The position numbers were made by a program, and so were the translations under genes. The notes below the pieces were generated by a model. The model had not been told where the DNA came from. It worked only from the letters and a program-made list of their open reading frames with translations, and did not search any database. Shown here in pieces: positions 1-64,000 of a DNA stretch of 64,000 nucleotides (position 1 is its first letter; each line of letters starts with the position of its first letter). The stretch is from Cyanobium sp. FGCU6 (GTDB lineage: Bacteria > Cyanobacteriota > Cyanobacteriia > PCC-6307 > Cyanobiaceae): assembly GCA_024958655.1 (NCBI GenBank), contig JANWUR010000002.1, forward strand, positions 62,001-126,000, read 5' to 3'.

Positions 1-1692
1 GCCGGCATGTTGTCGCCGGCCCTTGTCCAGGCCAAGGAGCTCAACCTCAACGCCATTGAGGGCTATACCGCCGGCTCGCAGGAGCAGGTCACAAGCATCA
101 ATCAGTTCTCCGACGTCAGGCCCACAGACTGGGCCTTCCAGGCGTTGAGCAATCTGATCGAACGCTACGGCTGCGTAGCCGGTTATCCCAATGGCACCTT
201 CAAGGGCAGCCAGGCCCTCACCCGCTACGAAGCGGCAGCCCTGCTGAACTCCTGTCTCGACCGGATCAGCGAAGTCACTGATGAACTGAAGAGGCTCCTC
301 CAGGAATTCGAGAAGGAACTCGCTGTGCTGCGGGGGCGTGTGGATGGCATCGAGGCCAAGGTTGGCGAGCTTGAGGCAAGCCAGTTCTCCACCACCACCA
401 AGCTGCGGGCTGATACCCGCTGGGTGCTCGGCGGCATCAGCTACTCGGGCAATCAGAGAAACGGCGACAACACCTACGGTCCTGACAGCCGGGGGGCATT
501 TGTTCAATTGAAGGATGCACTCACCTTCAACTATGACGTTCGCCTGAACTTCGACACCAGCTTCACCGGTAAGGATCTGCTGCGCACCCAGTTGCGCGCC
601 GGCAACTTCCGTGATTCGGGCTTCGGTGCCGAACCCACTCGCCTCACCCAACTGGAAGCCGGCTTCGAGGAGAACGTCGGTAACGCCGATGGCGGTGATG
701 TCGTCGCGATCAACCGTCTCTACTACCGCTTCCCCATCGGTTCCGGGATCACAGCGGTTGTGGGCCCGAGGTTCGCCTCCGATGAGGGTCTGCCCTTCGG
801 CTATCCCAGTGTCTACAAGGCCGATCAGATCCTGCGGTTCTTCCAGCACGCCGGGTCCCCCGCCGCCTACAACCGGCTGTTGGGATCAGGTGCCGGCCTG
901 TGGTGGCGTCCCGCCAAGACCGGCTTCGCCTTCGGCGGCACCTACGTGTCCGGCAACGCGGACAACGGCCAACCCAACGGCAACGGCAACACCACCTCCA
1001 GCTACACCCTCGGCCCAAGTGGAGGGATCGGCAACTCGGCCTCCCAGCAGACCGGCATCCTGCAGCTCGGTTACCAGGGCAAGAACTGGAACCTCACGGG
1101 CGCCTATGCCTATAACAGCGCAGGCGTGCCGGTGCTGGGCACCCCCTTCAGCCAGAGCCTTCAGCCCAACATCTACAACGCCGCCACGGGCGGCGGCCAT
1201 CTCAGCTCCTGGTCGCTCGCCGGCTGGTGGGAGCCCATCGATACGGGCTGGTTCCCCTCGATCAGTGCCGGCTGGGGGTACAACACCTACAGCTACACCG
1301 GCCGGGTGGCCAACAGCCTGGTCGGCCCCTCGCTCGACCTGGATTCAGCAGCGAGCCAGTCGTGGTACGTGGGCCTGAACTGGAAGGACGCCTTCATCAA
1401 GGGGAACGCCCTCGGCTTCGCCATCGGTCAGCCCACCTTCATCACGTCGGTGTCGGGTGACTCCGCCAGTGGTGATGTAGCGGATGGTCAGTTTGCCCTG
1501 GAGGCCTTCTACAAGTTCCAGCTCACCGACAACATCGCGGTCACACCGGCCATCTTCTGGCTGTCGCGTCCCCGCGGCGTTCTCACCAGCAGCTCCGCGG
1601 GTGTCCGCTCGGCTCTGCTCGATGCAGGCGTGAGTGACGGCGACACCTTCGGCACCTTCGGCGGCCTGGTTCAGACCACCTTCCGATTCTGA
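1..1692 (+). CDS. SLH-domain carbohydrate/iron-uptake type porin, 5' partial
   Basis: This is a cyanobacterial OprB/Som-type outer-membrane porin. The frame is open from base 1; the first in-frame ATG (base 7) falls inside what reads as the end of a signal peptide (cleavage after SPALVQA), so the true start lies before the window. An SLH domain follows (FSDVRPTDWAFQAL to RYEAAALLNSCLDR, about residues 35-85), then a coiled coil (about 90-120), then a long beta-barrel ending in F-R-F, the usual terminal aromatic of outer-membrane barrels. The SLH domain normally anchors the porin to peptidoglycan. It lies directly upstream of a sulfonate importer, so it may be the outer-membrane entry route for organosulfur compounds; that link is inference from position only. 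Confidence 0.9.
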   Translation, partial: AGMLSPALVQAKELNLNAIEGYTAGSQEQVTSINQFSDVRPTDWAFQALSNLIERYGCVAGYPNGTFKGSQALTRYEAAALLNSCLDRISEVTDELKRLLQEFEKELAVLRGRVDGIEAKVGELEASQFSTTTKLRADTRWVLGGISYSGNQRNGDNTYGPDSRGAFVQLKDALTFNYDVRLNFDTSFTGKDLLRTQLRAGNFRDSGFGAEPTRLTQLEAGFEENVGNADGGDVVAINRLYYRFPIGSGITAVVGPRFASDEGLPFGYPSVYKADQILRFFQHAGSPAAYNRLLGSGAGLWWRPAKTGFAFGGTYVSGNADNGQPNGNGNTTSSYTLGPSGGIGNSASQQTGILQLGYQGKNWNLTGAYAYNSAGVPVLGTPFSQSLQPNIYNAATGGGHLSSWSLAGWWEPIDTGWFPSISAGWGYNTYSYTGRVANSLVGPSLDLDSAASQSWYVGLNWKDAFIKGNALGFAIGQPTFITSVSGDSASGDVADGQFALEAFYKFQLTDNIAVTPAIFWLSRPRGVLTSSSAGVRSALLDAGVSDGDTFGTFGGLVQTTFRF

Positions 1693-1735
1693 TCAGCGTC
1701 AACGCGGCGCTGTCAAGAGGCTCAGCCACAACCCC

Positions 1736-1763
1736 GGGGCTCCGGATCCACATCCGGGGCCCC
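1736..1763 (+). terminator. Hairpin after the porin gene, candidate terminator
   Basis: A 12-bp stem with one G-T wobble (arms 1736-1747 and 1752-1763) and a CCAC loop, 44 bases after the porin stop. It is GC-rich but is followed by a mixed pyrimidine stretch rather than a clean T-run, so termination is plausible but not certain. Confidence 0.5.
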
Positions 1764-1836
1764 TATCTCTCTGGATGATGACGGTGGAGAACCCGCCGCA
1801 CACACTCTCCCTTCTTCCGAATTCTTCGGAGCGTTC

Positions 1837-2982
1837 ATGCAACTGCTCTGGTTCATTCCTCTGCACGGCGATGGCCATTACCTGGGCACGTCCACCGGCG
1901 GCAGGCAGGTCACCTTTGCCTATCTGCGTCAGATCGCTGAAGCTGCCGATCAGCTCGGCTATCCGGGTGTATTGCTGCCTACAGGACGTTCCTGTCACGA
2001 CGCCTGGGTCGCCGCCTCGATGCTCGCCGCGCGCACGGAACGCCTGAAGTTTCTCGTCGCCGTCAGGCCAGGTCTGATGTCGCCCGCTGTCGCCGCCCGC
2101 ATGGCGGCCAGCCTGGATCGCTTCAGCCAGGGACGGCTGCTGATCAACGTCGTCACAGGCGGCGATCCTGTCGAGAACGCCGGCGATGGCCTCCATCTCA
2201 GTCACGACGACCGCTACCGGCTCACCGATGAGTTCCTGACGGCCTGGCGGTCGATGATGCAGGGGCAGAGCACGGATCTGCAGGGTGACTTTCTGGACAT
2301 CCGGGGAGGTCACCTGATTCACAGAGGTGTGCAGGTTCCCCATCCACCCCTGTGGTTCGGCGGCTCCTCCCCTGCCGCGATCGAGGTGGCCGCCCACCAC
2401 GTGGATGCCTACCTCACCTGGGGGGAACCCCCGGATCAGGTGGCGGAGAAGATCGCCCTGGTCGGGGAGGCAGCAGCCCGCCAAGGACGCACCCTGGAGT
2501 ACGGCATCCGCCTGCACGTGATCGTGCGGCGCACCAACGCCGAGGCCTGGGAGGCCGCCGAGGAGCTGATCCGCTATGTGGACGCCTCCACCATCGCGTC
2601 CGCCCAGGCGGTGTACAGCCGGATGGACTCCGTGGGACAGGCCCGCATGACCCAGCTTCACGGGGGCAGCACCCAGGCCCTGGAGGTGAGCCCCAACCTC
2701 TGGAGCGGCGTCGGGCTGGTGCGCGGCGGGGCGGGCACCGCCCTGGTGGGCGACCCCGACACCGTGGCCGCCCGGCTGCAGGAGTACGCCGACCTGGGCA
2801 TCCGCCACTTCATCCTCTCGGGCTACCCCCATCTGGAAGAGGCGTACCGGGTTGCCGAACTCCTCTTCCCGCGGCTCCCCATCGATCTGCCCAGCTCCGA
2901 TCCCGGCCAGTTGGTGCTCGCTCCCTTCGGCGAAATCATCGCCAACGATGCCGTTCCCACTCCGGCCAGCGTCGCCCCCTGA
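1837..2982 (+). CDS. ssuD: FMNH2-dependent alkanesulfonate monooxygenase
   Basis: 381 residues, the same length as E. coli SsuD, and collinear with the bacterial luciferase-like (LLM) family throughout. The enzyme uses FMNH2 and O2 to cleave the C-S bond of alkanesulfonates, giving aldehyde and sulfite. Visible family features are the N-terminal WFIPLHGDG strand, the INVVTGGDP segment, the DERYR-like [11 protein letters not shown] helix and the [10 protein letters not shown] segment. The ATG is preceded by GGAG about 9 bases upstream. Its stop abuts the ATG of the permease gene, so it is co-transcribed with the sulfonate importer. FMNH2 would come from the reductase at 12.1 kb. Substrate range within the sulfonates cannot be read from the sequence. 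Confidence 0.93.
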
Positions 2983-3813
2983 ATGACCGCCCTCCTCCCA
3001 CCGTCTCCCAAGCGAGCGCGCCTCCTGCGCGTGCTTCTGCCCTGGCTCGTCCCGCTGCTGTTGCTCACGCTGTGGCAGCTTCTGGCCCAGGTTGGGGTGA
3101 TTCCCACCCGCATCCTGCCGGCTCCGAGCGCGATCCTGCAGGCCGGGATCACCCTGGCCGCCACGGGCGAGCTATGGAGACACCTGGGGTCCAGCGCAGC
3201 GCGCGCCGGCACAGGCTTTCTGATCGGCGCCTCCCTTGGGCTCGTGTTCGGCGTACTGAATGGCATTCAGCCGAAGGCGGAGGTTCTGCTGGATTCCTCC
3301 TTTCAGATGCTGCGGACGATCCCACCGCTGGCAATGATCCCCTTGGTGATTCTCTGGTTCGGGATCGGCGAGCAGGCACGCATCTTCCTGGTCTGCGTCG
3401 GGGTGTTCTTCCCGGTGTATCTCAACACATTCCACGGCATCCGTGGCATCGATCCTGGCCTGCTGGAGATGGGTCGCGTGTACGGCCTCAAGCGACGGGA
3501 GATCATTAGCCACGTGATCCTGCCTGGCGCGATGCCCTCGATCCTGGTGGGGATCCGCTTCGCGCTCGGCATCGCCTGGATTCTGCTGATTGTGGGCGAA
3601 CAGATCGCCGCCGACAGCGGCATCGGCTACATGGCCCTGAATGCCCGCGAGTTCATGCAGACCGATGTGATCGTTCTCAGCATTCTGCTGTACGCCCTTC
3701 TGGGCAAGCTCTCGGATTCGCTGGCACGCGCCCTTGAAGGAAGGCTGTTGCCCTGGCATCCCCACCACCGCAGGGCGGCGCGCAGCAGTTCCGAGCTCAG
3801 TCCAGCCGTGTGA
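2983..3813 (+). CDS. ssuC: Sulfonate ABC transporter permease
   Basis: 276 residues of the SsuC/TauC/NrtB permease family. An N-terminal membrane segment (about residues 15-35) is followed by the periplasmic PTRILPAPSAIL stretch typical of the family and several further hydrophobic segments. The EAA-type cytoplasmic loop that contacts the ATPase lies around EMGRVYGLKRREIISHV. It starts on the base after the ssuD stop, implying translational coupling. The partner ATPase follows 58 bases downstream. Confidence 0.9.
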   Translation: MTALLPPSPKRARLLRVLLPWLVPLLLLTLWQLLAQVGVIPTRILPAPSAILQAGITLAATGELWRHLGSSAARAGTGFLIGASLGLVFGVLNGIQPKAEVLLDSSFQMLRTIPPLAMIPLVILWFGIGEQARIFLVCVGVFFPVYLNTFHGIRGIDPGLLEMGRVYGLKRREIISHVILPGAMPSILVGIRFALGIAWILLIVGEQIAADSGIGYMALNAREFMQTDVIVLSILLYALLGKLSDSLARALEGRLLPWHPHHRRAARSSSELSPAV

Positions 3814-3871
3814 AGCCTGCCGGACAGGCACCATCCGCACCTTTCCCTCCGCTGCATCGATCCCGAGTCCC

Positions 3872-4726
<855 letters not shown>

Positions 4727-4876
4727 GGGAGCGGATGCACCGAGGGCCTGCCGCCCGGTTCTCCGGCTACATCGAGGCGTGAAACTCGCCACCTCCCAAC
4801 CCTCCAACTGCCAGCAAAGTCGCTGTACGTGCTGGCGTTCAAGGACAGCCAGTCAGCTGACATGTGAAGCGTTACG

Positions 4877-5899
4877 ATGCCTTTCCTCAACAGGACAACA
4901 ACTCGCCGACGCCTGCTTGGGGGCGCCCTGGCCGGTGGCATGGCCCTGGCGGCGGCCCTCACGCTGAACGGCTCCCAACAAGCTCTGGCCCAGGCCAATC
5001 CACCCACCACCATCCGGCTCGACTACGCCTATTACAACCCCCTGAGTCTTGTGCTCAGGGACAGGGGCACCCTGGAGAAAGAGCTCGCCAAGAAGAACAT
5101 CAAGGTGGAGTGGGTGCTCAGCCAGGGCAGCAACAAGGCCCTGGAGTTCCTGGGATCCCGCAGCATCGACTTCGGCTCCACCGCTGGAGCCGCCGCCTTC
5201 ATCGGCAAGGCCAATGGCAATCCGATCAAGTCGATCTACGTGTTCTCCAAGCCGGAGTGGGCATCGCTGGTGATCCCCAATGGCTCCAAGATCAAGACCG
5301 TGAAGGATCTCAAGGGCAAGAAGGTGGCGGCGAACCGGGGCACCGACCCCTACATCTTCCTGTTGCGCACGCTGGATCGCAACGGCCTCAGCCCTCGTGA
5401 CGTTGAAATTGTGCAGCTGTCCCATGCCGATGGCCGGATCGCCATGGAAAAGGGCGATGTCAATGCCTGGGCCGGCCTCGATCCGCTGACGGCGAAGTCG
5501 GAGATCGAAGCGAAGTCGAAGTTGCTGTATCGCAATCCTGACTTCAACACCTTTGGCGTCCTGAATGTCCGTGAAGATTTCGCCAGGAAGAACCCTGCGC
5601 TGGTGCTCACAGTTCTGCGCAGTTACGAACAGGCAAGGCAGTGGGCCCTGAAGAATCCCCAGGAGCTCCGCAAGGTGCTGATCGAGGAAGCGAAGCTGAG
5701 CGCTCCGGTGGCCCAGCGCCAGCTCGAGCGCACCGACCTGCGCAGTTCCAGCATCGGCGCACCCCAGAAGACGGCGATCCTGGCCGCCGCACGGGTGCTC
5801 AAGAAGTCGGGGGTGATTGCGGCCTCCACCAATCCGGAGGCCGTGGTCAACAGCCTGATCGACTCCAGTTACACCAGCAAACTCAAGGGCGCGAAATGA
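4877..5899 (+). CDS. ssuA: Sulfonate ABC transporter substrate-binding protein, probable Tat substrate
   Basis: 340 residues, SsuA/ThiY-like periplasmic binding protein of the NMT1 superfamily. The N-terminus has a Tat-like TTRRRLLGG motif followed by a hydrophobic stretch and an AQA-type cleavage site near residue 40. Family landmarks include FLGSRSIDFGSTAGAAAF, DLKGKKVAANRGTDPY and a KGDVNAWAGLDPL segment. The stop overlaps the next gene's start (ATGA), so it is coupled to a second permease. It differs clearly from the binding protein at 9.6-10.7 kb, suggesting a different ligand among sulfonates or related anions. Confidence 0.87.
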   Translation: MPFLNRTTTRRRLLGGALAGGMALAAALTLNGSQQALAQANPPTTIRLDYAYYNPLSLVLRDRGTLEKELAKKNIKVEWVLSQGSNKALEFLGSRSIDFGSTAGAAAFIGKANGNPIKSIYVFSKPEWASLVIPNGSKIKTVKDLKGKKVAANRGTDPYIFLLRTLDRNGLSPRDVEIVQLSHADGRIAMEKGDVNAWAGLDPLTAKSEIEAKSKLLYRNPDFNTFGVLNVREDFARKNPALVLTVLRSYEQARQWALKNPQELRKVLIEEAKLSAPVAQRQLERTDLRSSSIGAPQKTAILAAARVLKKSGVIAASTNPEAVVNSLIDSSYTSKLKGAK

Positions 5900-6678
5900 A
5901 GCGGCTGTCGCAGCGACTGCGCCCGGCCCGGGCCTTCGTGCTGCCCTTTCTCATTCTGCTGATCTGGCAGCTGGTGCAGGCCCGTGAGGTGGTGCCCACC
6001 AACCTGCTGCCCACTCCCGTGAGCGTGCTGGAAACGATCGGCACCCTGGCCTCCACCGGCGAGCTCACAGAGCATCTGGCGATCACCTGCTGGCGGGTGG
6101 TGCAGGGATTCCTGCTGGGTGCCGCGGTCGCCACCCTGCTGGGCGCGATCACCGGGGTGTCCCGCAGCGCCCGGGACCTGCTCGATCCCCTGCTGCAGTC
6201 GCTACGGAACATTCCCTCCCTGGCGTGGGTGCCCCTGTTCATCCTCTGGCTGGGGATCTACGAGCCCTCCAAGGTGGCCCTGATCGCCACGGGGGCCTTC
6301 TTTCCGGTGTACCTGAGCCTCGCCCAGGGGCTGCTGGACGTGGACCGCAAGCTGGTGGAAGTGGGGCGGATGGCGGGCTTCGATCGCTTCCAGCTGGTGC
6401 GGCGGATCCTGATCCCCGCCGCCCTTCCCGCCTACGTCACCGGGCTGCGGGGCGGCCTGGGCCTGGCCTGGATGTTCGTGGTGGCGGCCGAGGTGATGGG
6501 CGCCAGCAAGGGCCTGGGGTTTCTGCTCGTCGACGGCCAGCAGACCGGCAGGGCCGCCCTGATCCTGGCCAGCATCCTGCTGTTCGCCGTGCTCGGCAAG
6601 CTGAGCGACCTGCTGCTCTGTCTTCTGTCCAGCCGCTTCCTGCAGTGGCAGGACAGCCATTCCCTTCAGCCCGCCTGA
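5896..6678 (+). CDS. ssuC: Sulfonate-type ABC transporter permease (second copy)
   Basis: 260 residues from the ATG overlapping the ssuA stop by four bases; the open frame upstream of it is only a shadow of ssuA. Same family as the first permease: N-terminal membrane helix (about 12-30), a PTNLLPTPVSVLE stretch, five or six hydrophobic segments, and an EAA-like loop around VEVGRMAGFDRFQLVRRI. It lies between its own binding protein and ATPase, so the segment 4877-7468 is a complete, self-contained second importer. Confidence 0.9.
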   Translation: MKRLSQRLRPARAFVLPFLILLIWQLVQAREVVPTNLLPTPVSVLETIGTLASTGELTEHLAITCWRVVQGFLLGAAVATLLGAITGVSRSARDLLDPLLQSLRNIPSLAWVPLFILWLGIYEPSKVALIATGAFFPVYLSLAQGLLDVDRKLVEVGRMAGFDRFQLVRRILIPAALPAYVTGLRGGLGLAWMFVVAAEVMGASKGLGFLLVDGQQTGRAALILASILLFAVLGKLSDLLLCLLSSRFLQWQDSHSLQPA

Positions 6679-6679
6679 G

Positions 6680-7468
6680 ATGCTGCAGTTCGAATCGGTC
6701 AGCAAGACCTACCGCAACGGCTTCACTGCCCTGGAGGCGATCAGTCTGCGTATCGACCCCGGCGAGCGGGTCGCGATCGTGGGCAGCAGCGGCTGCGGCA
6801 AGTCGACGCTGCTGCGTCTGGCCGCGGGGCTCACCTTCCCCAGCTCAGGCCGGGTGCTGGTGTACGGCAAACCGGTGATCCGGCCCGAGCCCCGTGTCGG
6901 CTTCCTGTTCCAGGAGCCGCGCCTGATGCCCTGGCTGAGCGTCGACGACAACGTGGCCTTCGGGCTGCGGGGTCCCGCCCGTCAGCGACGGGATCTCGTT
7001 CGCTCCGCCCTGCTGCGGGTGGGGCTGAGCAACTGCGGCGACTATTACCCCAAGCAGCTCTCCGGTGGCATGGCCCAGCGCGTGGCGATCGCCAGGGCCC
7101 TGGCCAGTGCCCCTCGGCTGATCCTGCTGGATGAACCCTTCAGTGCCCTCGATGCGATCCGGCGGGCCGAACTCCAGGATCACTTCCTGCAGCTGTGGGA
7201 GAGCGATCAGCTTTCCACCCTGATCGTCACCCACGACGTGGAGGAGGCGATCGTGCTGGCCGATCGCATCCTGGTGATGCAGCCCCATCCGGGCCGGATC
7301 ATCGAGGAGCTGCTGGTGGATCTGCCGCTGGACGACCGTCGCGAATCCCCGGCCTTCGAGGGCCTGAAGAAACGCTTGATCCACAGCCTGCGCCAGGCGG
7401 ATCACAGATCCGCCAGCGCTATCCACCCTTCAGCAGCCACGCTCTCCGCATCAGCCCTGCAGGGCTGA
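6680..7468 (+). CDS. ssuB: Sulfonate-type ABC transporter ATP-binding protein (second copy)
   Basis: 262 residues, starting one base after the permease stop. Walker A is GSSGCGKST, the Q-loop region is FLFQEPRLMPW, the signature is LSGGMAQRV, Walker B is LILLDEP and the switch histidine is in VTHD. Membership of the SsuB/TauB group is clear; a specific substrate is not. The gene ends in a perfect 18-bp palindrome and converges on a methyltransferase gene. Confidence 0.9.
   Translation: MLQFESVSKTYRNGFTALEAISLRIDPGERVAIVGSSGCGKSTLLRLAAGLTFPSSGRVLVYGKPVIRPEPRVGFLFQEPRLMPWLSVDDNVAFGLRGPARQRRDLVRSALLRVGLSNCGDYYPKQLSGGMAQRVAIARALASAPRLILLDEPFSALDAIRRAELQDHFLQLWESDQLSTLIVTHDVEEAIVLADRILVMQPHPGRIIEELLVDLPLDDRRESPAFEGLKKRLIHSLRQADHRSASAIHPSAATLSASALQG
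7451..7468. repeat. Perfect 18-bp palindrome at convergent gene ends
   Basis: TCAGCCCTGCAGGGCTGA is self-complementary and includes the stop codon of the second ssuB gene. The convergent methyltransferase ends two bases further on. It could act as a compact bidirectional transcription stop, but there is no T-run. Confidence 0.4.
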
Positions 7469-7470
7469 GA

Positions 7471-8217
7471 TCAACCCTGCGGCTCCAGGGGCCGGGTGGC
7501 TTCGATCACCGAGACCACCGAAAGTGGAACCTCCGTCTCGAAGGTCATCTCGATCGTGCCGTTGCTGGCGAGCTGCCGCACATGCTCCAGCAGCGGCTCA
7601 TCCACCACGCCATCCCTGGCCGGGAAGAATTCCACCTCGAGCCGCGCGAGCTCCTGCACCTGAACGTAGTGCTCCTCGAGGGTCCGGCGGGCCAGGGCCA
7701 CGTTCGACCAGTGCGGCAGCAGCAGCAGCAGGCGTCCCCCCGGCCGCAGATGGGAGCGGGCCTCCACGATCGAGCGGATCACCAGCTCGGAGCCGTCGCT
7801 GCCGCCATCGGTGGCCAGCGTCATGCCCTCGCTCAGGCCCCAGGTGGCACCGGGCGGATAGGGCACCGCCGGCGGGTGGACGCTGATCACGTCGAACCCG
7901 TCGTTTGGGAACGCCTTGTACAGATCCGAGAAGATCACCTGGATGGCTACACCATTGGCATCGGCGTTGCGATGGGCCGCCTCCAGGGCCGACGGGTTCA
8001 CATCGGCCACGCTCACCTCGGCGCCGGCCACATAACGCGCCACGGCGATGCCCACCACACCGCTGCCGGTGCAGGCATCGAGGAAGCGCTCACCGGGCCT
8101 GACGCGCTCCACGGCTTTGGCGGCCAGCAGAAGGCTGGCGGGGCGCGGGGCGTAGACCTGCCGGTCGCTGGCCTCGAAGCTCAGCTCGCGCCAGGTGATG
8201 GCGGTGGTGGTGGTCAT
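7471..8217 (-). CDS. Class I SAM-dependent methyltransferase, HemK/PrmC-like fold, unknown substrate
   Basis: 248 residues. The SAM-binding glycine motif is seen as LDACTGSGVVGIAVA (about residues 45-60), followed by an acidic VADVNPSAL strand. The position of the NPPY-type catalytic motif of HemK-like enzymes reads V-H-P-P, so asparagine is replaced by histidine. The fold is well supported; the substrate is not. Its start overlaps the sulfatase stop by four bases, so it is the last gene of a leftward set of sulfonate-binding protein, sulfatase and methyltransferase. Its role there is unknown; it might modify a small sulfur-containing molecule or be a passenger. Confidence 0.8.
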   Translation of the reverse strand: MTTTTAITWRELSFEASDRQVYAPRPASLLLAAKAVERVRPGERFLDACTGSGVVGIAVARYVAGAEVSVADVNPSALEAAHRNADANGVAIQVIFSDLYKAFPNDGFDVISVHPPAVPYPPGATWGLSEGMTLATDGGSDGSELVIRSIVEARSHLRPGGRLLLLLPHWSNVALARRTLEEHYVQVQELARLEVEFFPARDGVVDEPLLEHVRQLASNGTIEMTFETEVPLSVVSVIEATRPLEPQG

Positions 8218-9626
8218 CCACGCAGGGGGGTAGGGGTGGCGGTGGCGGGATCGAAGCGATCGGTGGTGCCTTCGGGAATGGCCGGATGGCGGCGCAGGCT
8301 CTGCTCGAAGGTGCGAATCACCTCAAGGCAGCGATTGATCACCCAGGTGTTGCGCAGCGTCTCCTCGGGGTACTCCTCCTTCGGATCGGAGGTGAGGTTG
8401 AACAGCTTCGGCAGGGTGAGGCGCTGGGGCGTGCCGAACCAGTCGCGCGTCTCCTCGTAGAAGACGAGCTTCCAGTTGCGCCACTTCACGGCCTCCAGTC
8501 GATCGGCCACGAAGGCCAGCACGCTCTCGCGGGCGGAGTCCTCCTGCTCGCCCAGCAGGAAGGCGCTCTGGTCGACGCCGTCGATGGCACGGTCGGCGGG
8601 TACCTCGAAGCCGATCAGGGCGGCGAGGGTCGGCAGGATGTCGACCTGATGCACCAGGCCATTGCTCACCCGGCCAGCCGGGATGCGGCCTGGCCAGCGG
8701 GCAAGAAACGGCACCCGCAGTGAGCCCTCCATGTGGGTGAAGTAATAGCCGCGCCAGGGACCGGAGGTACCCTGCCACGGCCAGGTGGGATCGGGTCCGT
8801 TGTCGCTCGTGAAGATCACGAGCGTGTCGTCCTCGAGGCCCAGCTCGCGGAGGCGATCGAGCAGCTGCCCGACGCGATGGTCGGTCTCGGCGACAGCGTC
8901 GGCGAAGTCGCCGTGGCCAGTGCGCCCCTTGAAATCCGGATGGGGCAGCGACGGCAGATGCACCTGGGTGAGGGGCACATAGGCGAAGAAGGGTCGGCCC
9001 TCCTGCACACTCGCTTCGATGAAGCCGATGGTGCGCCCGGTGATCTCCTCATCCAGCAGCGGCCGGCGCTCAAGGTCGTAGACCTCCAGCTCCTGGGTCG
9101 CCTCGCCCCGCCGGCCAGCCATCAGGTGCTGAGGTCGCACGCCGGAGCTGGCGAAACCCGGTGTATCCGGCCAGAACACCTCATCGGTGGTGCGGGGGAT
9201 GCCCCACCACGCGTCGAAGCCGTGGTCGTTAGGGAAGCGTCCCTGAACGCTGCCCAGATGCCACTTGCCGAAATGGGCCGTGCGGTAGCCCTGCTCGGCC
9301 AACAGAGCGGCGAGGGTGATCTCCCAGGGGTTGAGGCCCTGCCCCTCGGGGTCGCTCACCGCCGGATTGCCGATCGGCACGGTGAGCGTGCCCGAGCGGT
9401 AGGCGTAGCGCCCGGTGAGCAGGGCGGAACGACTGGGGCTGCACTGGGCCTCGACGTTGAAATTGGTGAGCCGCAGCCCCTCGGCGGCGAGGGCATCGAT
9501 GCGGGGGGTGGGAGCCCCGCGCAGGGCTCCACCGCCATAGCAGCCCGGTTCGCCGTAGCCAAGGTTGTCGAGCAGGATGAGCAGCACGTTGGGCCGCGCT
9601 AGGCCCGGCGTCGCGGCGGAGGTCAT
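8214..9626 (-). CDS. Type I sulfatase (arylsulfatase family)
   Basis: 470 residues of the formylglycine-dependent sulfatase family, hydrolysing sulfate esters to free sulfate. The signature CSPSRSALLTGR lies near residue 62; the cysteine is the one converted to formylglycine in the family. HFGKWHLG and FTSDNGPD supply further catalytic and metal-binding residues. The first metal site reads LDNLGYGE rather than DD...D; I believe this occurs in one sulfatase subfamily. There is no signal peptide, so the enzyme looks cytoplasmic and would need an importer. Its context, between a sulfonate-binding protein and a methyltransferase among desulfonation genes, fits sulfur scavenging. No formylglycine-generating enzyme is seen in the window. 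Confidence 0.9.
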   Translation of the reverse strand: MTSAATPGLARPNVLLILLDNLGYGEPGCYGGGALRGAPTPRIDALAAEGLRLTNFNVEAQCSPSRSALLTGRYAYRSGTLTVPIGNPAVSDPEGQGLNPWEITLAALLAEQGYRTAHFGKWHLGSVQGRFPNDHGFDAWWGIPRTTDEVFWPDTPGFASSGVRPQHLMAGRRGEATQELEVYDLERRPLLDEEITGRTIGFIEASVQEGRPFFAYVPLTQVHLPSLPHPDFKGRTGHGDFADAVAETDHRVGQLLDRLRELGLEDDTLVIFTSDNGPDPTWPWQGTSGPWRGYYFTHMEGSLRVPFLARWPGRIPAGRVSNGLVHQVDILPTLAALIGFEVPADRAIDGVDQSAFLLGEQEDSARESVLAFVADRLEAVKWRNWKLVFYEETRDWFGTPQRLTLPKLFNLTSDPKEEYPEETLRNTWVINRCLEVIRTFEQSLRRHPAIPEGTTDRFDPATATPTPLRG

Positions 9627-9633
9627 CGAGCCG

Positions 9634-10653
9634 TCACTTCCAGCGCCACACGGCTTCCTTCACCCGGATCGGGCGAGGAATCAGCTTGAGATCGCTGAAC
9701 GTGTCGGCCACATCCTGCTGCTTGTCGATGATGGCGTCGGTGATCGGCAGGGCGTCGTGCTTGCGGCGCTGTTCGGCCTTGGCGAGCGTGGCGGCATCAA
9801 TGCCCAGGCTCGGAGCAAGAAAGGCCGCGGTGGCCTTCGGATTGGAGGAGACGACCTTGGCCTCGCTGCGGATGGCCTCCAGCACCCTCCGCAGCGTGGT
9901 GGGCTGATTCCTGATGAACGGCACCGAAGAGAGGTAGTAGCCCAGGTTCGGAGCCAGCCCGCGGGCATCGGTCAGCAGGCGGGCGCTGGCCTTGCTTTCG
10001 GCTGCCGCCAGAAACGGATCCCACACCGACCAGGCATCGACATCGCCCCGCTCGAAGGCCGCCCGGGCGTCGGAGGGCTTGAGAAAGCTGATCGTCACCT
10101 GGGAGGGGCTGAGCTTGGCGGACTTGAGGGCCTTCACCAGCAGGTAGTGGGCGTTCGAGCCCTTCTGGACGGCGATCCGCTTGCCCTTGAGATCGGCCAG
10201 CTTGTTGATCTTCGAGTTCCTTGCCACCAGGATGCCCTCGGCCCGGGGACCGTAGGGGTCGTAGGCGACGTAACGGGTGATCGATCCGTTGGCGGCCTGG
10301 GCAAAGATCGGCGGCGCTTCACCCACGTAAGCAATGTCGATGGCGCCGGCGTTCAGGGCCTCCACCATCGGCAGGCCCGCCGGGAACTCCGACCACTGGA
10401 CCTTGATGCCGGAGGGCTGCAGCGTCTTCTCGAGGGTGCGCTTGGCCTTGAGCGACAGCAGCACCGTGCCTGATTTCTGGAACCCGATCCGGGCGACCTT
10501 GGTCTCGGCCTGGGCCATCGCCGGCGGAGTCAGCAGCGAGGGACCGGAAAGAATCTGAGGACCCGCCAAGCCAACGGCCACGACTCCAAGGCCAAGGGCC
10601 CCAAGCGAGCGGTGTCGGGACGTCACCCTGGAAAGAGGAGAAACGTGGGCCAT
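9634..10653 (-). CDS. ssuA: Aliphatic sulfonate ABC transporter substrate-binding protein
   Basis: 339 residues from the ATG at 10653; a TTG two codons upstream is possible. A long signal region (about residues 1-45) ends in AMAQA. The mature part reads as canonical SsuA: GFQKSGTVLLSLKAKRTLEK, FPAGLPMVEALNAG, DLKGKRIAVQKGSNAHYLL and GDVDAWSVWDPFLAAAE. It is closer to textbook SsuA than the one at 4.9 kb. No permease or ATPase lies in this leftward set, so it probably shares the importers encoded at 3.0-7.5 kb. The sulfatase gene follows seven bases later. Confidence 0.9.
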   Translation of the reverse strand: MAHVSPLSRVTSRHRSLGALGLGVVAVGLAGPQILSGPSLLTPPAMAQAETKVARIGFQKSGTVLLSLKAKRTLEKTLQPSGIKVQWSEFPAGLPMVEALNAGAIDIAYVGEAPPIFAQAANGSITRYVAYDPYGPRAEGILVARNSKINKLADLKGKRIAVQKGSNAHYLLVKALKSAKLSPSQVTISFLKPSDARAAFERGDVDAWSVWDPFLAAAESKASARLLTDARGLAPNLGYYLSSVPFIRNQPTTLRRVLEAIRSEAKVVSSNPKATAAFLAPSLGIDAATLAKAEQRRKHDALPITDAIIDKQQDVADTFSDLKLIPRPIRVKEAVWRWK

Positions 10654-10935
10654 GAACAAGGAAGATCAAGCAAAGACATGGCCACTCTCTTCACGATGCG
10701 CACGCGGCAGTGAAACCTGAACTACACCACAAGGTGCCACGCGGGTATCACCAACCACATCAGCCCCTGGGCGCGAATGCAGCGCTCCATCAGCCCGTAA
10801 GAACATGACATTGGCGGCGATGGATGTTGCGGTAATCGAAGCCACAGGCTGCTGTGACGATGGGAGCAGGCCTCAACATCCTCAGCCAGCACATTGAGGT
10901 GGTGTTGCAGAGCAAAGGCACCCACCCCTTTCACC
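10654..10935. promoter_or_regulatory. Divergent intergenic region between the two halves of the sulfur cluster
   Basis: 282 bases separate the leftward binding-protein gene from the rightward sfnG gene, and no gene is seen in it. A rough rightward promoter could be TTGGCG (10811-10816) with TAATCG (10833-10838) and a 16-base spacer. I cannot identify a CysR/CysB- or NtcA-type operator. As the only divergent gap in the sulfur cluster it is the obvious place for sulfur control. Confidence 0.45.
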
Positions 10936-12072
10936 ATGACCGATCTTCCGACCACGAACGGGACCGCCCACGGCTCCGATCCGATCCGCTTCGCCTACTG
11001 GGTGCCCAACGTCAGCGGAGGGCTGGTGATCAGCAACATCGAGCAGCGCACCAGCTGGGACTTCGACTACAACATCAAACTTGCCCAGATCGCCGAGAAT
11101 GCCGGTTTCGATTACGCCCTGAGCCAGATTCGCTTTACAGCGGGCTACGGAGCCGACAATCAGCACGAGCCTGTGATCTTCAGCACAGCACTGCTGCAGA
11201 ACACCGAACGTCTCAATTTGATCGTGGCCGTTCTGCCTGGTCCCTGGCACCCCGCCGTGCTCGCCAAGCAGGTTGCCACCCTCGATCACCTCTCCAAGGG
11301 CAGAGTCTCCGTCAACATCGTCAGCGGATGGTTCAGCGGCGAGTTCCGGGCCATCGGTGAGCCCTGGCTGGATCATGACGAACGCTATCTGCGTTCTGCC
11401 GAATTCATCCAGGCCATCAAGGGCATCTGGACGGAAGACAACTTCACCTTCCACGGCCGTTACTACTACTTTGACAACTACACCCTCAAGCCGAAGCCCC
11501 TGCAGAAGCCCCACCCCACCATCTTCCAGGGTGGCAGCTCCAGGGCAGCCCGCGACAACGCCAGCCGCCATTCGGATGTCTACTTCACCAACGGGAACAC
11601 CGTGGAGGGGATCAAGGCTCAGATCGACGACATCCAGTCCAAAGCCAGGGCCCATGGCCACAAGGTGAGAATCGGCGTCAACGCCTTCGTGATCGCCCGC
11701 GATACCGAAGGCGAAGCCCGTGAGGTGCTGGCCGAGATCATCGCCAAGGCCAATCCAGAGGCCGTGAAGGGCTTTGCCGACGAGGTCGTGAACGCCGGCA
11801 AGGCTTCACCGGAGCGCGAGGGAAACTGGGCGAAATCCACCTTCGAAGACCTGGTTCAGTACAACGATGGCTTCCGCACCAATCTGATCGGCACCCCGGA
11901 ACAGATCGCCGAGCGGATCGTGGAACTCAAGCGCATCGGGGTCGACATCATTCTTTCCGGCTTCCTGCATTTCCAGGAAGAGGTTGAGTACTTCGGCCGC
12001 CGCGTTCTGCCGCTGGTGCGTGAGCTGGAAGCCCAGCAGCTGGAAGCGCGGACGACCGTCGGCGTCTCCTGA
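10936..12072 (+). CDS. sfnG: FMNH2-dependent dimethyl sulfone monooxygenase
   Basis: 378 residues from the ATG at 10936; the open frame upstream is not family-like. The protein follows SfnG of Pseudomonas nearly end to end as I recall that family: FAYWVPNVSGGLVISNIEQRT, IRFTAGYGADNQHE, VSGWFSGEF, FQGGSSRAARD and NWAKSTFEDLVQYNDGF. SfnG converts dimethyl sulfone to methanesulfinate and formaldehyde using FMNH2. The product could be oxidised to methanesulfonate and desulfonated by the SsuD at 1.8 kb. It is followed at 38 bases by an FMN reductase gene, as expected for a two-component flavin monooxygenase. Confidence 0.93.
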   Translation: MTDLPTTNGTAHGSDPIRFAYWVPNVSGGLVISNIEQRTSWDFDYNIKLAQIAENAGFDYALSQIRFTAGYGADNQHEPVIFSTALLQNTERLNLIVAVLPGPWHPAVLAKQVATLDHLSKGRVSVNIVSGWFSGEFRAIGEPWLDHDERYLRSAEFIQAIKGIWTEDNFTFHGRYYYFDNYTLKPKPLQKPHPTIFQGGSSRAARDNASRHSDVYFTNGNTVEGIKAQIDDIQSKARAHGHKVRIGVNAFVIARDTEGEAREVLAEIIAKANPEAVKGFADEVVNAGKASPEREGNWAKSTFEDLVQYNDGFRTNLIGTPEQIAERIVELKRIGVDIILSGFLHFQEEVEYFGRRVLPLVRELEAQQLEARTTVGVS

Positions 12073-12110
12073 ATCCTCATCTCCACCCACGCATCTGAAA
12101 CTTCTTCTTC

Positions 12111-12638
12111 ATGACCCGCGTTCTCCTGATCAACGGCAGCCCCACCGCCATCTCCCGTTCCGCCGCCCTGCTCGACCATTCCCGGCGGGGCCTGGAGGCC
12201 GCCGGCCTCGAGATCCATCACACCAGCATCCTCGAATTTCCCGCCGAAGACCTGGTGCAGGCCCGTTACGCCAGTGAGTCCTTCGCCCCGTTCGTCGCCG
12301 CGGTGGCCGCCGCCAGCGGCATCATCGTCAGCACCCCGGTCTATAAGGCCTCCTTCTCCGGTGGCCTGAAGGCGCTGCTCGACATCCTTCCCCAGGACGC
12401 CCTTCTCGGCAAGGCGATCCTGCCGCTCGCCTCGGCGGGCACGATCTCCCACCTGCTGGCGATCGACTATGCCCTCAAGCCGGTGCTTTCCGTGCTCGGG
12501 GCGAGGGACATCGAGCAGGGCGTCTTCGCCGTGGACGATCAGTTCGAGAAGACGGAGTCCGGCTACACACTCAAGCCTGAGCTGGTGGACCGTCTCGACC
12601 GGAATCTCGGCTATCTGATCAGCCGCGTGCGTCCCTAG
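12111..12638 (+). CDS. ssuE: NAD(P)H-dependent FMN reductase
   Basis: 175 residues of the SsuE/MsuE flavodoxin-like family. The phosphate-binding loop is INGSPTAISRSAALLDH at the N-terminus, and STPVYKASFSGGLKALLD is the conserved family block. It supplies FMNH2 to the flavin monooxygenases SfnG, SsuD and the acyl-CoA dehydrogenase-fold enzymes in this region. Length matches the family (about 170-190 residues). MsuE and SsuE cannot be separated from sequence alone. It is the only FMN reductase seen in the window, so it probably serves several oxygenases. Confidence 0.9.
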   Translation: MTRVLLINGSPTAISRSAALLDHSRRGLEAAGLEIHHTSILEFPAEDLVQARYASESFAPFVAAVAAASGIIVSTPVYKASFSGGLKALLDILPQDALLGKAILPLASAGTISHLLAIDYALKPVLSVLGARDIEQGVFAVDDQFEKTESGYTLKPELVDRLDRNLGYLISRVRP

Positions 12639-12670
12639 TCCCCAATCTCCAGTCACTCGCCTTTGCATCG

Positions 12671-13864
12671 ATGGCGCTCCGCACCGCATCGCCCCCGGAA
12701 ACCCTCGAGGCCATCGCCGGCCGCCTCGCCCATGAGCTGTCCCGCACGGTCGTGGAGAGGGACGAGCGGGGTGGGACAGCGCGGGCGGAGCGAGACGCCC
12801 TGCGCAACACGGGGCTGCTCAACCTGCTGATCCCGGAGGCGTGGGGAGGGCACGGGGCCGACTGGCCCCGGATCTACAGGATCATCCGGCAGATCTCGCG
12901 CACCGACAGTTCCATCGGCCATCTCTTCGGCTTCCAGCATCTGATGCTGGCCACCATCGATCTGTTCGGCAGCCCTGAGCAGACCGAAGACCTCTACCGG
13001 CGCACCGTGGCGGGCCGCTGGTTCTGGGGCAACACCCTCAACCCGCTCGACGCGGGCCTGGGCGCCCGCTGGGCCGACGACTGGCTGATTCTCGATGGCC
13101 GAAAGCGCTTCTCCACCGGATCCAGCGACGCAGACGCGCTCATCGTCTCCGCACCCGACACGGAGGCCGCGGACGGGCCCCGACTGCTGGTGGCGGCCGT
13201 TCCCCTGCCGAGAGAGGGGATCGCCCCCCTCGGTGACTGGAACAACATGGGCCAGCGTCAGACTGACAGCGGCACGGTCGAGTTCCGCGGCGTGCGGATT
13301 CACCGCTCCGAACTGTTGCGCACCCCCGGGCCCTTCGGCAGCATCCGGGCTTCCCTCAGACCGTGCATCGCCCAGCTGATCTTCGCCAACGTCTATCTCG
13401 GCATCGCCGAAGGAGCCCTGCTCGAAGCCAAGGGCTACCTCCAGGAGCATCCGCAGGCCTGGTGGCTCTCCGGAGTTGAGACGAAGCAGGAGGATCCCTA
13501 CGTGCTGCGCCACTTCGGCAAGCTGTACGCGGAGCTGGAGGCCGCACGGCTGGTCACCGATCGGGCCGCCGAAACCCTGCAGCGTGCCTGGGAGGAAGGA
13601 GAAGCCATCAGCGAGGCCCAGCGGGGCCAGGCGGCCGTCGACATCGCCACGGCCAAGGTGATCACCACCCGGGCGGGACTGGATGTGGTCAACCGCATCT
13701 TCGAGGTGATGGGAGCGCGGGCCACCAGCTGGGGTCTTCGCATCGATCGGTTCTGGCGCAACCTGCGCACCTACACCCTGCACGATCCGGTCGATTACAA
13801 GCTGCGCGAACTCGGCACCTGGGCTCTGAGCGACCTGCCGCCCCACCCCACCTTCTATTCCTGA
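12671..13864 (+). CDS. Acyl-CoA dehydrogenase-fold flavin monooxygenase, DszC/SfnC-like
   Basis: 397 residues with the acyl-CoA dehydrogenase fold. The C-terminal block TLHDPVDYKLRELG followed by PPHPTFYS is characteristic of the DszC/TdsC branch (dibenzothiophene monooxygenase) rather than of true acyl-CoA dehydrogenases. Such enzymes use FMNH2 and O2 to oxidise sulfur in organic sulfur compounds. The substrate is not known; dibenzothiophene itself is not implied. Position between the FMN reductase and RibBA genes (gaps of 32 and 9 bases) supports a flavin-dependent sulfur oxygenase. Confidence 0.85.
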   Translation: MALRTASPPETLEAIAGRLAHELSRTVVERDERGGTARAERDALRNTGLLNLLIPEAWGGHGADWPRIYRIIRQISRTDSSIGHLFGFQHLMLATIDLFGSPEQTEDLYRRTVAGRWFWGNTLNPLDAGLGARWADDWLILDGRKRFSTGSSDADALIVSAPDTEAADGPRLLVAAVPLPREGIAPLGDWNNMGQRQTDSGTVEFRGVRIHRSELLRTPGPFGSIRASLRPCIAQLIFANVYLGIAEGALLEAKGYLQEHPQAWWLSGVETKQEDPYVLRHFGKLYAELEAARLVTDRAAETLQRAWEEGEAISEAQRGQAAVDIATAKVITTRAGLDVVNRIFEVMGARATSWGLRIDRFWRNLRTYTLHDPVDYKLRELGTWALSDLPPHPTFYS

Positions 13865-13873
13865 ACCCACCCC

Positions 13874-15109
13874 ATGCTCCGCACGGATGCCGTCATCGAT
13901 GGCCTGGCCGCCATCCGCAACGGCGAATGCGTCGTCGTCGTCGATGACGAAAGTCGCGAGAACGAAGGCGATCTCATCTGCGCGGCGCAGTTCGCCACGC
14001 CTCCCCAGATCAACTTCATGGCCACCGAGGCCCGCGGCCTGATCTGCCTGGCCCTGGAGGGGGATCGTCTCGATGCCCTCGAGCTCCCCTTGATGGTCGA
14101 TCGCAACACCGACAGTAACCAGACCGCCTTCACCGTCAGCATCGATGCCGGACCGGAGAGCGGCGTCTCCACCGGCATCTCCGCCGAAGACCGCGCCCGC
14201 ACCATCCAGATCGCCCTCCATCCCGCCACGCGACCTGGCGACCTCCGGCGACCCGGCCACATCTTTCCTCTTCGCGCCCGGCGTGGTGGCGTGCTGCAGC
14301 GTGCCGGCCATACCGAGGCCGCCGTGGACCTGGCTCGGCTCGCCGGCCTCTACCCTGCCGGCGTGATCTGCGAGATCCAGAACCCCGACGGCTCCATGGC
14401 CCGTCTGCCCGAACTCGCCGATTACGCCCGTCGCCATGGCCTGCGGCTCATCTCCATCGCCGATCTGATCAAGTACCGGCTGGAGACGGAACGCTTCGTC
14501 CGCCGTCAGGCCGAAGCCGAGCTTCCGAGTGCCTTCGGCCACTTCCGCGCCATCGGGTACCGCAACGAACTCGATGGCAGCGAGCACGTGGCCCTGGTCA
14601 AGGGAAATCCCGAAAGCAGCACCGCGCCCGTGCTCGTGCGCGTCCACTCCGAATGCCTCACCGGTGATGCCTTCGGCTCCCTCCGCTGCGACTGCAGAGG
14701 CCAGCTCGAAACCGCCCTCCGGATGATCGAGAGCGCGGGAGAAGGGATCGTCGTCTATCTCCGCCAGGAGGGACGAGGCATCGGCCTCGTCAACAAGCTC
14801 AGGGCCTACAAGCTCCAGGACGGGGGTCTGGATACGGTCGAGGCGAACGAGCGCCTCGGCTTCGCCGCCGATCTGCGCAATTACGGCGTCGGGGCACAGA
14901 TCCTCAGCGACCTCGGCGTCCATCGCCTCCGGCTGATCACCAACAACCCCCGCAAGATCGCCGGACTGGGGGGCTATGGAATCCGGGTCGAAGACCGTGT
15001 CCCCCTCGTGATCGATGCCGGCCTTCACAATGCCGCCTATCTGCTCACAAAACGGGTGAAGCTGGGCCATCTCGCAGAGATCGGTAGTTTCAGCCACTAT
15101 TCCCTGTGA
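13874..15109 (+). CDS. ribBA: Bifunctional 3,4-dihydroxy-2-butanone-4-phosphate synthase / GTP cyclohydrolase II
   Basis: 411 residues. The N-terminal RibB half has the metal/substrate motif [10 protein letters not shown] (residues 24-33) and [15 protein letters not shown] (145-159). The C-terminal RibA half has the zinc ligands C261, C272 and C274 (C-x10-C-x-C), the RQEGRG loop (298-303) and TNNPRKI. All key residues of both activities are present, so it should make both riboflavin precursors. It starts nine bases after the DszC-like gene, with no room for an FMN riboswitch, so it is transcribed with the flavin monooxygenases. This suggests a flavin supply dedicated to the sulfur cluster, possibly besides a housekeeping ribBA elsewhere. 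Confidence 0.93.
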
Positions 15110-15232
15110 AACGAAGGACCTGGACACAAGGAAGAAGGATCTAATCTGCAAAGGTGGTCCCAATCATCGGCCGTCGCGATTGAGAGGGACAAAAGCGTTT
15201 CTCTCGCTCCATCGGAGTCCAACACCATCTTT

Positions 15233-16222
15233 ATGACACGCATAACCATCCGCAGTGCCGGCTATATCGCCGGCATCGGGTTTCTTGGACTGGCTTGCGT
15301 CTACGGGTCGGCAAGGGCTGAGTCAATCCCCAACAATAGCGGCGACCCAGGTACACCCACAACCTTCGGACCCACCGCGCAGGGAGGAATCGATGGGGGG
15401 CAGCAGCAGCCTGAAGAAAATGTACTTCCGGTTACCGAGCCAGAACCAGCGATCGATCGCTTCTCAGGCAATGCCGGCATCGATTTTCGCAGCCAGTACA
15501 ACGCCCGCGGCATCGTCGTCCAGGACAAGGGCGTCACGATCCAGCCATACATCAACATCAATTATCTAATCTACCAAGGGAAGGGATTCGTCAACTCCGT
15601 CATGGCAACGGTCGGCTGGTGGAACGACATCAGCACTAACACGAATGTCTCCAGTCCCGCCTATACCGCCAGGATCTGGACGGAAACCGACATCAGCGGA
15701 GGGCTCTCCATTCGCTTTGCCGATCGCTTCACGTTCAGCAGCACCTTCACCGACTTCACCTCACCAGCCGGTGGCTATCGCGAAGGCCGCTTCATCAACA
15801 ACGTTCTGGCCTACAACGATGCCGGCCTGATCAGCCCGACCTTCTCACTCAAGCCCCAGTTCACCTTCCTCTACGAGTTGCCCGCAGGCGGGCAGGCAGG
15901 CCTGCAGCCCAATGCCTGGTATTTCGAGCCTGGGCTGACACCCAACATCACGATCAACGCCAAATCAAACTATCCAATCAACCTGGCACTGCCGCTGAGA
16001 GTTGGCCTGGGGAACCAGTTCTACAACGGCACAACGTACGGCTTCTTCTCGGTGGGTCCGCAGATCACGGTTCCTCTCACATTCCTATCCACTCCAAGTG
16101 CCCAATGGAATCTGAATGTCGGCTATCTCTACTACGACCTGGGCAAGACGACAGCCGCAATCGCTCCCAACGGTTCCAGGAACCAGAACGTATTCAACCT
16201 GGGCATCAGCGTCAACTTCTAG
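15233..16222 (+). CDS. Outer-membrane beta-barrel protein of unknown specificity
   Basis: 329 residues. A signal peptide (hydrophobic residues about 10-25, cleavage after ARA-type residues) is followed by a Pro/Gln-rich linker (about 35-75). Then come alternating aromatic-rich strands ending in NLGISVNF, with the terminal phenylalanine typical of outer-membrane barrels. It lacks the SLH domain of cyanobacterial porins and I do not recognise the family. The coding sequence is visibly less GC-rich at its 5' end than its neighbours. Its TAG stop shares one base with the GTG start of the transporter ATPase (TAGTG), so it is probably the outer-membrane channel for the Liv-type importer that follows. 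Confidence 0.75.
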   Translation: MTRITIRSAGYIAGIGFLGLACVYGSARAESIPNNSGDPGTPTTFGPTAQGGIDGGQQQPEENVLPVTEPEPAIDRFSGNAGIDFRSQYNARGIVVQDKGVTIQPYININYLIYQGKGFVNSVMATVGWWNDISTNTNVSSPAYTARIWTETDISGGLSIRFADRFTFSSTFTDFTSPAGGYREGRFINNVLAYNDAGLISPTFSLKPQFTFLYELPAGGQAGLQPNAWYFEPGLTPNITINAKSNYPINLALPLRVGLGNQFYNGTTYGFFSVGPQITVPLTFLSTPSAQWNLNVGYLYYDLGKTTAAIAPNGSRNQNVFNLGISVNF

Positions 16223-17070
16223 TGCCACCCCCCGATACAACGAGCGGATCACCGAACGGCCACCTGTCCGCCCGGGCGCCGGCCGCCCTCGCGCTCGATC
16301 ACATCTCCCTCGCCTTCGGCGGGGTGCGTGCGCTCACGGATGTAAGCCTGGAGGTCAGGACCGGAGAGATCCGTTCGATCATCGGCCCCAATGGGGCGGG
16401 CAAGAGCTCCCTGCTCAATGTGATCAGCGGGGTCTACCAACCCCAGAGCGGTGCTGTGTACATCGATGGTGTTCCCTACCCGCGCATCGATCCGGCCAGG
16501 CTGGCAGCCATCGGCATCGCACGCACCTTCCAGAATCTCGCCCTCTTCGATGGGCTGAGCGTTCTCGACAACATCGCCATCGCACGATCGCCGCGGGGAG
16601 GCGGCGACCTGCTCTCTCAGTTCCTGGCCCTGCCGGAAGCCCGCCGGGCCGCACGGAAGGCCCGGGAAGAAGCCGACGACCTGGTGCAGTTTTTCGGGCT
16701 GGAAACCTATCGCCACCGCAGGGTGGGGAGCCTTCCCTACGGAGCGCGCAAGCGGGTGGAACTGGCACGGGCCCTGATCGCCCGGCCGCGACTGCTGCTG
16801 CTGGATGAACCGATGGCTGGCATGAATCACCAGGACAAGCACGACATGACGCAGTTCATCCGTTCCGCCCGGGATCGGTTCTCGACCACGGTGATCCTGA
16901 TCGAGCACGATCTGAGTGTGGTGATGAACCTTTCCGACCGCATCGCCGTTCTCGACTTCGGCAACAAGATCGCCGACGGCACCCCCACTGACGTCCGCAC
17001 CAACGACGCCGTGATCGCGGCCTATCTAGGTGTTGATCACGACCATCCCCAAGGAGTTACCCAATCATGA
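16222..17070 (+). CDS. Liv-type ABC transporter ATP-binding protein (LivG-like)
   Basis: 282 residues if started at GTG 16222, which overlaps the previous stop by one base; the open frame upstream belongs to the barrel gene. Walker A is GPNGAGKSS, Walker B LLLLDEP, and the signature is the weak LPYGARKRVEL form usual in LivG proteins. The AYLG block near the C-terminus is also typical of LivG. It is the first of five genes of a branched-chain amino-acid/urea/amide-type importer embedded in sulfur genes; the substrate is probably organosulfur, by context only. Confidence 0.85.
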   Translation: MPPPDTTSGSPNGHLSARAPAALALDHISLAFGGVRALTDVSLEVRTGEIRSIIGPNGAGKSSLLNVISGVYQPQSGAVYIDGVPYPRIDPARLAAIGIARTFQNLALFDGLSVLDNIAIARSPRGGGDLLSQFLALPEARRAARKAREEADDLVQFFGLETYRHRRVGSLPYGARKRVELARALIARPRLLLLDEPMAGMNHQDKHDMTQFIRSARDRFSTTVILIEHDLSVVMNLSDRIAVLDFGNKIADGTPTDVRTNDAVIAAYLGVDHDHPQGVTQS

Positions 17071-17963
17071 TGGCAGACCAGATTCAATTCTTTTTCGAAG
17101 TTCTGATCGGCGGCCTCCTCTCCGGGGTGATGTATTCCCTGGTGGCTCTCGGCTTCGTCCTGATCTACAAGACTTCCGGTGTTCTGAATTTCGCCCAGGG
17201 GTCGATGGTGCTGTTCGCCGCACTCACCTTCGTGCAGCTCAGAGAGAAGGGTCTGCCCTTCGCCGTCGCCTTCCTGATCACCCTGATTCTGATGGCCGTC
17301 CTCGGCATCACCGTGGAACGAACGGTGATGCGCCCCCTGCTGAACCGCTCACCGATTGTGCTGTTCCTGGCCACCCTGGGGCTCTCCTACATCATCGAAG
17401 CAGGAGCGCAGCTGATCTGGGGCACCCAGGTGCATGCCCTCGACCTCGGCATCAGCGACACGCCGATCCAGGTGGGTCCGGTCAGCATCAGCCAGTTCGA
17501 CATCAGTGCCGCCCTGATTTCCGGAACCCTGGTGGCCGCCCTGGTGTTCTTCTTCCAGAGAACCCGCACCGGTCTCACCTTCCGGGCCGTCGCCGACGAT
17601 CCCTTCGCAGCCCTGGCGGTAGGCCTGCGCCTGTCGCGCATCTGGGCCCTGGTCTGGATCACGGCGGGGCTGATCGCCCTGGTGGCCGGCCTGCTCTGGG
17701 GAGCGCGCCTGGGGGTTCAGTTCTCGTTGTCCCTGATCGTGCTGAAGGCCTTTCCGGTGCTGGTCCTGGGGGGCTTCGACTCGATCCTCGGCACGATCGT
17801 GGGCGGGCTGATCATCGGGGCCACCGAGAAGCTGGCGGAGGTCTTCGTCGGCCCCCTTTTCGGAGGAGGCATCGAGACCTGGTTCGCCTACGTGGTCGCC
17901 CTGGTGTTCCTGCTGATCCGCCCCACAGGGCTGTTCGGCCAGAAGGTCGTGGAGCGGGTGTGA
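17067..17963 (+). CDS. Liv-type ABC transporter permease (LivH-like)
   Basis: 298 residues, overlapping the LivG-like stop by four bases (ATGA). Family markers: GGLLSGVMYSLVALGFVLIYKTSGVLNFAQG at the N-terminus and LVLGGFDSILGTIVGGLIIG near the C-terminus, with about eight hydrophobic segments. It forms the translocation pore together with the following LivM-like protein. Confidence 0.88.
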   Translation: MMADQIQFFFEVLIGGLLSGVMYSLVALGFVLIYKTSGVLNFAQGSMVLFAALTFVQLREKGLPFAVAFLITLILMAVLGITVERTVMRPLLNRSPIVLFLATLGLSYIIEAGAQLIWGTQVHALDLGISDTPIQVGPVSISQFDISAALISGTLVAALVFFFQRTRTGLTFRAVADDPFAALAVGLRLSRIWALVWITAGLIALVAGLLWGARLGVQFSLSLIVLKAFPVLVLGGFDSILGTIVGGLIIGATEKLAEVFVGPLFGGGIETWFAYVVALVFLLIRPTGLFGQKVVERV

Positions 17964-17967
17964 GGCC

Positions 17968-19026
17968 ATGACATCCCTGAGCACCGTCCGTCAACAGGTC
18001 CTGGCAGGAATCGACAGCCACCTGGTCAGGCGCCTGGCGGGCCCCCTGCTGATCCTGCTCGCGGCCTACGGCATCGTGCCTCTGGTGGCCGATCAGTACG
18101 TGATCGAGTCCCTGCTGCTGCCGTTCCTCTCCCTCTCCCTGGCGGCCGTCGGCCTGAATCTGCTGACCGGCAGTGCCGGCCAGCTCTCCCTGGGCACGGC
18201 AGCGTTCATGGCCGTCGGCGCCTACGGCGCCTACAACGTCGTGCTGCGGCTCCCCTGGGTGCCGATGCTGCTGGCCTTCGTGCTGGGGGGAATCGCGGCC
18301 GCGGCAATCGGGATCGTCTTCGGGCTGCCGAGCCTGCGGTTGCGCGGCTTCTACCTGGCCGTGTCCACCCTGGCGGCCCAGTTCTTCGTGCAGTGGGTAT
18401 TCACGAAGTTCTCCTGGTTTTCCAATGACAACACCTCCGGTGTGATCACTGCTCCCCAACTGCGTGCCTTCGGGCTCGTGTTCAGTGAACCCACGGCCCG
18501 CTATCTGTTCTGCCTCACGGTGGTGATGCTGCTCGGTCTGGCGGCTGAGCGGCTGCTGGCCACCACAACCGGCAAGCACTTCATCGCCATTCGTGACAAC
18601 GAACTGGCCGCCCGCATCATCGGGGTGCCGGTGCTGAAGACGAAGATCACCGCCTTCGCCCTCTCCTCCTTCATCATCGGGGTGGCGGGAGCTCTCTGGG
18701 CCTTCGCCTACATCCGCACCGTCGAGCCACACGGATTCAATCTCGACCGATCTTTTCAGATCCTGTTCATCATCATCATCGGCGGGCTTGGATCCATCCG
18801 AGGGTCGTTCCTTGGTGCAGCCTTCATCGTGGTTCTGCCGCTTGTGCTGTCGCGACTAGGCAGCGCGATCTTTGGAGGCATATTCGATTCCGGTGTGGTG
18901 GAAATGTGCCAACGCATGATCATCGGGGTGTTGATCATCCTCTTCCTGATCCTCGAACCTGACGGACTGGCGGCCGTCGGCAGGCGGCTGGGCCCAACCC
19001 TGCGGCGGTTGTTGTGGCGCCAGTGA
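17968..19026 (+). CDS. Liv-type ABC transporter permease (LivM-like)
   Basis: 352 residues, four bases after the LivH-like stop. LivM markers include NLLTGSAGQLSLGTAAFMAVGAY (about residues 65-87), IRDNELAARIIGV (about 209) and GGLGSIRGSFLGAAF (about 270). About ten hydrophobic segments are present. The last 25 residues are basic and cytoplasmic in character. Confidence 0.88.
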   Translation: MTSLSTVRQQVLAGIDSHLVRRLAGPLLILLAAYGIVPLVADQYVIESLLLPFLSLSLAAVGLNLLTGSAGQLSLGTAAFMAVGAYGAYNVVLRLPWVPMLLAFVLGGIAAAAIGIVFGLPSLRLRGFYLAVSTLAAQFFVQWVFTKFSWFSNDNTSGVITAPQLRAFGLVFSEPTARYLFCLTVVMLLGLAAERLLATTTGKHFIAIRDNELAARIIGVPVLKTKITAFALSSFIIGVAGALWAFAYIRTVEPHGFNLDRSFQILFIIIIGGLGSIRGSFLGAAFIVVLPLVLSRLGSAIFGGIFDSGVVEMCQRMIIGVLIILFLILEPDGLAAVGRRLGPTLRRLLWRQ

Positions 19027-19106
19027 ACGAAGCCCTGCCGCTTCCGCGCACCCCATCCCACCCTTCACCCACCTTCTTCCTCCTGTTCCTGTTCACTTTC
19101 ATTCCC

Positions 19107-20543
19107 ATGCACACCCACTCTCTGTCCCGTTCCTTCATTGGTCGCCTCGGTTCAGCGTCCCTGGCCTCGCTGCTGCTCCTGGGAGGGCTCACGGGCTGCG
19201 GCAGCCAGAAGCAGGCCGGCGACAGCACCACGGGCAGCACCCCAACCGCCGCCGCCCCGGCCGGCGGCAGCAATCTGGATGTCAACCTCAAGGAGCAGTT
19301 CTTCCCGCTCCAGAGCTACCGCGTCGGACCGTACGCCGCTGGGGGCACAGGCTTCTTCGGCGGCTTCATCGACTATCTCAACCTGATCAACATCCGCGAT
19401 GGCGGCGTGAACGGCGTCAAGCTCACCTGGGATGAAGGCGAAACCCAGTACGAAGTGGAGAAGGGAATCGAAGTCTATGAGCGGCTCAAGGATCGGCCGA
19501 ACATCGCCGCCTGGAACCCCCTGTCGGTGGGTATTGCCTACGCGATGATCGACAAGGTCACCCAACGGCGCACCCCCCTGATCACGATCAACCACGGCCG
19601 TACGGACTCCACCGATGGCCGGGTTTTCCCCTATGTTTTCCCGTTGCTTCTGAACCCCTACAGCGAGACTTCTGGTATCATCAACTATCTGGGCACCCGC
19701 GAAGGCGGTCAGGACAAGCTCAAGGGCAAATCGATCGTGGTGCTCTACCACGGCTCTCCCTATGGCAAGGAAACGATTCCCATCTACGAGCTGCTGGCCA
19801 AGAAGTACGGCTTCAAGGTGCAGCAGATCGAAGTGCCCCACCCTGGCAATGAGCAGCAGGCCCAGTGGCTGACGATCAAGCGCATCAACCCCGACTACGT
19901 GGTGCTGCGCGGCTGGGGCGTGATGAACCCGGTCGCCCTGCGCACCGCCCAGAAGGTGGGCTTCAAGGCGGATCGCATCATCGGCAACGTCTGGTCGAAC
20001 TCCGAGGAAGACGTGCGCCCGGCCGGTGAGGCCGCCAAGGGCTACATCGCCATCACCACCCAGGCCTCGGGCAAGCAGTATCCCGTACTCCAGGAGATCA
20101 TCAAGACGGTGTATGACAAGGGCAAGGGCAACCTGGCCGATAAGAACCGCATTGGCAGCGTGTACCACAACCTTGGCATCGTCAATGGCATCCTCAATGT
20201 GGAGGCGGTGAGGATCGCCCAGGAGAAGTTCGGCAAGCGGCCGCTGAGTGGCGATGAAGTGCGCTGGGGATTTGAGCATCTGCAGCTTGATCCGGCGCGC
20301 GTGGAGAAGCTTGGGGCCAAGGATCTGTTCCATTCCATCAACGTCACCTGGAAGAACCATGAGGGGGATGGCCGCGTCACCTTCCAGCAGTGGGACGGCA
20401 ACAAGTGGAACGTGATATCGAAGTGGATTGCGCCCGACTGGGCACTGCTGCGCCCGATCATCGAGGCCTCCGCCAAGAAGTTCGCCCAGGAGAACAACAT
20501 CCAGCTCCGCACGGAAGCCGATGTTGACAAGGTCGTGAAATGA
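19107..20543 (+). CDS. Liv-type ABC transporter substrate-binding lipoprotein
   Basis: 478 residues from the ATG at 19107; the longer frame upstream overlaps the LivM-like gene and lacks a signal sequence. The signal peptide ends in a lipobox (LTGC, Cys31), so it should be a lipoprotein. The mature protein is a type I periplasmic binding protein of the LivJ/AmiC/urea-amide group, longer than LivK (about 370). Family-like stretches are FFGGFIDYLNLIN, PLITINHGRTDST and VVLYHGSPYGKETIP. The ligand cannot be deduced; the neighbours suggest an organosulfur compound. The gene overlaps the next ATPase gene by four bases. Confidence 0.82.
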   Translation: MHTHSLSRSFIGRLGSASLASLLLLGGLTGCGSQKQAGDSTTGSTPTAAAPAGGSNLDVNLKEQFFPLQSYRVGPYAAGGTGFFGGFIDYLNLINIRDGGVNGVKLTWDEGETQYEVEKGIEVYERLKDRPNIAAWNPLSVGIAYAMIDKVTQRRTPLITINHGRTDSTDGRVFPYVFPLLLNPYSETSGIINYLGTREGGQDKLKGKSIVVLYHGSPYGKETIPIYELLAKKYGFKVQQIEVPHPGNEQQAQWLTIKRINPDYVVLRGWGVMNPVALRTAQKVGFKADRIIGNVWSNSEEDVRPAGEAAKGYIAITTQASGKQYPVLQEIIKTVYDKGKGNLADKNRIGSVYHNLGIVNGILNVEAVRIAQEKFGKRPLSGDEVRWGFEHLQLDPARVEKLGAKDLFHSINVTWKNHEGDGRVTFQQWDGNKWNVISKWIAPDWALLRPIIEASAKKFAQENNIQLRTEADVDKVVK

Positions 20544-21403
20544 CGATCTACGCAGCAAATAAACCGCAGCTGCCGGCAGCGATCACCTCCGGGCAAGCCC
20601 TCCTGGAGGTGCACGACATCGCCGTCGTCTACGACGACGCCATGCAGGCGATCAGCGATGTGAGCCTGCGCGTGCCCGCCGGCACGATCACCTCCCTGGT
20701 GGGCGCCAACGGCGCCGGTAAGACCACCACGCTGCGGGCGATCTCCAACCTGCTGATCGCGCTGAGGGGCAGGGTCACGGCCGGCCGGATCTGCTTCGAC
20801 GGCCAGGACGTGGCCCGCCTGAGGCCTTCCCAGCTGGTGCGGCAGGGGCTGGTGCAGGTGCTGGAGGGACGGCACTGCTTCCCCCACCTCACGGTGGAGG
20901 AAAACCTGCTCACCGGTGCCACCGCCCGAGGCTCCACGCCCCGGGAGAGCCGGGAGGATCTCCAGCGTGTCTACAGGATCTTCCCCCGCCTGCGGGAACG
21001 TCGGAGTTCGCGCTCGGGTCTCACCTCCGGTGGTGAGCAGCAGATGGTGGCCATCGGCCGGGCCCTGATGACCCGCCCCCGCCTGCTGATCCTCGACGAA
21101 CCATCCATGGGGCTGGCGCCGCTGGTGGTGCGCGACATCTTCGAAGTGCTGCGTGCATTGAACGCCAAGGAAGGGCTGTCGATCCTGATCGCCGAGCAGA
21201 ACTCCACCCTGGCCCTTCGCTACGCCGATCACATCGTTGTGGTGGAGAACGGACGTGATGTTCTAGCCGGAAGCGCCAAGGATATCCGGGAGAACCACAA
21301 TCTCGAGAGGTTCTATCTCGGCGAAGCCGCCCTCACCCTGGCTGATCCGGACACCAAGATCGACCCATCCGGGAGTGCGGGCATCAGCACTCATGGCGAG
21401 TGA
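20540..21403 (+). CDS. Liv-type ABC transporter ATP-binding protein (LivF-like)
   Basis: 287 residues, start overlapping the binding-protein stop (ATGA). Walker A is GANGAGKTT, the signature is LTSGGEQQMV, Walker B is LLILDEPSMGLAPL, and AEQNS is the H-loop region found in LivF proteins. It completes the importer with the order G-H-M-K-F. That order differs from the A-B-C-D-E order usual for cyanobacterial urea (Urt) transporters, arguing against a urea role. Confidence 0.88.
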   Translation: MTIYAANKPQLPAAITSGQALLEVHDIAVVYDDAMQAISDVSLRVPAGTITSLVGANGAGKTTTLRAISNLLIALRGRVTAGRICFDGQDVARLRPSQLVRQGLVQVLEGRHCFPHLTVEENLLTGATARGSTPRESREDLQRVYRIFPRLRERRSSRSGLTSGGEQQMVAIGRALMTRPRLLILDEPSMGLAPLVVRDIFEVLRALNAKEGLSILIAEQNSTLALRYADHIVVVENGRDVLAGSAKDIRENHNLERFYLGEAALTLADPDTKIDPSGSAGISTHGE

Positions 21404-21557
21404 GATCGGCCACAAAGAGTTCTTCTTCAGTGGCATCGATCACGCTGTTTTACTGACACCCAGCCGCGTGGTCTGCGGCACAACCCATCATTTTCCACAC
21501 TCATACGTTGGTTCGGTTGCCCCCAGCAGTCAACGCCCACCTCCTCTCCCCAGCACG

Positions 21558-22787
21558 ATGACACTCACTCCCCAACGCGAGATTCCCAGCATCCCCAGAC
21601 CCGAGCAGCCGGCCCACATCATCCAGAGCGATGAGGAGGCCATCGCCATCGCCGAACGGCTGGCCGCCGACTTCTCCCGCGAGGCGGCCGAAAGAGACAG
21701 GGTGAAACGCCGGCCGATCCAGGAACTCGAGGCGTTCTCCCAGAGCGGCCTGTGGTCGATCAACGTACCGAAGCGCTTCGGAGGTCCCGAGGTGTCCTAT
21801 GCCACGCTCTCGAAGGTGATTGAGATCATCTCGGCGGCCGATCCGAGCCTCGGACAGATCCCCCAGAACCACCTGGGCGTGGTGGCGGCCATCCGCACCG
21901 TTTCCGAGGAAGATCAGCAGCGCCTGCTGTTCGGCGAGGTCCTGAGCGGCATCCGCTTCGGCAATGCCTTCTCGGAATACGGCTCCCGCATCGCGGCGGA
22001 GTTCGAGACCCACTTCGTCGACGACGGCGACAGTGTCATCGTCAATGGCCGCAAGTTCTATTCCACCGGCGCCCTTTTCGCCCATCTGATCCCGATCGTG
22101 GCCCTGGATGATCAGGGTCGCGCGTGGTATGCGATCGCCGACCGCAATGCTGCCGGCCTGACGATCATCGACGACTGGTCGAGCTTCGGCCAGCGCACCA
22201 CCTTCAGCGGCACGGTGGAGCTGGTGAACGTGCGCGTGCCCAAGACGCACCTGGTGCCGGGCTACAAGGGCTACGACCACCCCACCGCCGACGGCGCCAT
22301 CTTCCAGATCATCCAGGTGGCCGTGGATACGGGGATCGCCAGGGGAGCGATCGAGGAAGCGATCCGCTTCGTGCGCGGCAGCAGCCGTCCCTGGGTGGAC
22401 AGCGGCGTAGCCCACGCCTGGGAAGACCCCTATACCATTCAGATCATCGGTGATCTGGCGATCCGGCTGAGGGCCGCCCAGGCGCTGCTGGAGAAGGCAG
22501 GACTGGCAATCGACCGGGCGGTGGCCGAACCATCCGAGGCCAGTGTGGTCGAGGCTCAGCTCGCCGTGGCCGCCGCCAAGGTGCTGAGCACGGAGGTGGC
22601 GATCGATGCCACCAACCGGCTGTTCGAAGTGGGAGGCACCCGCTCCACGCTCGAGAGCCACCAACTCGACCGGCACTGGCGCAACGCCCGCGTCCACACC
22701 CTGCACGATCCCGTGCGCTGGAAGTACGCGATCGTGGGCAACCACGCGCTCAACGGGGTCAACCCTCCCCTGCACGCCTGGAGCTGA
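21558..22787 (+). CDS. sfnB: SfnB-family sulfur acquisition oxidoreductase
   Basis: 409 residues from the ATG at 21558; the frame extends upstream without family resemblance. Acyl-CoA dehydrogenase fold, with C-terminal block TLHDPVRWKYAIVGNHALNG as in SfnB proteins, which lie in dimethyl sulfone and other sulfur-starvation operons. N-terminal PAHIIQSDEEAIAIAERLA is also family-typical. The precise reaction of SfnB is not established as far as I know; a flavin-dependent oxidation of an organosulfur compound is assumed. A 154-base gap separates it from the LivF-like gene and may hold its own promoter. It closes the sulfur cluster. Confidence 0.9.
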   Translation: MTLTPQREIPSIPRPEQPAHIIQSDEEAIAIAERLAADFSREAAERDRVKRRPIQELEAFSQSGLWSINVPKRFGGPEVSYATLSKVIEIISAADPSLGQIPQNHLGVVAAIRTVSEEDQQRLLFGEVLSGIRFGNAFSEYGSRIAAEFETHFVDDGDSVIVNGRKFYSTGALFAHLIPIVALDDQGRAWYAIADRNAAGLTIIDDWSSFGQRTTFSGTVELVNVRVPKTHLVPGYKGYDHPTADGAIFQIIQVAVDTGIARGAIEEAIRFVRGSSRPWVDSGVAHAWEDPYTIQIIGDLAIRLRAAQALLEKAGLAIDRAVAEPSEASVVEAQLAVAAAKVLSTEVAIDATNRLFEVGGTRSTLESHQLDRHWRNARVHTLHDPVRWKYAIVGNHALNGVNPPLHAWS

Positions 22788-22901
22788 CGGCCGAACGGGC
22801 CGCGCCCCCACTCGAGGCACGGCCCACGACAAGGACTAACTCATACTCATTCCGACTTGGTGTAGCCTCCCTGGCAGTGACGCCCGCGGGGCGACCCCAC
22901 C

Positions 22902-23615
22902 ATGGACCTCTCCAAGCCAGGAACCCACGCCAATCTCGAGGCCGCCTTCGGTGGCGAGAGCATGGCCAACCGCAAATACCTCTTCTTCGCCGACGTGGCT
23001 AAGCAGCTCGGCAACGCCGAGCTGGCGAAGCTGTTCCGCGACACCGCCGCCCAGGAGACCGAGCACGCCTTCGCCCACTTCCGCCTGCTGCACCCGGAGC
23101 TGGTGATCGCCGATGCCGCCGCCCTCTCCGACGAGGAGAAAGAGGCGGTGCTGGCCCGCTGCCTGGAGCTGGCGATCGAAGGTGAAACCTACGAGTACAC
23201 CACCATGTACCCGGAGTTCGCCGCCCAGGCCCGGACTGACCGCGACAGCGAAGCGGTGGCCGAGTTTGAGGAACAGATCGATGAATCAAAGGATCACGCC
23301 GCCATCTTCCGCAAGGCCGCCGGCAATTTCGGCCTGCTGGCGCCGGTGGAGCAGCACCACGCCCAGCGCTACGGCGTGGCCCTGGAGGCCCTGCAGGGCA
23401 ATGGCAAGGCAGGCGAAGCAGCCACGCCGGTGCCCGGCAAGTGGATCTGCAAGGTGTGTTCGATGATCTACGACCCGGCCGTCGGCGACCCGGACTCCGG
23501 CATCGCCGCCGGCACGCCGTTCGAGGCGATTCCCTACGACTGGGAGTGCCCGCTGTGCGGGGCGAGGAAAGCCAGCTTCGTGCCCTACCGCGAGCCCGAA
23601 CTGCTGGCCGCCTGA
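22902..23615 (+). CDS. Rubrerythrin
   Basis: 237 residues. The N-terminal ferritin-like di-iron domain (about 1-150) shows [32 protein letters not shown] and [14 protein letters not shown]. The C-terminal rubredoxin-like domain has the paired CKVC and CPLC iron ligands (about 180-225). Rubrerythrins reduce hydrogen peroxide in the cytoplasm. No recognisable PerR or Fur box was found in the 114-base upstream gap. It is a single gene, not an obvious part of the sulfur cluster, though flavin oxygenases do produce peroxide. Confidence 0.93.
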
Positions 23616-23630
23616 ATCACACCGGCGGCA

Positions 23631-23837
23631 TCAGGCCGCCTGGGGCGGGGTGGGGTGTGACCCCCCACCCGCCTGGAAGGGCAGCACGAGGGTGGCCCAG
23701 TGATCGGGACGCTCGGGGCGGCTGCGGCGGGCCCGACGCACGCCGAAGGGCACCCGCACCACGTTGGTGCCTTCCTCCCGGAAGCTGCCCCCGGCGCTGC
23801 CGCCGCTGCCGCCACCACTGATGCCGTTGCCGTTCAT
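23631..23837 (-). CDS. Small hypothetical protein, Gly-rich N-terminus
   Basis: 68 residues from the ATG at 23837, preceded by a GGGGA ribosome-binding site. A Gly/Ser-rich start (about 1-20) is followed by a basic segment (VVRVPFGVRRARRSRPERP) and a hydrophobic WATLVLPFQAG stretch. It could be a lineage-specific small protein between rubrerythrin and gcvP. I recognise no family, and low complexity leaves doubt that it is translated. Confidence 0.4.
   Translation of the reverse strand: MNGNGISGGGSGGSAGGSFREEGTNVVRVPFGVRRARRSRPERPDHWATLVLPFQAGGGSHPTPPQAA
23648..23670. terminator. GC hairpin after rubrerythrin
   Basis: GGGTGGGG (23648-23655) can pair with CCCCACCC (23663-23670). It lies 33 bases after the rubrerythrin stop, inside the end of the leftward small ORF. 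There is no T-run, so it is only a candidate stop. Confidence 0.35.
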
Positions 23838-23935
23838 GGTCCCCACGATCTGAAAGGCGAGTAGTGCCGTCGCCAGCGGCGACAAGCACGGCAATGATGG
23901 TGCACCTGAGCAGAAGTCGGTAGTGTCGGCACCAC

Positions 23936-26896
<2,961 letters not shown>

Positions 26897-26924
26897 GGGC
26901 GAAGCTTCGTAATGGCGTGGGATC

Positions 26925-27314
26925 CTAGGCGGATCCAACCCGGCTGCGGTAGGTGGCGGCGTCCATCAGCGCTTCGATCCGCTCGGGCGCGGCGGGGCGC
27001 ACCACCAGCAGCCAGCCTTCGCCATAGGGGTCGTTCTGCAATTCCTCGGGGCTGGCGAGCACCGCCTCGTTGCGGGCCTCCACCGTGCCGCCGATCGGCG
27101 CCAGCAGATCCTCCACGGCCTTCACCGATTCCACGCTGCCGAAGCTGCTTCCCTCCTGGAGGGCCGCTCCCACCTCGGGCAGCTCCACGAACACGATGTC
27201 GCCGAGCTGGTCGATGGCGAAGGCGCTGAGGCCGATGCGCACGAGGCCATCTTCGGGGCGCACGTATTCATGGCTGTCGGCGTAGCGGCAGTCGTCGGGG
27301 AAGGAGAGCGCCAT
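26925..27314 (-). CDS. gcvH: Glycine cleavage system H protein
   Basis: 129 residues. The lipoyl lysine is K65 in [12 protein letters not shown], and the [19 protein letters not shown] start is canonical. It carries the aminomethyl intermediate between GcvP and GcvT. It is translated just upstream of gcvP and 50 bases downstream of the PLP-lyase-like gene, so the three are probably one leftward transcript. No glycine riboswitch is evident in the short gap. Confidence 0.96.
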
Positions 27315-27364
27315 GGCCGGGGCGGAACGGGACGGAGAGGCGCGCCCAGTCTGCCCGGCGCCGC

Positions 27365-28648
27365 TCAGGCCGGCAGCAGCTCGGCCGCCGCCAGGGCCGC
27401 CACGGCGTTCTCGAGGGCGAGGGCGCTGTGGGCGTGGTGGGTTCCTCCCTGGACGTAGAGCACGAAGGGCTCGCGCAGGGGGCCGTCGGCGGAGAACTCG
27501 CTGGTGCTGCCGTCGATGAAGGTGCCGCCCGCCATCACCAGCTCGCTGGCATAGCCGGGCATGGGCGCCGGTACCGGATCGAGGTAGGAGCCCACGGGCG
27601 AGGTGGCCTGGAAGGCGCGGCAGACGGCCTTGATCCGCTCGGGCGAGCCCAGCCGCACCGCCTGGATCACGTCGCTGCGACGGGCGCCGGCCAGGGGCTG
27701 CACGGCAAAGCCCAGGCCTGCGAACACGGAGGCGGCGAGGTCGGCGCCGATCAGGGCCTCGGCCACCATCTGGGGCGCCAGAAACAGGCCCTGGAACAGC
27801 AGGCGGTGCAGATCGAAGCCGGTGCCGCCCTCGCTGCCGATGCCGGGGGCGGTGAGCCGGCAGCAGGCCTGCTCCACCAGCTCGCGGCGTCCGGCCACGT
27901 AGCCGCCGCTGGGGGCGATGGTGCCGCCCAGGTTCTTGATCAGGGAGCCGGCGATCAGGTCGGCGCCCACGGCGGTGGGCTCCTGCTCCTGCACCAGCTC
28001 GCCGTAGCAGTTGTCGACGAACACCAGCGTGCCCGGCCGCAGGGCCTTCACCCGCTCGGCGAGCCGGCCGATGGTGGCCACGTCAAGCGAGGGACGCCAG
28101 CTGTAGCCGCAGCTGCGCTGGATCAACACCATCCGGGTCGGCACCGCGAGGGCGTCCGCCAGCCGCTGCTCGTCGACGCTGCCATCGGCGAGCAGGGGGA
28201 GTTCGTCGTAGGTGATGCCGAACTCAGCCAGGGAGCCCTGGCCGTGGCCGCGCAGGCCGATCACCTCCTCGAGGGTGTCGTAGGGGCGGCCGGTGAGCGA
28301 GAGCAGCCGGTCGCCGGGGCGGAGCACGCCGAACAGGGCGGCGGCAATGGCATGGGTGCCGCTCACGAACTGCAGGCGCACGGCGGCGGCCTCGGCCTCC
28401 AGCACCCGGGCGAAGACGCGATCGAGGGTGTCGCGGCCCAGGTCGCCATGGCCGTAGCCGCTCACGGAGGCGAAGTGGTGAACCCCCACGCGCTCGGCGG
28501 CGAAGGCCTCGAGCACGCGCCGCAGCCGGGGCGCCACCGCGGCGGTGCGGGCAGCGGCCAGCGGAGCCAGAGCGCTGAGGGCGGCGGCCAGGCGCTCGCG
28601 GGCGAACGCGGCGGCGCTGGGGGCGGCGGCGGCAGGAGAGGGGGTCAT
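27365..28648 (-). CDS. PLP-dependent C-S lyase-like protein (methionine gamma-lyase/'aluminium resistance' family)
   Basis: 427 residues from the ATG at 28648; the open frame further upstream is not family-like. It belongs to the Cys/Met-metabolism fold type I group formerly called aluminium resistance proteins. Visible are FASVSGYGHGDLGRDTLDRVFA, the PLP-lysine region GSLIKNLGGTIAPSGGYVAG and the C-terminal GGTHHAHSALA segment. Members are annotated as methionine gamma-lyase or cystathionine beta-lyase-like, but activity is rarely tested. It lies upstream of gcvH-gcvP on the same strand, a possible link between sulfur amino acids and one-carbon metabolism. Confidence 0.85.
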   Translation of the reverse strand: MTPSPAAAAPSAAAFARERLAAALSALAPLAAARTAAVAPRLRRVLEAFAAERVGVHHFASVSGYGHGDLGRDTLDRVFARVLEAEAAAVRLQFVSGTHAIAAALFGVLRPGDRLLSLTGRPYDTLEEVIGLRGHGQGSLAEFGITYDELPLLADGSVDEQRLADALAVPTRMVLIQRSCGYSWRPSLDVATIGRLAERVKALRPGTLVFVDNCYGELVQEQEPTAVGADLIAGSLIKNLGGTIAPSGGYVAGRRELVEQACCRLTAPGIGSEGGTGFDLHRLLFQGLFLAPQMVAEALIGADLAASVFAGLGFAVQPLAGARRSDVIQAVRLGSPERIKAVCRAFQATSPVGSYLDPVPAPMPGYASELVMAGGTFIDGSTSEFSADGPLREPFVLYVQGGTHHAHSALALENAVAALAAAELLPA

Positions 28649-28779
28649 GAAGCGGGCCGGCGGCCGCCCCATCCTCCAGGCCGGAGCCGCCACCAGGGCT
28701 GCCGCGGGGACGCCGCAGCCCTGCCGGTAGATTCCAATTCTTCCGGCAGGCGGCCGGATCCGCCCTTGCCCGAGACAAC

Positions 28780-29736
28780 TTGACAACAGCCCCTTCCGAG
28801 CCCCTCGGGGCGGTGAACCTCCGGCTTCCGAGCCCGGAGGCCTCGGCACCGGAAGCAAGACGCCAGGCGCGGCTGCGGGCCGGCCTGGTGCTGCCGCGGG
28901 CGCCGCTGCCGCCGCGCCAGCGCCGCCGCAAGCTCGGCACCACCACCTTCATGCTCGCGCTGCACGTGGGCGCGGTGGCGGCGCTGCTGCCCTGGAACTG
29001 GAGCTGGCAGGCGGTGGCCGTGCTGGCGGTCCTGTACTGGACCACGGTGCTGGGGGTGACCCTGGGGCTGCACCGGCTGCTGGCCCACCGGGCGTTCGAG
29101 GCGCCGAAGCCGGTGGAGCGGCTGCTGGTGCTGATGGGCACCCTCGCCTGCCAGAGCGGCCCGATCGAATGGGTGGGGCTGCACCGCCATCACCACCTCC
29201 ACTCCGACCAGCCCAACGACCACCACGACGCCGGCCGGGGGCTGTGGTGGGCCCACAGCGAGTGGATGCTGCACGAGATCCCTGCCCTGGCTCATGTGGA
29301 GCGGCTCACGGGGGATCTGGAGCGCGATCCGCTCTACGGCTGGCTCGATCGCTGGTTCCTGCTGCTGCAGCTGCCCCTGGGCGCGGCGCTGTACGCGGCG
29401 GGCGAGGCCTGGAAGGTGCCGGGCGGCGGCCTGGCCCTGGTGCTGTGGGGCATCCCGTTGCGGCTGGTGCTGGTGTATCACGTCACCTGGCTGGTGAACT
29501 CGGCCACCCATGCCTTCGGCTACCGCAACTTCGACTGCCCCGACCGCTCGCGCAACTGCTGGTGGGTGGCGCTGCTGAGCTTCGGCGAGGGCTGGCACAA
29601 CAACCACCACGCCCACCCCTCCAGCGCCCGCCACGGCCTGCGCTGGTTCGAATTCGACCTCACCTGGCAGCACATCCGGCTGCTGCGGGCCCTGGGCTGG
29701 GCCAGGCGGGTGCGGCTGGCGCGCTACCCGGGCTGA
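28780..29736 (+). CDS. desC: Acyl-lipid/acyl-CoA delta-9-type fatty acid desaturase (DesC-like)
   Basis: 318 residues from a TTG start; no suitable ATG precedes the conserved region. The three histidine boxes are HRLLAHR, HRHHH and HNNHH, with hydrophobic segments between them, as in membrane di-iron delta-9 desaturases. It introduces a double bond into membrane lipid acyl chains. A paralogue sits 0.9 kb downstream, with an unknown gene between them on the other strand. The N-terminal 45 residues are Arg/Pro-rich and unconserved. It overlaps the convergent neighbour by 13 bases. Confidence 0.88.
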   Translation: MTTAPSEPLGAVNLRLPSPEASAPEARRQARLRAGLVLPRAPLPPRQRRRKLGTTTFMLALHVGAVAALLPWNWSWQAVAVLAVLYWTTVLGVTLGLHRLLAHRAFEAPKPVERLLVLMGTLACQSGPIEWVGLHRHHHLHSDQPNDHHDAGRGLWWAHSEWMLHEIPALAHVERLTGDLERDPLYGWLDRWFLLLQLPLGAALYAAGEAWKVPGGGLALVLWGIPLRLVLVYHVTWLVNSATHAFGYRNFDCPDRSRNCWWVALLSFGEGWHNNHHAHPSSARHGLRWFEFDLTWQHIRLLRALGWARRVRLARYPG

Positions 29737-30566
29737 GGCCAGCCTCCAGCGGAACCGCCACCGCCTGCGCCATCGGTGCGCTCGAGTTCCCGGCGGATCG
29801 CGGCCGCCAGGTCGCCCGACGGCCCGGTGGCCTGATCCGGATCGAGCAGGGCGGCGCGGCTGCGCAGCAGGGCGAGGAAGCGCTCGGCGCTGAGTTCCTC
29901 CTCGCCGGCGGCCCCGAGCTGGGCGAGGGTGCGGCGCAGATCGGGCAGTTCGGCATCCAATTCGGCGGCGCTGTAGTCGTGCTGGCCGGCCATCACGGCG
30001 GCGAACTGCTCCCGCCGGGCGCGGCGGCTGGGGGGATAGGCAGCCAGCAGCTGGTCGCGGCACTGGCGCCAGGGGCGGCGGGCGGTGAGCAGCAGGGCGA
30101 GGGCGGCGCTGAGGGCCGGAGCCTCGGCCTCGTCGATGCGCTGATCGAAGGCGGGCGGCGGGAGCCGCAGGCCCACGAACACCTCCAGCAGCTCACCGGG
30201 GCCGAGCACGGTCTGGGCGTCGTCGCGCACGGGCAGGGCACAGGCCTGGAGAGCCTCGATCACATCGGGGTGAACGGCGAGGCGGGCGAGGGCGGGGCCG
30301 GCGGTGTCGGGATCGAGGCGACCGCTGGGGGCCTCCTGGGCCAGCCAGCGGTTGATGGAACCGAGGGCGAAGAACACTTCGGGACCCGGGGAGGCGAGCT
30401 TGCCGTTGCGCAGCATCGACAGCTGGGAGTTGTGGACGCGCCCCAGGTCGAGGGCGTCGGCGAGGCCGGGCAGCACGCGGTGGGACCAGCCGTTGCGGGA
30501 ATGCCAGACGCGGATGAGATGGGCGAAGGCGACGCGGCCCGCGGCGAGAGATTCCCGGTGGCCCAA
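29724..30566 (-). CDS. Conserved hypothetical protein with possible N-terminal DNA-binding region
   Basis: 280 residues from a TTG start that has GGAG about 11 bases upstream. The N-terminal 60 residues (HLIRVWHSRNGWSHRVLPGLADALDLGRVHNSQLSMLRNGKL) look like a helix-turn-helix of the Cro/CI type, with the LRNGKL segment in the recognition position. The rest is helical and Ala/Leu-rich with no motif I know. It lies between two desaturase genes and diverges from the second, so regulation of membrane desaturation is a reasonable guess. This is inference; the function is unknown. Confidence 0.6.
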   Translation of the reverse strand: MGHRESLAAGRVAFAHLIRVWHSRNGWSHRVLPGLADALDLGRVHNSQLSMLRNGKLASPGPEVFFALGSINRWLAQEAPSGRLDPDTAGPALARLAVHPDVIEALQACALPVRDDAQTVLGPGELLEVFVGLRLPPPAFDQRIDEAEAPALSAALALLLTARRPWRQCRDQLLAAYPPSRRARREQFAAVMAGQHDYSAAELDAELPDLRRTLAQLGAAGEEELSAERFLALLRSRAALLDPDQATGPSGDLAAAIRRELERTDGAGGGGSAGGWPQPG

Positions 30567-30608
30567 GCGATCGACTCCGTAAGCGATGAATCCGTGGCGA
30601 TCGCACTG

Positions 30609-30640
30609 CTGCGATCAGGATCCGCTGCGATCCGGATCCG
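30609..30640 (+). repeat. Two 16-bp tandem direct repeats upstream of the second desaturase
   Basis: CTGCGATCAGGATCCG (30609-30624) is followed at once by CTGCGATCCGGATCCG (30625-30640), differing at one base. A TATCAT -10-like element lies at 30647-30652, so the repeats cover the -35 region of the rightward promoter in the divergent gap. They could be a regulator's operator. Confidence 0.5.
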
Positions 30641-30682
30641 TATTGCTATCATCGTACTGCTCTGCATCGAGGTCGGTCCTTC

Positions 30683-31684
30683 ATGGCCGCCACCCCCCTC
30701 TCCCGCCGCCCCGGCATCGCCGGCGCCCCGCTCCAGACCCAGCACACCCGCCGCGCCGCCACCATCACCGCCGGTAGCGACGCCCTGCGTCGCGCCTGGT
30801 CGCTGCACAACCCGCGCCGGGGTGAACCCGCCGGCACCGTGCCGACAGGCCAGCGCTGGGGAACCATCGCCTTCATGGTGGCGATCCACGTGCTGGCGCT
30901 GGTGGCCCTGCTGCCCCAGTTCTGGAGCGTGCCGGCGGTGGCCAGTCTGCTGGTTCTTTACTGGGTCACCGCCTGTCTGGGGGTCACGATCGGCTACCAC
31001 CGGCTGCTGAGCCACCGGGCCTTCCGCGTCCCCCGGTGGCTGGAGCGCTTCTTCGCCACCTGCGGCGCCCTGAGCTGCCAGCACGGCCCGATCGACTGGG
31101 TGGGGCTGCACCGCCACCACCACAAGTTCTCCGATACGGATGCGGATCACCATGACAGCAACAAGGGCTTCTGGTGGAGCCACATGGGCTGGATGTTTGA
31201 GGAGATTCCGGCGATGGGGGCCGTCCCCCGGCTCACGGGCGACCTGGCGGTCGATCCCTACTACCGCTGGCTTAACAGCTGGTTCCTGAGCCTGCAGGTG
31301 GTGCTGGGCCTGCTGCTGTTCTGGATCGGCACCGTCACCGGCGCCGGCGGCTGGGCCCTGGTGCTGTGGGGCATCCCGCTGCGGCTGGTGCTGGTGTATC
31401 ACTGCACCTGGCTGGTGAATTCCGCCACCCACGCCTGGGGCGAGGCCGTGCACGAGAGCGGCGACAAGTCGCGCAACAACCCCTGGGTGGCAGCGCTCAC
31501 CTTTGGTGAGGGCTGGCACAACAACCACCACGCCTACCCCCATTCGGCACGGCACGGCTTCGGCCCGGGCCAGATCGATCTCACCTGGCAGCACATCCGC
31601 CTGATGCGGGCCCTGGGCCTGGCCACGCAGGTGCGGCTGCCGCGGGCAGCGGGGGCCCCGGAAACCGCCCGGCCCGTGGCGTAG
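30683..31684 (+). CDS. desC: Acyl-lipid delta-9-type fatty acid desaturase (DesC-like), second copy
   Basis: 333 residues. Histidine boxes are HRLLSHR, HRHHH and HNNHH, and [27 protein letters not shown] is collinear with the first copy at 28.8 kb. The paralogues share the [15 protein letters not shown] and [10 protein letters not shown] segments, so they derive from a duplication, but their N-termini differ. Picocyanobacteria often carry several desaturases used in temperature acclimation. The gene starts 31 bases after a -10-like element preceded by the tandem repeats. Confidence 0.9.
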
Positions 31685-31727
31685 GGTGGTCGATCGGATT
31701 TCAGGGAAACCAGCGGTTTCGTACGTC

Positions 31728-32186
31728 ATGGCCAAGCGTGTTCAGGTGGTGCTCAGCGAGGACGTGCTGAGCCTCGGCAGGAATGGAGACTTGGTGGAGG
31801 TGGCCCCCGGCTACGCCCGCAACTTCCTGGTTCCTCAGGGCAAGGCGGTGCCCGTCACCGCGGCGGTGCTGCGCCAGGTGGAACACCGCCGCGCCAAGGA
31901 GGCCGAGCGCCAGGCGGCGCTGAAGCAGGAGGCGGTCGCCCTGCGCACCGCCCTCGACACGATCGGCCGCTTCACGGTGAAGAAGCAGACCGGCGGCGAC
32001 GATGTGCTGTTCGGCACCGTGACCAACGGCGACGTGGCCGAGGCCATCGAAGCCGCCACCAAGAAGGAGATCGACCGGCGCGACATCACGGTGCCGGAGA
32101 TCCACCGCACGGGCAGCTACAAGGTGCAGGTGAAGCTGCACCCCGAAGTCACCGCCGAGGTGAACCTGGAAGTGGTGAGCTACTGA
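31728..32186 (+). CDS. rplI: 50S ribosomal protein L9
   Basis: 152 residues from the ATG at 31728; the frame is open further upstream. The N-terminal domain shows [36 protein letters not shown] with the family's PGYARN signature; a long connecting helix and the C-terminal domain follow. It binds 23S rRNA in the large subunit. A good intrinsic terminator follows, and the next gene is dnaB, a frequent neighbour of rplI in bacteria. Confidence 0.97.
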
Positions 32187-32213
32187 GCCGCCGGCCGCTG
32201 CGCCACCTGAATC

Positions 32214-32241
32214 CCGGGGCCTCAGGCTCCGGATTTTTTTT
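32214..32241 (+). terminator. Rho-independent terminator after rplI
   Basis: An 8-bp GC stem with one G-T wobble (CCGGGGCC 32214-32221 with GGCTCCGG 32225-32232), a TCA loop, then A and eight T residues (32234-32241). This is the clearest intrinsic terminator in the window. Confidence 0.85.
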
Positions 32242-32354
32242 GGGTTGGGACGCCAGGGCTGGCGGATCAGGGCTGGCGCAAAAGCCCCTCCCGGGGGAGG
32301 ATGACACTCCCCTTCACCCCCGCCGCGCCGGACCCCGGCCGCCCCTGAACCCCG

Positions 32355-33785
32355 ATGGTGAGCGTTCCCCTCAGCGGCTCCAGCGCCGAAGCCGAAGCGG
32401 GAGCAGCCTCGGGCGGCGCACGCAGCGGCCGCGGCTGGGGCCGGGGCGAGGCCAGCTTCGAGGCGCTGCCCGATTCGGTGCCGCCCCAGAACCTGGAGGC
32501 GGAGGAGGCGGTGCTGGGCGGGATCCTGCTGGATCCGGATGCGATCGGGCGGGTGGCGGATGTGCTGCGGCCGGAGGCCTTCTACCTGGGGGCGCACCGG
32601 GAGATCTACCGCACGGCCCTGATGCTGCACGCCCAGGGCAAGCCCACGGATCTCACGGCGATGGCGGCCTGGCTGGCCGACACCGGGCAGCTGGAGAAGG
32701 TGGGCGGCACCGGGCGTCTCACGGAACTGGTGGAGCGCACGCTCTCCACGGCGTCGATCGACCAGGTGGCGCGGTTGGTGATGGACAAGTTCCTGCGGCG
32801 GCGGTTGATCCGCTCGGGCAACGAGGTGATCCAGCTGGGCTTCGACCAGAGCAAACCGATGGAGCAGGTGCTGGATGAGGCGGAGCAGAAGATCTTCGCC
32901 ATCAGCCAGGAGAAGCCGAGCACGGGGCTCACCGCCACGGCGGAGATCCTCACGCGCACGTTCGAGGAGATCGAGAGCCGCTCGATGGGCACGGCGGTGG
33001 CGGGCATCCCGGTGAACTTCTACGACCTGGACGCGATGACCCAGGGGCTGCAGCGCAGCGACCTGGTGATCATCGCGGGGCGGCCGGCGATGGGCAAAAC
33101 GGCGATCACGCTGAACCTGGCGAAGAACGTGGCGCAGCTGCACGACCTGCCGGTGTGCGTGTTCTCGCTGGAGATGAGCAAGGAGCAGCTCACCTACCGG
33201 CTGCTGGCGATGGAGGTGGGGATCGAGAGCGGACGGCTGCGCACGGGCCGGCTGCAGCAGGAGGAGTGGCCGCTGCTGGGGCAGGGGATCAGCACCCTGG
33301 GGCGGCTGCCGATCTTCATCGACGACAAGCCGAATGCGGGGGTGCTGGAGATGCGCTCGCTGTGCCGGCGGCTGATGGCGGAGAGCGGCAAGGAGCTGGG
33401 GGTGGTGGTGATCGACTACCTGCAGCTGATGGAGGGCGGCGGCAGCGACAACCGGGTGCAGGAGCTGTCGCGGATCACGCGGGGGTTGAAGCAGATGGCC
33501 CGGGAGCTGAACGTGCCGGTGATCGCCCTGTCGCAGCTGAGCCGGGGCGTGGAGGCGCGCACCAACAAGCGGCCGATGCTGAGCGACCTGCGCGAATCGG
33601 GCTCGATCGAGCAGGACGCGGATCTGGTGCTGATGATCTACCGCGACGAGTACTACAACCCGGAAACCGCCGATCGTGGGATCACGGAGGTGATCGTGAC
33701 CAAGCACCGCAACGGCCCGGTGGGCACGGTGAAGCTGCTGTTCGAACCCCAGTACACCCGCTTCCGCAATCTGGCGGCGCCCTGA
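32355..33785 (+). CDS. dnaB: Replicative DNA helicase DnaB
   Basis: 476 residues. The N-terminal primase-interaction domain (VPPQNLEAEEAVLGGILLDPDA, about 40-130) is followed by the RecA-like motor with Walker A GRPAMGKTA, Walker B VVVIDYLQL and the SDLRESGSIEQDADLV block. It unwinds DNA at the replication fork. Many cyanobacterial dnaB genes carry an intein at the P-loop; here the motor domain is uninterrupted. The first 35 residues are Gly/Ser/Ala-rich and unconserved. Confidence 0.97.
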   Translation: MVSVPLSGSSAEAEAGAASGGARSGRGWGRGEASFEALPDSVPPQNLEAEEAVLGGILLDPDAIGRVADVLRPEAFYLGAHREIYRTALMLHAQGKPTDLTAMAAWLADTGQLEKVGGTGRLTELVERTLSTASIDQVARLVMDKFLRRRLIRSGNEVIQLGFDQSKPMEQVLDEAEQKIFAISQEKPSTGLTATAEILTRTFEEIESRSMGTAVAGIPVNFYDLDAMTQGLQRSDLVIIAGRPAMGKTAITLNLAKNVAQLHDLPVCVFSLEMSKEQLTYRLLAMEVGIESGRLRTGRLQQEEWPLLGQGISTLGRLPIFIDDKPNAGVLEMRSLCRRLMAESGKELGVVVIDYLQLMEGGGSDNRVQELSRITRGLKQMARELNVPVIALSQLSRGVEARTNKRPMLSDLRESGSIEQDADLVLMIYRDEYYNPETADRGITEVIVTKHRNGPVGTVKLLFEPQYTRFRNLAAP

Positions 33786-33804
33786 GGCAGGGGCCCGCTC
33801 CGAG

Positions 33805-33824
33805 CGCATACCGAAACGCTATGC
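33805..33824 (+). promoter_or_regulatory. Inverted repeat upstream of the toxin-antitoxin pair, candidate autoregulatory operator
   Basis: GCATA (33806-33810) and TATGC (33820-33824) form an inverted repeat overlapping a TATGCT -10-like sequence. GCTCC and GGAGC flank it as an outer inverted pair. It lies about 20 bases before the antitoxin ATG, where MazE-type antitoxins usually bind. Inferred, not shown. Confidence 0.4.
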
Positions 33825-33844
33825 TCCTGGGAGCGAAGTGCGCC

Positions 33845-34072
33845 ATGGCCAAGCAGAGCATCACGGTGCGGGTGGAGCCGGAGCTGATCCGCTGGTTCCG
33901 CGAGGAAACCCACCTCCCCCTCGGCCAGGCGGTGAATGAAGCCCTGCGCCTGCTGCAGGGCAGGCTGCTGAGCGAGCAACTGCAAAAGCAGATCGACCGG
34001 GAGCTCGCGGAAGGCGAAGCGCTGGTGAGCCCCGACGACCTGAGCTACTGGGAACGCCTGGGCGATGGCTGA
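33845..34072 (+). CDS. Antitoxin of a MazEF-like type II toxin-antitoxin pair
   Basis: 75 residues from the ATG at 33845, with GGGAG about 12 bases upstream; an in-frame ATG at 33821 is possible. SITVRVEPELIRWFREE looks like the ribbon-helix-helix start of small DNA-binding antitoxins, and the acidic C-terminal half ([22 protein letters not shown]) suits toxin binding. The gene overlaps the toxin gene by eight bases (34065-34072), the usual arrangement that couples their translation. No specific antitoxin family assigned. Confidence 0.75.
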   Translation: MAKQSITVRVEPELIRWFREETHLPLGQAVNEALRLLQGRLLSEQLQKQIDRELAEGEALVSPDDLSYWERLGDG

Positions 34073-34469
34073 GAAGGACCGACCACTCACCTTCAGCCCC
34101 GGCTCGGTGCTGGTGCGTCGGGCCGATCGCCAGACGGGAGACAGCAAACTCCGGCCCTGTGTGGTCATCTCCAGTCAGGCGCGAGGTGTCGATCCCCACG
34201 CGGACACCGTAATCGTGGTGCCGCTGACGTCCGACACCGATGGCAGCCAGCGCCTCTCGATGCCGGTGATCGTTCCCGATGCCCTAAACGGCCTCCAGCA
34301 CCCTTCCGCCGCCATGGCCGGACGCGTCACCAGCATCCGCAAGGCCCGCCTCGATCAGTTCCTGGGCGAGGTGAGCGCCAGCGACCTGCGCCGCATCCGT
34401 CTGGGCGTGGTGGCCGTGATCGGGCTGGCCGAGCTGCTGGTGACCGGCTCACCCTCACCAACGCCATAG
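34065..34469 (+). CDS. MazF/PemK-type toxin
   Basis: 134 residues. [27 protein letters not shown] and [13 protein letters not shown] are the two conserved MazF/PemK blocks; such toxins are sequence-specific RNA endonucleases that stall translation. The arginine-proline pair in the KLRPCVV strand is the family's usual catalytic region. The antitoxin gene overlaps its start. The pair sits between dnaB and mnmG, 11 bases before mnmG, so readthrough from the TA promoter into mnmG is likely. Confidence 0.85.
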
Positions 34470-34480
34470 ACAATGGTGTG

Positions 34481-36421
34481 ATGGCCACCTCCGCATCCCC
34501 CACCGAAACCTTCGAGCTGATCGTGGTGGGCGGCGGCCACGCCGGCTGCGAGGCAGCCCTCACCGCTGCCCGGCTCGGCATCCGCACCGCCCTGTTCACC
34601 CTCAATCTCGATCGCATCGCCTGGCAGCCCTGCAATCCGGCGGTGGGCGGTCCGGCCAAGAGCCAGCTGGTGCATGAGGTGGATGCCCTCGGCGGCGTGA
34701 TCGGCCGCCTCGCCGATGCCACCGCCCTGCAGAAGCGCGTGCTCAACGCCAGCCGCGGCCCGGCGGTGCGGGCCCTGCGGGCGCAGACCGACAAGCGCCA
34801 GTACGCCCGCCAGATGCTGCAGCTGCTGCAGCACACCCCCCAGCTCAGCCTGCGCGAGGCGATGGTGACGGGACTGGAAACCGTGGGCAGCGCCGAGAAC
34901 GGCGACCTGCGCATCACGGGCGTGCGCACCTTCTTCGGCAGCAGCTACGGCGCAGGCGCCGTGATCCTCACCACCGGCACCTTCCTCGGCGGCCGCATCT
35001 GGGTGGGCCACCAGTCGATGAGCGCCGGCCGGGCCGGCGAACAGGCCGCCGTTGGTCTCACCGAGGCCCTGCAGGAGCTGGGCTTCAGCACCGATCGCCT
35101 CAAGACCGGCACCCCCGCCCGGGTCGACCGGCGCAGCGTCGCCCTCGACCGGCTGGAGGAGCAGCCCAGTGACGCCCACGACCGCTTCTTCTCCTTCGAT
35201 CCGGCGGCCTGGAGCAGCGGCGAACCGATCAGCTGCCACCTCACCCGCACCACCGCCGCCACCCACCAACTCATCCGCGACAACCTCCACCTCACCCCCA
35301 TCTACGGCGGCGTGATCGACAGCAAGGGGCCGCGCTACTGCCCCTCGATCGAGGACAAGATCGTGCGCTTCGCCGATAAGGACAGCCACCAGATCTTTCT
35401 CGAACCGGAGGGGCGCGACACCCCCGAGCTCTACGTGCAGGGCTTCTCCACCGGCCTGCCGGAGGCGCTGCAGCTCGAGCTGCTGCGCACCCTCCCCGGC
35501 CTCGAGCAGTGCGTGATGCTGCGGCCCGCCTATGCCGTCGACTACGACGTTCTCCCCGCCACCCAGCTGAAGCCCTCGCTGGAGACCAAGCGGGTGCAGG
35601 GCCTGTTCTCCGCCGGCCAGCTCAACGGCACCACCGGCTACGAGGAGGCCGCCGCCCAGGGCCTGGTGGCCGGGCTCAACGCCGCCCGCCGCCTGCGTGG
35701 CCAGGATCCGGTGCACTTCCCCCGCCAGGGCAGCTACATCGGCACATTGGTAGACGACCTGGTCACCAAGGACCTCAAGGAGCCCTACCGCGTGCTCACA
35801 AGCCGCAGCGAATACCGCCTGGTGCTCCGCGGCGACAACGCCGACCGGCGCCTCACCCCCCTGGGCCGCGAGCTGGGTCTGATCGACGATCGGCGCTGGC
35901 AGCTGTTCGAGGCCAAGCAGGCGGCGATCGAGGCTGAGAAGCGGCGGCTGGACACCGTGCGGCTGCGGGCGGGCGATCCCGCCGCCCCGGCCATCGAGGC
36001 TGCCACCGGCGCACCCATCCGCGGCTCGATCACCCTCGCCGATCTGCTGCGCCGCCCCGGCTTCCACGCCGACCACCTCGCCGCCCATGGCCTCGCCGAT
36101 CCCGCCCTGGGCCGCGAGGTGCGCGAGGGCGCCGAGATCGACATCAAATACAGCGGCTACCTGGCCCGCCAGGAGCAGCAGATCGAGCAGGTGCGCCGCC
36201 AGGAGGAGCGCCCCCTCAGCCCCAGCCTCGATTACACCGCGATCGGCACCCTCTCCAGCGAGGCCCGCGAACGGCTGATGGCGGTGCGGCCCGTGAGCCT
36301 CGGCCAGGCCTCGCGCCTCCCCGGCGTCAGCCCCGCCGACGTCAACGCCCTGCTGCTGTGGCTGGAGCTGGAGAAACGGCGCCTGGAAAGCCTGGTTACA
36401 GTTGCGCGACCGCCGCGTTGA
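34481..36421 (+). CDS. mnmG: tRNA uridine-5-carboxymethylaminomethyl(34) synthesis enzyme MnmG
   Basis: 646 residues from ATG 34481 (GTG 34478 is adjacent). The FAD-binding Rossmann motif is [19 protein letters not shown] at the N-terminus. [27 protein letters not shown] and the C-terminal [13 protein letters not shown] and [18 protein letters not shown] segments are canonical. With MnmE it modifies U34 in the wobble position of several tRNAs. Length and motifs are complete. Confidence 0.96.
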
Positions 36422-36429
36422 AGGTCCCG

Positions 36430-37305
36430 GTGAACGCTGGACGTTCCGGCCATGAACCGGGCCATCGGCCCCTGCGGGGGATCCCGCGCTCGCGTGCCTT
36501 CTGGGAGCTGAAGGCCGAGCAGATGATCAACCGGCTGTTCGAGCCGGACCAACCCCTCGACCTCGACGCAGCGGCCCCGCCGCCTGAGCCGCCCCGGCTC
36601 CAGCCCCTGCCGAGCCCTGCCCAGGAGCCCAGCGCCGTGCGCCGGGGGGCCTCCCTGCGGGAGCAGCCCTGGCTGCTGGCGGCTGCCCTCAGCGGCGTGG
36701 CGCTGGTGTCGGCGCTGGTGTCGCCCCTCTACCTCACCCAGTGGAACCGGATGCAGCAGGCGCTCACCCAGGAGCGCAACCTGCTGCTGCTCGAGCGGCT
36801 GCGCAGCCTGGGCCCCGCCTCTCCCGCGGCAGCGCCCACCGCTCCAACCACGCCGGCGGCGCCGGTGCTGCCCCCGCCCGCCGGCACCGCCAGCGCCAAC
36901 CTCGCGGGCCTGCCGCCACCGCCTCGCGAGGAGCCGTGGATGCAGCAGCTCTCCCAGCTTCCCGACGGCGACCCGCCCGCTGCGGCCCCTGCCCCTGCCG
37001 CACCCTCTCGAGCGGCGGCACCGCTGCTGCGGGTGCCCGTCAGCCCGCCCCTGGCGAACGCCGTGCGTCGCGCTCCCCCTCGTGCGGCCACCGCCAGCGG
37101 CCCGGTGCCGGTGCTGGTGGGAGTGGTGGCGGCCCCAGGCAAGGCCGGCTCGGCCATCTTCCAGGTGGGAGCGATGTCCACGAGTGCCGGTGTGGGCGAA
37201 ACGATCAGCGGCACCAGCTGGCGTCTGCGCAGCGCCAGCGCCGACAGCGCCGTGATCGAGCGCGAAGGCGAACAGCGCAGCGTGATCATCGGCAACGGCG
37301 ACTGA
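36430..37305 (+). CDS. Membrane-anchored GspC/PilP-like protein
   Basis: About 291 residues from a GTG eight bases after the mnmG stop; an ATG at 36523 is the alternative. A single membrane segment (WLLAAALSGVALVSALVSPLYL, about residue 75-100) is followed by a short coiled coil and a Pro/Ala-rich linker. The C-terminal domain of about 65 residues starts at VPVLVGVVAAPGKAGSAIF and ends QRSVIIGNGD. The layout and terminal domain resemble the HR domain of GspC or PilP, inner-membrane components of type II secretion or type IV pili. Pilus or secretion genes are not next to it, so the assignment is structural inference. Confidence 0.6.
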   Translation: MNAGRSGHEPGHRPLRGIPRSRAFWELKAEQMINRLFEPDQPLDLDAAAPPPEPPRLQPLPSPAQEPSAVRRGASLREQPWLLAAALSGVALVSALVSPLYLTQWNRMQQALTQERNLLLLERLRSLGPASPAAAPTAPTTPAAPVLPPPAGTASANLAGLPPPPREEPWMQQLSQLPDGDPPAAAPAPAAPSRAAAPLLRVPVSPPLANAVRRAPPRAATASGPVPVLVGVVAAPGKAGSAIFQVGAMSTSAGVGETISGTSWRLRSASADSAVIEREGEQRSVIIGNGD

Positions 37306-37315
37306 CCCACGCACC

Positions 37316-37945
37316 GTGTCCCCCTCCCTCGCACCCCAACCCCTGCTTCCCTCGCCCCGCAGCCTCTGGCAGGCCCCGGTGGCCGAGGTGGTGGGGGCGC
37401 GCGCCGGCCACAGCCTCAGCGGCGCCTGGAAGCTGCTGCTGCTCGGCGACGGCAGTCCCACCCGCCACCTGCAGCTGCTCACCGGCGCCCCGGTGGAGGT
37501 TGAGCTGATCGCCATGGCCCCAGACTCCGGGAAGGATCCGCTCACCCCCGACGAGGTGGCGGAACTGTCACCGCCCCTGCTGCGGCGCCAGGTGTGGCTG
37601 GCCTGCGGCGGCCGCACCCTGGGCTGGGCCGAGAGCTGGTGGAACCAGGCCGAGGCCGAAGCCCACCTGCGCGACCGCAGCCGCCCGATCTGGCTCAGCC
37701 TCACCGCCGGTCGCACCGAACTGTTCCGGGAGGTGGATGGCCTCGGCCAGGTGCAGGCCGCCTGGCTGGAGCGGCGCTTCGAGCACGCCGGTCCGTTCTG
37801 GAGTCGGCACTATCGCTTCTTCCGCCAGGGCCGCGAACTCACCGTGATCCGGGAGGTGTTTTCGCCGGAACTCGAGCGCTGGCTTGGGCCGGCGACCTCG
37901 ACCAGCCCAGCGGCCCTGCCGCCCACGCGTCATGACATTTCATGA
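37316..37945 (+). CDS. Chorismate lyase (chorismate-pyruvate lyase), cyanobacterial type
   Basis: 209 residues from GTG 37316, ten bases after the previous stop. It is collinear with the cyanobacterial UbiC-like/DUF98 family that makes 4-hydroxybenzoate from chorismate, the head-group precursor of plastoquinone. Typical stretches are LTGAPVEVELIAM, LLRRQVWLACGGRTLGWAESWW and RELTVIREVFSPELE, the last supplying the conserved acidic residue. The tail after residue 195 is unconserved. Its presence supports a cyanobacterial origin. Confidence 0.8.
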   Translation: MSPSLAPQPLLPSPRSLWQAPVAEVVGARAGHSLSGAWKLLLLGDGSPTRHLQLLTGAPVEVELIAMAPDSGKDPLTPDEVAELSPPLLRRQVWLACGGRTLGWAESWWNQAEAEAHLRDRSRPIWLSLTAGRTELFREVDGLGQVQAAWLERRFEHAGPFWSRHYRFFRQGRELTVIREVFSPELERWLGPATSTSPAALPPTRHDIS

Positions 37946-38032
37946 AGTTGGTAACAGCTCCCCACAGTTGCCGCTTGACGGATTGACGCCGCCGACGATC
38001 TAACCAGGATGCGGGGAGCGAATTCAACCCCC

Positions 38033-38560
38033 ATGGCCCGTCCCAAGCGCAACGGCCCTCCAGGCCCCCGCCGCGATGGCGAGTGGCTCAGCCTCACCGA
38101 CCTGGGCCGCATCTACGGCATCTCCGCCGTGCACACCGGCAAGCTGCTGGTGGCAGCCGGTCTGCGCCAGAGCAACGGCGAGCCCAGCCGCAAGGCCCTG
38201 ATGGCCGGCCTGGCCTGGCAGCAACATCCCGGCCACCATCACCAGGCCCTCTGGAGCCGCCAGGGCTGCGCTCCCCATCTCGAGCGCCAGGGCCTGGAGC
38301 CCCAGCAACAGCGGAATCTGGTGGGCCTCTGGGCCGACCTGCTCAGCGCCCTCCAGCAGGGATCGCCCTCGATCGCCATCTCGGCCGAGGAGATGGCCGG
38401 TGATCTGCCCAGGGAGCTGGTGGCTCCGGTGAACCGGGAGCTGCGCCAGCGCGGCTGCAGCTTCCAGGTGCCCCGCTCGCTCAGGAGAGGCGCAGCGCCT
38501 CGGCCTGCTTGCTCGCCTGTTCCAACTGGCGACGCAGCCGATCCTCGTCGGTGTGGCTGA
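38033..38560 (+). CDS. Conserved hypothetical protein with HTH-like segment
   Basis: 175 residues from ATG 38033, preferred because GGGGAG lies upstream; an in-frame ATG at 38009 exists. WLSLTDLGRIYGISAVHTGKLLVAAGLRQ (about residue 20-48) reads like a small winged-helix or 'transcription-dependent' DNA-binding segment. The C-terminal 27 residues (after VPRSLRRG) are basic, unconserved in appearance and lie in the 80-bp convergent overlap with the DUF1269 gene, so the original stop may have been lost. TTGACG elements near 37976 could be its promoter. Function unknown. Confidence 0.55.
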   Translation: MARPKRNGPPGPRRDGEWLSLTDLGRIYGISAVHTGKLLVAAGLRQSNGEPSRKALMAGLAWQQHPGHHHQALWSRQGCAPHLERQGLEPQQQRNLVGLWADLLSALQQGSPSIAISAEEMAGDLPRELVAPVNRELRQRGCSFQVPRSLRRGAAPRPACSPVPTGDAADPRRCG

Positions 38561-39002
38561 GGTTGGTGCGCAGCAGGGTGGCATGCGGGGCATGAACCCG
38601 CAGCCGCTCGATCAGCCGGTCGGGGGTCGCGTCCTTCACCAGCAGGCAGAGGGCGGCGCTGCCGGGCTTGAGGGTGTCTCCCACCTCGCGCATGAAGCCG
38701 TCGTTGATGCCCAGATCGGACATCGACCCGGATGCCGCCCCCAGGCCGGCACCCACCGCGGCCCCCAGCAAGGGGTTAAGGAACAGCAGACCGACCAGCG
38801 AGCCCCAGAACCCGCCCCCCAGGGCCCCGGCGGTGGTGAGATTGATGGCCTGGTGCAGATGCACCTTGCCGGCCGCATCGTTCTCCACCACCACCGCGTC
38901 CTCAATGGCGATCAGCTGCTCACGCTGGATGTCCACCAGCTCGCGGCGCACCGTTTCGGCCTCCTCCACGGTGGGGAAACCCACCACGACCAGCTGGCTC
39001 AT
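38481..39002 (-). CDS. DUF1269-family membrane-associated protein
   Basis: 173 residues. VVVGFPTVEEAETVRRELVDI at the start, a glycine-rich hydrophobic hairpin (GGGFWGSLVGLLFLNPLLGAAVGAGLGA, about 65-92), and the SDLGINDGFMREVGDTLKPGSAALCLLV block are the family pattern. Such proteins are widespread, often linked to stress, and of unknown function. The 3' end overlaps a convergent gene by 80 bases. Confidence 0.8.
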   Translation of the reverse strand: MSQLVVVGFPTVEEAETVRRELVDIQREQLIAIEDAVVVENDAAGKVHLHQAINLTTAGALGGGFWGSLVGLLFLNPLLGAAVGAGLGAASGSMSDLGINDGFMREVGDTLKPGSAALCLLVKDATPDRLIERLRVHAPHATLLRTNLSHTDEDRLRRQLEQASKQAEALRLS

Positions 39003-39051
39003 CAGGCGTCCGGCCCCGGGCCGATCAAAACGGTGTCAAGTGTAATTCGGC

Positions 39052-39597
39052 TCAGCGCCGTCGGCTCGAGCGGGGCAGGGGCCGGCTGCCCGCCGCCGGC
39101 GGTTCCGAGGGCGGCAGTGGCCGGTCGCGCTCGGCCGGCGACAGAACCGGTCGCTGCCAGCGGGGCAGGGTGAAGGCGTCATCGGCAGGCCAGTCGTCCG
39201 CCGGAACCGCGGGCGCTGGGCCCTGCGGCCGCTGCAGGCGGCGCGAGATCGCCTCCAGTGGCCGGCGCGACGATGCGCGGGTTAGGGCAGCCGGGATCTG
39301 GTTGGGCTCCTGCCAGGGCTCCCGCCAGTCGTCGCCGTCGTCCTCCAGCAGCCGATCGAGCCTGTTCTCCACCCAGCGGCCCAGATCGGCCGGGCGGAAC
39401 GTGCCGCCACCCGTCCGGCCGCCTGGTTCCCGGGATCCGGCCCGCGTGCCCGGACGGGCCCCGGACACGCCCTCCACGAACTGGCGGCCGGCGCTCACCC
39501 AGCGGTCGAGCTTCTGTTCCAGGGGATCCGCCTCCCGCCGGGGCCCTCGGCGCCCCTCCGACCGGGGGAAGTCCGTGTCGCCGCCATAACGATCCAT
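39052..39597 (-). CDS. Hypothetical Arg/Pro-rich protein
   Basis: 181 residues from ATG 39597; the in-frame ATG at 39606 would add three residues. It is strongly charged and rich in Arg, Pro and Asp, probably disordered, with two short ordered-looking segments (LEQKLDRWVSAGRQFVEGVSG and DLGRWVENRLDRLLEDDGDDW). No domain recognised; probably lineage-specific. The protein-coding nature is supported by codon-position bias only. Confidence 0.5.
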   Translation of the reverse strand: MDRYGGDTDFPRSEGRRGPRREADPLEQKLDRWVSAGRQFVEGVSGARPGTRAGSREPGGRTGGGTFRPADLGRWVENRLDRLLEDDGDDWREPWQEPNQIPAALTRASSRRPLEAISRRLQRPQGPAPAVPADDWPADDAFTLPRWQRPVLSPAERDRPLPPSEPPAAGSRPLPRSSRRR

Positions 39598-39607
39598 GGG
39601 ACGCACG

Positions 39608-39703
39608 TTACCGGCGCCGTGCCGCCAGCCAGAGCTCCCGGCCTATCCCCACCAGCGCAATGGTGAGGCCGCTCCACTCCAGGGTCCAGAGAAAGGTGGC
39701 CAT
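39608..39703 (-). CDS. Very small single-span membrane protein (31 aa)
   Basis: ATG at 39703 opens a 31-residue frame with one hydrophobic span (FLWTLEWSGLTIALVGIGREL) and a basic C-terminus (AARRR). It lies in the gap between the Arg/Pro-rich gene and the SprT-like gene, same strand. The pattern of span plus positive tail resembles many small cyanobacterial membrane proteins. No strong ribosome-binding site, so this is tentative. Confidence 0.3.
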   Translation of the reverse strand: MATFLWTLEWSGLTIALVGIGRELWLAARRR

Positions 39704-39725
39704 CGCTGCCGTCAACCGGATGAGA

Positions 39726-42937
<3,212 letters not shown>

Positions 42938-42948
42938 GCCGCACCTGG

Positions 42949-43227
42949 TCAGGCCGTCTGGACGCCCTTCCAGAACGCCACCCGCCCCTTGATCTCGGCG
43001 GCGGCCGCCTTGGGTTCGGGGTAGAACCAGGCGGCGTTGGCGTTCACCTGATCGCCCACCACCACGTCGTAGTAGTGGGCCTCGCCCTTCCAGCCGCAGA
43101 CGCTGCGGTGGCTCGAGGGGCGGACGTGGGCGGGGTTGAGCGAGGCGGCGGGGAAATAGGCGTTGCCTTCCAGCTTGACGATGTCGTCGCTGCTGGCGAT
43201 CACGGCGCCGTTCCAGCGGGCTTCCAT
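42949..43227 (-). CDS. DUF427-domain protein
   Basis: 92 residues, entire DUF427 domain: ARWNGAVIASSDDIVKLEGNAYFP, the CGWKGEAHYYDVVV block and AAWFYPEPKAAAAEIKGRVAFW. The family is widespread in bacteria and of unknown function. Single gene, no partner evident. Confidence 0.88.
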   Translation of the reverse strand: MEARWNGAVIASSDDIVKLEGNAYFPAASLNPAHVRPSSHRSVCGWKGEAHYYDVVVGDQVNANAAWFYPEPKAAAAEIKGRVAFWKGVQTA

Positions 43228-43283
43228 GGCAGGGGGGCGAAGGGTGTCCTCATCCTGCTGCCTAGGCTCAGCCCACTGCCGGG

Positions 43284-43454
43284 ATGCCCGCCATGGATCA
43301 GCCCGCCACCGAACTCACGGCACCACGCTCGATCAAGACGGAGTGCGGCCGGGCGAAGTACGCCGAACTGGCGCAGCGCCGGGGCCCGCTGGCGCGGCTG
43401 CGGCTGGCCTGGTTCGTGGCGATCGCCAGCCTCAGGGACTGGCGGCTGCCATGA
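43284..43454 (+). CDS. Small basic hypothetical protein
   Basis: 56 residues from ATG 43284 (53 from ATG 43293). SIKTECGRAKYAELAQRRGPLARLRLAWFVAIASLRDW is an amphipathic, basic, mostly helical chain, ending in RLP. It diverges from the DUF427 gene. It looks like a genuine short protein, but I know no family. A GC hairpin follows directly. Confidence 0.45.
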   Translation: MPAMDQPATELTAPRSIKTECGRAKYAELAQRRGPLARLRLAWFVAIASLRDWRLP

Positions 43455-43458
43455 GAGA

Positions 43459-43478
43459 GGCCCCTTCGGAGTGGGGCC
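43459..43478. terminator. GC hairpin between convergent genes
   Basis: GGCCCC (43459-43464) pairs with GGGGCC (43473-43478), loop TTCGGAGT. It lies between the small basic protein gene and the convergent 3' end of the large phosphatase-like gene. No T-run. Confidence 0.4.
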
Positions 43479-43509
43479 GGCTGACATCCGCGCCGAGGGG
43501 CTCAGGTGT

Positions 43510-46500
43510 TCAGATCACCGGTGGCAGCTGCTGGATCAGATCGATCTGGCCGCCTTCCGCGAGGTAGCCGCTGCCGCCGATGTTGCCGTCGCGCAGGCTG
43601 TGAGCCTGAACGTTGGCCACGAAGAAGGAGCCGGCCGTGGCTCCATAGAGGTCGGAGACATCGATGATACCCGAAGATTCCCAGTTGCCGAAGTCGGCGG
43701 CGCTGGGATCACTCTGGCCGTAGGCCGTGGGCACCGCGTTGCGGGCGATCTGGGCCCAGCGTTCACTGACGGCCTGACCGGTGACGCTGTCGGTGGCGGT
43801 GGGGCTGAGCTTCCAGATCGAGGCCTCCTGGGCAGCGAAGTTGCTGGCGGCAATCGAGCGATCCTCCTGGACGTAGATGAAACCGTCCTCGCTCCAGGTG
43901 AGGTTGTCGGGAGAGCGGATGCCGCTGGCGGGCTGGGCGAGGCGATCGGCGTCGTAGATGACCTTCAACGCCGTGGTGTTGCTGGCTGCGATCCTGCCTG
44001 CGGCATCGAAGGCCCCTGCGAAATCCAGCGTGATCACGTTGCCGAACAGATCGGCACCACTGCCGCCGGTGGTGGCGAACACGGCCTGCTGACCGTTGGC
44101 CGGATTGACGTGGACATCTTCGAGGCGGATGAGCTGGAGCGCTCCCTTGGAGAACGCCAGATCCTTGAGCTGGGAACCGGAGAGGGCCGCCACCTCGGTG
44201 CCGGAGCCCAGCCGCTGCCAGCTGCCAGCCACGGCCGTACCGAGGGCCAGTTGGTTCAGATCGGCGGAATCGGCAACGCCGATGGTGCCCTCGCGGGTGC
44301 CGATGCTGCCGCCGCTCGGCACCCAGGTGTAAAGACTGCCCTGGGAAGCAGCCAGGCCATTGCGCTCGAGGAAGTTGGCGCCTGGGGCGCTGGACTTCTC
44401 GCCGGCCCACAGATAGATCGGGGCAGTGTTGTCGTCCATCAGCAGCACGGCCACGGTGTCGGGGCTGCCGGTATCGATCAGGGTGCCGTTCTCCCAGCCT
44501 GCGCGACCCAGACCAGGCAGGGACCAGAAGCCACCGGTGGCGGTATCCAGAGCCCACATGCGGCCGACGTTGGAGTTCTCCTCGCCGGTGAGATAGATCC
44601 CGTCGACGAAGCCACGACCATTGCCGAAGCTGTTGGCGCCGACGTAAGTGGATGAACAGAAGCGGCCGAAGCCTCCGCCCTCGACCTGGTTGATGTTGGT
44701 CACCAGAGCACCGTTGGCGTCATAGATCGCCGAGTAGGCGATGCCACCGGAGACAATCGACGACTGGTAGCCATTGCTGGCGTTGTCATCGGTGTCTTTG
44801 TCGACGATGAACTTGCTGATGCGGGCGCCGGTGAGCGCCACGCCGTTCACCAGATAGCCGTAGGCGGCCGTGGACCCCAGTTCGCTGTTCACCAGCAGGG
44901 TGTAGGTGCCGTCACCATTGTCGTAGGCACCCATGCCATCAAAGATGCCGGTGGGGGCATAGACGCTGTCACCGGGGTTCAGACCGTTGGTGAACTCACC
45001 ATTGGTGATCAGGCTGCTGATCGCAAGCTGCGGCCCGCCGGCCACATCGCTGAGCATGGTGCTTTTGAACGTCCCCGCTCCAGCCACCGGTGGTGCAGCG
45101 ATGAGGGCCTCCAGATCGAACACATTGAGGGTGTTCGACACCTCATTGGAGACCACAAGCTGCGGGCGGCGGGTGGGGCTCTGCCAGGCGTCCACGATGT
45201 GGAGACCTTCCGGTGAAACGCTGCCGGAGATCAGCGTGGAGGTGACGAACTGGCCGGCCTTCGGGTCAGTGATGTCGAACACCGCCAGCATGGAGTTCGT
45301 GGTGCGCTCCATGCTCACGATGGCGTAGCTGCGACCCTTGAGCTGGGCGACCACGACGCCTTCGGGTTCCACACCCTTGCTGTCGCTGCGGCCATCGGCG
45401 TAGACACCTGCCGCGAAGGCGATCGTCTGCAGCGTGTTGCCGCTGTCCCACAGCAGGGCGCCGGTGTCCCCATCGAAGACGCTGATGCTGCGGCTGCCGA
45501 AGGTGGTGGCGCGAGCGCCGGCGCCGACGCTGGCATCGTCGGTCAGTGTGCGGACGTTGGGATCAGGGCCATTGCCGGATTCATCCTTGTAACCGGTGTA
45601 GTCGCGGGCATCACCTTCGTTGGCCGTGACAAGGTAAGTCCTGCCGCCAACGCTGTACGCGGCGATGCCATCGGCCATGCGCAGGCCCTCAAAACTCTGA
45701 CCGAGCTTCGGCCTGAAACCACCATCCTTGTCGCTGAGATCAACAAGCTGTCCGGCAAAATCCAGAGCCCCCAGCGGGAAGATAGTCTCAATTCGATAGG
45801 TGAGCAGATTCACCTTGGCTACAGCATTGTTCTCCTGCAGCGTCACGTAGGCATGATTGCCTTGGATGGTCACGTACTCCGGCTCGATGTCGACGGACTG
45901 GCTCGGGGTGCGGCCATCGGGAACGCTGGGTCCGGAGAGGCGGATGCCATCAGGCAGAGGGATGTTGTCGAAACGCAGGTCGGTGTAGCTGAACCGCAGA
46001 TTGCCTCGGCCCTGGATGATGTCGATGATGCCGATGCTGCCAGCCGGATCCCTGCTGGGATCGGTGGCATAGCCGCTGGTCGGTTCCCCCTCATTGGCGA
46101 CCACCAGCTTGGTGCCCTGATTGTTGAAGGCGATCGAATCGGGCAGATGGCCCACCTGCACATCCCGAACCATGGTGAGGGAGCCATTGGTTCCCACCTG
46201 GTAGAAGCGCACCACACCCCTGCCGCCGTTGGTGGCGTAGTCGCTCGGGGAGAGCGCCACCGCAAGCAGGCCGCCGGTGCTTGCGACCGACTGGGAGACA
46301 TAGCCCGTCAGCGACAGGCGTTGCTGCAGGACTGGCCTGCCGGGATCGGTGATGTTGCTCACCTGCAGGGTGTCTCCACCGCCGCTCGACACCACGTACA
46401 ACGCCCCACCGATGCTGATGGTGGTGGAGATTTCGCTCTGAAACTGCTCGCTGGGCGGAGTGGTCGACACCTTCGACAGGTCGAGGCTGCCAAGCAGGGG

Positions 46501-46620
46501 AGCCGGCGGCGGCGGCGTGGGCCTTCCCAGGAAGGCGTTCACGGCCGCCGCTTTCGTGGGAATGACCGGCTGGGTCTTCGTCAGGACGAAGGGGGACCGG
46601 CCAGCCTTGGTGAAAGACAT
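43510..46620 (-). CDS. Two-domain choice-of-anchor I / phytase- or PhoX-like protein
   Basis: 1036 residues from ATG 46620. The N-terminal half (about 45-510) is a beta-propeller of the choice-of-anchor I type, with VANEGEPTSGYATDP, TANEGDARDYTGY and a SMERTTNSMLAVFDI segment. The C-terminal half (about 530-1036) resembles DUF839/PhoX- or esterase-like phytase propellers: NGDGTYTLLVNSELGST, YLTGEENSNVGRMWALD and SPDNLTWSEDGFIYVQEDRS. Such proteins in cyanobacteria are predicted calcium-dependent phosphatases. No ordinary signal peptide is visible at the N-terminus, although the domains suggest export. A candidate Pho box lies about 50-70 bases upstream of the start, which supports a phosphate-stress role. 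Confidence 0.7.
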   Translation of the reverse strand: MSFTKAGRSPFVLTKTQPVIPTKAAAVNAFLGRPTPPPPAPLLGSLDLSKVSTTPPSEQFQSEISTTISIGGALYVVSSGGGDTLQVSNITDPGRPVLQQRLSLTGYVSQSVASTGGLLAVALSPSDYATNGGRGVVRFYQVGTNGSLTMVRDVQVGHLPDSIAFNNQGTKLVVANEGEPTSGYATDPSRDPAGSIGIIDIIQGRGNLRFSYTDLRFDNIPLPDGIRLSGPSVPDGRTPSQSVDIEPEYVTIQGNHAYVTLQENNAVAKVNLLTYRIETIFPLGALDFAGQLVDLSDKDGGFRPKLGQSFEGLRMADGIAAYSVGGRTYLVTANEGDARDYTGYKDESGNGPDPNVRTLTDDASVGAGARATTFGSRSISVFDGDTGALLWDSGNTLQTIAFAAGVYADGRSDSKGVEPEGVVVAQLKGRSYAIVSMERTTNSMLAVFDITDPKAGQFVTSTLISGSVSPEGLHIVDAWQSPTRRPQLVVSNEVSNTLNVFDLEALIAAPPVAGAGTFKSTMLSDVAGGPQLAISSLITNGEFTNGLNPGDSVYAPTGIFDGMGAYDNGDGTYTLLVNSELGSTAAYGYLVNGVALTGARISKFIVDKDTDDNASNGYQSSIVSGGIAYSAIYDANGALVTNINQVEGGGFGRFCSSTYVGANSFGNGRGFVDGIYLTGEENSNVGRMWALDTATGGFWSLPGLGRAGWENGTLIDTGSPDTVAVLLMDDNTAPIYLWAGEKSSAPGANFLERNGLAASQGSLYTWVPSGGSIGTREGTIGVADSADLNQLALGTAVAGSWQRLGSGTEVAALSGSQLKDLAFSKGALQLIRLEDVHVNPANGQQAVFATTGGSGADLFGNVITLDFAGAFDAAGRIAASNTTALKVIYDADRLAQPASGIRSPDNLTWSEDGFIYVQEDRSIAASNFAAQEASIWKLSPTATDSVTGQAVSERWAQIARNAVPTAYGQSDPSAADFGNWESSGIIDVSDLYGATAGSFFVANVQAHSLRDGNIGGSGYLAEGGQIDLIQQLPPVI

Positions 46621-46668
46621 GCACAACGTCAGGAGCTGGGGTCAACCTGCTGAAGCGCCCGCCCCGCA

Positions 46669-46690
46669 GCGTTAAGCCTGACTTAAGGCT
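46669..46690 (-). promoter_or_regulatory. Candidate Pho box upstream of the phosphatase-like gene
   Basis: Read on the minus strand it contains CTTAAGTCAGGCTTAACGC, two CTTAA half-sites with 11-base periodicity, matching the direct-repeat cyanobacterial Pho box pattern (CTTAACCT-N3-CTTAACCT). It lies about 50-70 bases before the ATG. No good -10 element follows, so the evidence is the repeat and the gene's predicted role. Confidence 0.55.
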
Positions 46691-46743
46691 TGAGGGTGCA
46701 GACCCCGCCAGGTGGCCCCCATCACCTCACGCGGCCGCGCCCG

Positions 46744-47367
46744 CTACCCCTCGTCGGTCGGATCGACGGACGGAAGCGCCCGCCGGGCCGCCCTGCCCGC
46801 CACCCACACACTCGCCACGGTGGCCAGAACCCCCACGATCCGCAGCGCCCAGGTGCCGGCATCGGCCTTACCCGAAAGCACCTCACCGAAGCGGGCCACA
46901 TCACCCGCCAGGGCACCCAGGCCCACGAACAGGATCGTGCCGGGCAGGATGCCGATCAGACCGAGGGTGTAGTCGCGCAGGCTCACCTCGCTCAGCCCGT
47001 AGGCCAGGTTGAGCAGCGAGAAGGGGAAGGCGGGCGAGAGGCGGGTGAGCAGCACCAGCTTCAGGCCCTCGCGGCTCACCGCCTGCTCCACCGCCAGCAG
47101 CTTCGGCACCGCCGCCAGGCGCCGGCGGGCCCAGTCGCGCAGCACGTGGCGGCCGAGCAGGAAGGCGGCCACGGCCCCGAGATAAGCCCCGAGGAACACC
47201 AGCACGCTGCCCATCACCGTTCCATACAGGGCGCCAGCGAGCATCGAGGCCCACACCCCCGGCAACAGCAGGGTGACCCAGAGGGCATAGAGGGGCACGA
47301 AAGCCGCAGCCCCCAGGGGACTGCGCAGGGCCGGCAGCCACGACGACAGCAGGTGCGAAGCGTCCAT
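46744..47367 (-). CDS. TVP38/TMEM64 (VTT-domain) membrane protein
   Basis: 207 residues from ATG 47367; the frame continues upstream inside glnT but is not family-like. Five or so hydrophobic segments, and the VTT pattern GALYGTVMGSVLVFLGAYLGAVAAFLLGRHVLR followed by SREGLKLVLLTRLSPAFPFSLLNLAYGLSEVSLRDY, are visible. DedA-superfamily proteins of this type are thought to be lipid scramblases or transporters. It follows glnT by 28 bases, as the last gene of a four-gene leftward operon. Confidence 0.85.
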   Translation of the reverse strand: MDASHLLSSWLPALRSPLGAAAFVPLYALWVTLLLPGVWASMLAGALYGTVMGSVLVFLGAYLGAVAAFLLGRHVLRDWARRRLAAVPKLLAVEQAVSREGLKLVLLTRLSPAFPFSLLNLAYGLSEVSLRDYTLGLIGILPGTILFVGLGALAGDVARFGEVLSGKADAGTWALRIVGVLATVASVWVAGRAARRALPSVDPTDEG

Positions 47368-47395
47368 CGCCGATCCGTCCCTCGTCGCGGCCGCC

Positions 47396-48679
47396 TCAGC
47401 GCACCGTAGGCGGCTCAGGCGCCACGCGGCCGAGCCGGTGGCGGGTGGCGAGGGCCCGGTAGGCGGCGCAGAATTCCGGGCCCAGCGCTTCGCTGAGCAC
47501 GGTGTCGGCCTCGAACGCGGCCAGGGACTCGGCGAGGCTCGTGGGCAGGCGCTGCGCCTCCGCCTCCGAGGGCGGATGGGTGTAGGCGTTGGTGTCGAGA
47601 CGGCGGCCGGGATCGAGCTGGCGCTCGATGCCATCGAGGCCCGCCGCCAGCACGGCGGCCTGCAGCAGGTAGGGGCTGGCGGCGCCATCGCCGAGGCGCA
47701 GTTCGATCCGGCCGGCATCGGGGATGCGGATCATGTGGGTGCGGTTGTTGCCGCCGTAGGTGATCCAGGCCGGCGACCAGGAGGCACCGGAGGTGCAGGT
47801 GGCCCGGCCCAGCCGCCGGTAGCTCGCCTCCACCGGGTTGGTGAGGGCACACAGGGCAGGGGCATGGGCCAGCAGACCGGCCAGGAACCGATAACCGAGC
47901 GCGGAGAGTCCGAGCTCGCCGGCGGGATCGGCGAACAGGTTGCAGCCGTCGCCGCTCCAGAGAGAGATGTGAAGGTGGGCGCCGTTGCCGGTGAGGTCAT
48001 CGAAGGGCTTGGGCTCGAAGCTGGCCCGCAGGCCTTGGCGCTCCGCCAGGGTGGCCACCATCACCCTGAAGAAGGCATGCCGGTCGGCGGTGGTCAGGGC
48101 GTGATCGAAGGTCCAGTTGATCTCGAACTGGCCGTTGGCGTCCTCGTGGTCGGCCTGGTAGGGCCCCCAGCCGAGGGACTCCATCGCCGCCAGCAGCTCG
48201 GCGATCAGCGGGTAGCGGCGCATCAGCGCCCGCTGGTCGTAGCAGGGTTTCTCGCAGGTGTCGCGGCTGTCGGCGATCGCCTCGGCGTGGGGATCGAGCA
48301 GGAAGAACTCGGCCTCCACCCCCGTGCGCAGGTGCAGCCCCTTCGCCGCCGCCCGCTGCAGCTGGCGCTGCAGCACCAGGCGCGGCGACTGCTCCAGCGC
48401 CGCGCCGCCCACCGCCAGATCGGTGGCCACCCAGGCCACCTCCGGCAGCCAGGGCAGCTGCGTGAGGCTGGCGGGATCGGGGCGGGCCAGCACGTCGGCG
48501 TCGGCCGGGGTCATCTCCAGCCAGGCGGCGAAACCGGCGAAGCCGGCGCCCTCCAGCGCCAGAGCGGCCGCTGCGGAGGCCGGCACCAGCTTGGCCCGCT
48601 GCACCCCGAACAGGTCGCTGAAGGAGAAGAGGAAATGGCGAACCCCGTGGTGGGCGGCGTAGGCGGCGAGGTCGGTCAT
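47396..48679 (-). CDS. glnT: Type III glutamate-ammonia ligase (GlnT family)
   Basis: 427 residues from ATG 48679. Glutamine synthetase fold with SFSDLFGVQRAKLVP at the N-terminus, EAEFFLLDP, the ADHEDANGQFEINW block, NGAHLHISLW and the C-terminal GRIELRLGDGAASPYL metal-site region. The group includes GlnT/gamma-glutamylmethylamide synthetase-like enzymes, so the amine substrate may not be ammonia. It overlaps the MetX-like gene by four bases. It differs from the usual cyanobacterial GlnA (about 470 residues) and GlnN (about 720), so it is an accessory enzyme. Confidence 0.85.
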   Translation of the reverse strand: MTDLAAYAAHHGVRHFLFSFSDLFGVQRAKLVPASAAAALALEGAGFAGFAAWLEMTPADADVLARPDPASLTQLPWLPEVAWVATDLAVGGAALEQSPRLVLQRQLQRAAAKGLHLRTGVEAEFFLLDPHAEAIADSRDTCEKPCYDQRALMRRYPLIAELLAAMESLGWGPYQADHEDANGQFEINWTFDHALTTADRHAFFRVMVATLAERQGLRASFEPKPFDDLTGNGAHLHISLWSGDGCNLFADPAGELGLSALGYRFLAGLLAHAPALCALTNPVEASYRRLGRATCTSGASWSPAWITYGGNNRTHMIRIPDAGRIELRLGDGAASPYLLQAAVLAAGLDGIERQLDPGRRLDTNAYTHPPSEAEAQRLPTSLAESLAAFEADTVLSEALGPEFCAAYRALATRHRLGRVAPEPPTVR

Positions 48680-49692
48680 GGCGCAGGGAGGAGGGAGTCG
48701 ACGGCACGGCGGATCAGGGCCTGCTCGCGGGGGTGGTCGCGGGGGTTGCCGGCGCGGTGGCCGAGGGGCGAGTTGAGCGTGAGGAAGCGGGCCCCGGGGA
48801 TCAGGGCCGCTTCGGCGCGGCAGTCGTCGGGGGTGAAGTAGAGGTCGTGGGAACCGGCGATCACACAGGTGGCGGCCCGGATGCGCCCGAGGGCGGCGGC
48901 CAGGTCGTCGCCGCAGCCGGCCGCCGCCGCCACATCGCTGGCGAGCCAGGTGTCGAGCATCGCCAGCAGATCGTGGGGATCGTGGCGCCGGTAGGCCGGC
49001 AGCCAGGCCTGCTCCACGTAGGCGTCGACCGTGGCGTAGCCCAGCCGTCGGTGCTCCCCCGCCGCGTAGAAGGGCTGGCTGGCGGCCCAGCTGGCATAGA
49101 TCAGCGCGAAGGTGCGCAGCCCCTGCTCCGGCGTTGCGCTGAACCGCACGCCGTTCCAGGCCGGATCGGCGGTGAGCGCCTGGCGCAGGCTGAGCAGGAA
49201 CAGGCGGTTGTGGGGGGTGGTGCGGGCGGTGCCGCAGAGGCAGCAGAGGCGGCGACTGCGCTCCGGCTCCAGCACGCCCCAGTGGTAGGCCTGCTGCGCC
49301 CCCATCGACCAGCCGTAGATCAGCGCCGGCGCCTCCACGCCGAACACCTCTTCCAGCAGGCGGCGCTGGGCGCGCACGTTGTCGGCGTGGCGGATCAGCC
49401 AGCCCTGCTCGGCGGTGCCGATCGCAGCGTTGCTGGGACTGCTGGAGCGACCGTTGCCGAACTGGCTCACCAGCACGATGCACCAGCGGGCGGGATCGAG
49501 CACCGGACCCACCACCCACTCCAGCTCCTCCAGCCAGGCGCCGTAGGAGCTCGGATGGAGCACCAGGTTGGAGCGGTCCGGGGCCAGCGCGCCGAACACC
49601 CGGTAGCTGAGGTGGGCCTCCTCGAGCTCGCGGCCGTTATCGAAGCGGAAGCGGCCGAGGCGGAAGATCTGCTCGCCGGGAGAAGAGGGCAC
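48676..49692 (-). CDS. MetX-like alpha/beta hydrolase
   Basis: 338 residues from GTG 49692, chosen because the family starts near GEQIFRLGRFRFDNGREL; the frame is open further upstream. The nucleophile elbow GWSMGAQQAYHW (Ser about residue 140), an acid in GSHDLYF and the catalytic histidine in SPLGHRAGNP form a catalytic triad. The general family is homoserine O-acetyltransferase/MetX, but sequence alone does not show that substrate. Its stop overlaps the start of glnT (ATGA), so the two are coupled; perhaps an acyl or aminoacyl amide pathway. Confidence 0.8.
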   Translation of the reverse strand: MPSSPGEQIFRLGRFRFDNGRELEEAHLSYRVFGALAPDRSNLVLHPSSYGAWLEELEWVVGPVLDPARWCIVLVSQFGNGRSSSPSNAAIGTAEQGWLIRHADNVRAQRRLLEEVFGVEAPALIYGWSMGAQQAYHWGVLEPERSRRLCCLCGTARTTPHNRLFLLSLRQALTADPAWNGVRFSATPEQGLRTFALIYASWAASQPFYAAGEHRRLGYATVDAYVEQAWLPAYRRHDPHDLLAMLDTWLASDVAAAAGCGDDLAAALGRIRAATCVIAGSHDLYFTPDDCRAEAALIPGARFLTLNSPLGHRAGNPRDHPREQALIRRAVDSLLPAP

Positions 49693-49705
49693 GGGCGGAC
49701 GGAGC

Positions 49706-50650
49706 TCAACCGGCCTGGGGCAGGGCGAGGGCGGCGAGGTCGCGCCGGAACGTGCGGTGCACCGCCCAGTAGCCCGCGCCGATGTGCGCGAGATGGGGCG
49801 CCAGCAGGGCATGGGCCTCGGGAGCCGCGTGGAAGGGCAGCGAGGGGTAGAGGTGGTGTTCGGCGTGGAACGGCATGTTCCACATCAGCCGGCGCAAGGG
49901 CGCCAGGGTGAGGGTGGTGCGGGTGTTGCGCAGGCCGTCGGGCTCGAAGGGGCAGCCGCCGTGCTCCGCCATCAGCACGAAGCGCAGCAGCGGCTGGCCG
50001 AGGGCCAGGGGCAGCAGCCAGAAGCGCAGCAGGGCATCGGAGCCGAAGGCGATCGAGGCCACGGCCAGCACGGCGTAGAGCCCCACCTGCAGGCGGATCG
50101 AGCGCACCACCTTCGGCGCCACGGCCTCAGGGACGTAAGGGCAGCCCTCGAAGGCGCCCGCCAGGCCGCGGGCATGGCCGCGGATCTTGCCGACCCACCA
50201 GGGGATGCCGCTCAGCTCCAGCAGGTAGCTGGCCAGGTTGTGGGGGGGCGCCTCCTCCAGTTCGGGATCGAGCCCGATCTGGTGGGTGTAGCGGTGGTGC
50301 CACTGGTGGTAGCGGCGGTAGAAGTCGGCGTTGTAGAAGCTGAGGGCACCGGCGACCCAGGCCACCGCGTCGTTGAGCCGGCGGCTCTGGAAGGCGGTGC
50401 GATGGCCGCACTCGTGCATGGCGCAGAAGCCGAAGGCGAGGCCGGCACCGAGCAGGACCAGGCCCAGGAGCCGCAGGGACAGGGGCAGCACCTCGGAACC
50501 CCACACCAGGCCGCCCACCAGCAGCACCGCCAGGTGGAAGGCGAGCTGGCGGAGCCCGGGGCCGTCGCGGCGCTCGTTGAGGCGCTCAAGCTCGGCCGCG
50601 GAGATCAGATCCCGGGTGGCGGGAGAGGGCGGCGGCGCCGTCGCGGTCAA
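49706..50650 (-). CDS. Membrane fatty acid desaturase/hydroxylase-type protein
   Basis: 314 residues from a TTG start. Histidine boxes are HECGH, HQWHH and HAEHH, with hydrophobic stretches around 35-75 and 190-225. It is a different branch from the DesC pair at 29-31 kb. Substrate may be a fatty acid or another lipid. First gene of the operon with the MetX-like hydrolase, GlnT and the VTT protein. No strong ribosome-binding site is seen, so the start is uncertain. Confidence 0.8.
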   Translation of the reverse strand: MTATAPPPSPATRDLISAAELERLNERRDGPGLRQLAFHLAVLLVGGLVWGSEVLPLSLRLLGLVLLGAGLAFGFCAMHECGHRTAFQSRRLNDAVAWVAGALSFYNADFYRRYHQWHHRYTHQIGLDPELEEAPPHNLASYLLELSGIPWWVGKIRGHARGLAGAFEGCPYVPEAVAPKVVRSIRLQVGLYAVLAVASIAFGSDALLRFWLLPLALGQPLLRFVLMAEHGGCPFEPDGLRNTRTTLTLAPLRRLMWNMPFHAEHHLYPSLPFHAAPEAHALLAPHLAHIGAGYWAVHRTFRRDLAALALPQAG

Positions 50651-50731
50651 GGCAGCAGTCAGGTGAAAAATTAATTCTCAGCCAGCGCCGCGGCCCCCAT
50701 GGTCCACAGCGGACGTTCCGATCGCGATCGA

Positions 50732-53437
50732 TCAGGCCGTGCTCCGGGCCCGCTCACTCTCGAAGGCATAGAACAGCAGGCTGAGCAGGCTGCTCATCGC
50801 CTCGATCCGCTGGATCTGGGTGTCCTGGAAGCCGTTGCCCCCCTTGAGGGCAATCGTGAGCACCGGGATCGACACCCCGCGGGATTCCAGACGCAGGCCG
50901 AGATAGTCGGTGCAGCCCTGCGCGCGCAGGGTGGCGAGGAAGGGGAAGCCACGGTCGCCGTCGTCGTCGAAGCGGTAACGGAACAGGCGTCCGTACACGG
51001 CGATGTGATGCAGCGGACTGGAGAGGTGCTCCTCGCGCTGCAGGAACTCCCGCGGCATCCGCAGCGGCTGCACCTCGGCCGGCGAGCGGCTGAGCCAGAT
51101 GTACTGGCTGCAGTCGATGTCGTTCTGATCCGGGAGGAAGGCGAGCGAGAAGCGATGCACCTCCAGACCCCACGAGCGAAGCTCGTTGACGAACAGCAGC
51201 ACGAATTCCTCGAAGCTGCGCAGGCCCGACCAGTTGTCGAGGATGTAGCGCTCCAGCGGCACCCTGGACGCGTCGGGGGCGGGGCCCTGCAGGCCCGAGG
51301 CATCGAGCATGCGATCGGAGGCGGCGATCCTCTCGATCAGGCGCTTGATCTTGCGGCCGGAAGCCCATTCCGAGCCCGTCAGGAAGCCCTCCAGGTCCTG
51401 CCAGAGCAGGGGAGGGGCGATGTGAAAGCCCTGTATGGCATCAGCCCCCTGCCGCACCGCCACCACCAGATCGGCGTAGCGTTCGATCCCTTCGGCCACG
51501 ATCGTCTTGCCGAGGCCGTGCACCGCGGCGATGAAGGAACCCACATAGCGCTGCAGCCGGAACGACTGACCGATGCCGCGGATCAGTTCGATGTCGAGCT
51601 TGATGGCGTCGTACCAGGCCTCGCTGATGCGGCGGTAGTTGGAGAGCCCGGAGCCGAAGTCGTCGATCAGCACGCGCAGGTTCACTTCGCGCATCAGCCG
51701 CTCGGAGGCGGCCGCCGTGCTCAAGGCACCGGGATGGGCATCGCCGGCGGCCGTCTCGGTGATCTCGATCCGGAACAGGGAGACATCCACGGCGCGCTGC
51801 TGCAGGCGCTCCACCAGCCGGGAGAGCCGGTCTTCCGTGGCCAGGGAAGCGGCACTGACGTTGAAGGAGATGTAGGAGATCCTCTCCCGCAGCAACGGAC
51901 TGGCCCGCAGCCGCTCCTGGACCCCCGCCAGCTGATCCACCACCAGGTCGTCGATGCGGTGGGCGATGCCCATGGCCCCAGCGGCCTGGAGCACCGCACC
52001 GGTGCCGAGGCGCCGCAGCAGGGGGGAGCGAAAGCGCAGCAGCAGTTCGAGGGCGAAGCAGCCCGGGTCGGCCAGCAGCAGGATCGGCTGGAAGCGCAGG
52101 TCGATGTCCGCTGCCGTGAGGTCGATCAACTGACGCCGCAGCTCGGCGTCCTCGCGGGCCCGCCGTTCGTCGGCGGGGACGAGCAGACGCACGGCCCGGG
52201 GTTCGGCGCCAGGGGTGAGATCCCCGAAGGCCTGGAGAGCGAGCAGGGGGGAGCGCGGCCCGTGGAGCGTGAACCTCTGGCCGGTGATGCGGATGTCGTC
52301 CCAGTTGAGGTGGAGTGTGCCCAGTCCCTCGATGGCCGCACTGACGGCCTGCAGCAGCTCGGCCAGCTGCGCTTCGACGCACGGCTCCTCGCCGGCGGCC
52401 GGGATGGCGGCGGGGGGCAGGATCGCGGCGATCCGGTGGTCGTTGGCGCGGTACACCGCGAGTTCGCGGCCGGCCGCGGCTCCCCCGGGCCAACCGTGCC
52501 GGAGCGTGGCGGCAGCGGTGTTGAGGATCAGCAGGCGGTCGGCCTCATCGAGGAAGAGCCGCTGCCGCTCGAGCACCGGGAAATCGAGGGTGAGCAGCAG
52601 GGCCTGGGCGGAATCGGCGGCCGCCGGGAGGGACGACGACTCGAGGTCGCGCTCCAGGGCGTAGCGGGAGAGCAGACCGCTGGTGGCATCGTTGCGCAGG
52701 GAGTGCAGCAGTCGCTGCCGGCGACGCCACTGCTGCTCGGCCGTGAAGGCCAGCAAAGCGGTGAGCAGCAGCCCGAGCCCGCCCAGGGCCCAGGCCAGGC
52801 CCCGCTCCAGCCGTTCGCCCGGCTCCGCACCCTGGCCCAGGACCAGCAACAGGCTGTGGGGCCCATGGTCGACACGCCACACCCTCGAGGCGGGGGGCCG
52901 TTGGGGTGGGCCGGCCGCCGGCCAGGGGGCGAGGTCCACCAGGCGCAATCCCTCCTCGGGGCGTCCGAGCAAAGGCACCCCGTCGAGCTGGATCCAGCCG
53001 CTGGCGGCAGCGGGGCCGGCCGGCCCTGGAGCCCCGAGATAGAGAACATCCGAAGGATCAGGGGAACCGCGGAGCAGGGAGGCGGCGGCCAGACCCGGGG
53101 GCGGCGGGCAGCGCAGGATTTCAGTCGGCGGCCGGCCTGGGAGCGAAGACGCGACGGCGGCAGCCCCCACCGTGCCGGCTGGGAGGGAGGGGATCCGCTC
53201 CAGCCCTTCAGGGGCCACCAGCTTCAGAAGATGGTCGGCGCTGGCAGGGGCAAGGGGACGCCCGGCCAGCACCAGATCCGTCGCCTGCAGAGCCCGGCAC
53301 AGGCGGCTCGCCGCCCGCTCCGCCTCACGCGTCCAGTGGCGTCGGCTGCGGTCATCGAGAGCCTGCTGGAACCAGACGAGGGGAATGAGGCAGAGGCTGC
53401 CGCCAATCAGGAGGATGCAGAGGGTCTTTCGCCGCAT
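50732..53437 (-). CDS. EAL-domain cyclic di-GMP phosphodiesterase with extra C-terminal sensor-like domain
   Basis: 901 residues, with GAGGGGGA just before the ATG. Two membrane segments (about 5-24 and 213-233) bracket a periplasmic region. A degenerate GGDEF domain follows (about 250-345; the active-site motif reads RANDHR). The EAL domain is at about 447-690: ELLLRF at 464-469, Asn526, Glu558, Asp592-Asp593, Lys613 and Glu649 match catalytic positions, so it is probably active. A further domain of about 175 residues (725-900; FPFLATLRAQGCTDYLGLRL) resembles the N-terminal sensor-like domain of some class III adenylate/guanylate cyclases. No neighbour explains its input. Confidence 0.85.
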   Translation of the reverse strand: MRRKTLCILLIGGSLCLIPLVWFQQALDDRSRRHWTREAERAASRLCRALQATDLVLAGRPLAPASADHLLKLVAPEGLERIPSLPAGTVGAAAVASSLPGRPPTEILRCPPPPGLAAASLLRGSPDPSDVLYLGAPGPAGPAAASGWIQLDGVPLLGRPEEGLRLVDLAPWPAAGPPQRPPASRVWRVDHGPHSLLLVLGQGAEPGERLERGLAWALGGLGLLLTALLAFTAEQQWRRRQRLLHSLRNDATSGLLSRYALERDLESSSLPAAADSAQALLLTLDFPVLERQRLFLDEADRLLILNTAAATLRHGWPGGAAAGRELAVYRANDHRIAAILPPAAIPAAGEEPCVEAQLAELLQAVSAAIEGLGTLHLNWDDIRITGQRFTLHGPRSPLLALQAFGDLTPGAEPRAVRLLVPADERRAREDAELRRQLIDLTAADIDLRFQPILLLADPGCFALELLLRFRSPLLRRLGTGAVLQAAGAMGIAHRIDDLVVDQLAGVQERLRASPLLRERISYISFNVSAASLATEDRLSRLVERLQQRAVDVSLFRIEITETAAGDAHPGALSTAAASERLMREVNLRVLIDDFGSGLSNYRRISEAWYDAIKLDIELIRGIGQSFRLQRYVGSFIAAVHGLGKTIVAEGIERYADLVVAVRQGADAIQGFHIAPPLLWQDLEGFLTGSEWASGRKIKRLIERIAASDRMLDASGLQGPAPDASRVPLERYILDNWSGLRSFEEFVLLFVNELRSWGLEVHRFSLAFLPDQNDIDCSQYIWLSRSPAEVQPLRMPREFLQREEHLSSPLHHIAVYGRLFRYRFDDDGDRGFPFLATLRAQGCTDYLGLRLESRGVSIPVLTIALKGGNGFQDTQIQRIEAMSSLLSLLFYAFESERARSTA

Positions 53438-53606
53438 TCCCCCTCAACAACAGGACTGAAGGTAGCAACCACAAACCGATCCCTACGAGCCGGCCCGGAT
53501 GGATGGGTTTTTCGAAGCCAACCTGCGGGCGATGTTGTCCCGGGTAGCGAGCGTGCTCGGTTCGCTGGCGACGGCCCTGGCAACCCCCTTCCCACTGGCC
53601 TTTGGC

Positions 53607-55091
53607 TCAGGTGAGCCTGCCGGGAAAGATCTCCTTCCAGAAACTGCAGCCGTGATAGGCCTCAGCGTTGTAGGGGCCCGACTGGCCGGGCGACAGCAAC
53701 ATCACGCTGTTGTTGTTATGGAACACGGGCCAGGGGGGAAGCCCGGCGGCGGTGGGAACCCCTCGGCTGGTGAACGAGGCCACGATCTGCTGCATCTGGA
53801 GAGCGAGGGGCTGGGATTGGAGCAGGAGGTCGGGGGCGTCGATGCGGCTGGTGTTGGAGAGGTGGGGGAAGAGATAGTTGAGAACTGAGGAATGCACGGC
53901 AGCGAACTCCATCTGTGGATCCGGGGTTGCCGCAATCCCCACGCCGAGCACCAGGGCCTTGGGGTCGTTGAACTCAAAGCCATAAATCGGCATGCCGATG
54001 CGGCGTCGCAGCGCCGATGCCGTGTGCCAATACAGGCAGTTGTTGATACCGACCTGCGGGTTGTAGTGGGAAATCACCGAGCCGAGGGTTTCCGGCGCCC
54101 GACGCGGATCCGAGAGGGGATAGCGGGCCAGGATCCGCTGGCGGCGGCCCGCATCGAGGGGATCCTCCGGCGTGGCGTAATGGTCCAGCAACCGATCCGG
54201 ATAGTTCTCAGCCGTGATCGGATTTGCGGATTGCTGGTCGTAGCCGATGTAGAGGCGCAGCTCATCCCGGGCGCCGCCCATCAGCACAGGCACGTCGTGC
54301 ACCCTCCCTGGGCCAGCGCGTCAGCCATCGAACGGGGCGTGGCCTGGCTGGCACCGATCGAAGGGCCGAAGGTCATCGTCTTGCCGCGGGTGGCCTGATC
54401 ACCGGCCAGCAGCAGAGCCTCCACAGGCTTGGCGCGCAGGCAGGCCAGCAGGGGACCCCGGCTGGCCTGCGGACAACCGACGGCCCCAGCGATGGTGCTG
54501 CCGAGCTGGCCATAGCTCGCCACCGAGGGCAGGGGCATCAGGCACCCTCCACTGATCACGATCGCCTTGTGGAACAGTCCCCGGCTGAGCTCAGGGGCGG
54601 CCAGGTGCTGGCAGATCGAGCCGATAAAGGTTCGCGCTGCCTCCCACGAACGCTCCGCCATGGATCCACACCAGAACCGGCAGGCGACGGCCGGGCGCGA
54701 TCGAGACCGGCCGGCTCACGTTGAGACTGAGGCAATCCTCCTCGCTGCTGGCCTCGGTGAGGTTGAAGCGGGCCTGCTGGGGACAGGCGGGACCGAAGCT
54801 GCCTGCATCTCGCAACCCCTGCCAACCGGGGGAGGGCAGGGGCGGGCTCCAGCGCTCGGGCCGGACGGCGTAGGGAATACCGCGGTACTCGATCACTCCG
54901 TGGCGCACCACCCCGCGCAGCGCTCCCTGGGGCGTGGTGAGCACCGGTGTCCGGCCGGGCGGCACCGGTGCGGAGTGGCCATCCCCGGCCGCCGAGGCAG
55001 AAGCGCCCAGCACAAGCAGGGCAACGCCAACAACAAGAGGGTAGAGGGAAGACACGCGCCGGGCTGCCGTCCATCCAGCCCTAGCAACCAC
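53607..55091 (-). pseudogene. Decayed type B carboxylesterase
   Basis: Three fragments in different frames, same strand, add up to a type B carboxylesterase. Fragment one (54591-55091) has a signal peptide, ALRGVVRHGVIEYRGIPYAV, EDCLSLNV and WIHGGAFVGGSANLY. Fragment two (54281-54661) resumes at HLAAPELSRGLFHKAIVISGG. Fragment three (53607-54302) has MGGARDELRLYIGYD and the catalytic-His region AAVHSSVLNYLF. Between fragments one and two about 80-90 residues are absent, including the GESAGG nucleophile elbow; a further frameshift lies near 54290. The enzyme cannot be active. Confidence 0.8.
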
Positions 55092-55172
55092 GGACGTTTC
55101 GCGCCAGCGACGCGCTCCATTTTACGCAGACGAATAAACAACTTCCATGGAAACGCTGGAAAATCCCACCTG

Positions 55173-55209
55173 CCTGCGCAGGAATGCTGTGATCTACGCA
55201 GATCAGCAT
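55173..55209. repeat. Paired palindromes in the gap before valS
   Basis: In the 316-base gap 55092-55407, which holds no gene I can support, CCTGCGCAGG (55173-55182) is followed by a hairpin with arms 55184-55195 (two-base bulge) and 55200-55209 around ACGC. The leftward reading resembles the CCTGCGCAGG core of REP-type repeats, which often sit in gaps. Its identity is uncertain; a small RNA or a repeat remnant are both possible. Confidence 0.4.
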
Positions 55210-55407
55210 CAGACCAACAGGCTTGAACAATGGGCAAGAAAGTCTGCTTGGCTGATTCCGGGCAGACCACCGCCAAAGACGCTGCGTCACTTCTGCGCCC
55301 AGGCTGGCATTCATGACCATGGTCAGCGTGATCGAGCTGAGCGGCCTGTTATCGACGCCGCGGGGACGTAGGAGGACCTCACACTCACCTCGGCTGCCGT
55401 AAGCCCC

Positions 55408-58266
55408 TCAACCCAGATCCGCCAGCCGCCGGCGCGCCAGTACCGCCTGGGCTTCCGCCTCCGCCAGGTTGGCCCTGCACTCAGCCACCACCTCGGGCGG
55501 CGCCTTGCCGGCGAAGTTGGGGTTGGCCAGGCGGCCCGCCAGGCCGGCGATCTCCTGCTCGGCCTTGGCCAGGTCCTTCGCCAGCCGGCCCCGCAGGGCC
55601 TCCAGATCCACCAGGCCCTCCAGCGGCAGCAGCACCTGCAGCTCGCCGCTCACCCCGGCCAGGCAGCGCTCGCCACCGCGGGCGGCGGATGCGGCCGGAT
55701 CAAGCACCTGCACCGAGTCGGCCCGCGTGAGCGAGGCGATATCCGCGGTGGCCTCCCGCAGCACGGCCGCCAGGTCGGTCCGACCGCTCACAAACACCAC
55801 CGGGGCGCCCTGGGAGGGCTTGAGCCCCGCCACCGCCCGCAGGTTGCGCACCACCCGGATCGCCTCGATCAGCTCGGCGAAGCTGGCTTCCAGTTCGTCA
55901 TCCAGGGCCGCTTTGTCCACGACGGGCCACAGCTGCAGTGCCAGGAAGGTGCCCTCCGGCTCAGTGGTGAGGCCATGCCACAGCTCCTCGCTGAGGTGGG
56001 GCATCAGCGGGTGCAGCAGCACCAGCAGCTCGCTGAGCACCTTCGCCAGCACCTGACGAGCGGTGCGCTGGTCGGCCAGGGCCGCCTCGCGTGCCGCACC
56101 CTCCAGCTCGGCCGGCACCTGCAGGCGCCGCTTGATCAGCTCCACATACCAGTCGCACACCTCGTTCCAGGCGAACTCATAGAGACCTTTGGCGGCTTCG
56201 CCGAGGCCATAGCTGCCGTAGCGCTCAGCCGTTTCCCGGTTCACCCGCGCCAGGCGCGACAGGATCCAGCGATCGGGAAGCTGCAGGGCCGCCGGATGAG
56301 GCTCGCCCAGGCTTGCGGGTGTTTCGCCGCCCAGGTTCATCAGCGCGAAGCGGGTGGCGTTCCAGAGCTTGTTGGCGAAGTTGCGCGTCGCCTCCACCGT
56401 GGCTGAGGTGTCACTGCCGCGGTCGTAATCCAGGCGGATATCCTGACCGGCTCCCGCCACCTCGCGCACCAGAGCGAAGCGCAGGGCATCGGCGCCGTAG
56501 CGCTCGATCAGCAGCAGAGGGTCGATGCCGTTGCCCGCACTCTTGCTCATCTTGCGGTTGTTCTCATCGCGCACCAGGCCGTGGATGTAGACATCTCTGA
56601 AAGGAATCCACGGGATTCCAGACCCTTCCCGCCCAGTCATCAAGGCGCCGGCCATCATCGTCATCCGGGCCACCCAGAAGAAGATGATGTCGAATCCGGT
56701 CACCAGCACGCTGGTGGGATACCAGGTGGCCAGATCGGCGCTGCCCTCCTCCGGCCAGCCGAGGGTGGAGAAAGGCCAGAGGCCGCTGGAGAACCAGGTG
56801 TCGAGCACGTCCGGGTCCTGCTCCAGCTGCAGCGCCCGCCCGGCCGCTTCGCTGGCGGCGCCGAACTGGGCCTCAGCCTTCGCCTTGGCCTCCGCCTCGT
56901 CGCGGGCCACCACATAAGGCGTGGCGTCGGTGATCACGCCGCCGGTCTCACTCACCACGAACCAGGCAGGGATGCGGTGCCCCCACCACAGCTGGCGGCT
57001 GATGCACCAGTCGCGGATGCCGGTGAGCCAGTCGCGGTACACCTTGCTCCAGCGCTCCGGCACGAAGCGCGGCTCGGGGCCAGCGGCGGCGGCATCCAGA
57101 GCCTCGCGACAGCGGGCCGCCAGCGGCTCTGTCTTCACGAACCACTGGGTGGAGAGCAGCGGCTCCACCGGCACCTTGCCCCGATCCGAGATCGGCACGC
57201 TGTGGCGATGGGGCTCCACCTTCACCAGGAAGCCCTCGGCCTCCATCGCCGCCACCACCGCCCGGCGCGCCTCGAAGCGATCCAGGCCGGCGAAGCGGCC
57301 GGCGGCCTCGTTCATCGTGCCGTCGCGGGCCATCACCGTGATCAGCGGCAGGCCGTGGCGGCTGCCGATCGCGAAATCGTTGGGATCGTGGGCCGGGGTC
57401 ACCTTGACGCAGCCGGTGCCGAAGGCCGGATCCACGTGCTCATCCGCCACGATCGGGATCTCACGGCCCACCAGCGGCAGGGTGAGCGTGCGGCCCACCA
57501 GGGCGGCGTAGCGCTCATCGCCGGGATGCACCGCCACGCCGGTGTCACCCAGCAGCGTTTCCGGCCGGGTGGTGGCCACCACCAGGTGGTCGATGCCAGC
57601 GGCGCCGGCGACGCCGGTGAGCGGATAGCGGAAGTGCCAGAGATGGCCCTCCATCTCCTTCATCTCCACCTCCAGATCGCTCACCGCCGAGCCGGAGGCC
57701 GGGCACCAGTTCACCAGGTACTCGCCCCGGTGGATCAGGCCCTGCTCGTGCAGGCGCACGAAGGCCTCCACCACCGCCTTGTTCAGCTGAGCATCGAGGG
57801 TGAAGCGCTCCCGCCCCCAGTCCACCGAGTAGCCCAGCCGCCGCAGCTGGCCCACGATCGTGCCGCCGCTCTCGGCCTTCCAGGCCCAGGCGCGCTCCAG
57901 GAAGGCGTCGCGGCCCAGGTCGTCACGGCTGCCGCCCTCGGCCTGGATCCGCTTCTCGAGGATCGTCTGCACCGCGATCGAGGCGTGATCGGTGCCCGGC
58001 AGGCAGAGCACGTTCCGGCCCCGCAGGCGCTGGAAGCGCACGATCGTGTCGATCAGGGCCGTGTTGAAGGCATGGCCCATGTGCAGGCTACCGGTGACGT
58101 TCGGCGGCGGGATCACCACCGAGAACGGCTCGCCGGGGGCTTCGGGGTCGGGGTGGAACGCCCCCGCCTCTTCCCACAGCCGCTGCCAGCGGGCCTCGGT
58201 GCCGGCCGGGTCGTAGGTCTTGGGCAGGGCTTCGGCGGACACGGCGGCGACACGGCTGGGGCCCAT
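55408..58266 (-). CDS. valS: Valyl-tRNA synthetase
   Basis: 952 residues from ATG 58266. The HIGH motif is [10 protein letters not shown] (about 60-70), and KMSKSAGN is the KMSKS loop. The editing domain (around [25 protein letters not shown]) is intact, and the C-terminal coiled coil ([20 protein letters not shown]) is typical of ValS. It charges tRNA-Val. It faces a divergent rightward islet across 170 bases. Confidence 0.97.
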
Positions 58267-58436
58267 CGTCTCAAAGGGGAGCGCGCCCTCGGCCCCGCCG
58301 GGCTGTCATCGCCGCTCCATCGACCCGTCGGCCCTGGCCGGCCAGGCCGCGACTGCGTCGCTGTCTTCAGGGTGGCCGTCGTCAGGACAGTTCACCTGGA
58401 ATCTGCGGATGGCAGCAGCGGAACGCTGCCGTCACA

Positions 58437-60101
58437 ATGAAGGTAAAACCGGTGAGCATGCTCAGCCACCACCCCAGTCTGCAGGAGCACTTCACCGCCG
58501 AAGGCTCCAAACGGATCCTGTCTCTCGATGGTGGCGGGGTACGCGGCATCCTCAGCCTCGGCTTCCTGCTGCGGATCGAATCCCTGCTCCAGGCACGCCA
58601 TGGCAACAACCCACAGTTCCGGCTCTGCCATTACTTCGATCTGATCGCAGGTACATCCACGGGCTCCATCATCGCGGCCCTTCTGGCCAAAGGCTGGTCG
58701 GTGCAGCAGGTGATCGATCTGTATCTCGAATTAGCAGGGAAGATCTTCACACCCAGGTGGTGGGAATTCAGGCTCGGGATTCTGAGGCCCCGCTATGACC
58801 CCAGGAAGCTGGAGGAGTTTCTCCAGCTGAAACTTGGCGCCGAATGCCGCATCGGCGATCCGGATGAGCTGAAGACAGGGCTGCTGGTGATGTGCAAACG
58901 GATCGACTCCGGCAGCCCATGGCCGATCAGCAACAACCCGAAAGGCCGCTATTTCCAGGGAGCACCGGGTCGGATCGCCAACGGCGACTACAAGCTCTGG
59001 GCGGTGGTGCGGGCGTCCACAGCCGCTCCCACCTTCTTCCGGCCCCAGAAGATCACGATCAGTTCCGCCGTGAGCGCCGGTCAGAAACCGGTGATCGGCA
59101 ACTTCATGGATGGTGGCGTCAGCCCGCACAACAATCCAGCTCTCCAGGCCTACTGGCTGGCCACGCTTGAAGGATTCGGGCTCCGCTGGGCCACGGGACA
59201 GGATCGCCTGCTGATCATCTCGGTGGGAACCGGCCGCACTCCCGTTGAGCGCAACCCTGGCCCGATCGCCGCTCTGCAGGGGATCACCGCACTGCAGAGC
59301 CTGATGGATGACTGCGCTTCGGTGGTGGAAAGCCTGATGCAGGGGATGGGGCACTGCCTGAGCACACCACGCATCATCGACCCCGAACTGCGCAGCCTGA
59401 GCCCCCACGAACTATCGGCCACAGCACGTTACAGCTATGCCCGCTATGACGTGAAGCTCTACAGAGAGCGTGGGGATCGGCCGCCGCGGGATGGCCAGGA
59501 TGACAATCCCCATCTCGAAGCTGCTGGCCTCAGCGATGACCTGCTGAAGCAGATGCAGAAGATGGACAATCCAAAGCCGGTGGAGGACCTCCTCAACCTG
59601 GGCAGGACTGCCGCAGCGGTCAAAGTGCAGCCCTGCCACTTCCCGCAGGAGTTTGACCTCGCGCTGGAGGCGGAAGCCCCCAGCTCCGATCCTCTGAGCG
59701 GCTGTTCAACCTACCGCCAGCGGGAAGAGCGTCAGGTGACGGCGATCCGCCTGAATCTGGATCTTGAGGCGTTCGGCTATCGCAAGTGGGGTGGACTTCA
59801 GAAGGCCAGAAGTGGCGACTGGCTCGTCGAGCGCAACGGCGAAGTGCACACCGTGGATGGCGACATCTTTGCACGCACCTATCGACAGATCGCGCCTGCT
59901 ACCTATGTGAAACAGAGCATCGTGTGGGCGAAGCCAGCCGAGAGCGATGGTGCGATCCACACCAACGAAGGCGAAACCCATTACCGCAAGGGCGATTACC
60001 TGGTCTGGAATGATCAGGAAGGTCGAGATGGCTATGCCATCAGCAGAGAGGTGTTTGAATCGCTCTACGAACCGGTTTCCGTGGAGCCTCCCCATCCGTA
60101 G
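58437..60101 (+). CDS. Patatin-like phospholipase with duplicated C-terminal domain
   Basis: 554 residues from ATG 58437 (ATG 58458 also possible). The oxyanion motif DGGGVRG (31-37), the nucleophile elbow GTSTG (Ser74 at 72-76) and the DGGV motif (Asp225) form the catalytic Ser-Asp dyad, so it is likely an active lipid hydrolase. A helical central region (about 285-430) leads to a C-terminal domain of about 110 residues (435-546) with an internal repeat: GDWLV at 460-464 and GDYLV at 519-523, each followed by a D-G-x-x-F-like turn. It points the same way as a TIR gene 375 bases later. Phospholipase effectors of this fold occur in antiphage systems; that role is inferred. Confidence 0.85.
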   Translation: MKVKPVSMLSHHPSLQEHFTAEGSKRILSLDGGGVRGILSLGFLLRIESLLQARHGNNPQFRLCHYFDLIAGTSTGSIIAALLAKGWSVQQVIDLYLELAGKIFTPRWWEFRLGILRPRYDPRKLEEFLQLKLGAECRIGDPDELKTGLLVMCKRIDSGSPWPISNNPKGRYFQGAPGRIANGDYKLWAVVRASTAAPTFFRPQKITISSAVSAGQKPVIGNFMDGGVSPHNNPALQAYWLATLEGFGLRWATGQDRLLIISVGTGRTPVERNPGPIAALQGITALQSLMDDCASVVESLMQGMGHCLSTPRIIDPELRSLSPHELSATARYSYARYDVKLYRERGDRPPRDGQDDNPHLEAAGLSDDLLKQMQKMDNPKPVEDLLNLGRTAAAVKVQPCHFPQEFDLALEAEAPSSDPLSGCSTYRQREERQVTAIRLNLDLEAFGYRKWGGLQKARSGDWLVERNGEVHTVDGDIFARTYRQIAPATYVKQSIVWAKPAESDGAIHTNEGETHYRKGDYLVWNDQEGRDGYAISREVFESLYEPVSVEPPHP

Positions 60102-60476
60102 GCCCCATCCCTGCCATGCCAGGTGTCATGAAAGCGTTGGGTTGCCTCTGCTGATCTACGCCCCCGCTTCAAGGCCAGACCGGACCGGGGACATCGAAAA
60201 GATTTAGCGCGATTCCCTGCATCTTCAGCCCCCGAGAGCCAGGCTCTCAACAGCTGAACCGGGCATACGCGCCCCGACCAGGAATGGGTTCCGTCGTCGC
60301 CCTCGCTCCCTCCACCCTGCAGCCCCGAACTCCAGCCACGGCGGCAACGACCGGCGGATCGGCGCAGGCGGCGCTGCCGGCAGAACGGAGCTCAATGGGC
60401 TGTGATCACCACGGTCCTCCCCCTGGCGCAGGAGCCGGCTCGAGATCCGCCAACGTTGTCCTCATGCCCAAGACCG
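60102..60476. other. 375-base gap between the patatin and TIR genes
   Basis: No convincing gene: a 69-residue frame at 60284-60493 is Ala/Pro/Gly-rich and lacks a ribosome-binding site. A palindrome GAGAGCC-A-GGCTCTC lies at 60234-60248, possibly a weak terminator of the patatin gene. The TIR gene probably has its own promoter in the second half of this gap; no clear -10 element is visible. Confidence 0.45.
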
Positions 60477-61808
60477 ATGACCAGCTGGATTGACGCCTGT
60501 GCACGCCCGCGGGTACGACCGGATGGGTTCGACTGGGATGTGTTCCTCTCCTATCGATCCCTCGACCGGGAGTGGACCATCGCCCTGTACGACGCCCTGA
60601 GCCAATGCGGCTATCGGGTGTTCCTCGATCAGTTCGTGCTGGTGGCAGGCAAGGGCCTCACCTCCCAGCTGGGCCAGAACCTGGAGCGCAGCGCCAGTGG
60701 CGTGCTGATCTGGTCGACGCGCACGGGCGACTCGGCCTGGGTGGAGGCGGAGATCGACGCGATGAGTGCCAGGCAGAAGAACAGCCAGGGCTCGGACTTT
60801 CCCTTCTTCTATGTGGTGGCCTCCCTGGATGGCAAGAAGCCGCCGGGAGTGCTGGGCGGCCAGCTCTACCTCGACTTTTCCGCCTATCCCGATGGTCCGA
60901 CGGGGGTCGAACTGGTGAAGCTGACGGCCGGCCTGCGCGGTGAACCACCCGGAGCGGAAGCCGTGCGGATGGCAGCGGACTTCGACACCGCCCGCAAGAA
61001 GGAACCGGCCGATCTGCGCGCCCTGGCCCAGGCCGGTCTGTTCGAGGAGATGGTGGCCAAGGTGAAAGGCGACGACCCTGCCTACACCACCACCGCCCAG
61101 CTTCCGGCCAAGGCGGTGGAACTGCTGATCAGCAGCAAGCAGTACCAGGCTGGCGATGCCGGCAGGGCTGGGGAGGCTCTGACGGCAGCTCTTGCACGCT
61201 TCCCGGAATCCGTGCGTCTGCGTCAGCTGCAGGGGCTGTTGCTGCGTCGCACAGGCCAGCTGGAGCGGGCCCATTACGAGCTTTCGAAACTGCTGGAGGA
61301 GAGCCAGCGCGATACAGAAACCCTCGGCATGCTGGCGGCGGTGTGGGCGGATCGCTGGGAGCGGCACGACAGCAAGGGGGAGCCAGACGAAGCCCGGGAC
61401 GCCCTCGAGCAATCCCAGGTGCTCTATGCCGAGGGCTTCAGCAAGATTCCCACCGACACCTATACGGGCATCAACGCCGCGTCGAAAGCGGCGATGATGG
61501 GGAAGATCGAGCAGGCGAAGGAACTGGCCGCAAAGGTGCTCGAAAGGCTGGAGGAGCTGGCGCGAACCCGAGGCGGAGCGCCTTCCTCCGACTACTGGGA
61601 ACGGGTGACGGAGCCTGAGGCCCTGTTGCTGCTGGGTGAAGGTGAACGCGCGTGCAAACTGTTCCACGACGCTCGCGTCGCCCACCAGGGAGAGAAAGGC
61701 AATCTCGAGAGCACGGCCAAGCAGATCCAACGGCTGCTGGCCGTTCTGCCGGTGGAGGAGGCCGTGAGGGCCCGGCTGACGCAGGAGTTCCACATCTCCA
61801 CGGGCTGA
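60477..61808 (+). CDS. TIR domain protein with TPR-S/TRAFs-binding-like C-terminal domain
   Basis: 443 residues from ATG 60477; the frame is open upstream without domain similarity. The TIR domain (about 18-150) shows WDVFLSYRSLDREWTIALYDAL, RVFLDQ and SAWVEAE, in which Glu92 is the conserved NADase catalytic glutamate. After a linker comes a TPR-like helical array (about 175-420) of the MAP3K TRAFs-binding/TPR-S type: LRALAQAGLFEEMVA, ETLGMLAAVWADRW, TYTGINAAS and a YWERVTEPEALLLLGE segment. Such arrays act as sensors in predicted conflict systems. It is predicted to degrade NAD+ or make a signal from it when triggered. Confidence 0.85.
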   Translation: MTSWIDACARPRVRPDGFDWDVFLSYRSLDREWTIALYDALSQCGYRVFLDQFVLVAGKGLTSQLGQNLERSASGVLIWSTRTGDSAWVEAEIDAMSARQKNSQGSDFPFFYVVASLDGKKPPGVLGGQLYLDFSAYPDGPTGVELVKLTAGLRGEPPGAEAVRMAADFDTARKKEPADLRALAQAGLFEEMVAKVKGDDPAYTTTAQLPAKAVELLISSKQYQAGDAGRAGEALTAALARFPESVRLRQLQGLLLRRTGQLERAHYELSKLLEESQRDTETLGMLAAVWADRWERHDSKGEPDEARDALEQSQVLYAEGFSKIPTDTYTGINAASKAAMMGKIEQAKELAAKVLERLEELARTRGGAPSSDYWERVTEPEALLLLGEGERACKLFHDARVAHQGEKGNLESTAKQIQRLLAVLPVEEAVRARLTQEFHISTG

Positions 61809-61885
61809 TCGCCGGGAGGTTGCAATCCTCCGGTGGATCCGGATCCGATCCGCTGCGGCGCAGTGGCACGAGACCTGCGCTGCGG

Positions 61886-62548
61886 TCAGCACTCCAGCTG
61901 TCCGTCCTCGATCCGGACAAGCCGCTGGGCTCGGTGGGCCACAGCAGCGTCATGGGTGACCAGCACAATCGTGATGCCCTCCTGGTGAAGCTGGCTGATC
62001 AACTCCATCACCTCCTGGCCGGTGCGCGTGTCCAGGGCGCCCGTGGGCTCGTCCGCCAGCACCAGCTCCGGTTGGTTCACAAGCGCACGGGCGATGGCCA
62101 CCCGTTGCTGCTGACCACCGGAAAGCTGGCTGGGGAGATGGTCGAGACGTTCGCCCAGACCCACCCGTTCCAGCATGCGGCGTGCGCACACCTGGCGCTC
62201 ACGACGCGGGTAGCCGGCATACACCATGGGCAGCATCACGTTCTCCATGGCACTGAGGCGGCTGAGCAAGTTGAACTGCTGAAAGACAAAGCCAATGCGG
62301 AAGTTGCGCAGATCGGTTCGTTCGTTATCGCTTAGGCTGGTCACATCGCGGCCATCAAAGTAGTAGCGCCCCCGGCTCGGCGGCTCAAGGCAGCCGAGAA
62401 TGTTCATCAGGGTGGATTTGCCAGATCCAGAAGCACCCATAATCGCCACGTATTCTCCCCGCAGGATGGTGAGATTCACATCACTCAGGATCGGCGCCTC
62501 CAGCTCACCCACCTGATACACCTTGCCGATATGGTCCAGCTGAAGCAT
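61886..62548 (-). CDS. MacB-type ABC transporter ATP-binding protein
   Basis: 220 residues from ATG 62548. Walker A is GASGSGKST, the Q-loop lies in FVFQQFNLL, the signature is LSGGQQQRV, Walker B is LVLADEPTGALD and the H-loop is VTHD. It is of the MacB/LolD type that powers extrusion through a FtsX-like permease. The permease gene ends two bases upstream, same strand. A bulged hairpin around 61812-61833 separates it from the convergent TIR gene. Confidence 0.92.
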   Translation of the reverse strand: MLQLDHIGKVYQVGELEAPILSDVNLTILRGEYVAIMGASGSGKSTLMNILGCLEPPSRGRYYFDGRDVTSLSDNERTDLRNFRIGFVFQQFNLLSRLSAMENVMLPMVYAGYPRRERQVCARRMLERVGLGERLDHLPSQLSGGQQQRVAIARALVNQPELVLADEPTGALDTRTGQEVMELISQLHQEGITIVLVTHDAAVAHRAQRLVRIEDGQLEC

Positions 62549-62550
62549 GG

Positions 62551-63879
62551 CTAGGTGCTGCGCAGCGCCTCGATCGGGTCGAGTCGGGCGGCCTTGCGGG
62601 CGGGGTAGGAGCCGAAGAACACGCCGATCGCCATGCAGAACAACAGTGAAATCAGAACCGCATCCAGCGACATCCCCACCCTCCAACCGAAGGCATGGTT
62701 GATCAAGGCCGAGGCCACCACACCGAGGCTCACGCCGGCGAGGCCGCCGCAGCAAGAGAGCACCACCGATTCGCTCAGAAACTGCTGCAGGATGTCGGAA
62801 CTGCGGGCACCGATGGCGCGGCGGATGCCGATTTCGCGGGTCCGCTCACTCACTGAGACCAACATGATGTTCATAATGCCGATCCCACCCACGAGCAGGG
62901 AGATTGCGGCCGAGCCCCCCAGCAAGGCTGTGAACACTTTGGCCACCGAGGTGGAGGCGCTGACGAGATCGGCCTGGCTGCGCACCAGGAAGTCGTCCTG
63001 CTTCGGGGGTTGGATGCCATGGCGTCGCCGCAGCAGGTTGGTGATCTGAAACTCCGCGGCCTCCATCTGCTCCGGCTGCCTGGCCGATACGGAGATGGCA
63101 TCGAGGGCGATGCCGCTGATGGCATTCACCCCCACGATGCGACTGGCCATCGTGGTCAGAGGGATCAGCACCTGATCATCCATGTCTCGGAAGGCCGTGA
63201 CTCCCTTGTATTCCAGGGTGCCGATCACCGTGAAGGGTTCTCCCTGGATCCGCACGGTCGTCTGCAGCGCGCTCTCGGCATTGAGCCCGAGACTGTCCAC
63301 CACCGTCTGCCCCAGAACCGCCACCCGGGTGGCGCGGAGCAGGTCGTCGGTGTTGAAGAAACGGCCGCTGAGCGGCAGGAAGTCGCGCACCGTCACGTAG
63401 TCGGGAGTGGTTCCCACCACGAAGGTGCTGGTGTTGCGGTCGCCGTACACCACCTGGGCTCGCCGGTTCAACACCGGTGCCACAGCCGCCACAGCCGAGC
63501 TGGCGCTGGCGATCGCCTTGGCGTCCTCCCAGGTGAGCGTGGTGGCCGAACCGGCCCCCTGGGAGGCGGGGCTGCCGGTGGTGGCCACGCCGCTCTGGAT
63601 GAAGAGGAGATTGGAGCCGAGAGATCTGAGTTGGTTCACCGTCTGCGTCTGGGCTCCACGGCCGATGGTCACCATGGCGATCACGGCGGCGATGCCGATG
63701 ATCACCCCCAGCATGGTGAGCAGGGAGCGCATGCGGTTGGCCGCCAGCGATTCCCATGCCAATGGCACCGACTCGGCCAGCTGGGCCAGCCGCCTGTTGG
63801 TGCGCGAGCGCAGGGGCGCGGCCTGAGCCCGAAGGGCCTGCGCAGCGGAGAAGCCTGTGGAGGGCGTGGTAAAAGCCAT
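62551..63879 (-). CDS. MacB-type ABC transporter permease
   Basis: 442 residues from ATG 63879. An N-terminal span (MRSLLTMLGVIIGIAAVIAMVTIG), a large periplasmic MacB core domain (about 80-300) and three C-terminal spans with the FtsX signature (GGIGIMNIMLVSVSERTREIGIRRAIGA, and PARKAARLDPIEALR at the end) are seen. It forms an exporter or mechanotransmitter with the ATPase; a HlyD-type adaptor gene may lie upstream, outside the window. Substrate unknown. Confidence 0.9.
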   Translation of the reverse strand: MAFTTPSTGFSAAQALRAQAAPLRSRTNRRLAQLAESVPLAWESLAANRMRSLLTMLGVIIGIAAVIAMVTIGRGAQTQTVNQLRSLGSNLLFIQSGVATTGSPASQGAGSATTLTWEDAKAIASASSAVAAVAPVLNRRAQVVYGDRNTSTFVVGTTPDYVTVRDFLPLSGRFFNTDDLLRATRVAVLGQTVVDSLGLNAESALQTTVRIQGEPFTVIGTLEYKGVTAFRDMDDQVLIPLTTMASRIVGVNAISGIALDAISVSARQPEQMEAAEFQITNLLRRRHGIQPPKQDDFLVRSQADLVSASTSVAKVFTALLGGSAAISLLVGGIGIMNIMLVSVSERTREIGIRRAIGARSSDILQQFLSESVVLSCCGGLAGVSLGVVASALINHAFGWRVGMSLDAVLISLLFCMAIGVFFGSYPARKAARLDPIEALRST

Positions 63880-63899
63880 GGGACAACGACTCAACGCAT

Positions 63900-63928
63900 C
63901 CTTCCAGCACCCTGAGGCTGCTGGAAGG
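63900..63928. repeat. Perfect 10-bp inverted repeat upstream of the macB-like permease
   Basis: CCTTCCAGCA (63900-63909) and TGCTGGAAGG (63919-63928) with a nine-base loop, 21 bases upstream of the permease ATG. No T-run follows on either strand. It could be a weak terminator of the gene upstream or a regulatory hairpin. The remaining 72 bases to the window end hold no gene I can support. Confidence 0.5.
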
Positions 63929-64000
63929 GGGAATTGGAGCGCACGGGCTTGTCGTTTGGTGGCCGTCTTCCCGGAAAGGTGAGGAACACATGCTCCCCCA

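Follow-up and report, generated by a model that had tools for sequence, protein, structure and literature searches.

A predicted PhoX-fold, two-propeller phosphatase with a candidate Pho box in Cyanobium sp. FGCU6

Picocyanobacteria are major primary producers, according to the part of PMC11098088 that we draw on, and the phosphatases that they use decide how they live on organic phosphorus. A gene of Cyanobium sp. FGCU6 raises the question of whether the large protein that it encodes is one of these enzymes. It lies in a stretch of 64,000 nucleotides of contig JANWUR010000002.1, hereafter the window, which comes from a genome of 4.07 Mb in 69 contigs. Sequence profiles recognise the window protein only through its anchor domain, its PhoX half remaining under the cut-off. 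We will argue that it is most likely a PhoX-fold two-propeller phosphatase of the cyanobacterial Pho regulon, as predicted from sequence and model, and that it is best filed as a variant of the cyanobacterial PhoX-fold phosphatases. The first-pass annotation of this DNA had proposed a phosphate-stress enzyme for the use of organic phosphate, and this proposal is supported by the predicted PhoX fold, by conserved motifs that resemble a metal site and by a candidate box in front of 26 of 31 orthologues, own included, at p<0.01. The link to the PhoX fold and to a conserved Pho box makes the protein a concrete and testable candidate phosphatase.

A gene with two propeller halves

The open reading frame (Table 1) could also start from a TTG at 46626, on the minus strand with its stop side at 43510, which would give 1038 aa. 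Upstream of it lies the gene of a VTT-domain membrane protein, whose end at 46744 leaves a gap of 123 bp that contains a pair of CTTAA half-sites. Downstream come a DUF427 gene and then, on the opposite strand, the gene of an NAD-dependent DNA ligase. A phage or plasmid origin of the frame was considered and rejected: phage records gave no match, and the two plasmid matches were distant (27% and 23% identity).

Table 1. Features of the locus, in window coordinates
Feature	Coordinates	Strand	Basis
CDS, predicted two-propeller phosphatase	43510..46620	minus	ORF, 1036 aa from ATG 46620
N-terminal half, choice-of-anchor I domain, WD40-like beta-propeller	45091..46515	minus	residues 36-510; NF038117, PF22494, AF2 model
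C-terminal half, PhoX-fold domain, putative catalytic half	43513..45042	minus	residues 527-1036; AF2, Foldseek, VIA
RFC motif, R653-C655	44656..44664	minus	invariant in 14 and 31 aligned sequences, own included
GEE motif, G679-E681	44578..44586	minus	invariant in 14 and 31 aligned sequences, own included
RLED motif, R832-D835 (all but L invariant)	44116..44127	minus	profile alignment to RPED in the canonical PhoX (L060)
SPDN motif, S903-N906 (P and D invariant)	43903..43914	minus	profile alignment to NPDN in the canonical PhoX (L060)
Distal Pho-box half-site CTTAA (-67)	46683..46687	minus	pair score, shuffles
Proximal Pho-box half-site CTTAA (-56)	46672..46676	minus	pair score, shuffles

The N-terminal half passes the curated threshold of NCBIfam NF038117 (choice-of-anchor I; 314.2 bits where 300 are required, over residues 63-493 in ATG numbering) and that of Pfam PF22494 (195.8 bits against 32, E 1.7e-57). 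In the full-length AF2 model, made from 14 sequences and with a mean pLDDT of 68, residues 36-510 match YncE (7seu_D) at a VIA Z of 32.2, with an rmsd of 2.3 over 290 residues and with many propellers tied. The AF2 models of the protein show two propellers, and the two-propeller anatomy that had been read from the letters is upheld by these models. The N-terminal propeller is probably non-catalytic, and it may aid surface attachment, stability or substrate capture.

Because the full-length model reached only that pLDDT and gave mixed propeller matches, the C-terminal half was folded alone. The resulting AF2 model (31 sequences, pLDDT 85.6, pTM 0.90) has the PhoX fold. In particular, Foldseek against the PDB places PhoX of Pseudomonas fluorescens (4a9v) on top with an E of 4e-13, the next chain following at 2e-5, and VIA aligns the model to PhoX over 408 residues (Z 24.1, rmsd 3.8, 18% identity). 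Pfam PF05787 (PhoX) matches 30 of the 31 C-halves, that of the window included, at E<=0.01 (best 2.8e-14), and among the 14 full-length sequences it is matched in 12, as compared with all 14 for choice-of-anchor I. The window protein itself scores 20.9 bits as a whole and 22.9 bits as a C-half, so that neither reaches the gathering cut-off of 24. When PDB sequences were searched with the window protein and two profiles, no relevant entry came up; an alcohol dehydrogenase, 1kv9, was the best hit, at E 0.37 and 0.17. The first-pass annotation had called this half PhoX/phytase-like: the fold and the Foldseek value bear out the first term, while the second falls, PF13449 being absent from the Pfam matches of the protein, and a phytase function was rejected accordingly.

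This fold leaves room for another reading, in which the C-half is some other PhoX-fold hydrolase (such as a phosphotriesterase, a lactonase or a phosphodiesterase) that shares the propeller and the metal site and acts on other esters. Indeed, propeller lactonases and DFPase come close behind PhoX in VIA (Z 22-23.5, 249-288 residues aligned), and a phosphotriesterase of Sphingobium, 5hrm, is among the Foldseek matches of the full-length model (E 3e-8). These nearly equal Z values mean that the core propeller is of a common type, and PhoX is singled out by the extent of its match and by the Foldseek gap, not by Z: among the 50 entries listed by VIA, an alignment of about 400 residues is reached only by the two PhoX entries, and in Foldseek PhoX alone stands out. 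The match of PF05787 to nearly every C-half and the Pho-type box, which fits phosphate supply, also speak for a phosphatase, and we regard a different hydrolase as unlikely.

The candidate metal site

We then come to the residues that a phosphatase half would use. C655, E680, E681, E710, D729, D730, R832, E834, D835, P904 and D905 are invariant in the 14 aligned sequences, and the same columns are invariant in the 31 C-halves, where they are C129, E154, E155, E184, D203, D204, R306, E308, D309, P378 and D379 in C-half numbering. The 31-sequence alignment omits two loci whose C-halves are identical to others in it (L138 to L004, L151 to L002), and a third, L148, in which the pattern found no C-half. 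A census of the motifs examined 33 loci, with two duplicates and one without a match by the pattern used, and found RFC, GEE, RxED and RxPD in all 30 distinct relatives with a C-half detected by pattern.

The genome also encodes a canonical PhoX as a separate protein (L060), and a profile alignment with it sets RLED opposite RPED and SPDN opposite NPDN (probability 64, E 6.6e-5, 125 columns). RxED and PDN align with this canonical PhoX, and the C-half has the fold of P. fluorescens PhoX (4a9v, 3zwu); the window protein differs from PhoX in that it stays under the Pfam cut-off, is fused to a second propeller and is devoid of a Tat-like N-terminus. RFC, GEE, E710 and the DD pair were matched to PhoX motifs by eye, with no superposition of side chains. 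For this we take Cys179, Glu273 and Glu387 to be residues of PhoX, and the motif that holds each of them is likewise our assumption; a literature search on the names of PhoX ligand residues found nothing relevant.

Taken as aligned sequence, the conserved RFC, GEE, E, DD, RxED and PD resemble the PhoX metal site. We propose C655 as an iron ligand and the glutamates of GEE as metal ligands. The C-terminal propeller would hydrolyse phosphate esters with the help of a PhoX-like metal site, where the metals are probably iron and calcium. This site would be built from C655, E680/E681, E710, D729/D730, R832, E834 and D905; the invariance of these residues is seen in the alignments, and the fold in the model.

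The box upstream of the gene

The first-pass annotation had pointed to CTTAA half-sites at 11-base spacing about 60 bases upstream of the start, and these are indeed present: CTTAAGTCAGGCTTAA lies at 46672-46687 on the minus strand, with half-sites 11 bp apart that start at -67 and -56 relative to the ATG, and the units of the box, between this gene and the VTT gene, are CTTAAGTCAGG and CTTAACGC. Their spacing and consensus agree with the SphR box published in PMC1906773, which is described there, in the portion that we use, as tandem 8-bp units of CTTAACCT with a 3-bp linker. The same source describes SphR of Synechocystis as binding at least three units, whereas the target box has two clear ones, and it gives the box of SYNW2391/2390, at -59, as the first-ranked Pho box of WH8102. 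The best match to a PhoB-type regulator in the genome (TIGR02154) has 227.6 bits against a cut-off of 296.2. When phosphate is scarce, the response regulator SphR (PhoB) would switch the gene on by binding to this 11-bp tandem box at -67/-56.

It could be, however, that the enzyme is real and lies outside Pho control, the CTTAA pair being a chance match. By exact count the pair does look like chance: CTTAA-N6-CTTAA occurs once in the genome, and the reversed control 0 and 2 times on the two strands. With two mismatches allowed, the control is even commoner (712 occurrences against 366), and a three-unit pattern is not enriched in the genome, with 15 matches as against 15 for its control, although one of the two best precedes pstS. 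The exact count was rejected as proof of a Pho box, the number being at control level, and since it means little, a half-site matrix was built instead. A first matrix, composed by hand on the basis of the consensus, served to locate strong boxes of three units near -80 to -83: they are present at 15 of the 29 pstS-type loci from relatives and at 1 of the genome's own 6. This one is CTTGAGCCCCC, CTTAACCGAGG and CCTAACGACCA at -83, upstream of a pstS gene, a box of the same type as that of the target. The final matrix was drawn from these 15 pstS-type promoters of relatives, leaving out the 14 of 29 without a strong triplet and all six own loci.

With this matrix the target has a pair score of 13.7 bits, the first among 45 genes of the window called by a simple ORF picker, the next being 10.2. 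A wider comparison covered 81 genes from the window and eight orthologue loci, called with a simple ORF script that dropped genes with less than 250 bases upstream and frames without a stop (the L002 orthologue among them). Eight of the 81 are orthologues, and none of the 73 others reaches the pair score of the target. By triplet score the target, which has only two good units, is second in the window (6.7 bits, behind the gene at 17066 with 8.3), and two of the 73 non-orthologous genes stand above it (8.5 and 8.3). Dinucleotide shuffling of the target's promoter, 300 times over, never reached its pair score, and a separate run of 500 shuffles gave p = 0.002. A genome scan with a Pho-box model, which the first-pass annotation had suggested to see whether the site ranks highly, did not bring it up: a covariance model trained on pstS boxes, cut into 23 distinct pieces of two units each, with 150 of 189 first-look candidates scored, recovered only the pstS site in the genome (E 1.3), and the target was not reported at E<=10.

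The boxes are also kept in place in front of the orthologues. Among 31 orthologue promoters, the window's own included, 23 have a pair and 22 a triplet at p<0.01 (500 dinucleotide shuffles each); either one is found at this level in 26 and at p<0.05 in 30. The best pair lies within -95..-35 in 30 of the 31, and the 11-bp tandem has a median start of -71 for pairs and -82 for triplets. The letters of the units differ much between lineages, as in two copies of CATAATCAACT in one and CTTAACAAGCT, CTTTGACCGGG and CTTAACCAGCC in another, but the spacing and the place are kept. Starts were set at the first ATG of the frame, except for L140, where a GTG was preferred to an earlier TTG, and the count omits L138 and L151, already mentioned as duplicates, and L142, whose N-terminal frame is broken. 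As the orthologues share kinship, their boxes are not independent events, and the group that holds the closest relative (L041-L043 and L144) has weak boxes (p 0.01-0.1). A chance match has in its favour the exact counts, the silence of the covariance model and the second place of a two-unit box by triplet score, but against it stand the conservation before orthologues and a pair score that leads the window and that no non-orthologous gene of the comparison equals, and we hold it to be quite improbable. That the CTTAA pair is a Pho box of the cyanobacterial type is supported by this sequence evidence.

Known phosphatases, export and relatives

A reading that keeps the fold and gives up the enzyme would make the protein a non-catalytic two-propeller surface or adhesion protein with a degenerate PhoX-like half, and this is very improbable: choice-of-anchor I relatives are found in many phyla and match mostly by their N-half, and the PhoX-like half falls under the Pfam cut-off, but the invariance of the putative ligands in 31 sequences argues against degeneration.

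The predicted phosphatase can thus be set beside the cyanobacterial enzymes already described. Atypical PhoA proteins (PhoAaty) are large. Those of cyanobacteria (sll0654, PhoA of PCC 7942 and SYNW2391) are phosphatases under Pho-box control, to which the window protein is likened by description only. PhoAaty is characterised by four conserved motifs, and its calcium-binding Pro-Asp motif is common to PhoX, as stated in the part of PMC4548154 that we cite. Psip1 is described in PMC11098088, as far as our extract of it goes, as a P-stress gene product of marine picocyanobacteria with a PhoX-like propeller and PhoX-like metal residues, in which a Lys replaces R385 of PhoX and a counterpart of D292 is absent; some of its cyanobacterial relatives have an added phytase-like domain. 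Both it and the window protein are PhoX-like propellers of picocyanobacteria, but the family of the window protein has an invariant R832 (in RxED) and D729/D730, which in the alignments speak against identity with Psip1; the equivalence of these residues with R385 and D292 is a tentative one, made by eye, and Psip1 is compared by its description only. A literature search found nothing that joins choice-of-anchor I with an alkaline phosphatase, and one on 'choice-of-anchor' alone had nothing relevant among the titles listed. The tandem box has no counterpart found before the genome's own canonical PhoX, where the best pair reaches 2.3 bits with the hand-made matrix.

The absence of a visible classical signal peptide, as first noted from the letters, stands. 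A crude 12-residue hydropathy scan found no hydrophobic N-terminal segment in the window protein (1.1) and no signal-peptide-like segment in any of the 14 full-length orthologues, own included (best means 0.75-1.7), and in these same 14 the Tat motif RRx[FGL] is absent from the first 45 residues, as judged by a crude script, not SignalP. PhoX, for its part, is predicted to use Tat, and Psip1 of Synechococcus is given as without a signal peptide, like the window protein, and yet as predicted to be secreted (both from the cited part of PMC11098088). Export of the window protein, if it happens, would take a route without a classical signal peptide. How such large cyanobacterial phosphatases would leave the cell with no signal peptide, if they leave it at all, is a question that this protein poses. 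Going further, one may picture a distinct, Pho-regulated phosphatase subfamily in picocyanobacteria of the Cyanobium type, an Fe/Ca PhoX-fold enzyme that would reach the cell surface without a signal peptide, would use its choice-of-anchor I propeller as a surface module or to capture substrate, and would stand in the place that Psip1 has in the P-poor ocean; we put this forward tentatively, as a rather doubtful extension.

Full-length orthologues are found in 12 of 37 genomes of the same genus, own included, and a match to the C-half, composite proteins counted, in 40 of 300 genomes of the family and in 13 of 59 genera. Among named records, full-length relatives occur in Cyanobium and Synechococcus, in some cyanobacteria listed as uncultured, and on a single contig that bears the label Bifidobacterium breve, which is probably a mislabelled MAG. 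Choice-of-anchor I is also present in five larger proteins from the same genus (L154-L158), but there it is split around a phytase-like PF13449 match, whereas in the window protein it is unsplit and followed only by the PhoX-like half. The label 'phytase-like' suits these larger relatives, not the window protein. L154, L155 and L157 have a PhoX-like stretch in the same gap of the split domain (mapped by hand), followed by 5'-nucleotidase-type matches, of which that of L157 is above the Pfam cut-off and the NCBIfam ones are far below theirs. L158 has two PhoX-like stretches behind its split domain, and L156 is without a PhoX-like motif. Since these modules recur in several arrangements, the phosphatase half would seem to be the part that does the work. 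Beside the non-catalytic reading of the N-half, we note that two relatives have the C-half without any choice-of-anchor I part, in frames of 658 aa (L164) and 523 aa (L165), and that a tandem box lies upstream of the frame start of the latter.

Pho-type boxes in the Cyanobium sp. FGCU6 genome

Among the three-unit CTTAA-like boxes found in this genome, that of the PstS-type locus L075 ranks in the top two, and the remaining five PstS-type loci carry partial boxes at most. Upstream of the genome's own canonical PhoX (L060), a tandem Pho-type box was sought and not found. Other CTTAA-like 11-bp repeats in tandem occur in the genome, and several matches to PhoB-like response regulators are located near the one on contig C20.

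Loci and tandem repeats in the Cyanobium sp. FGCU6 genome (G000; C, contig)
Feature	Coordinates	Remark
Canonical PhoX, L060	G000:C61:98356-100122	Score above Pfam cut-off
PstS-type match, L075	G000:C37:60662-61486	One of six such matches in the genome
Tandem CTTAA-like 11-bp repeat	G000:C18:21435-21472	
Tandem CTTAA-like 11-bp repeat	G000:C20:16623-16649	

Orthologue and relatives of the predicted phosphatase

An orthologue of the predicted phosphatase, with 62% identity, is present in a record labelled as a Bifidobacterium breve MAG (L003), which is probably a cyanobacterial bin under the wrong label. Two other relatives (L164 and L165) consist of the PhoX-like half alone, without the choice-of-anchor I propeller.

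Composite choice-of-anchor I proteins

Genomes of the same genus also encode large proteins (L154-L158) in which a match to the phytase-like domain PF13449 splits the choice-of-anchor I domain. In three of these five, a PhoX-like stretch lies inside the gap of the split domain as well; in L158, the split domain is followed by two PhoX-like stretches.
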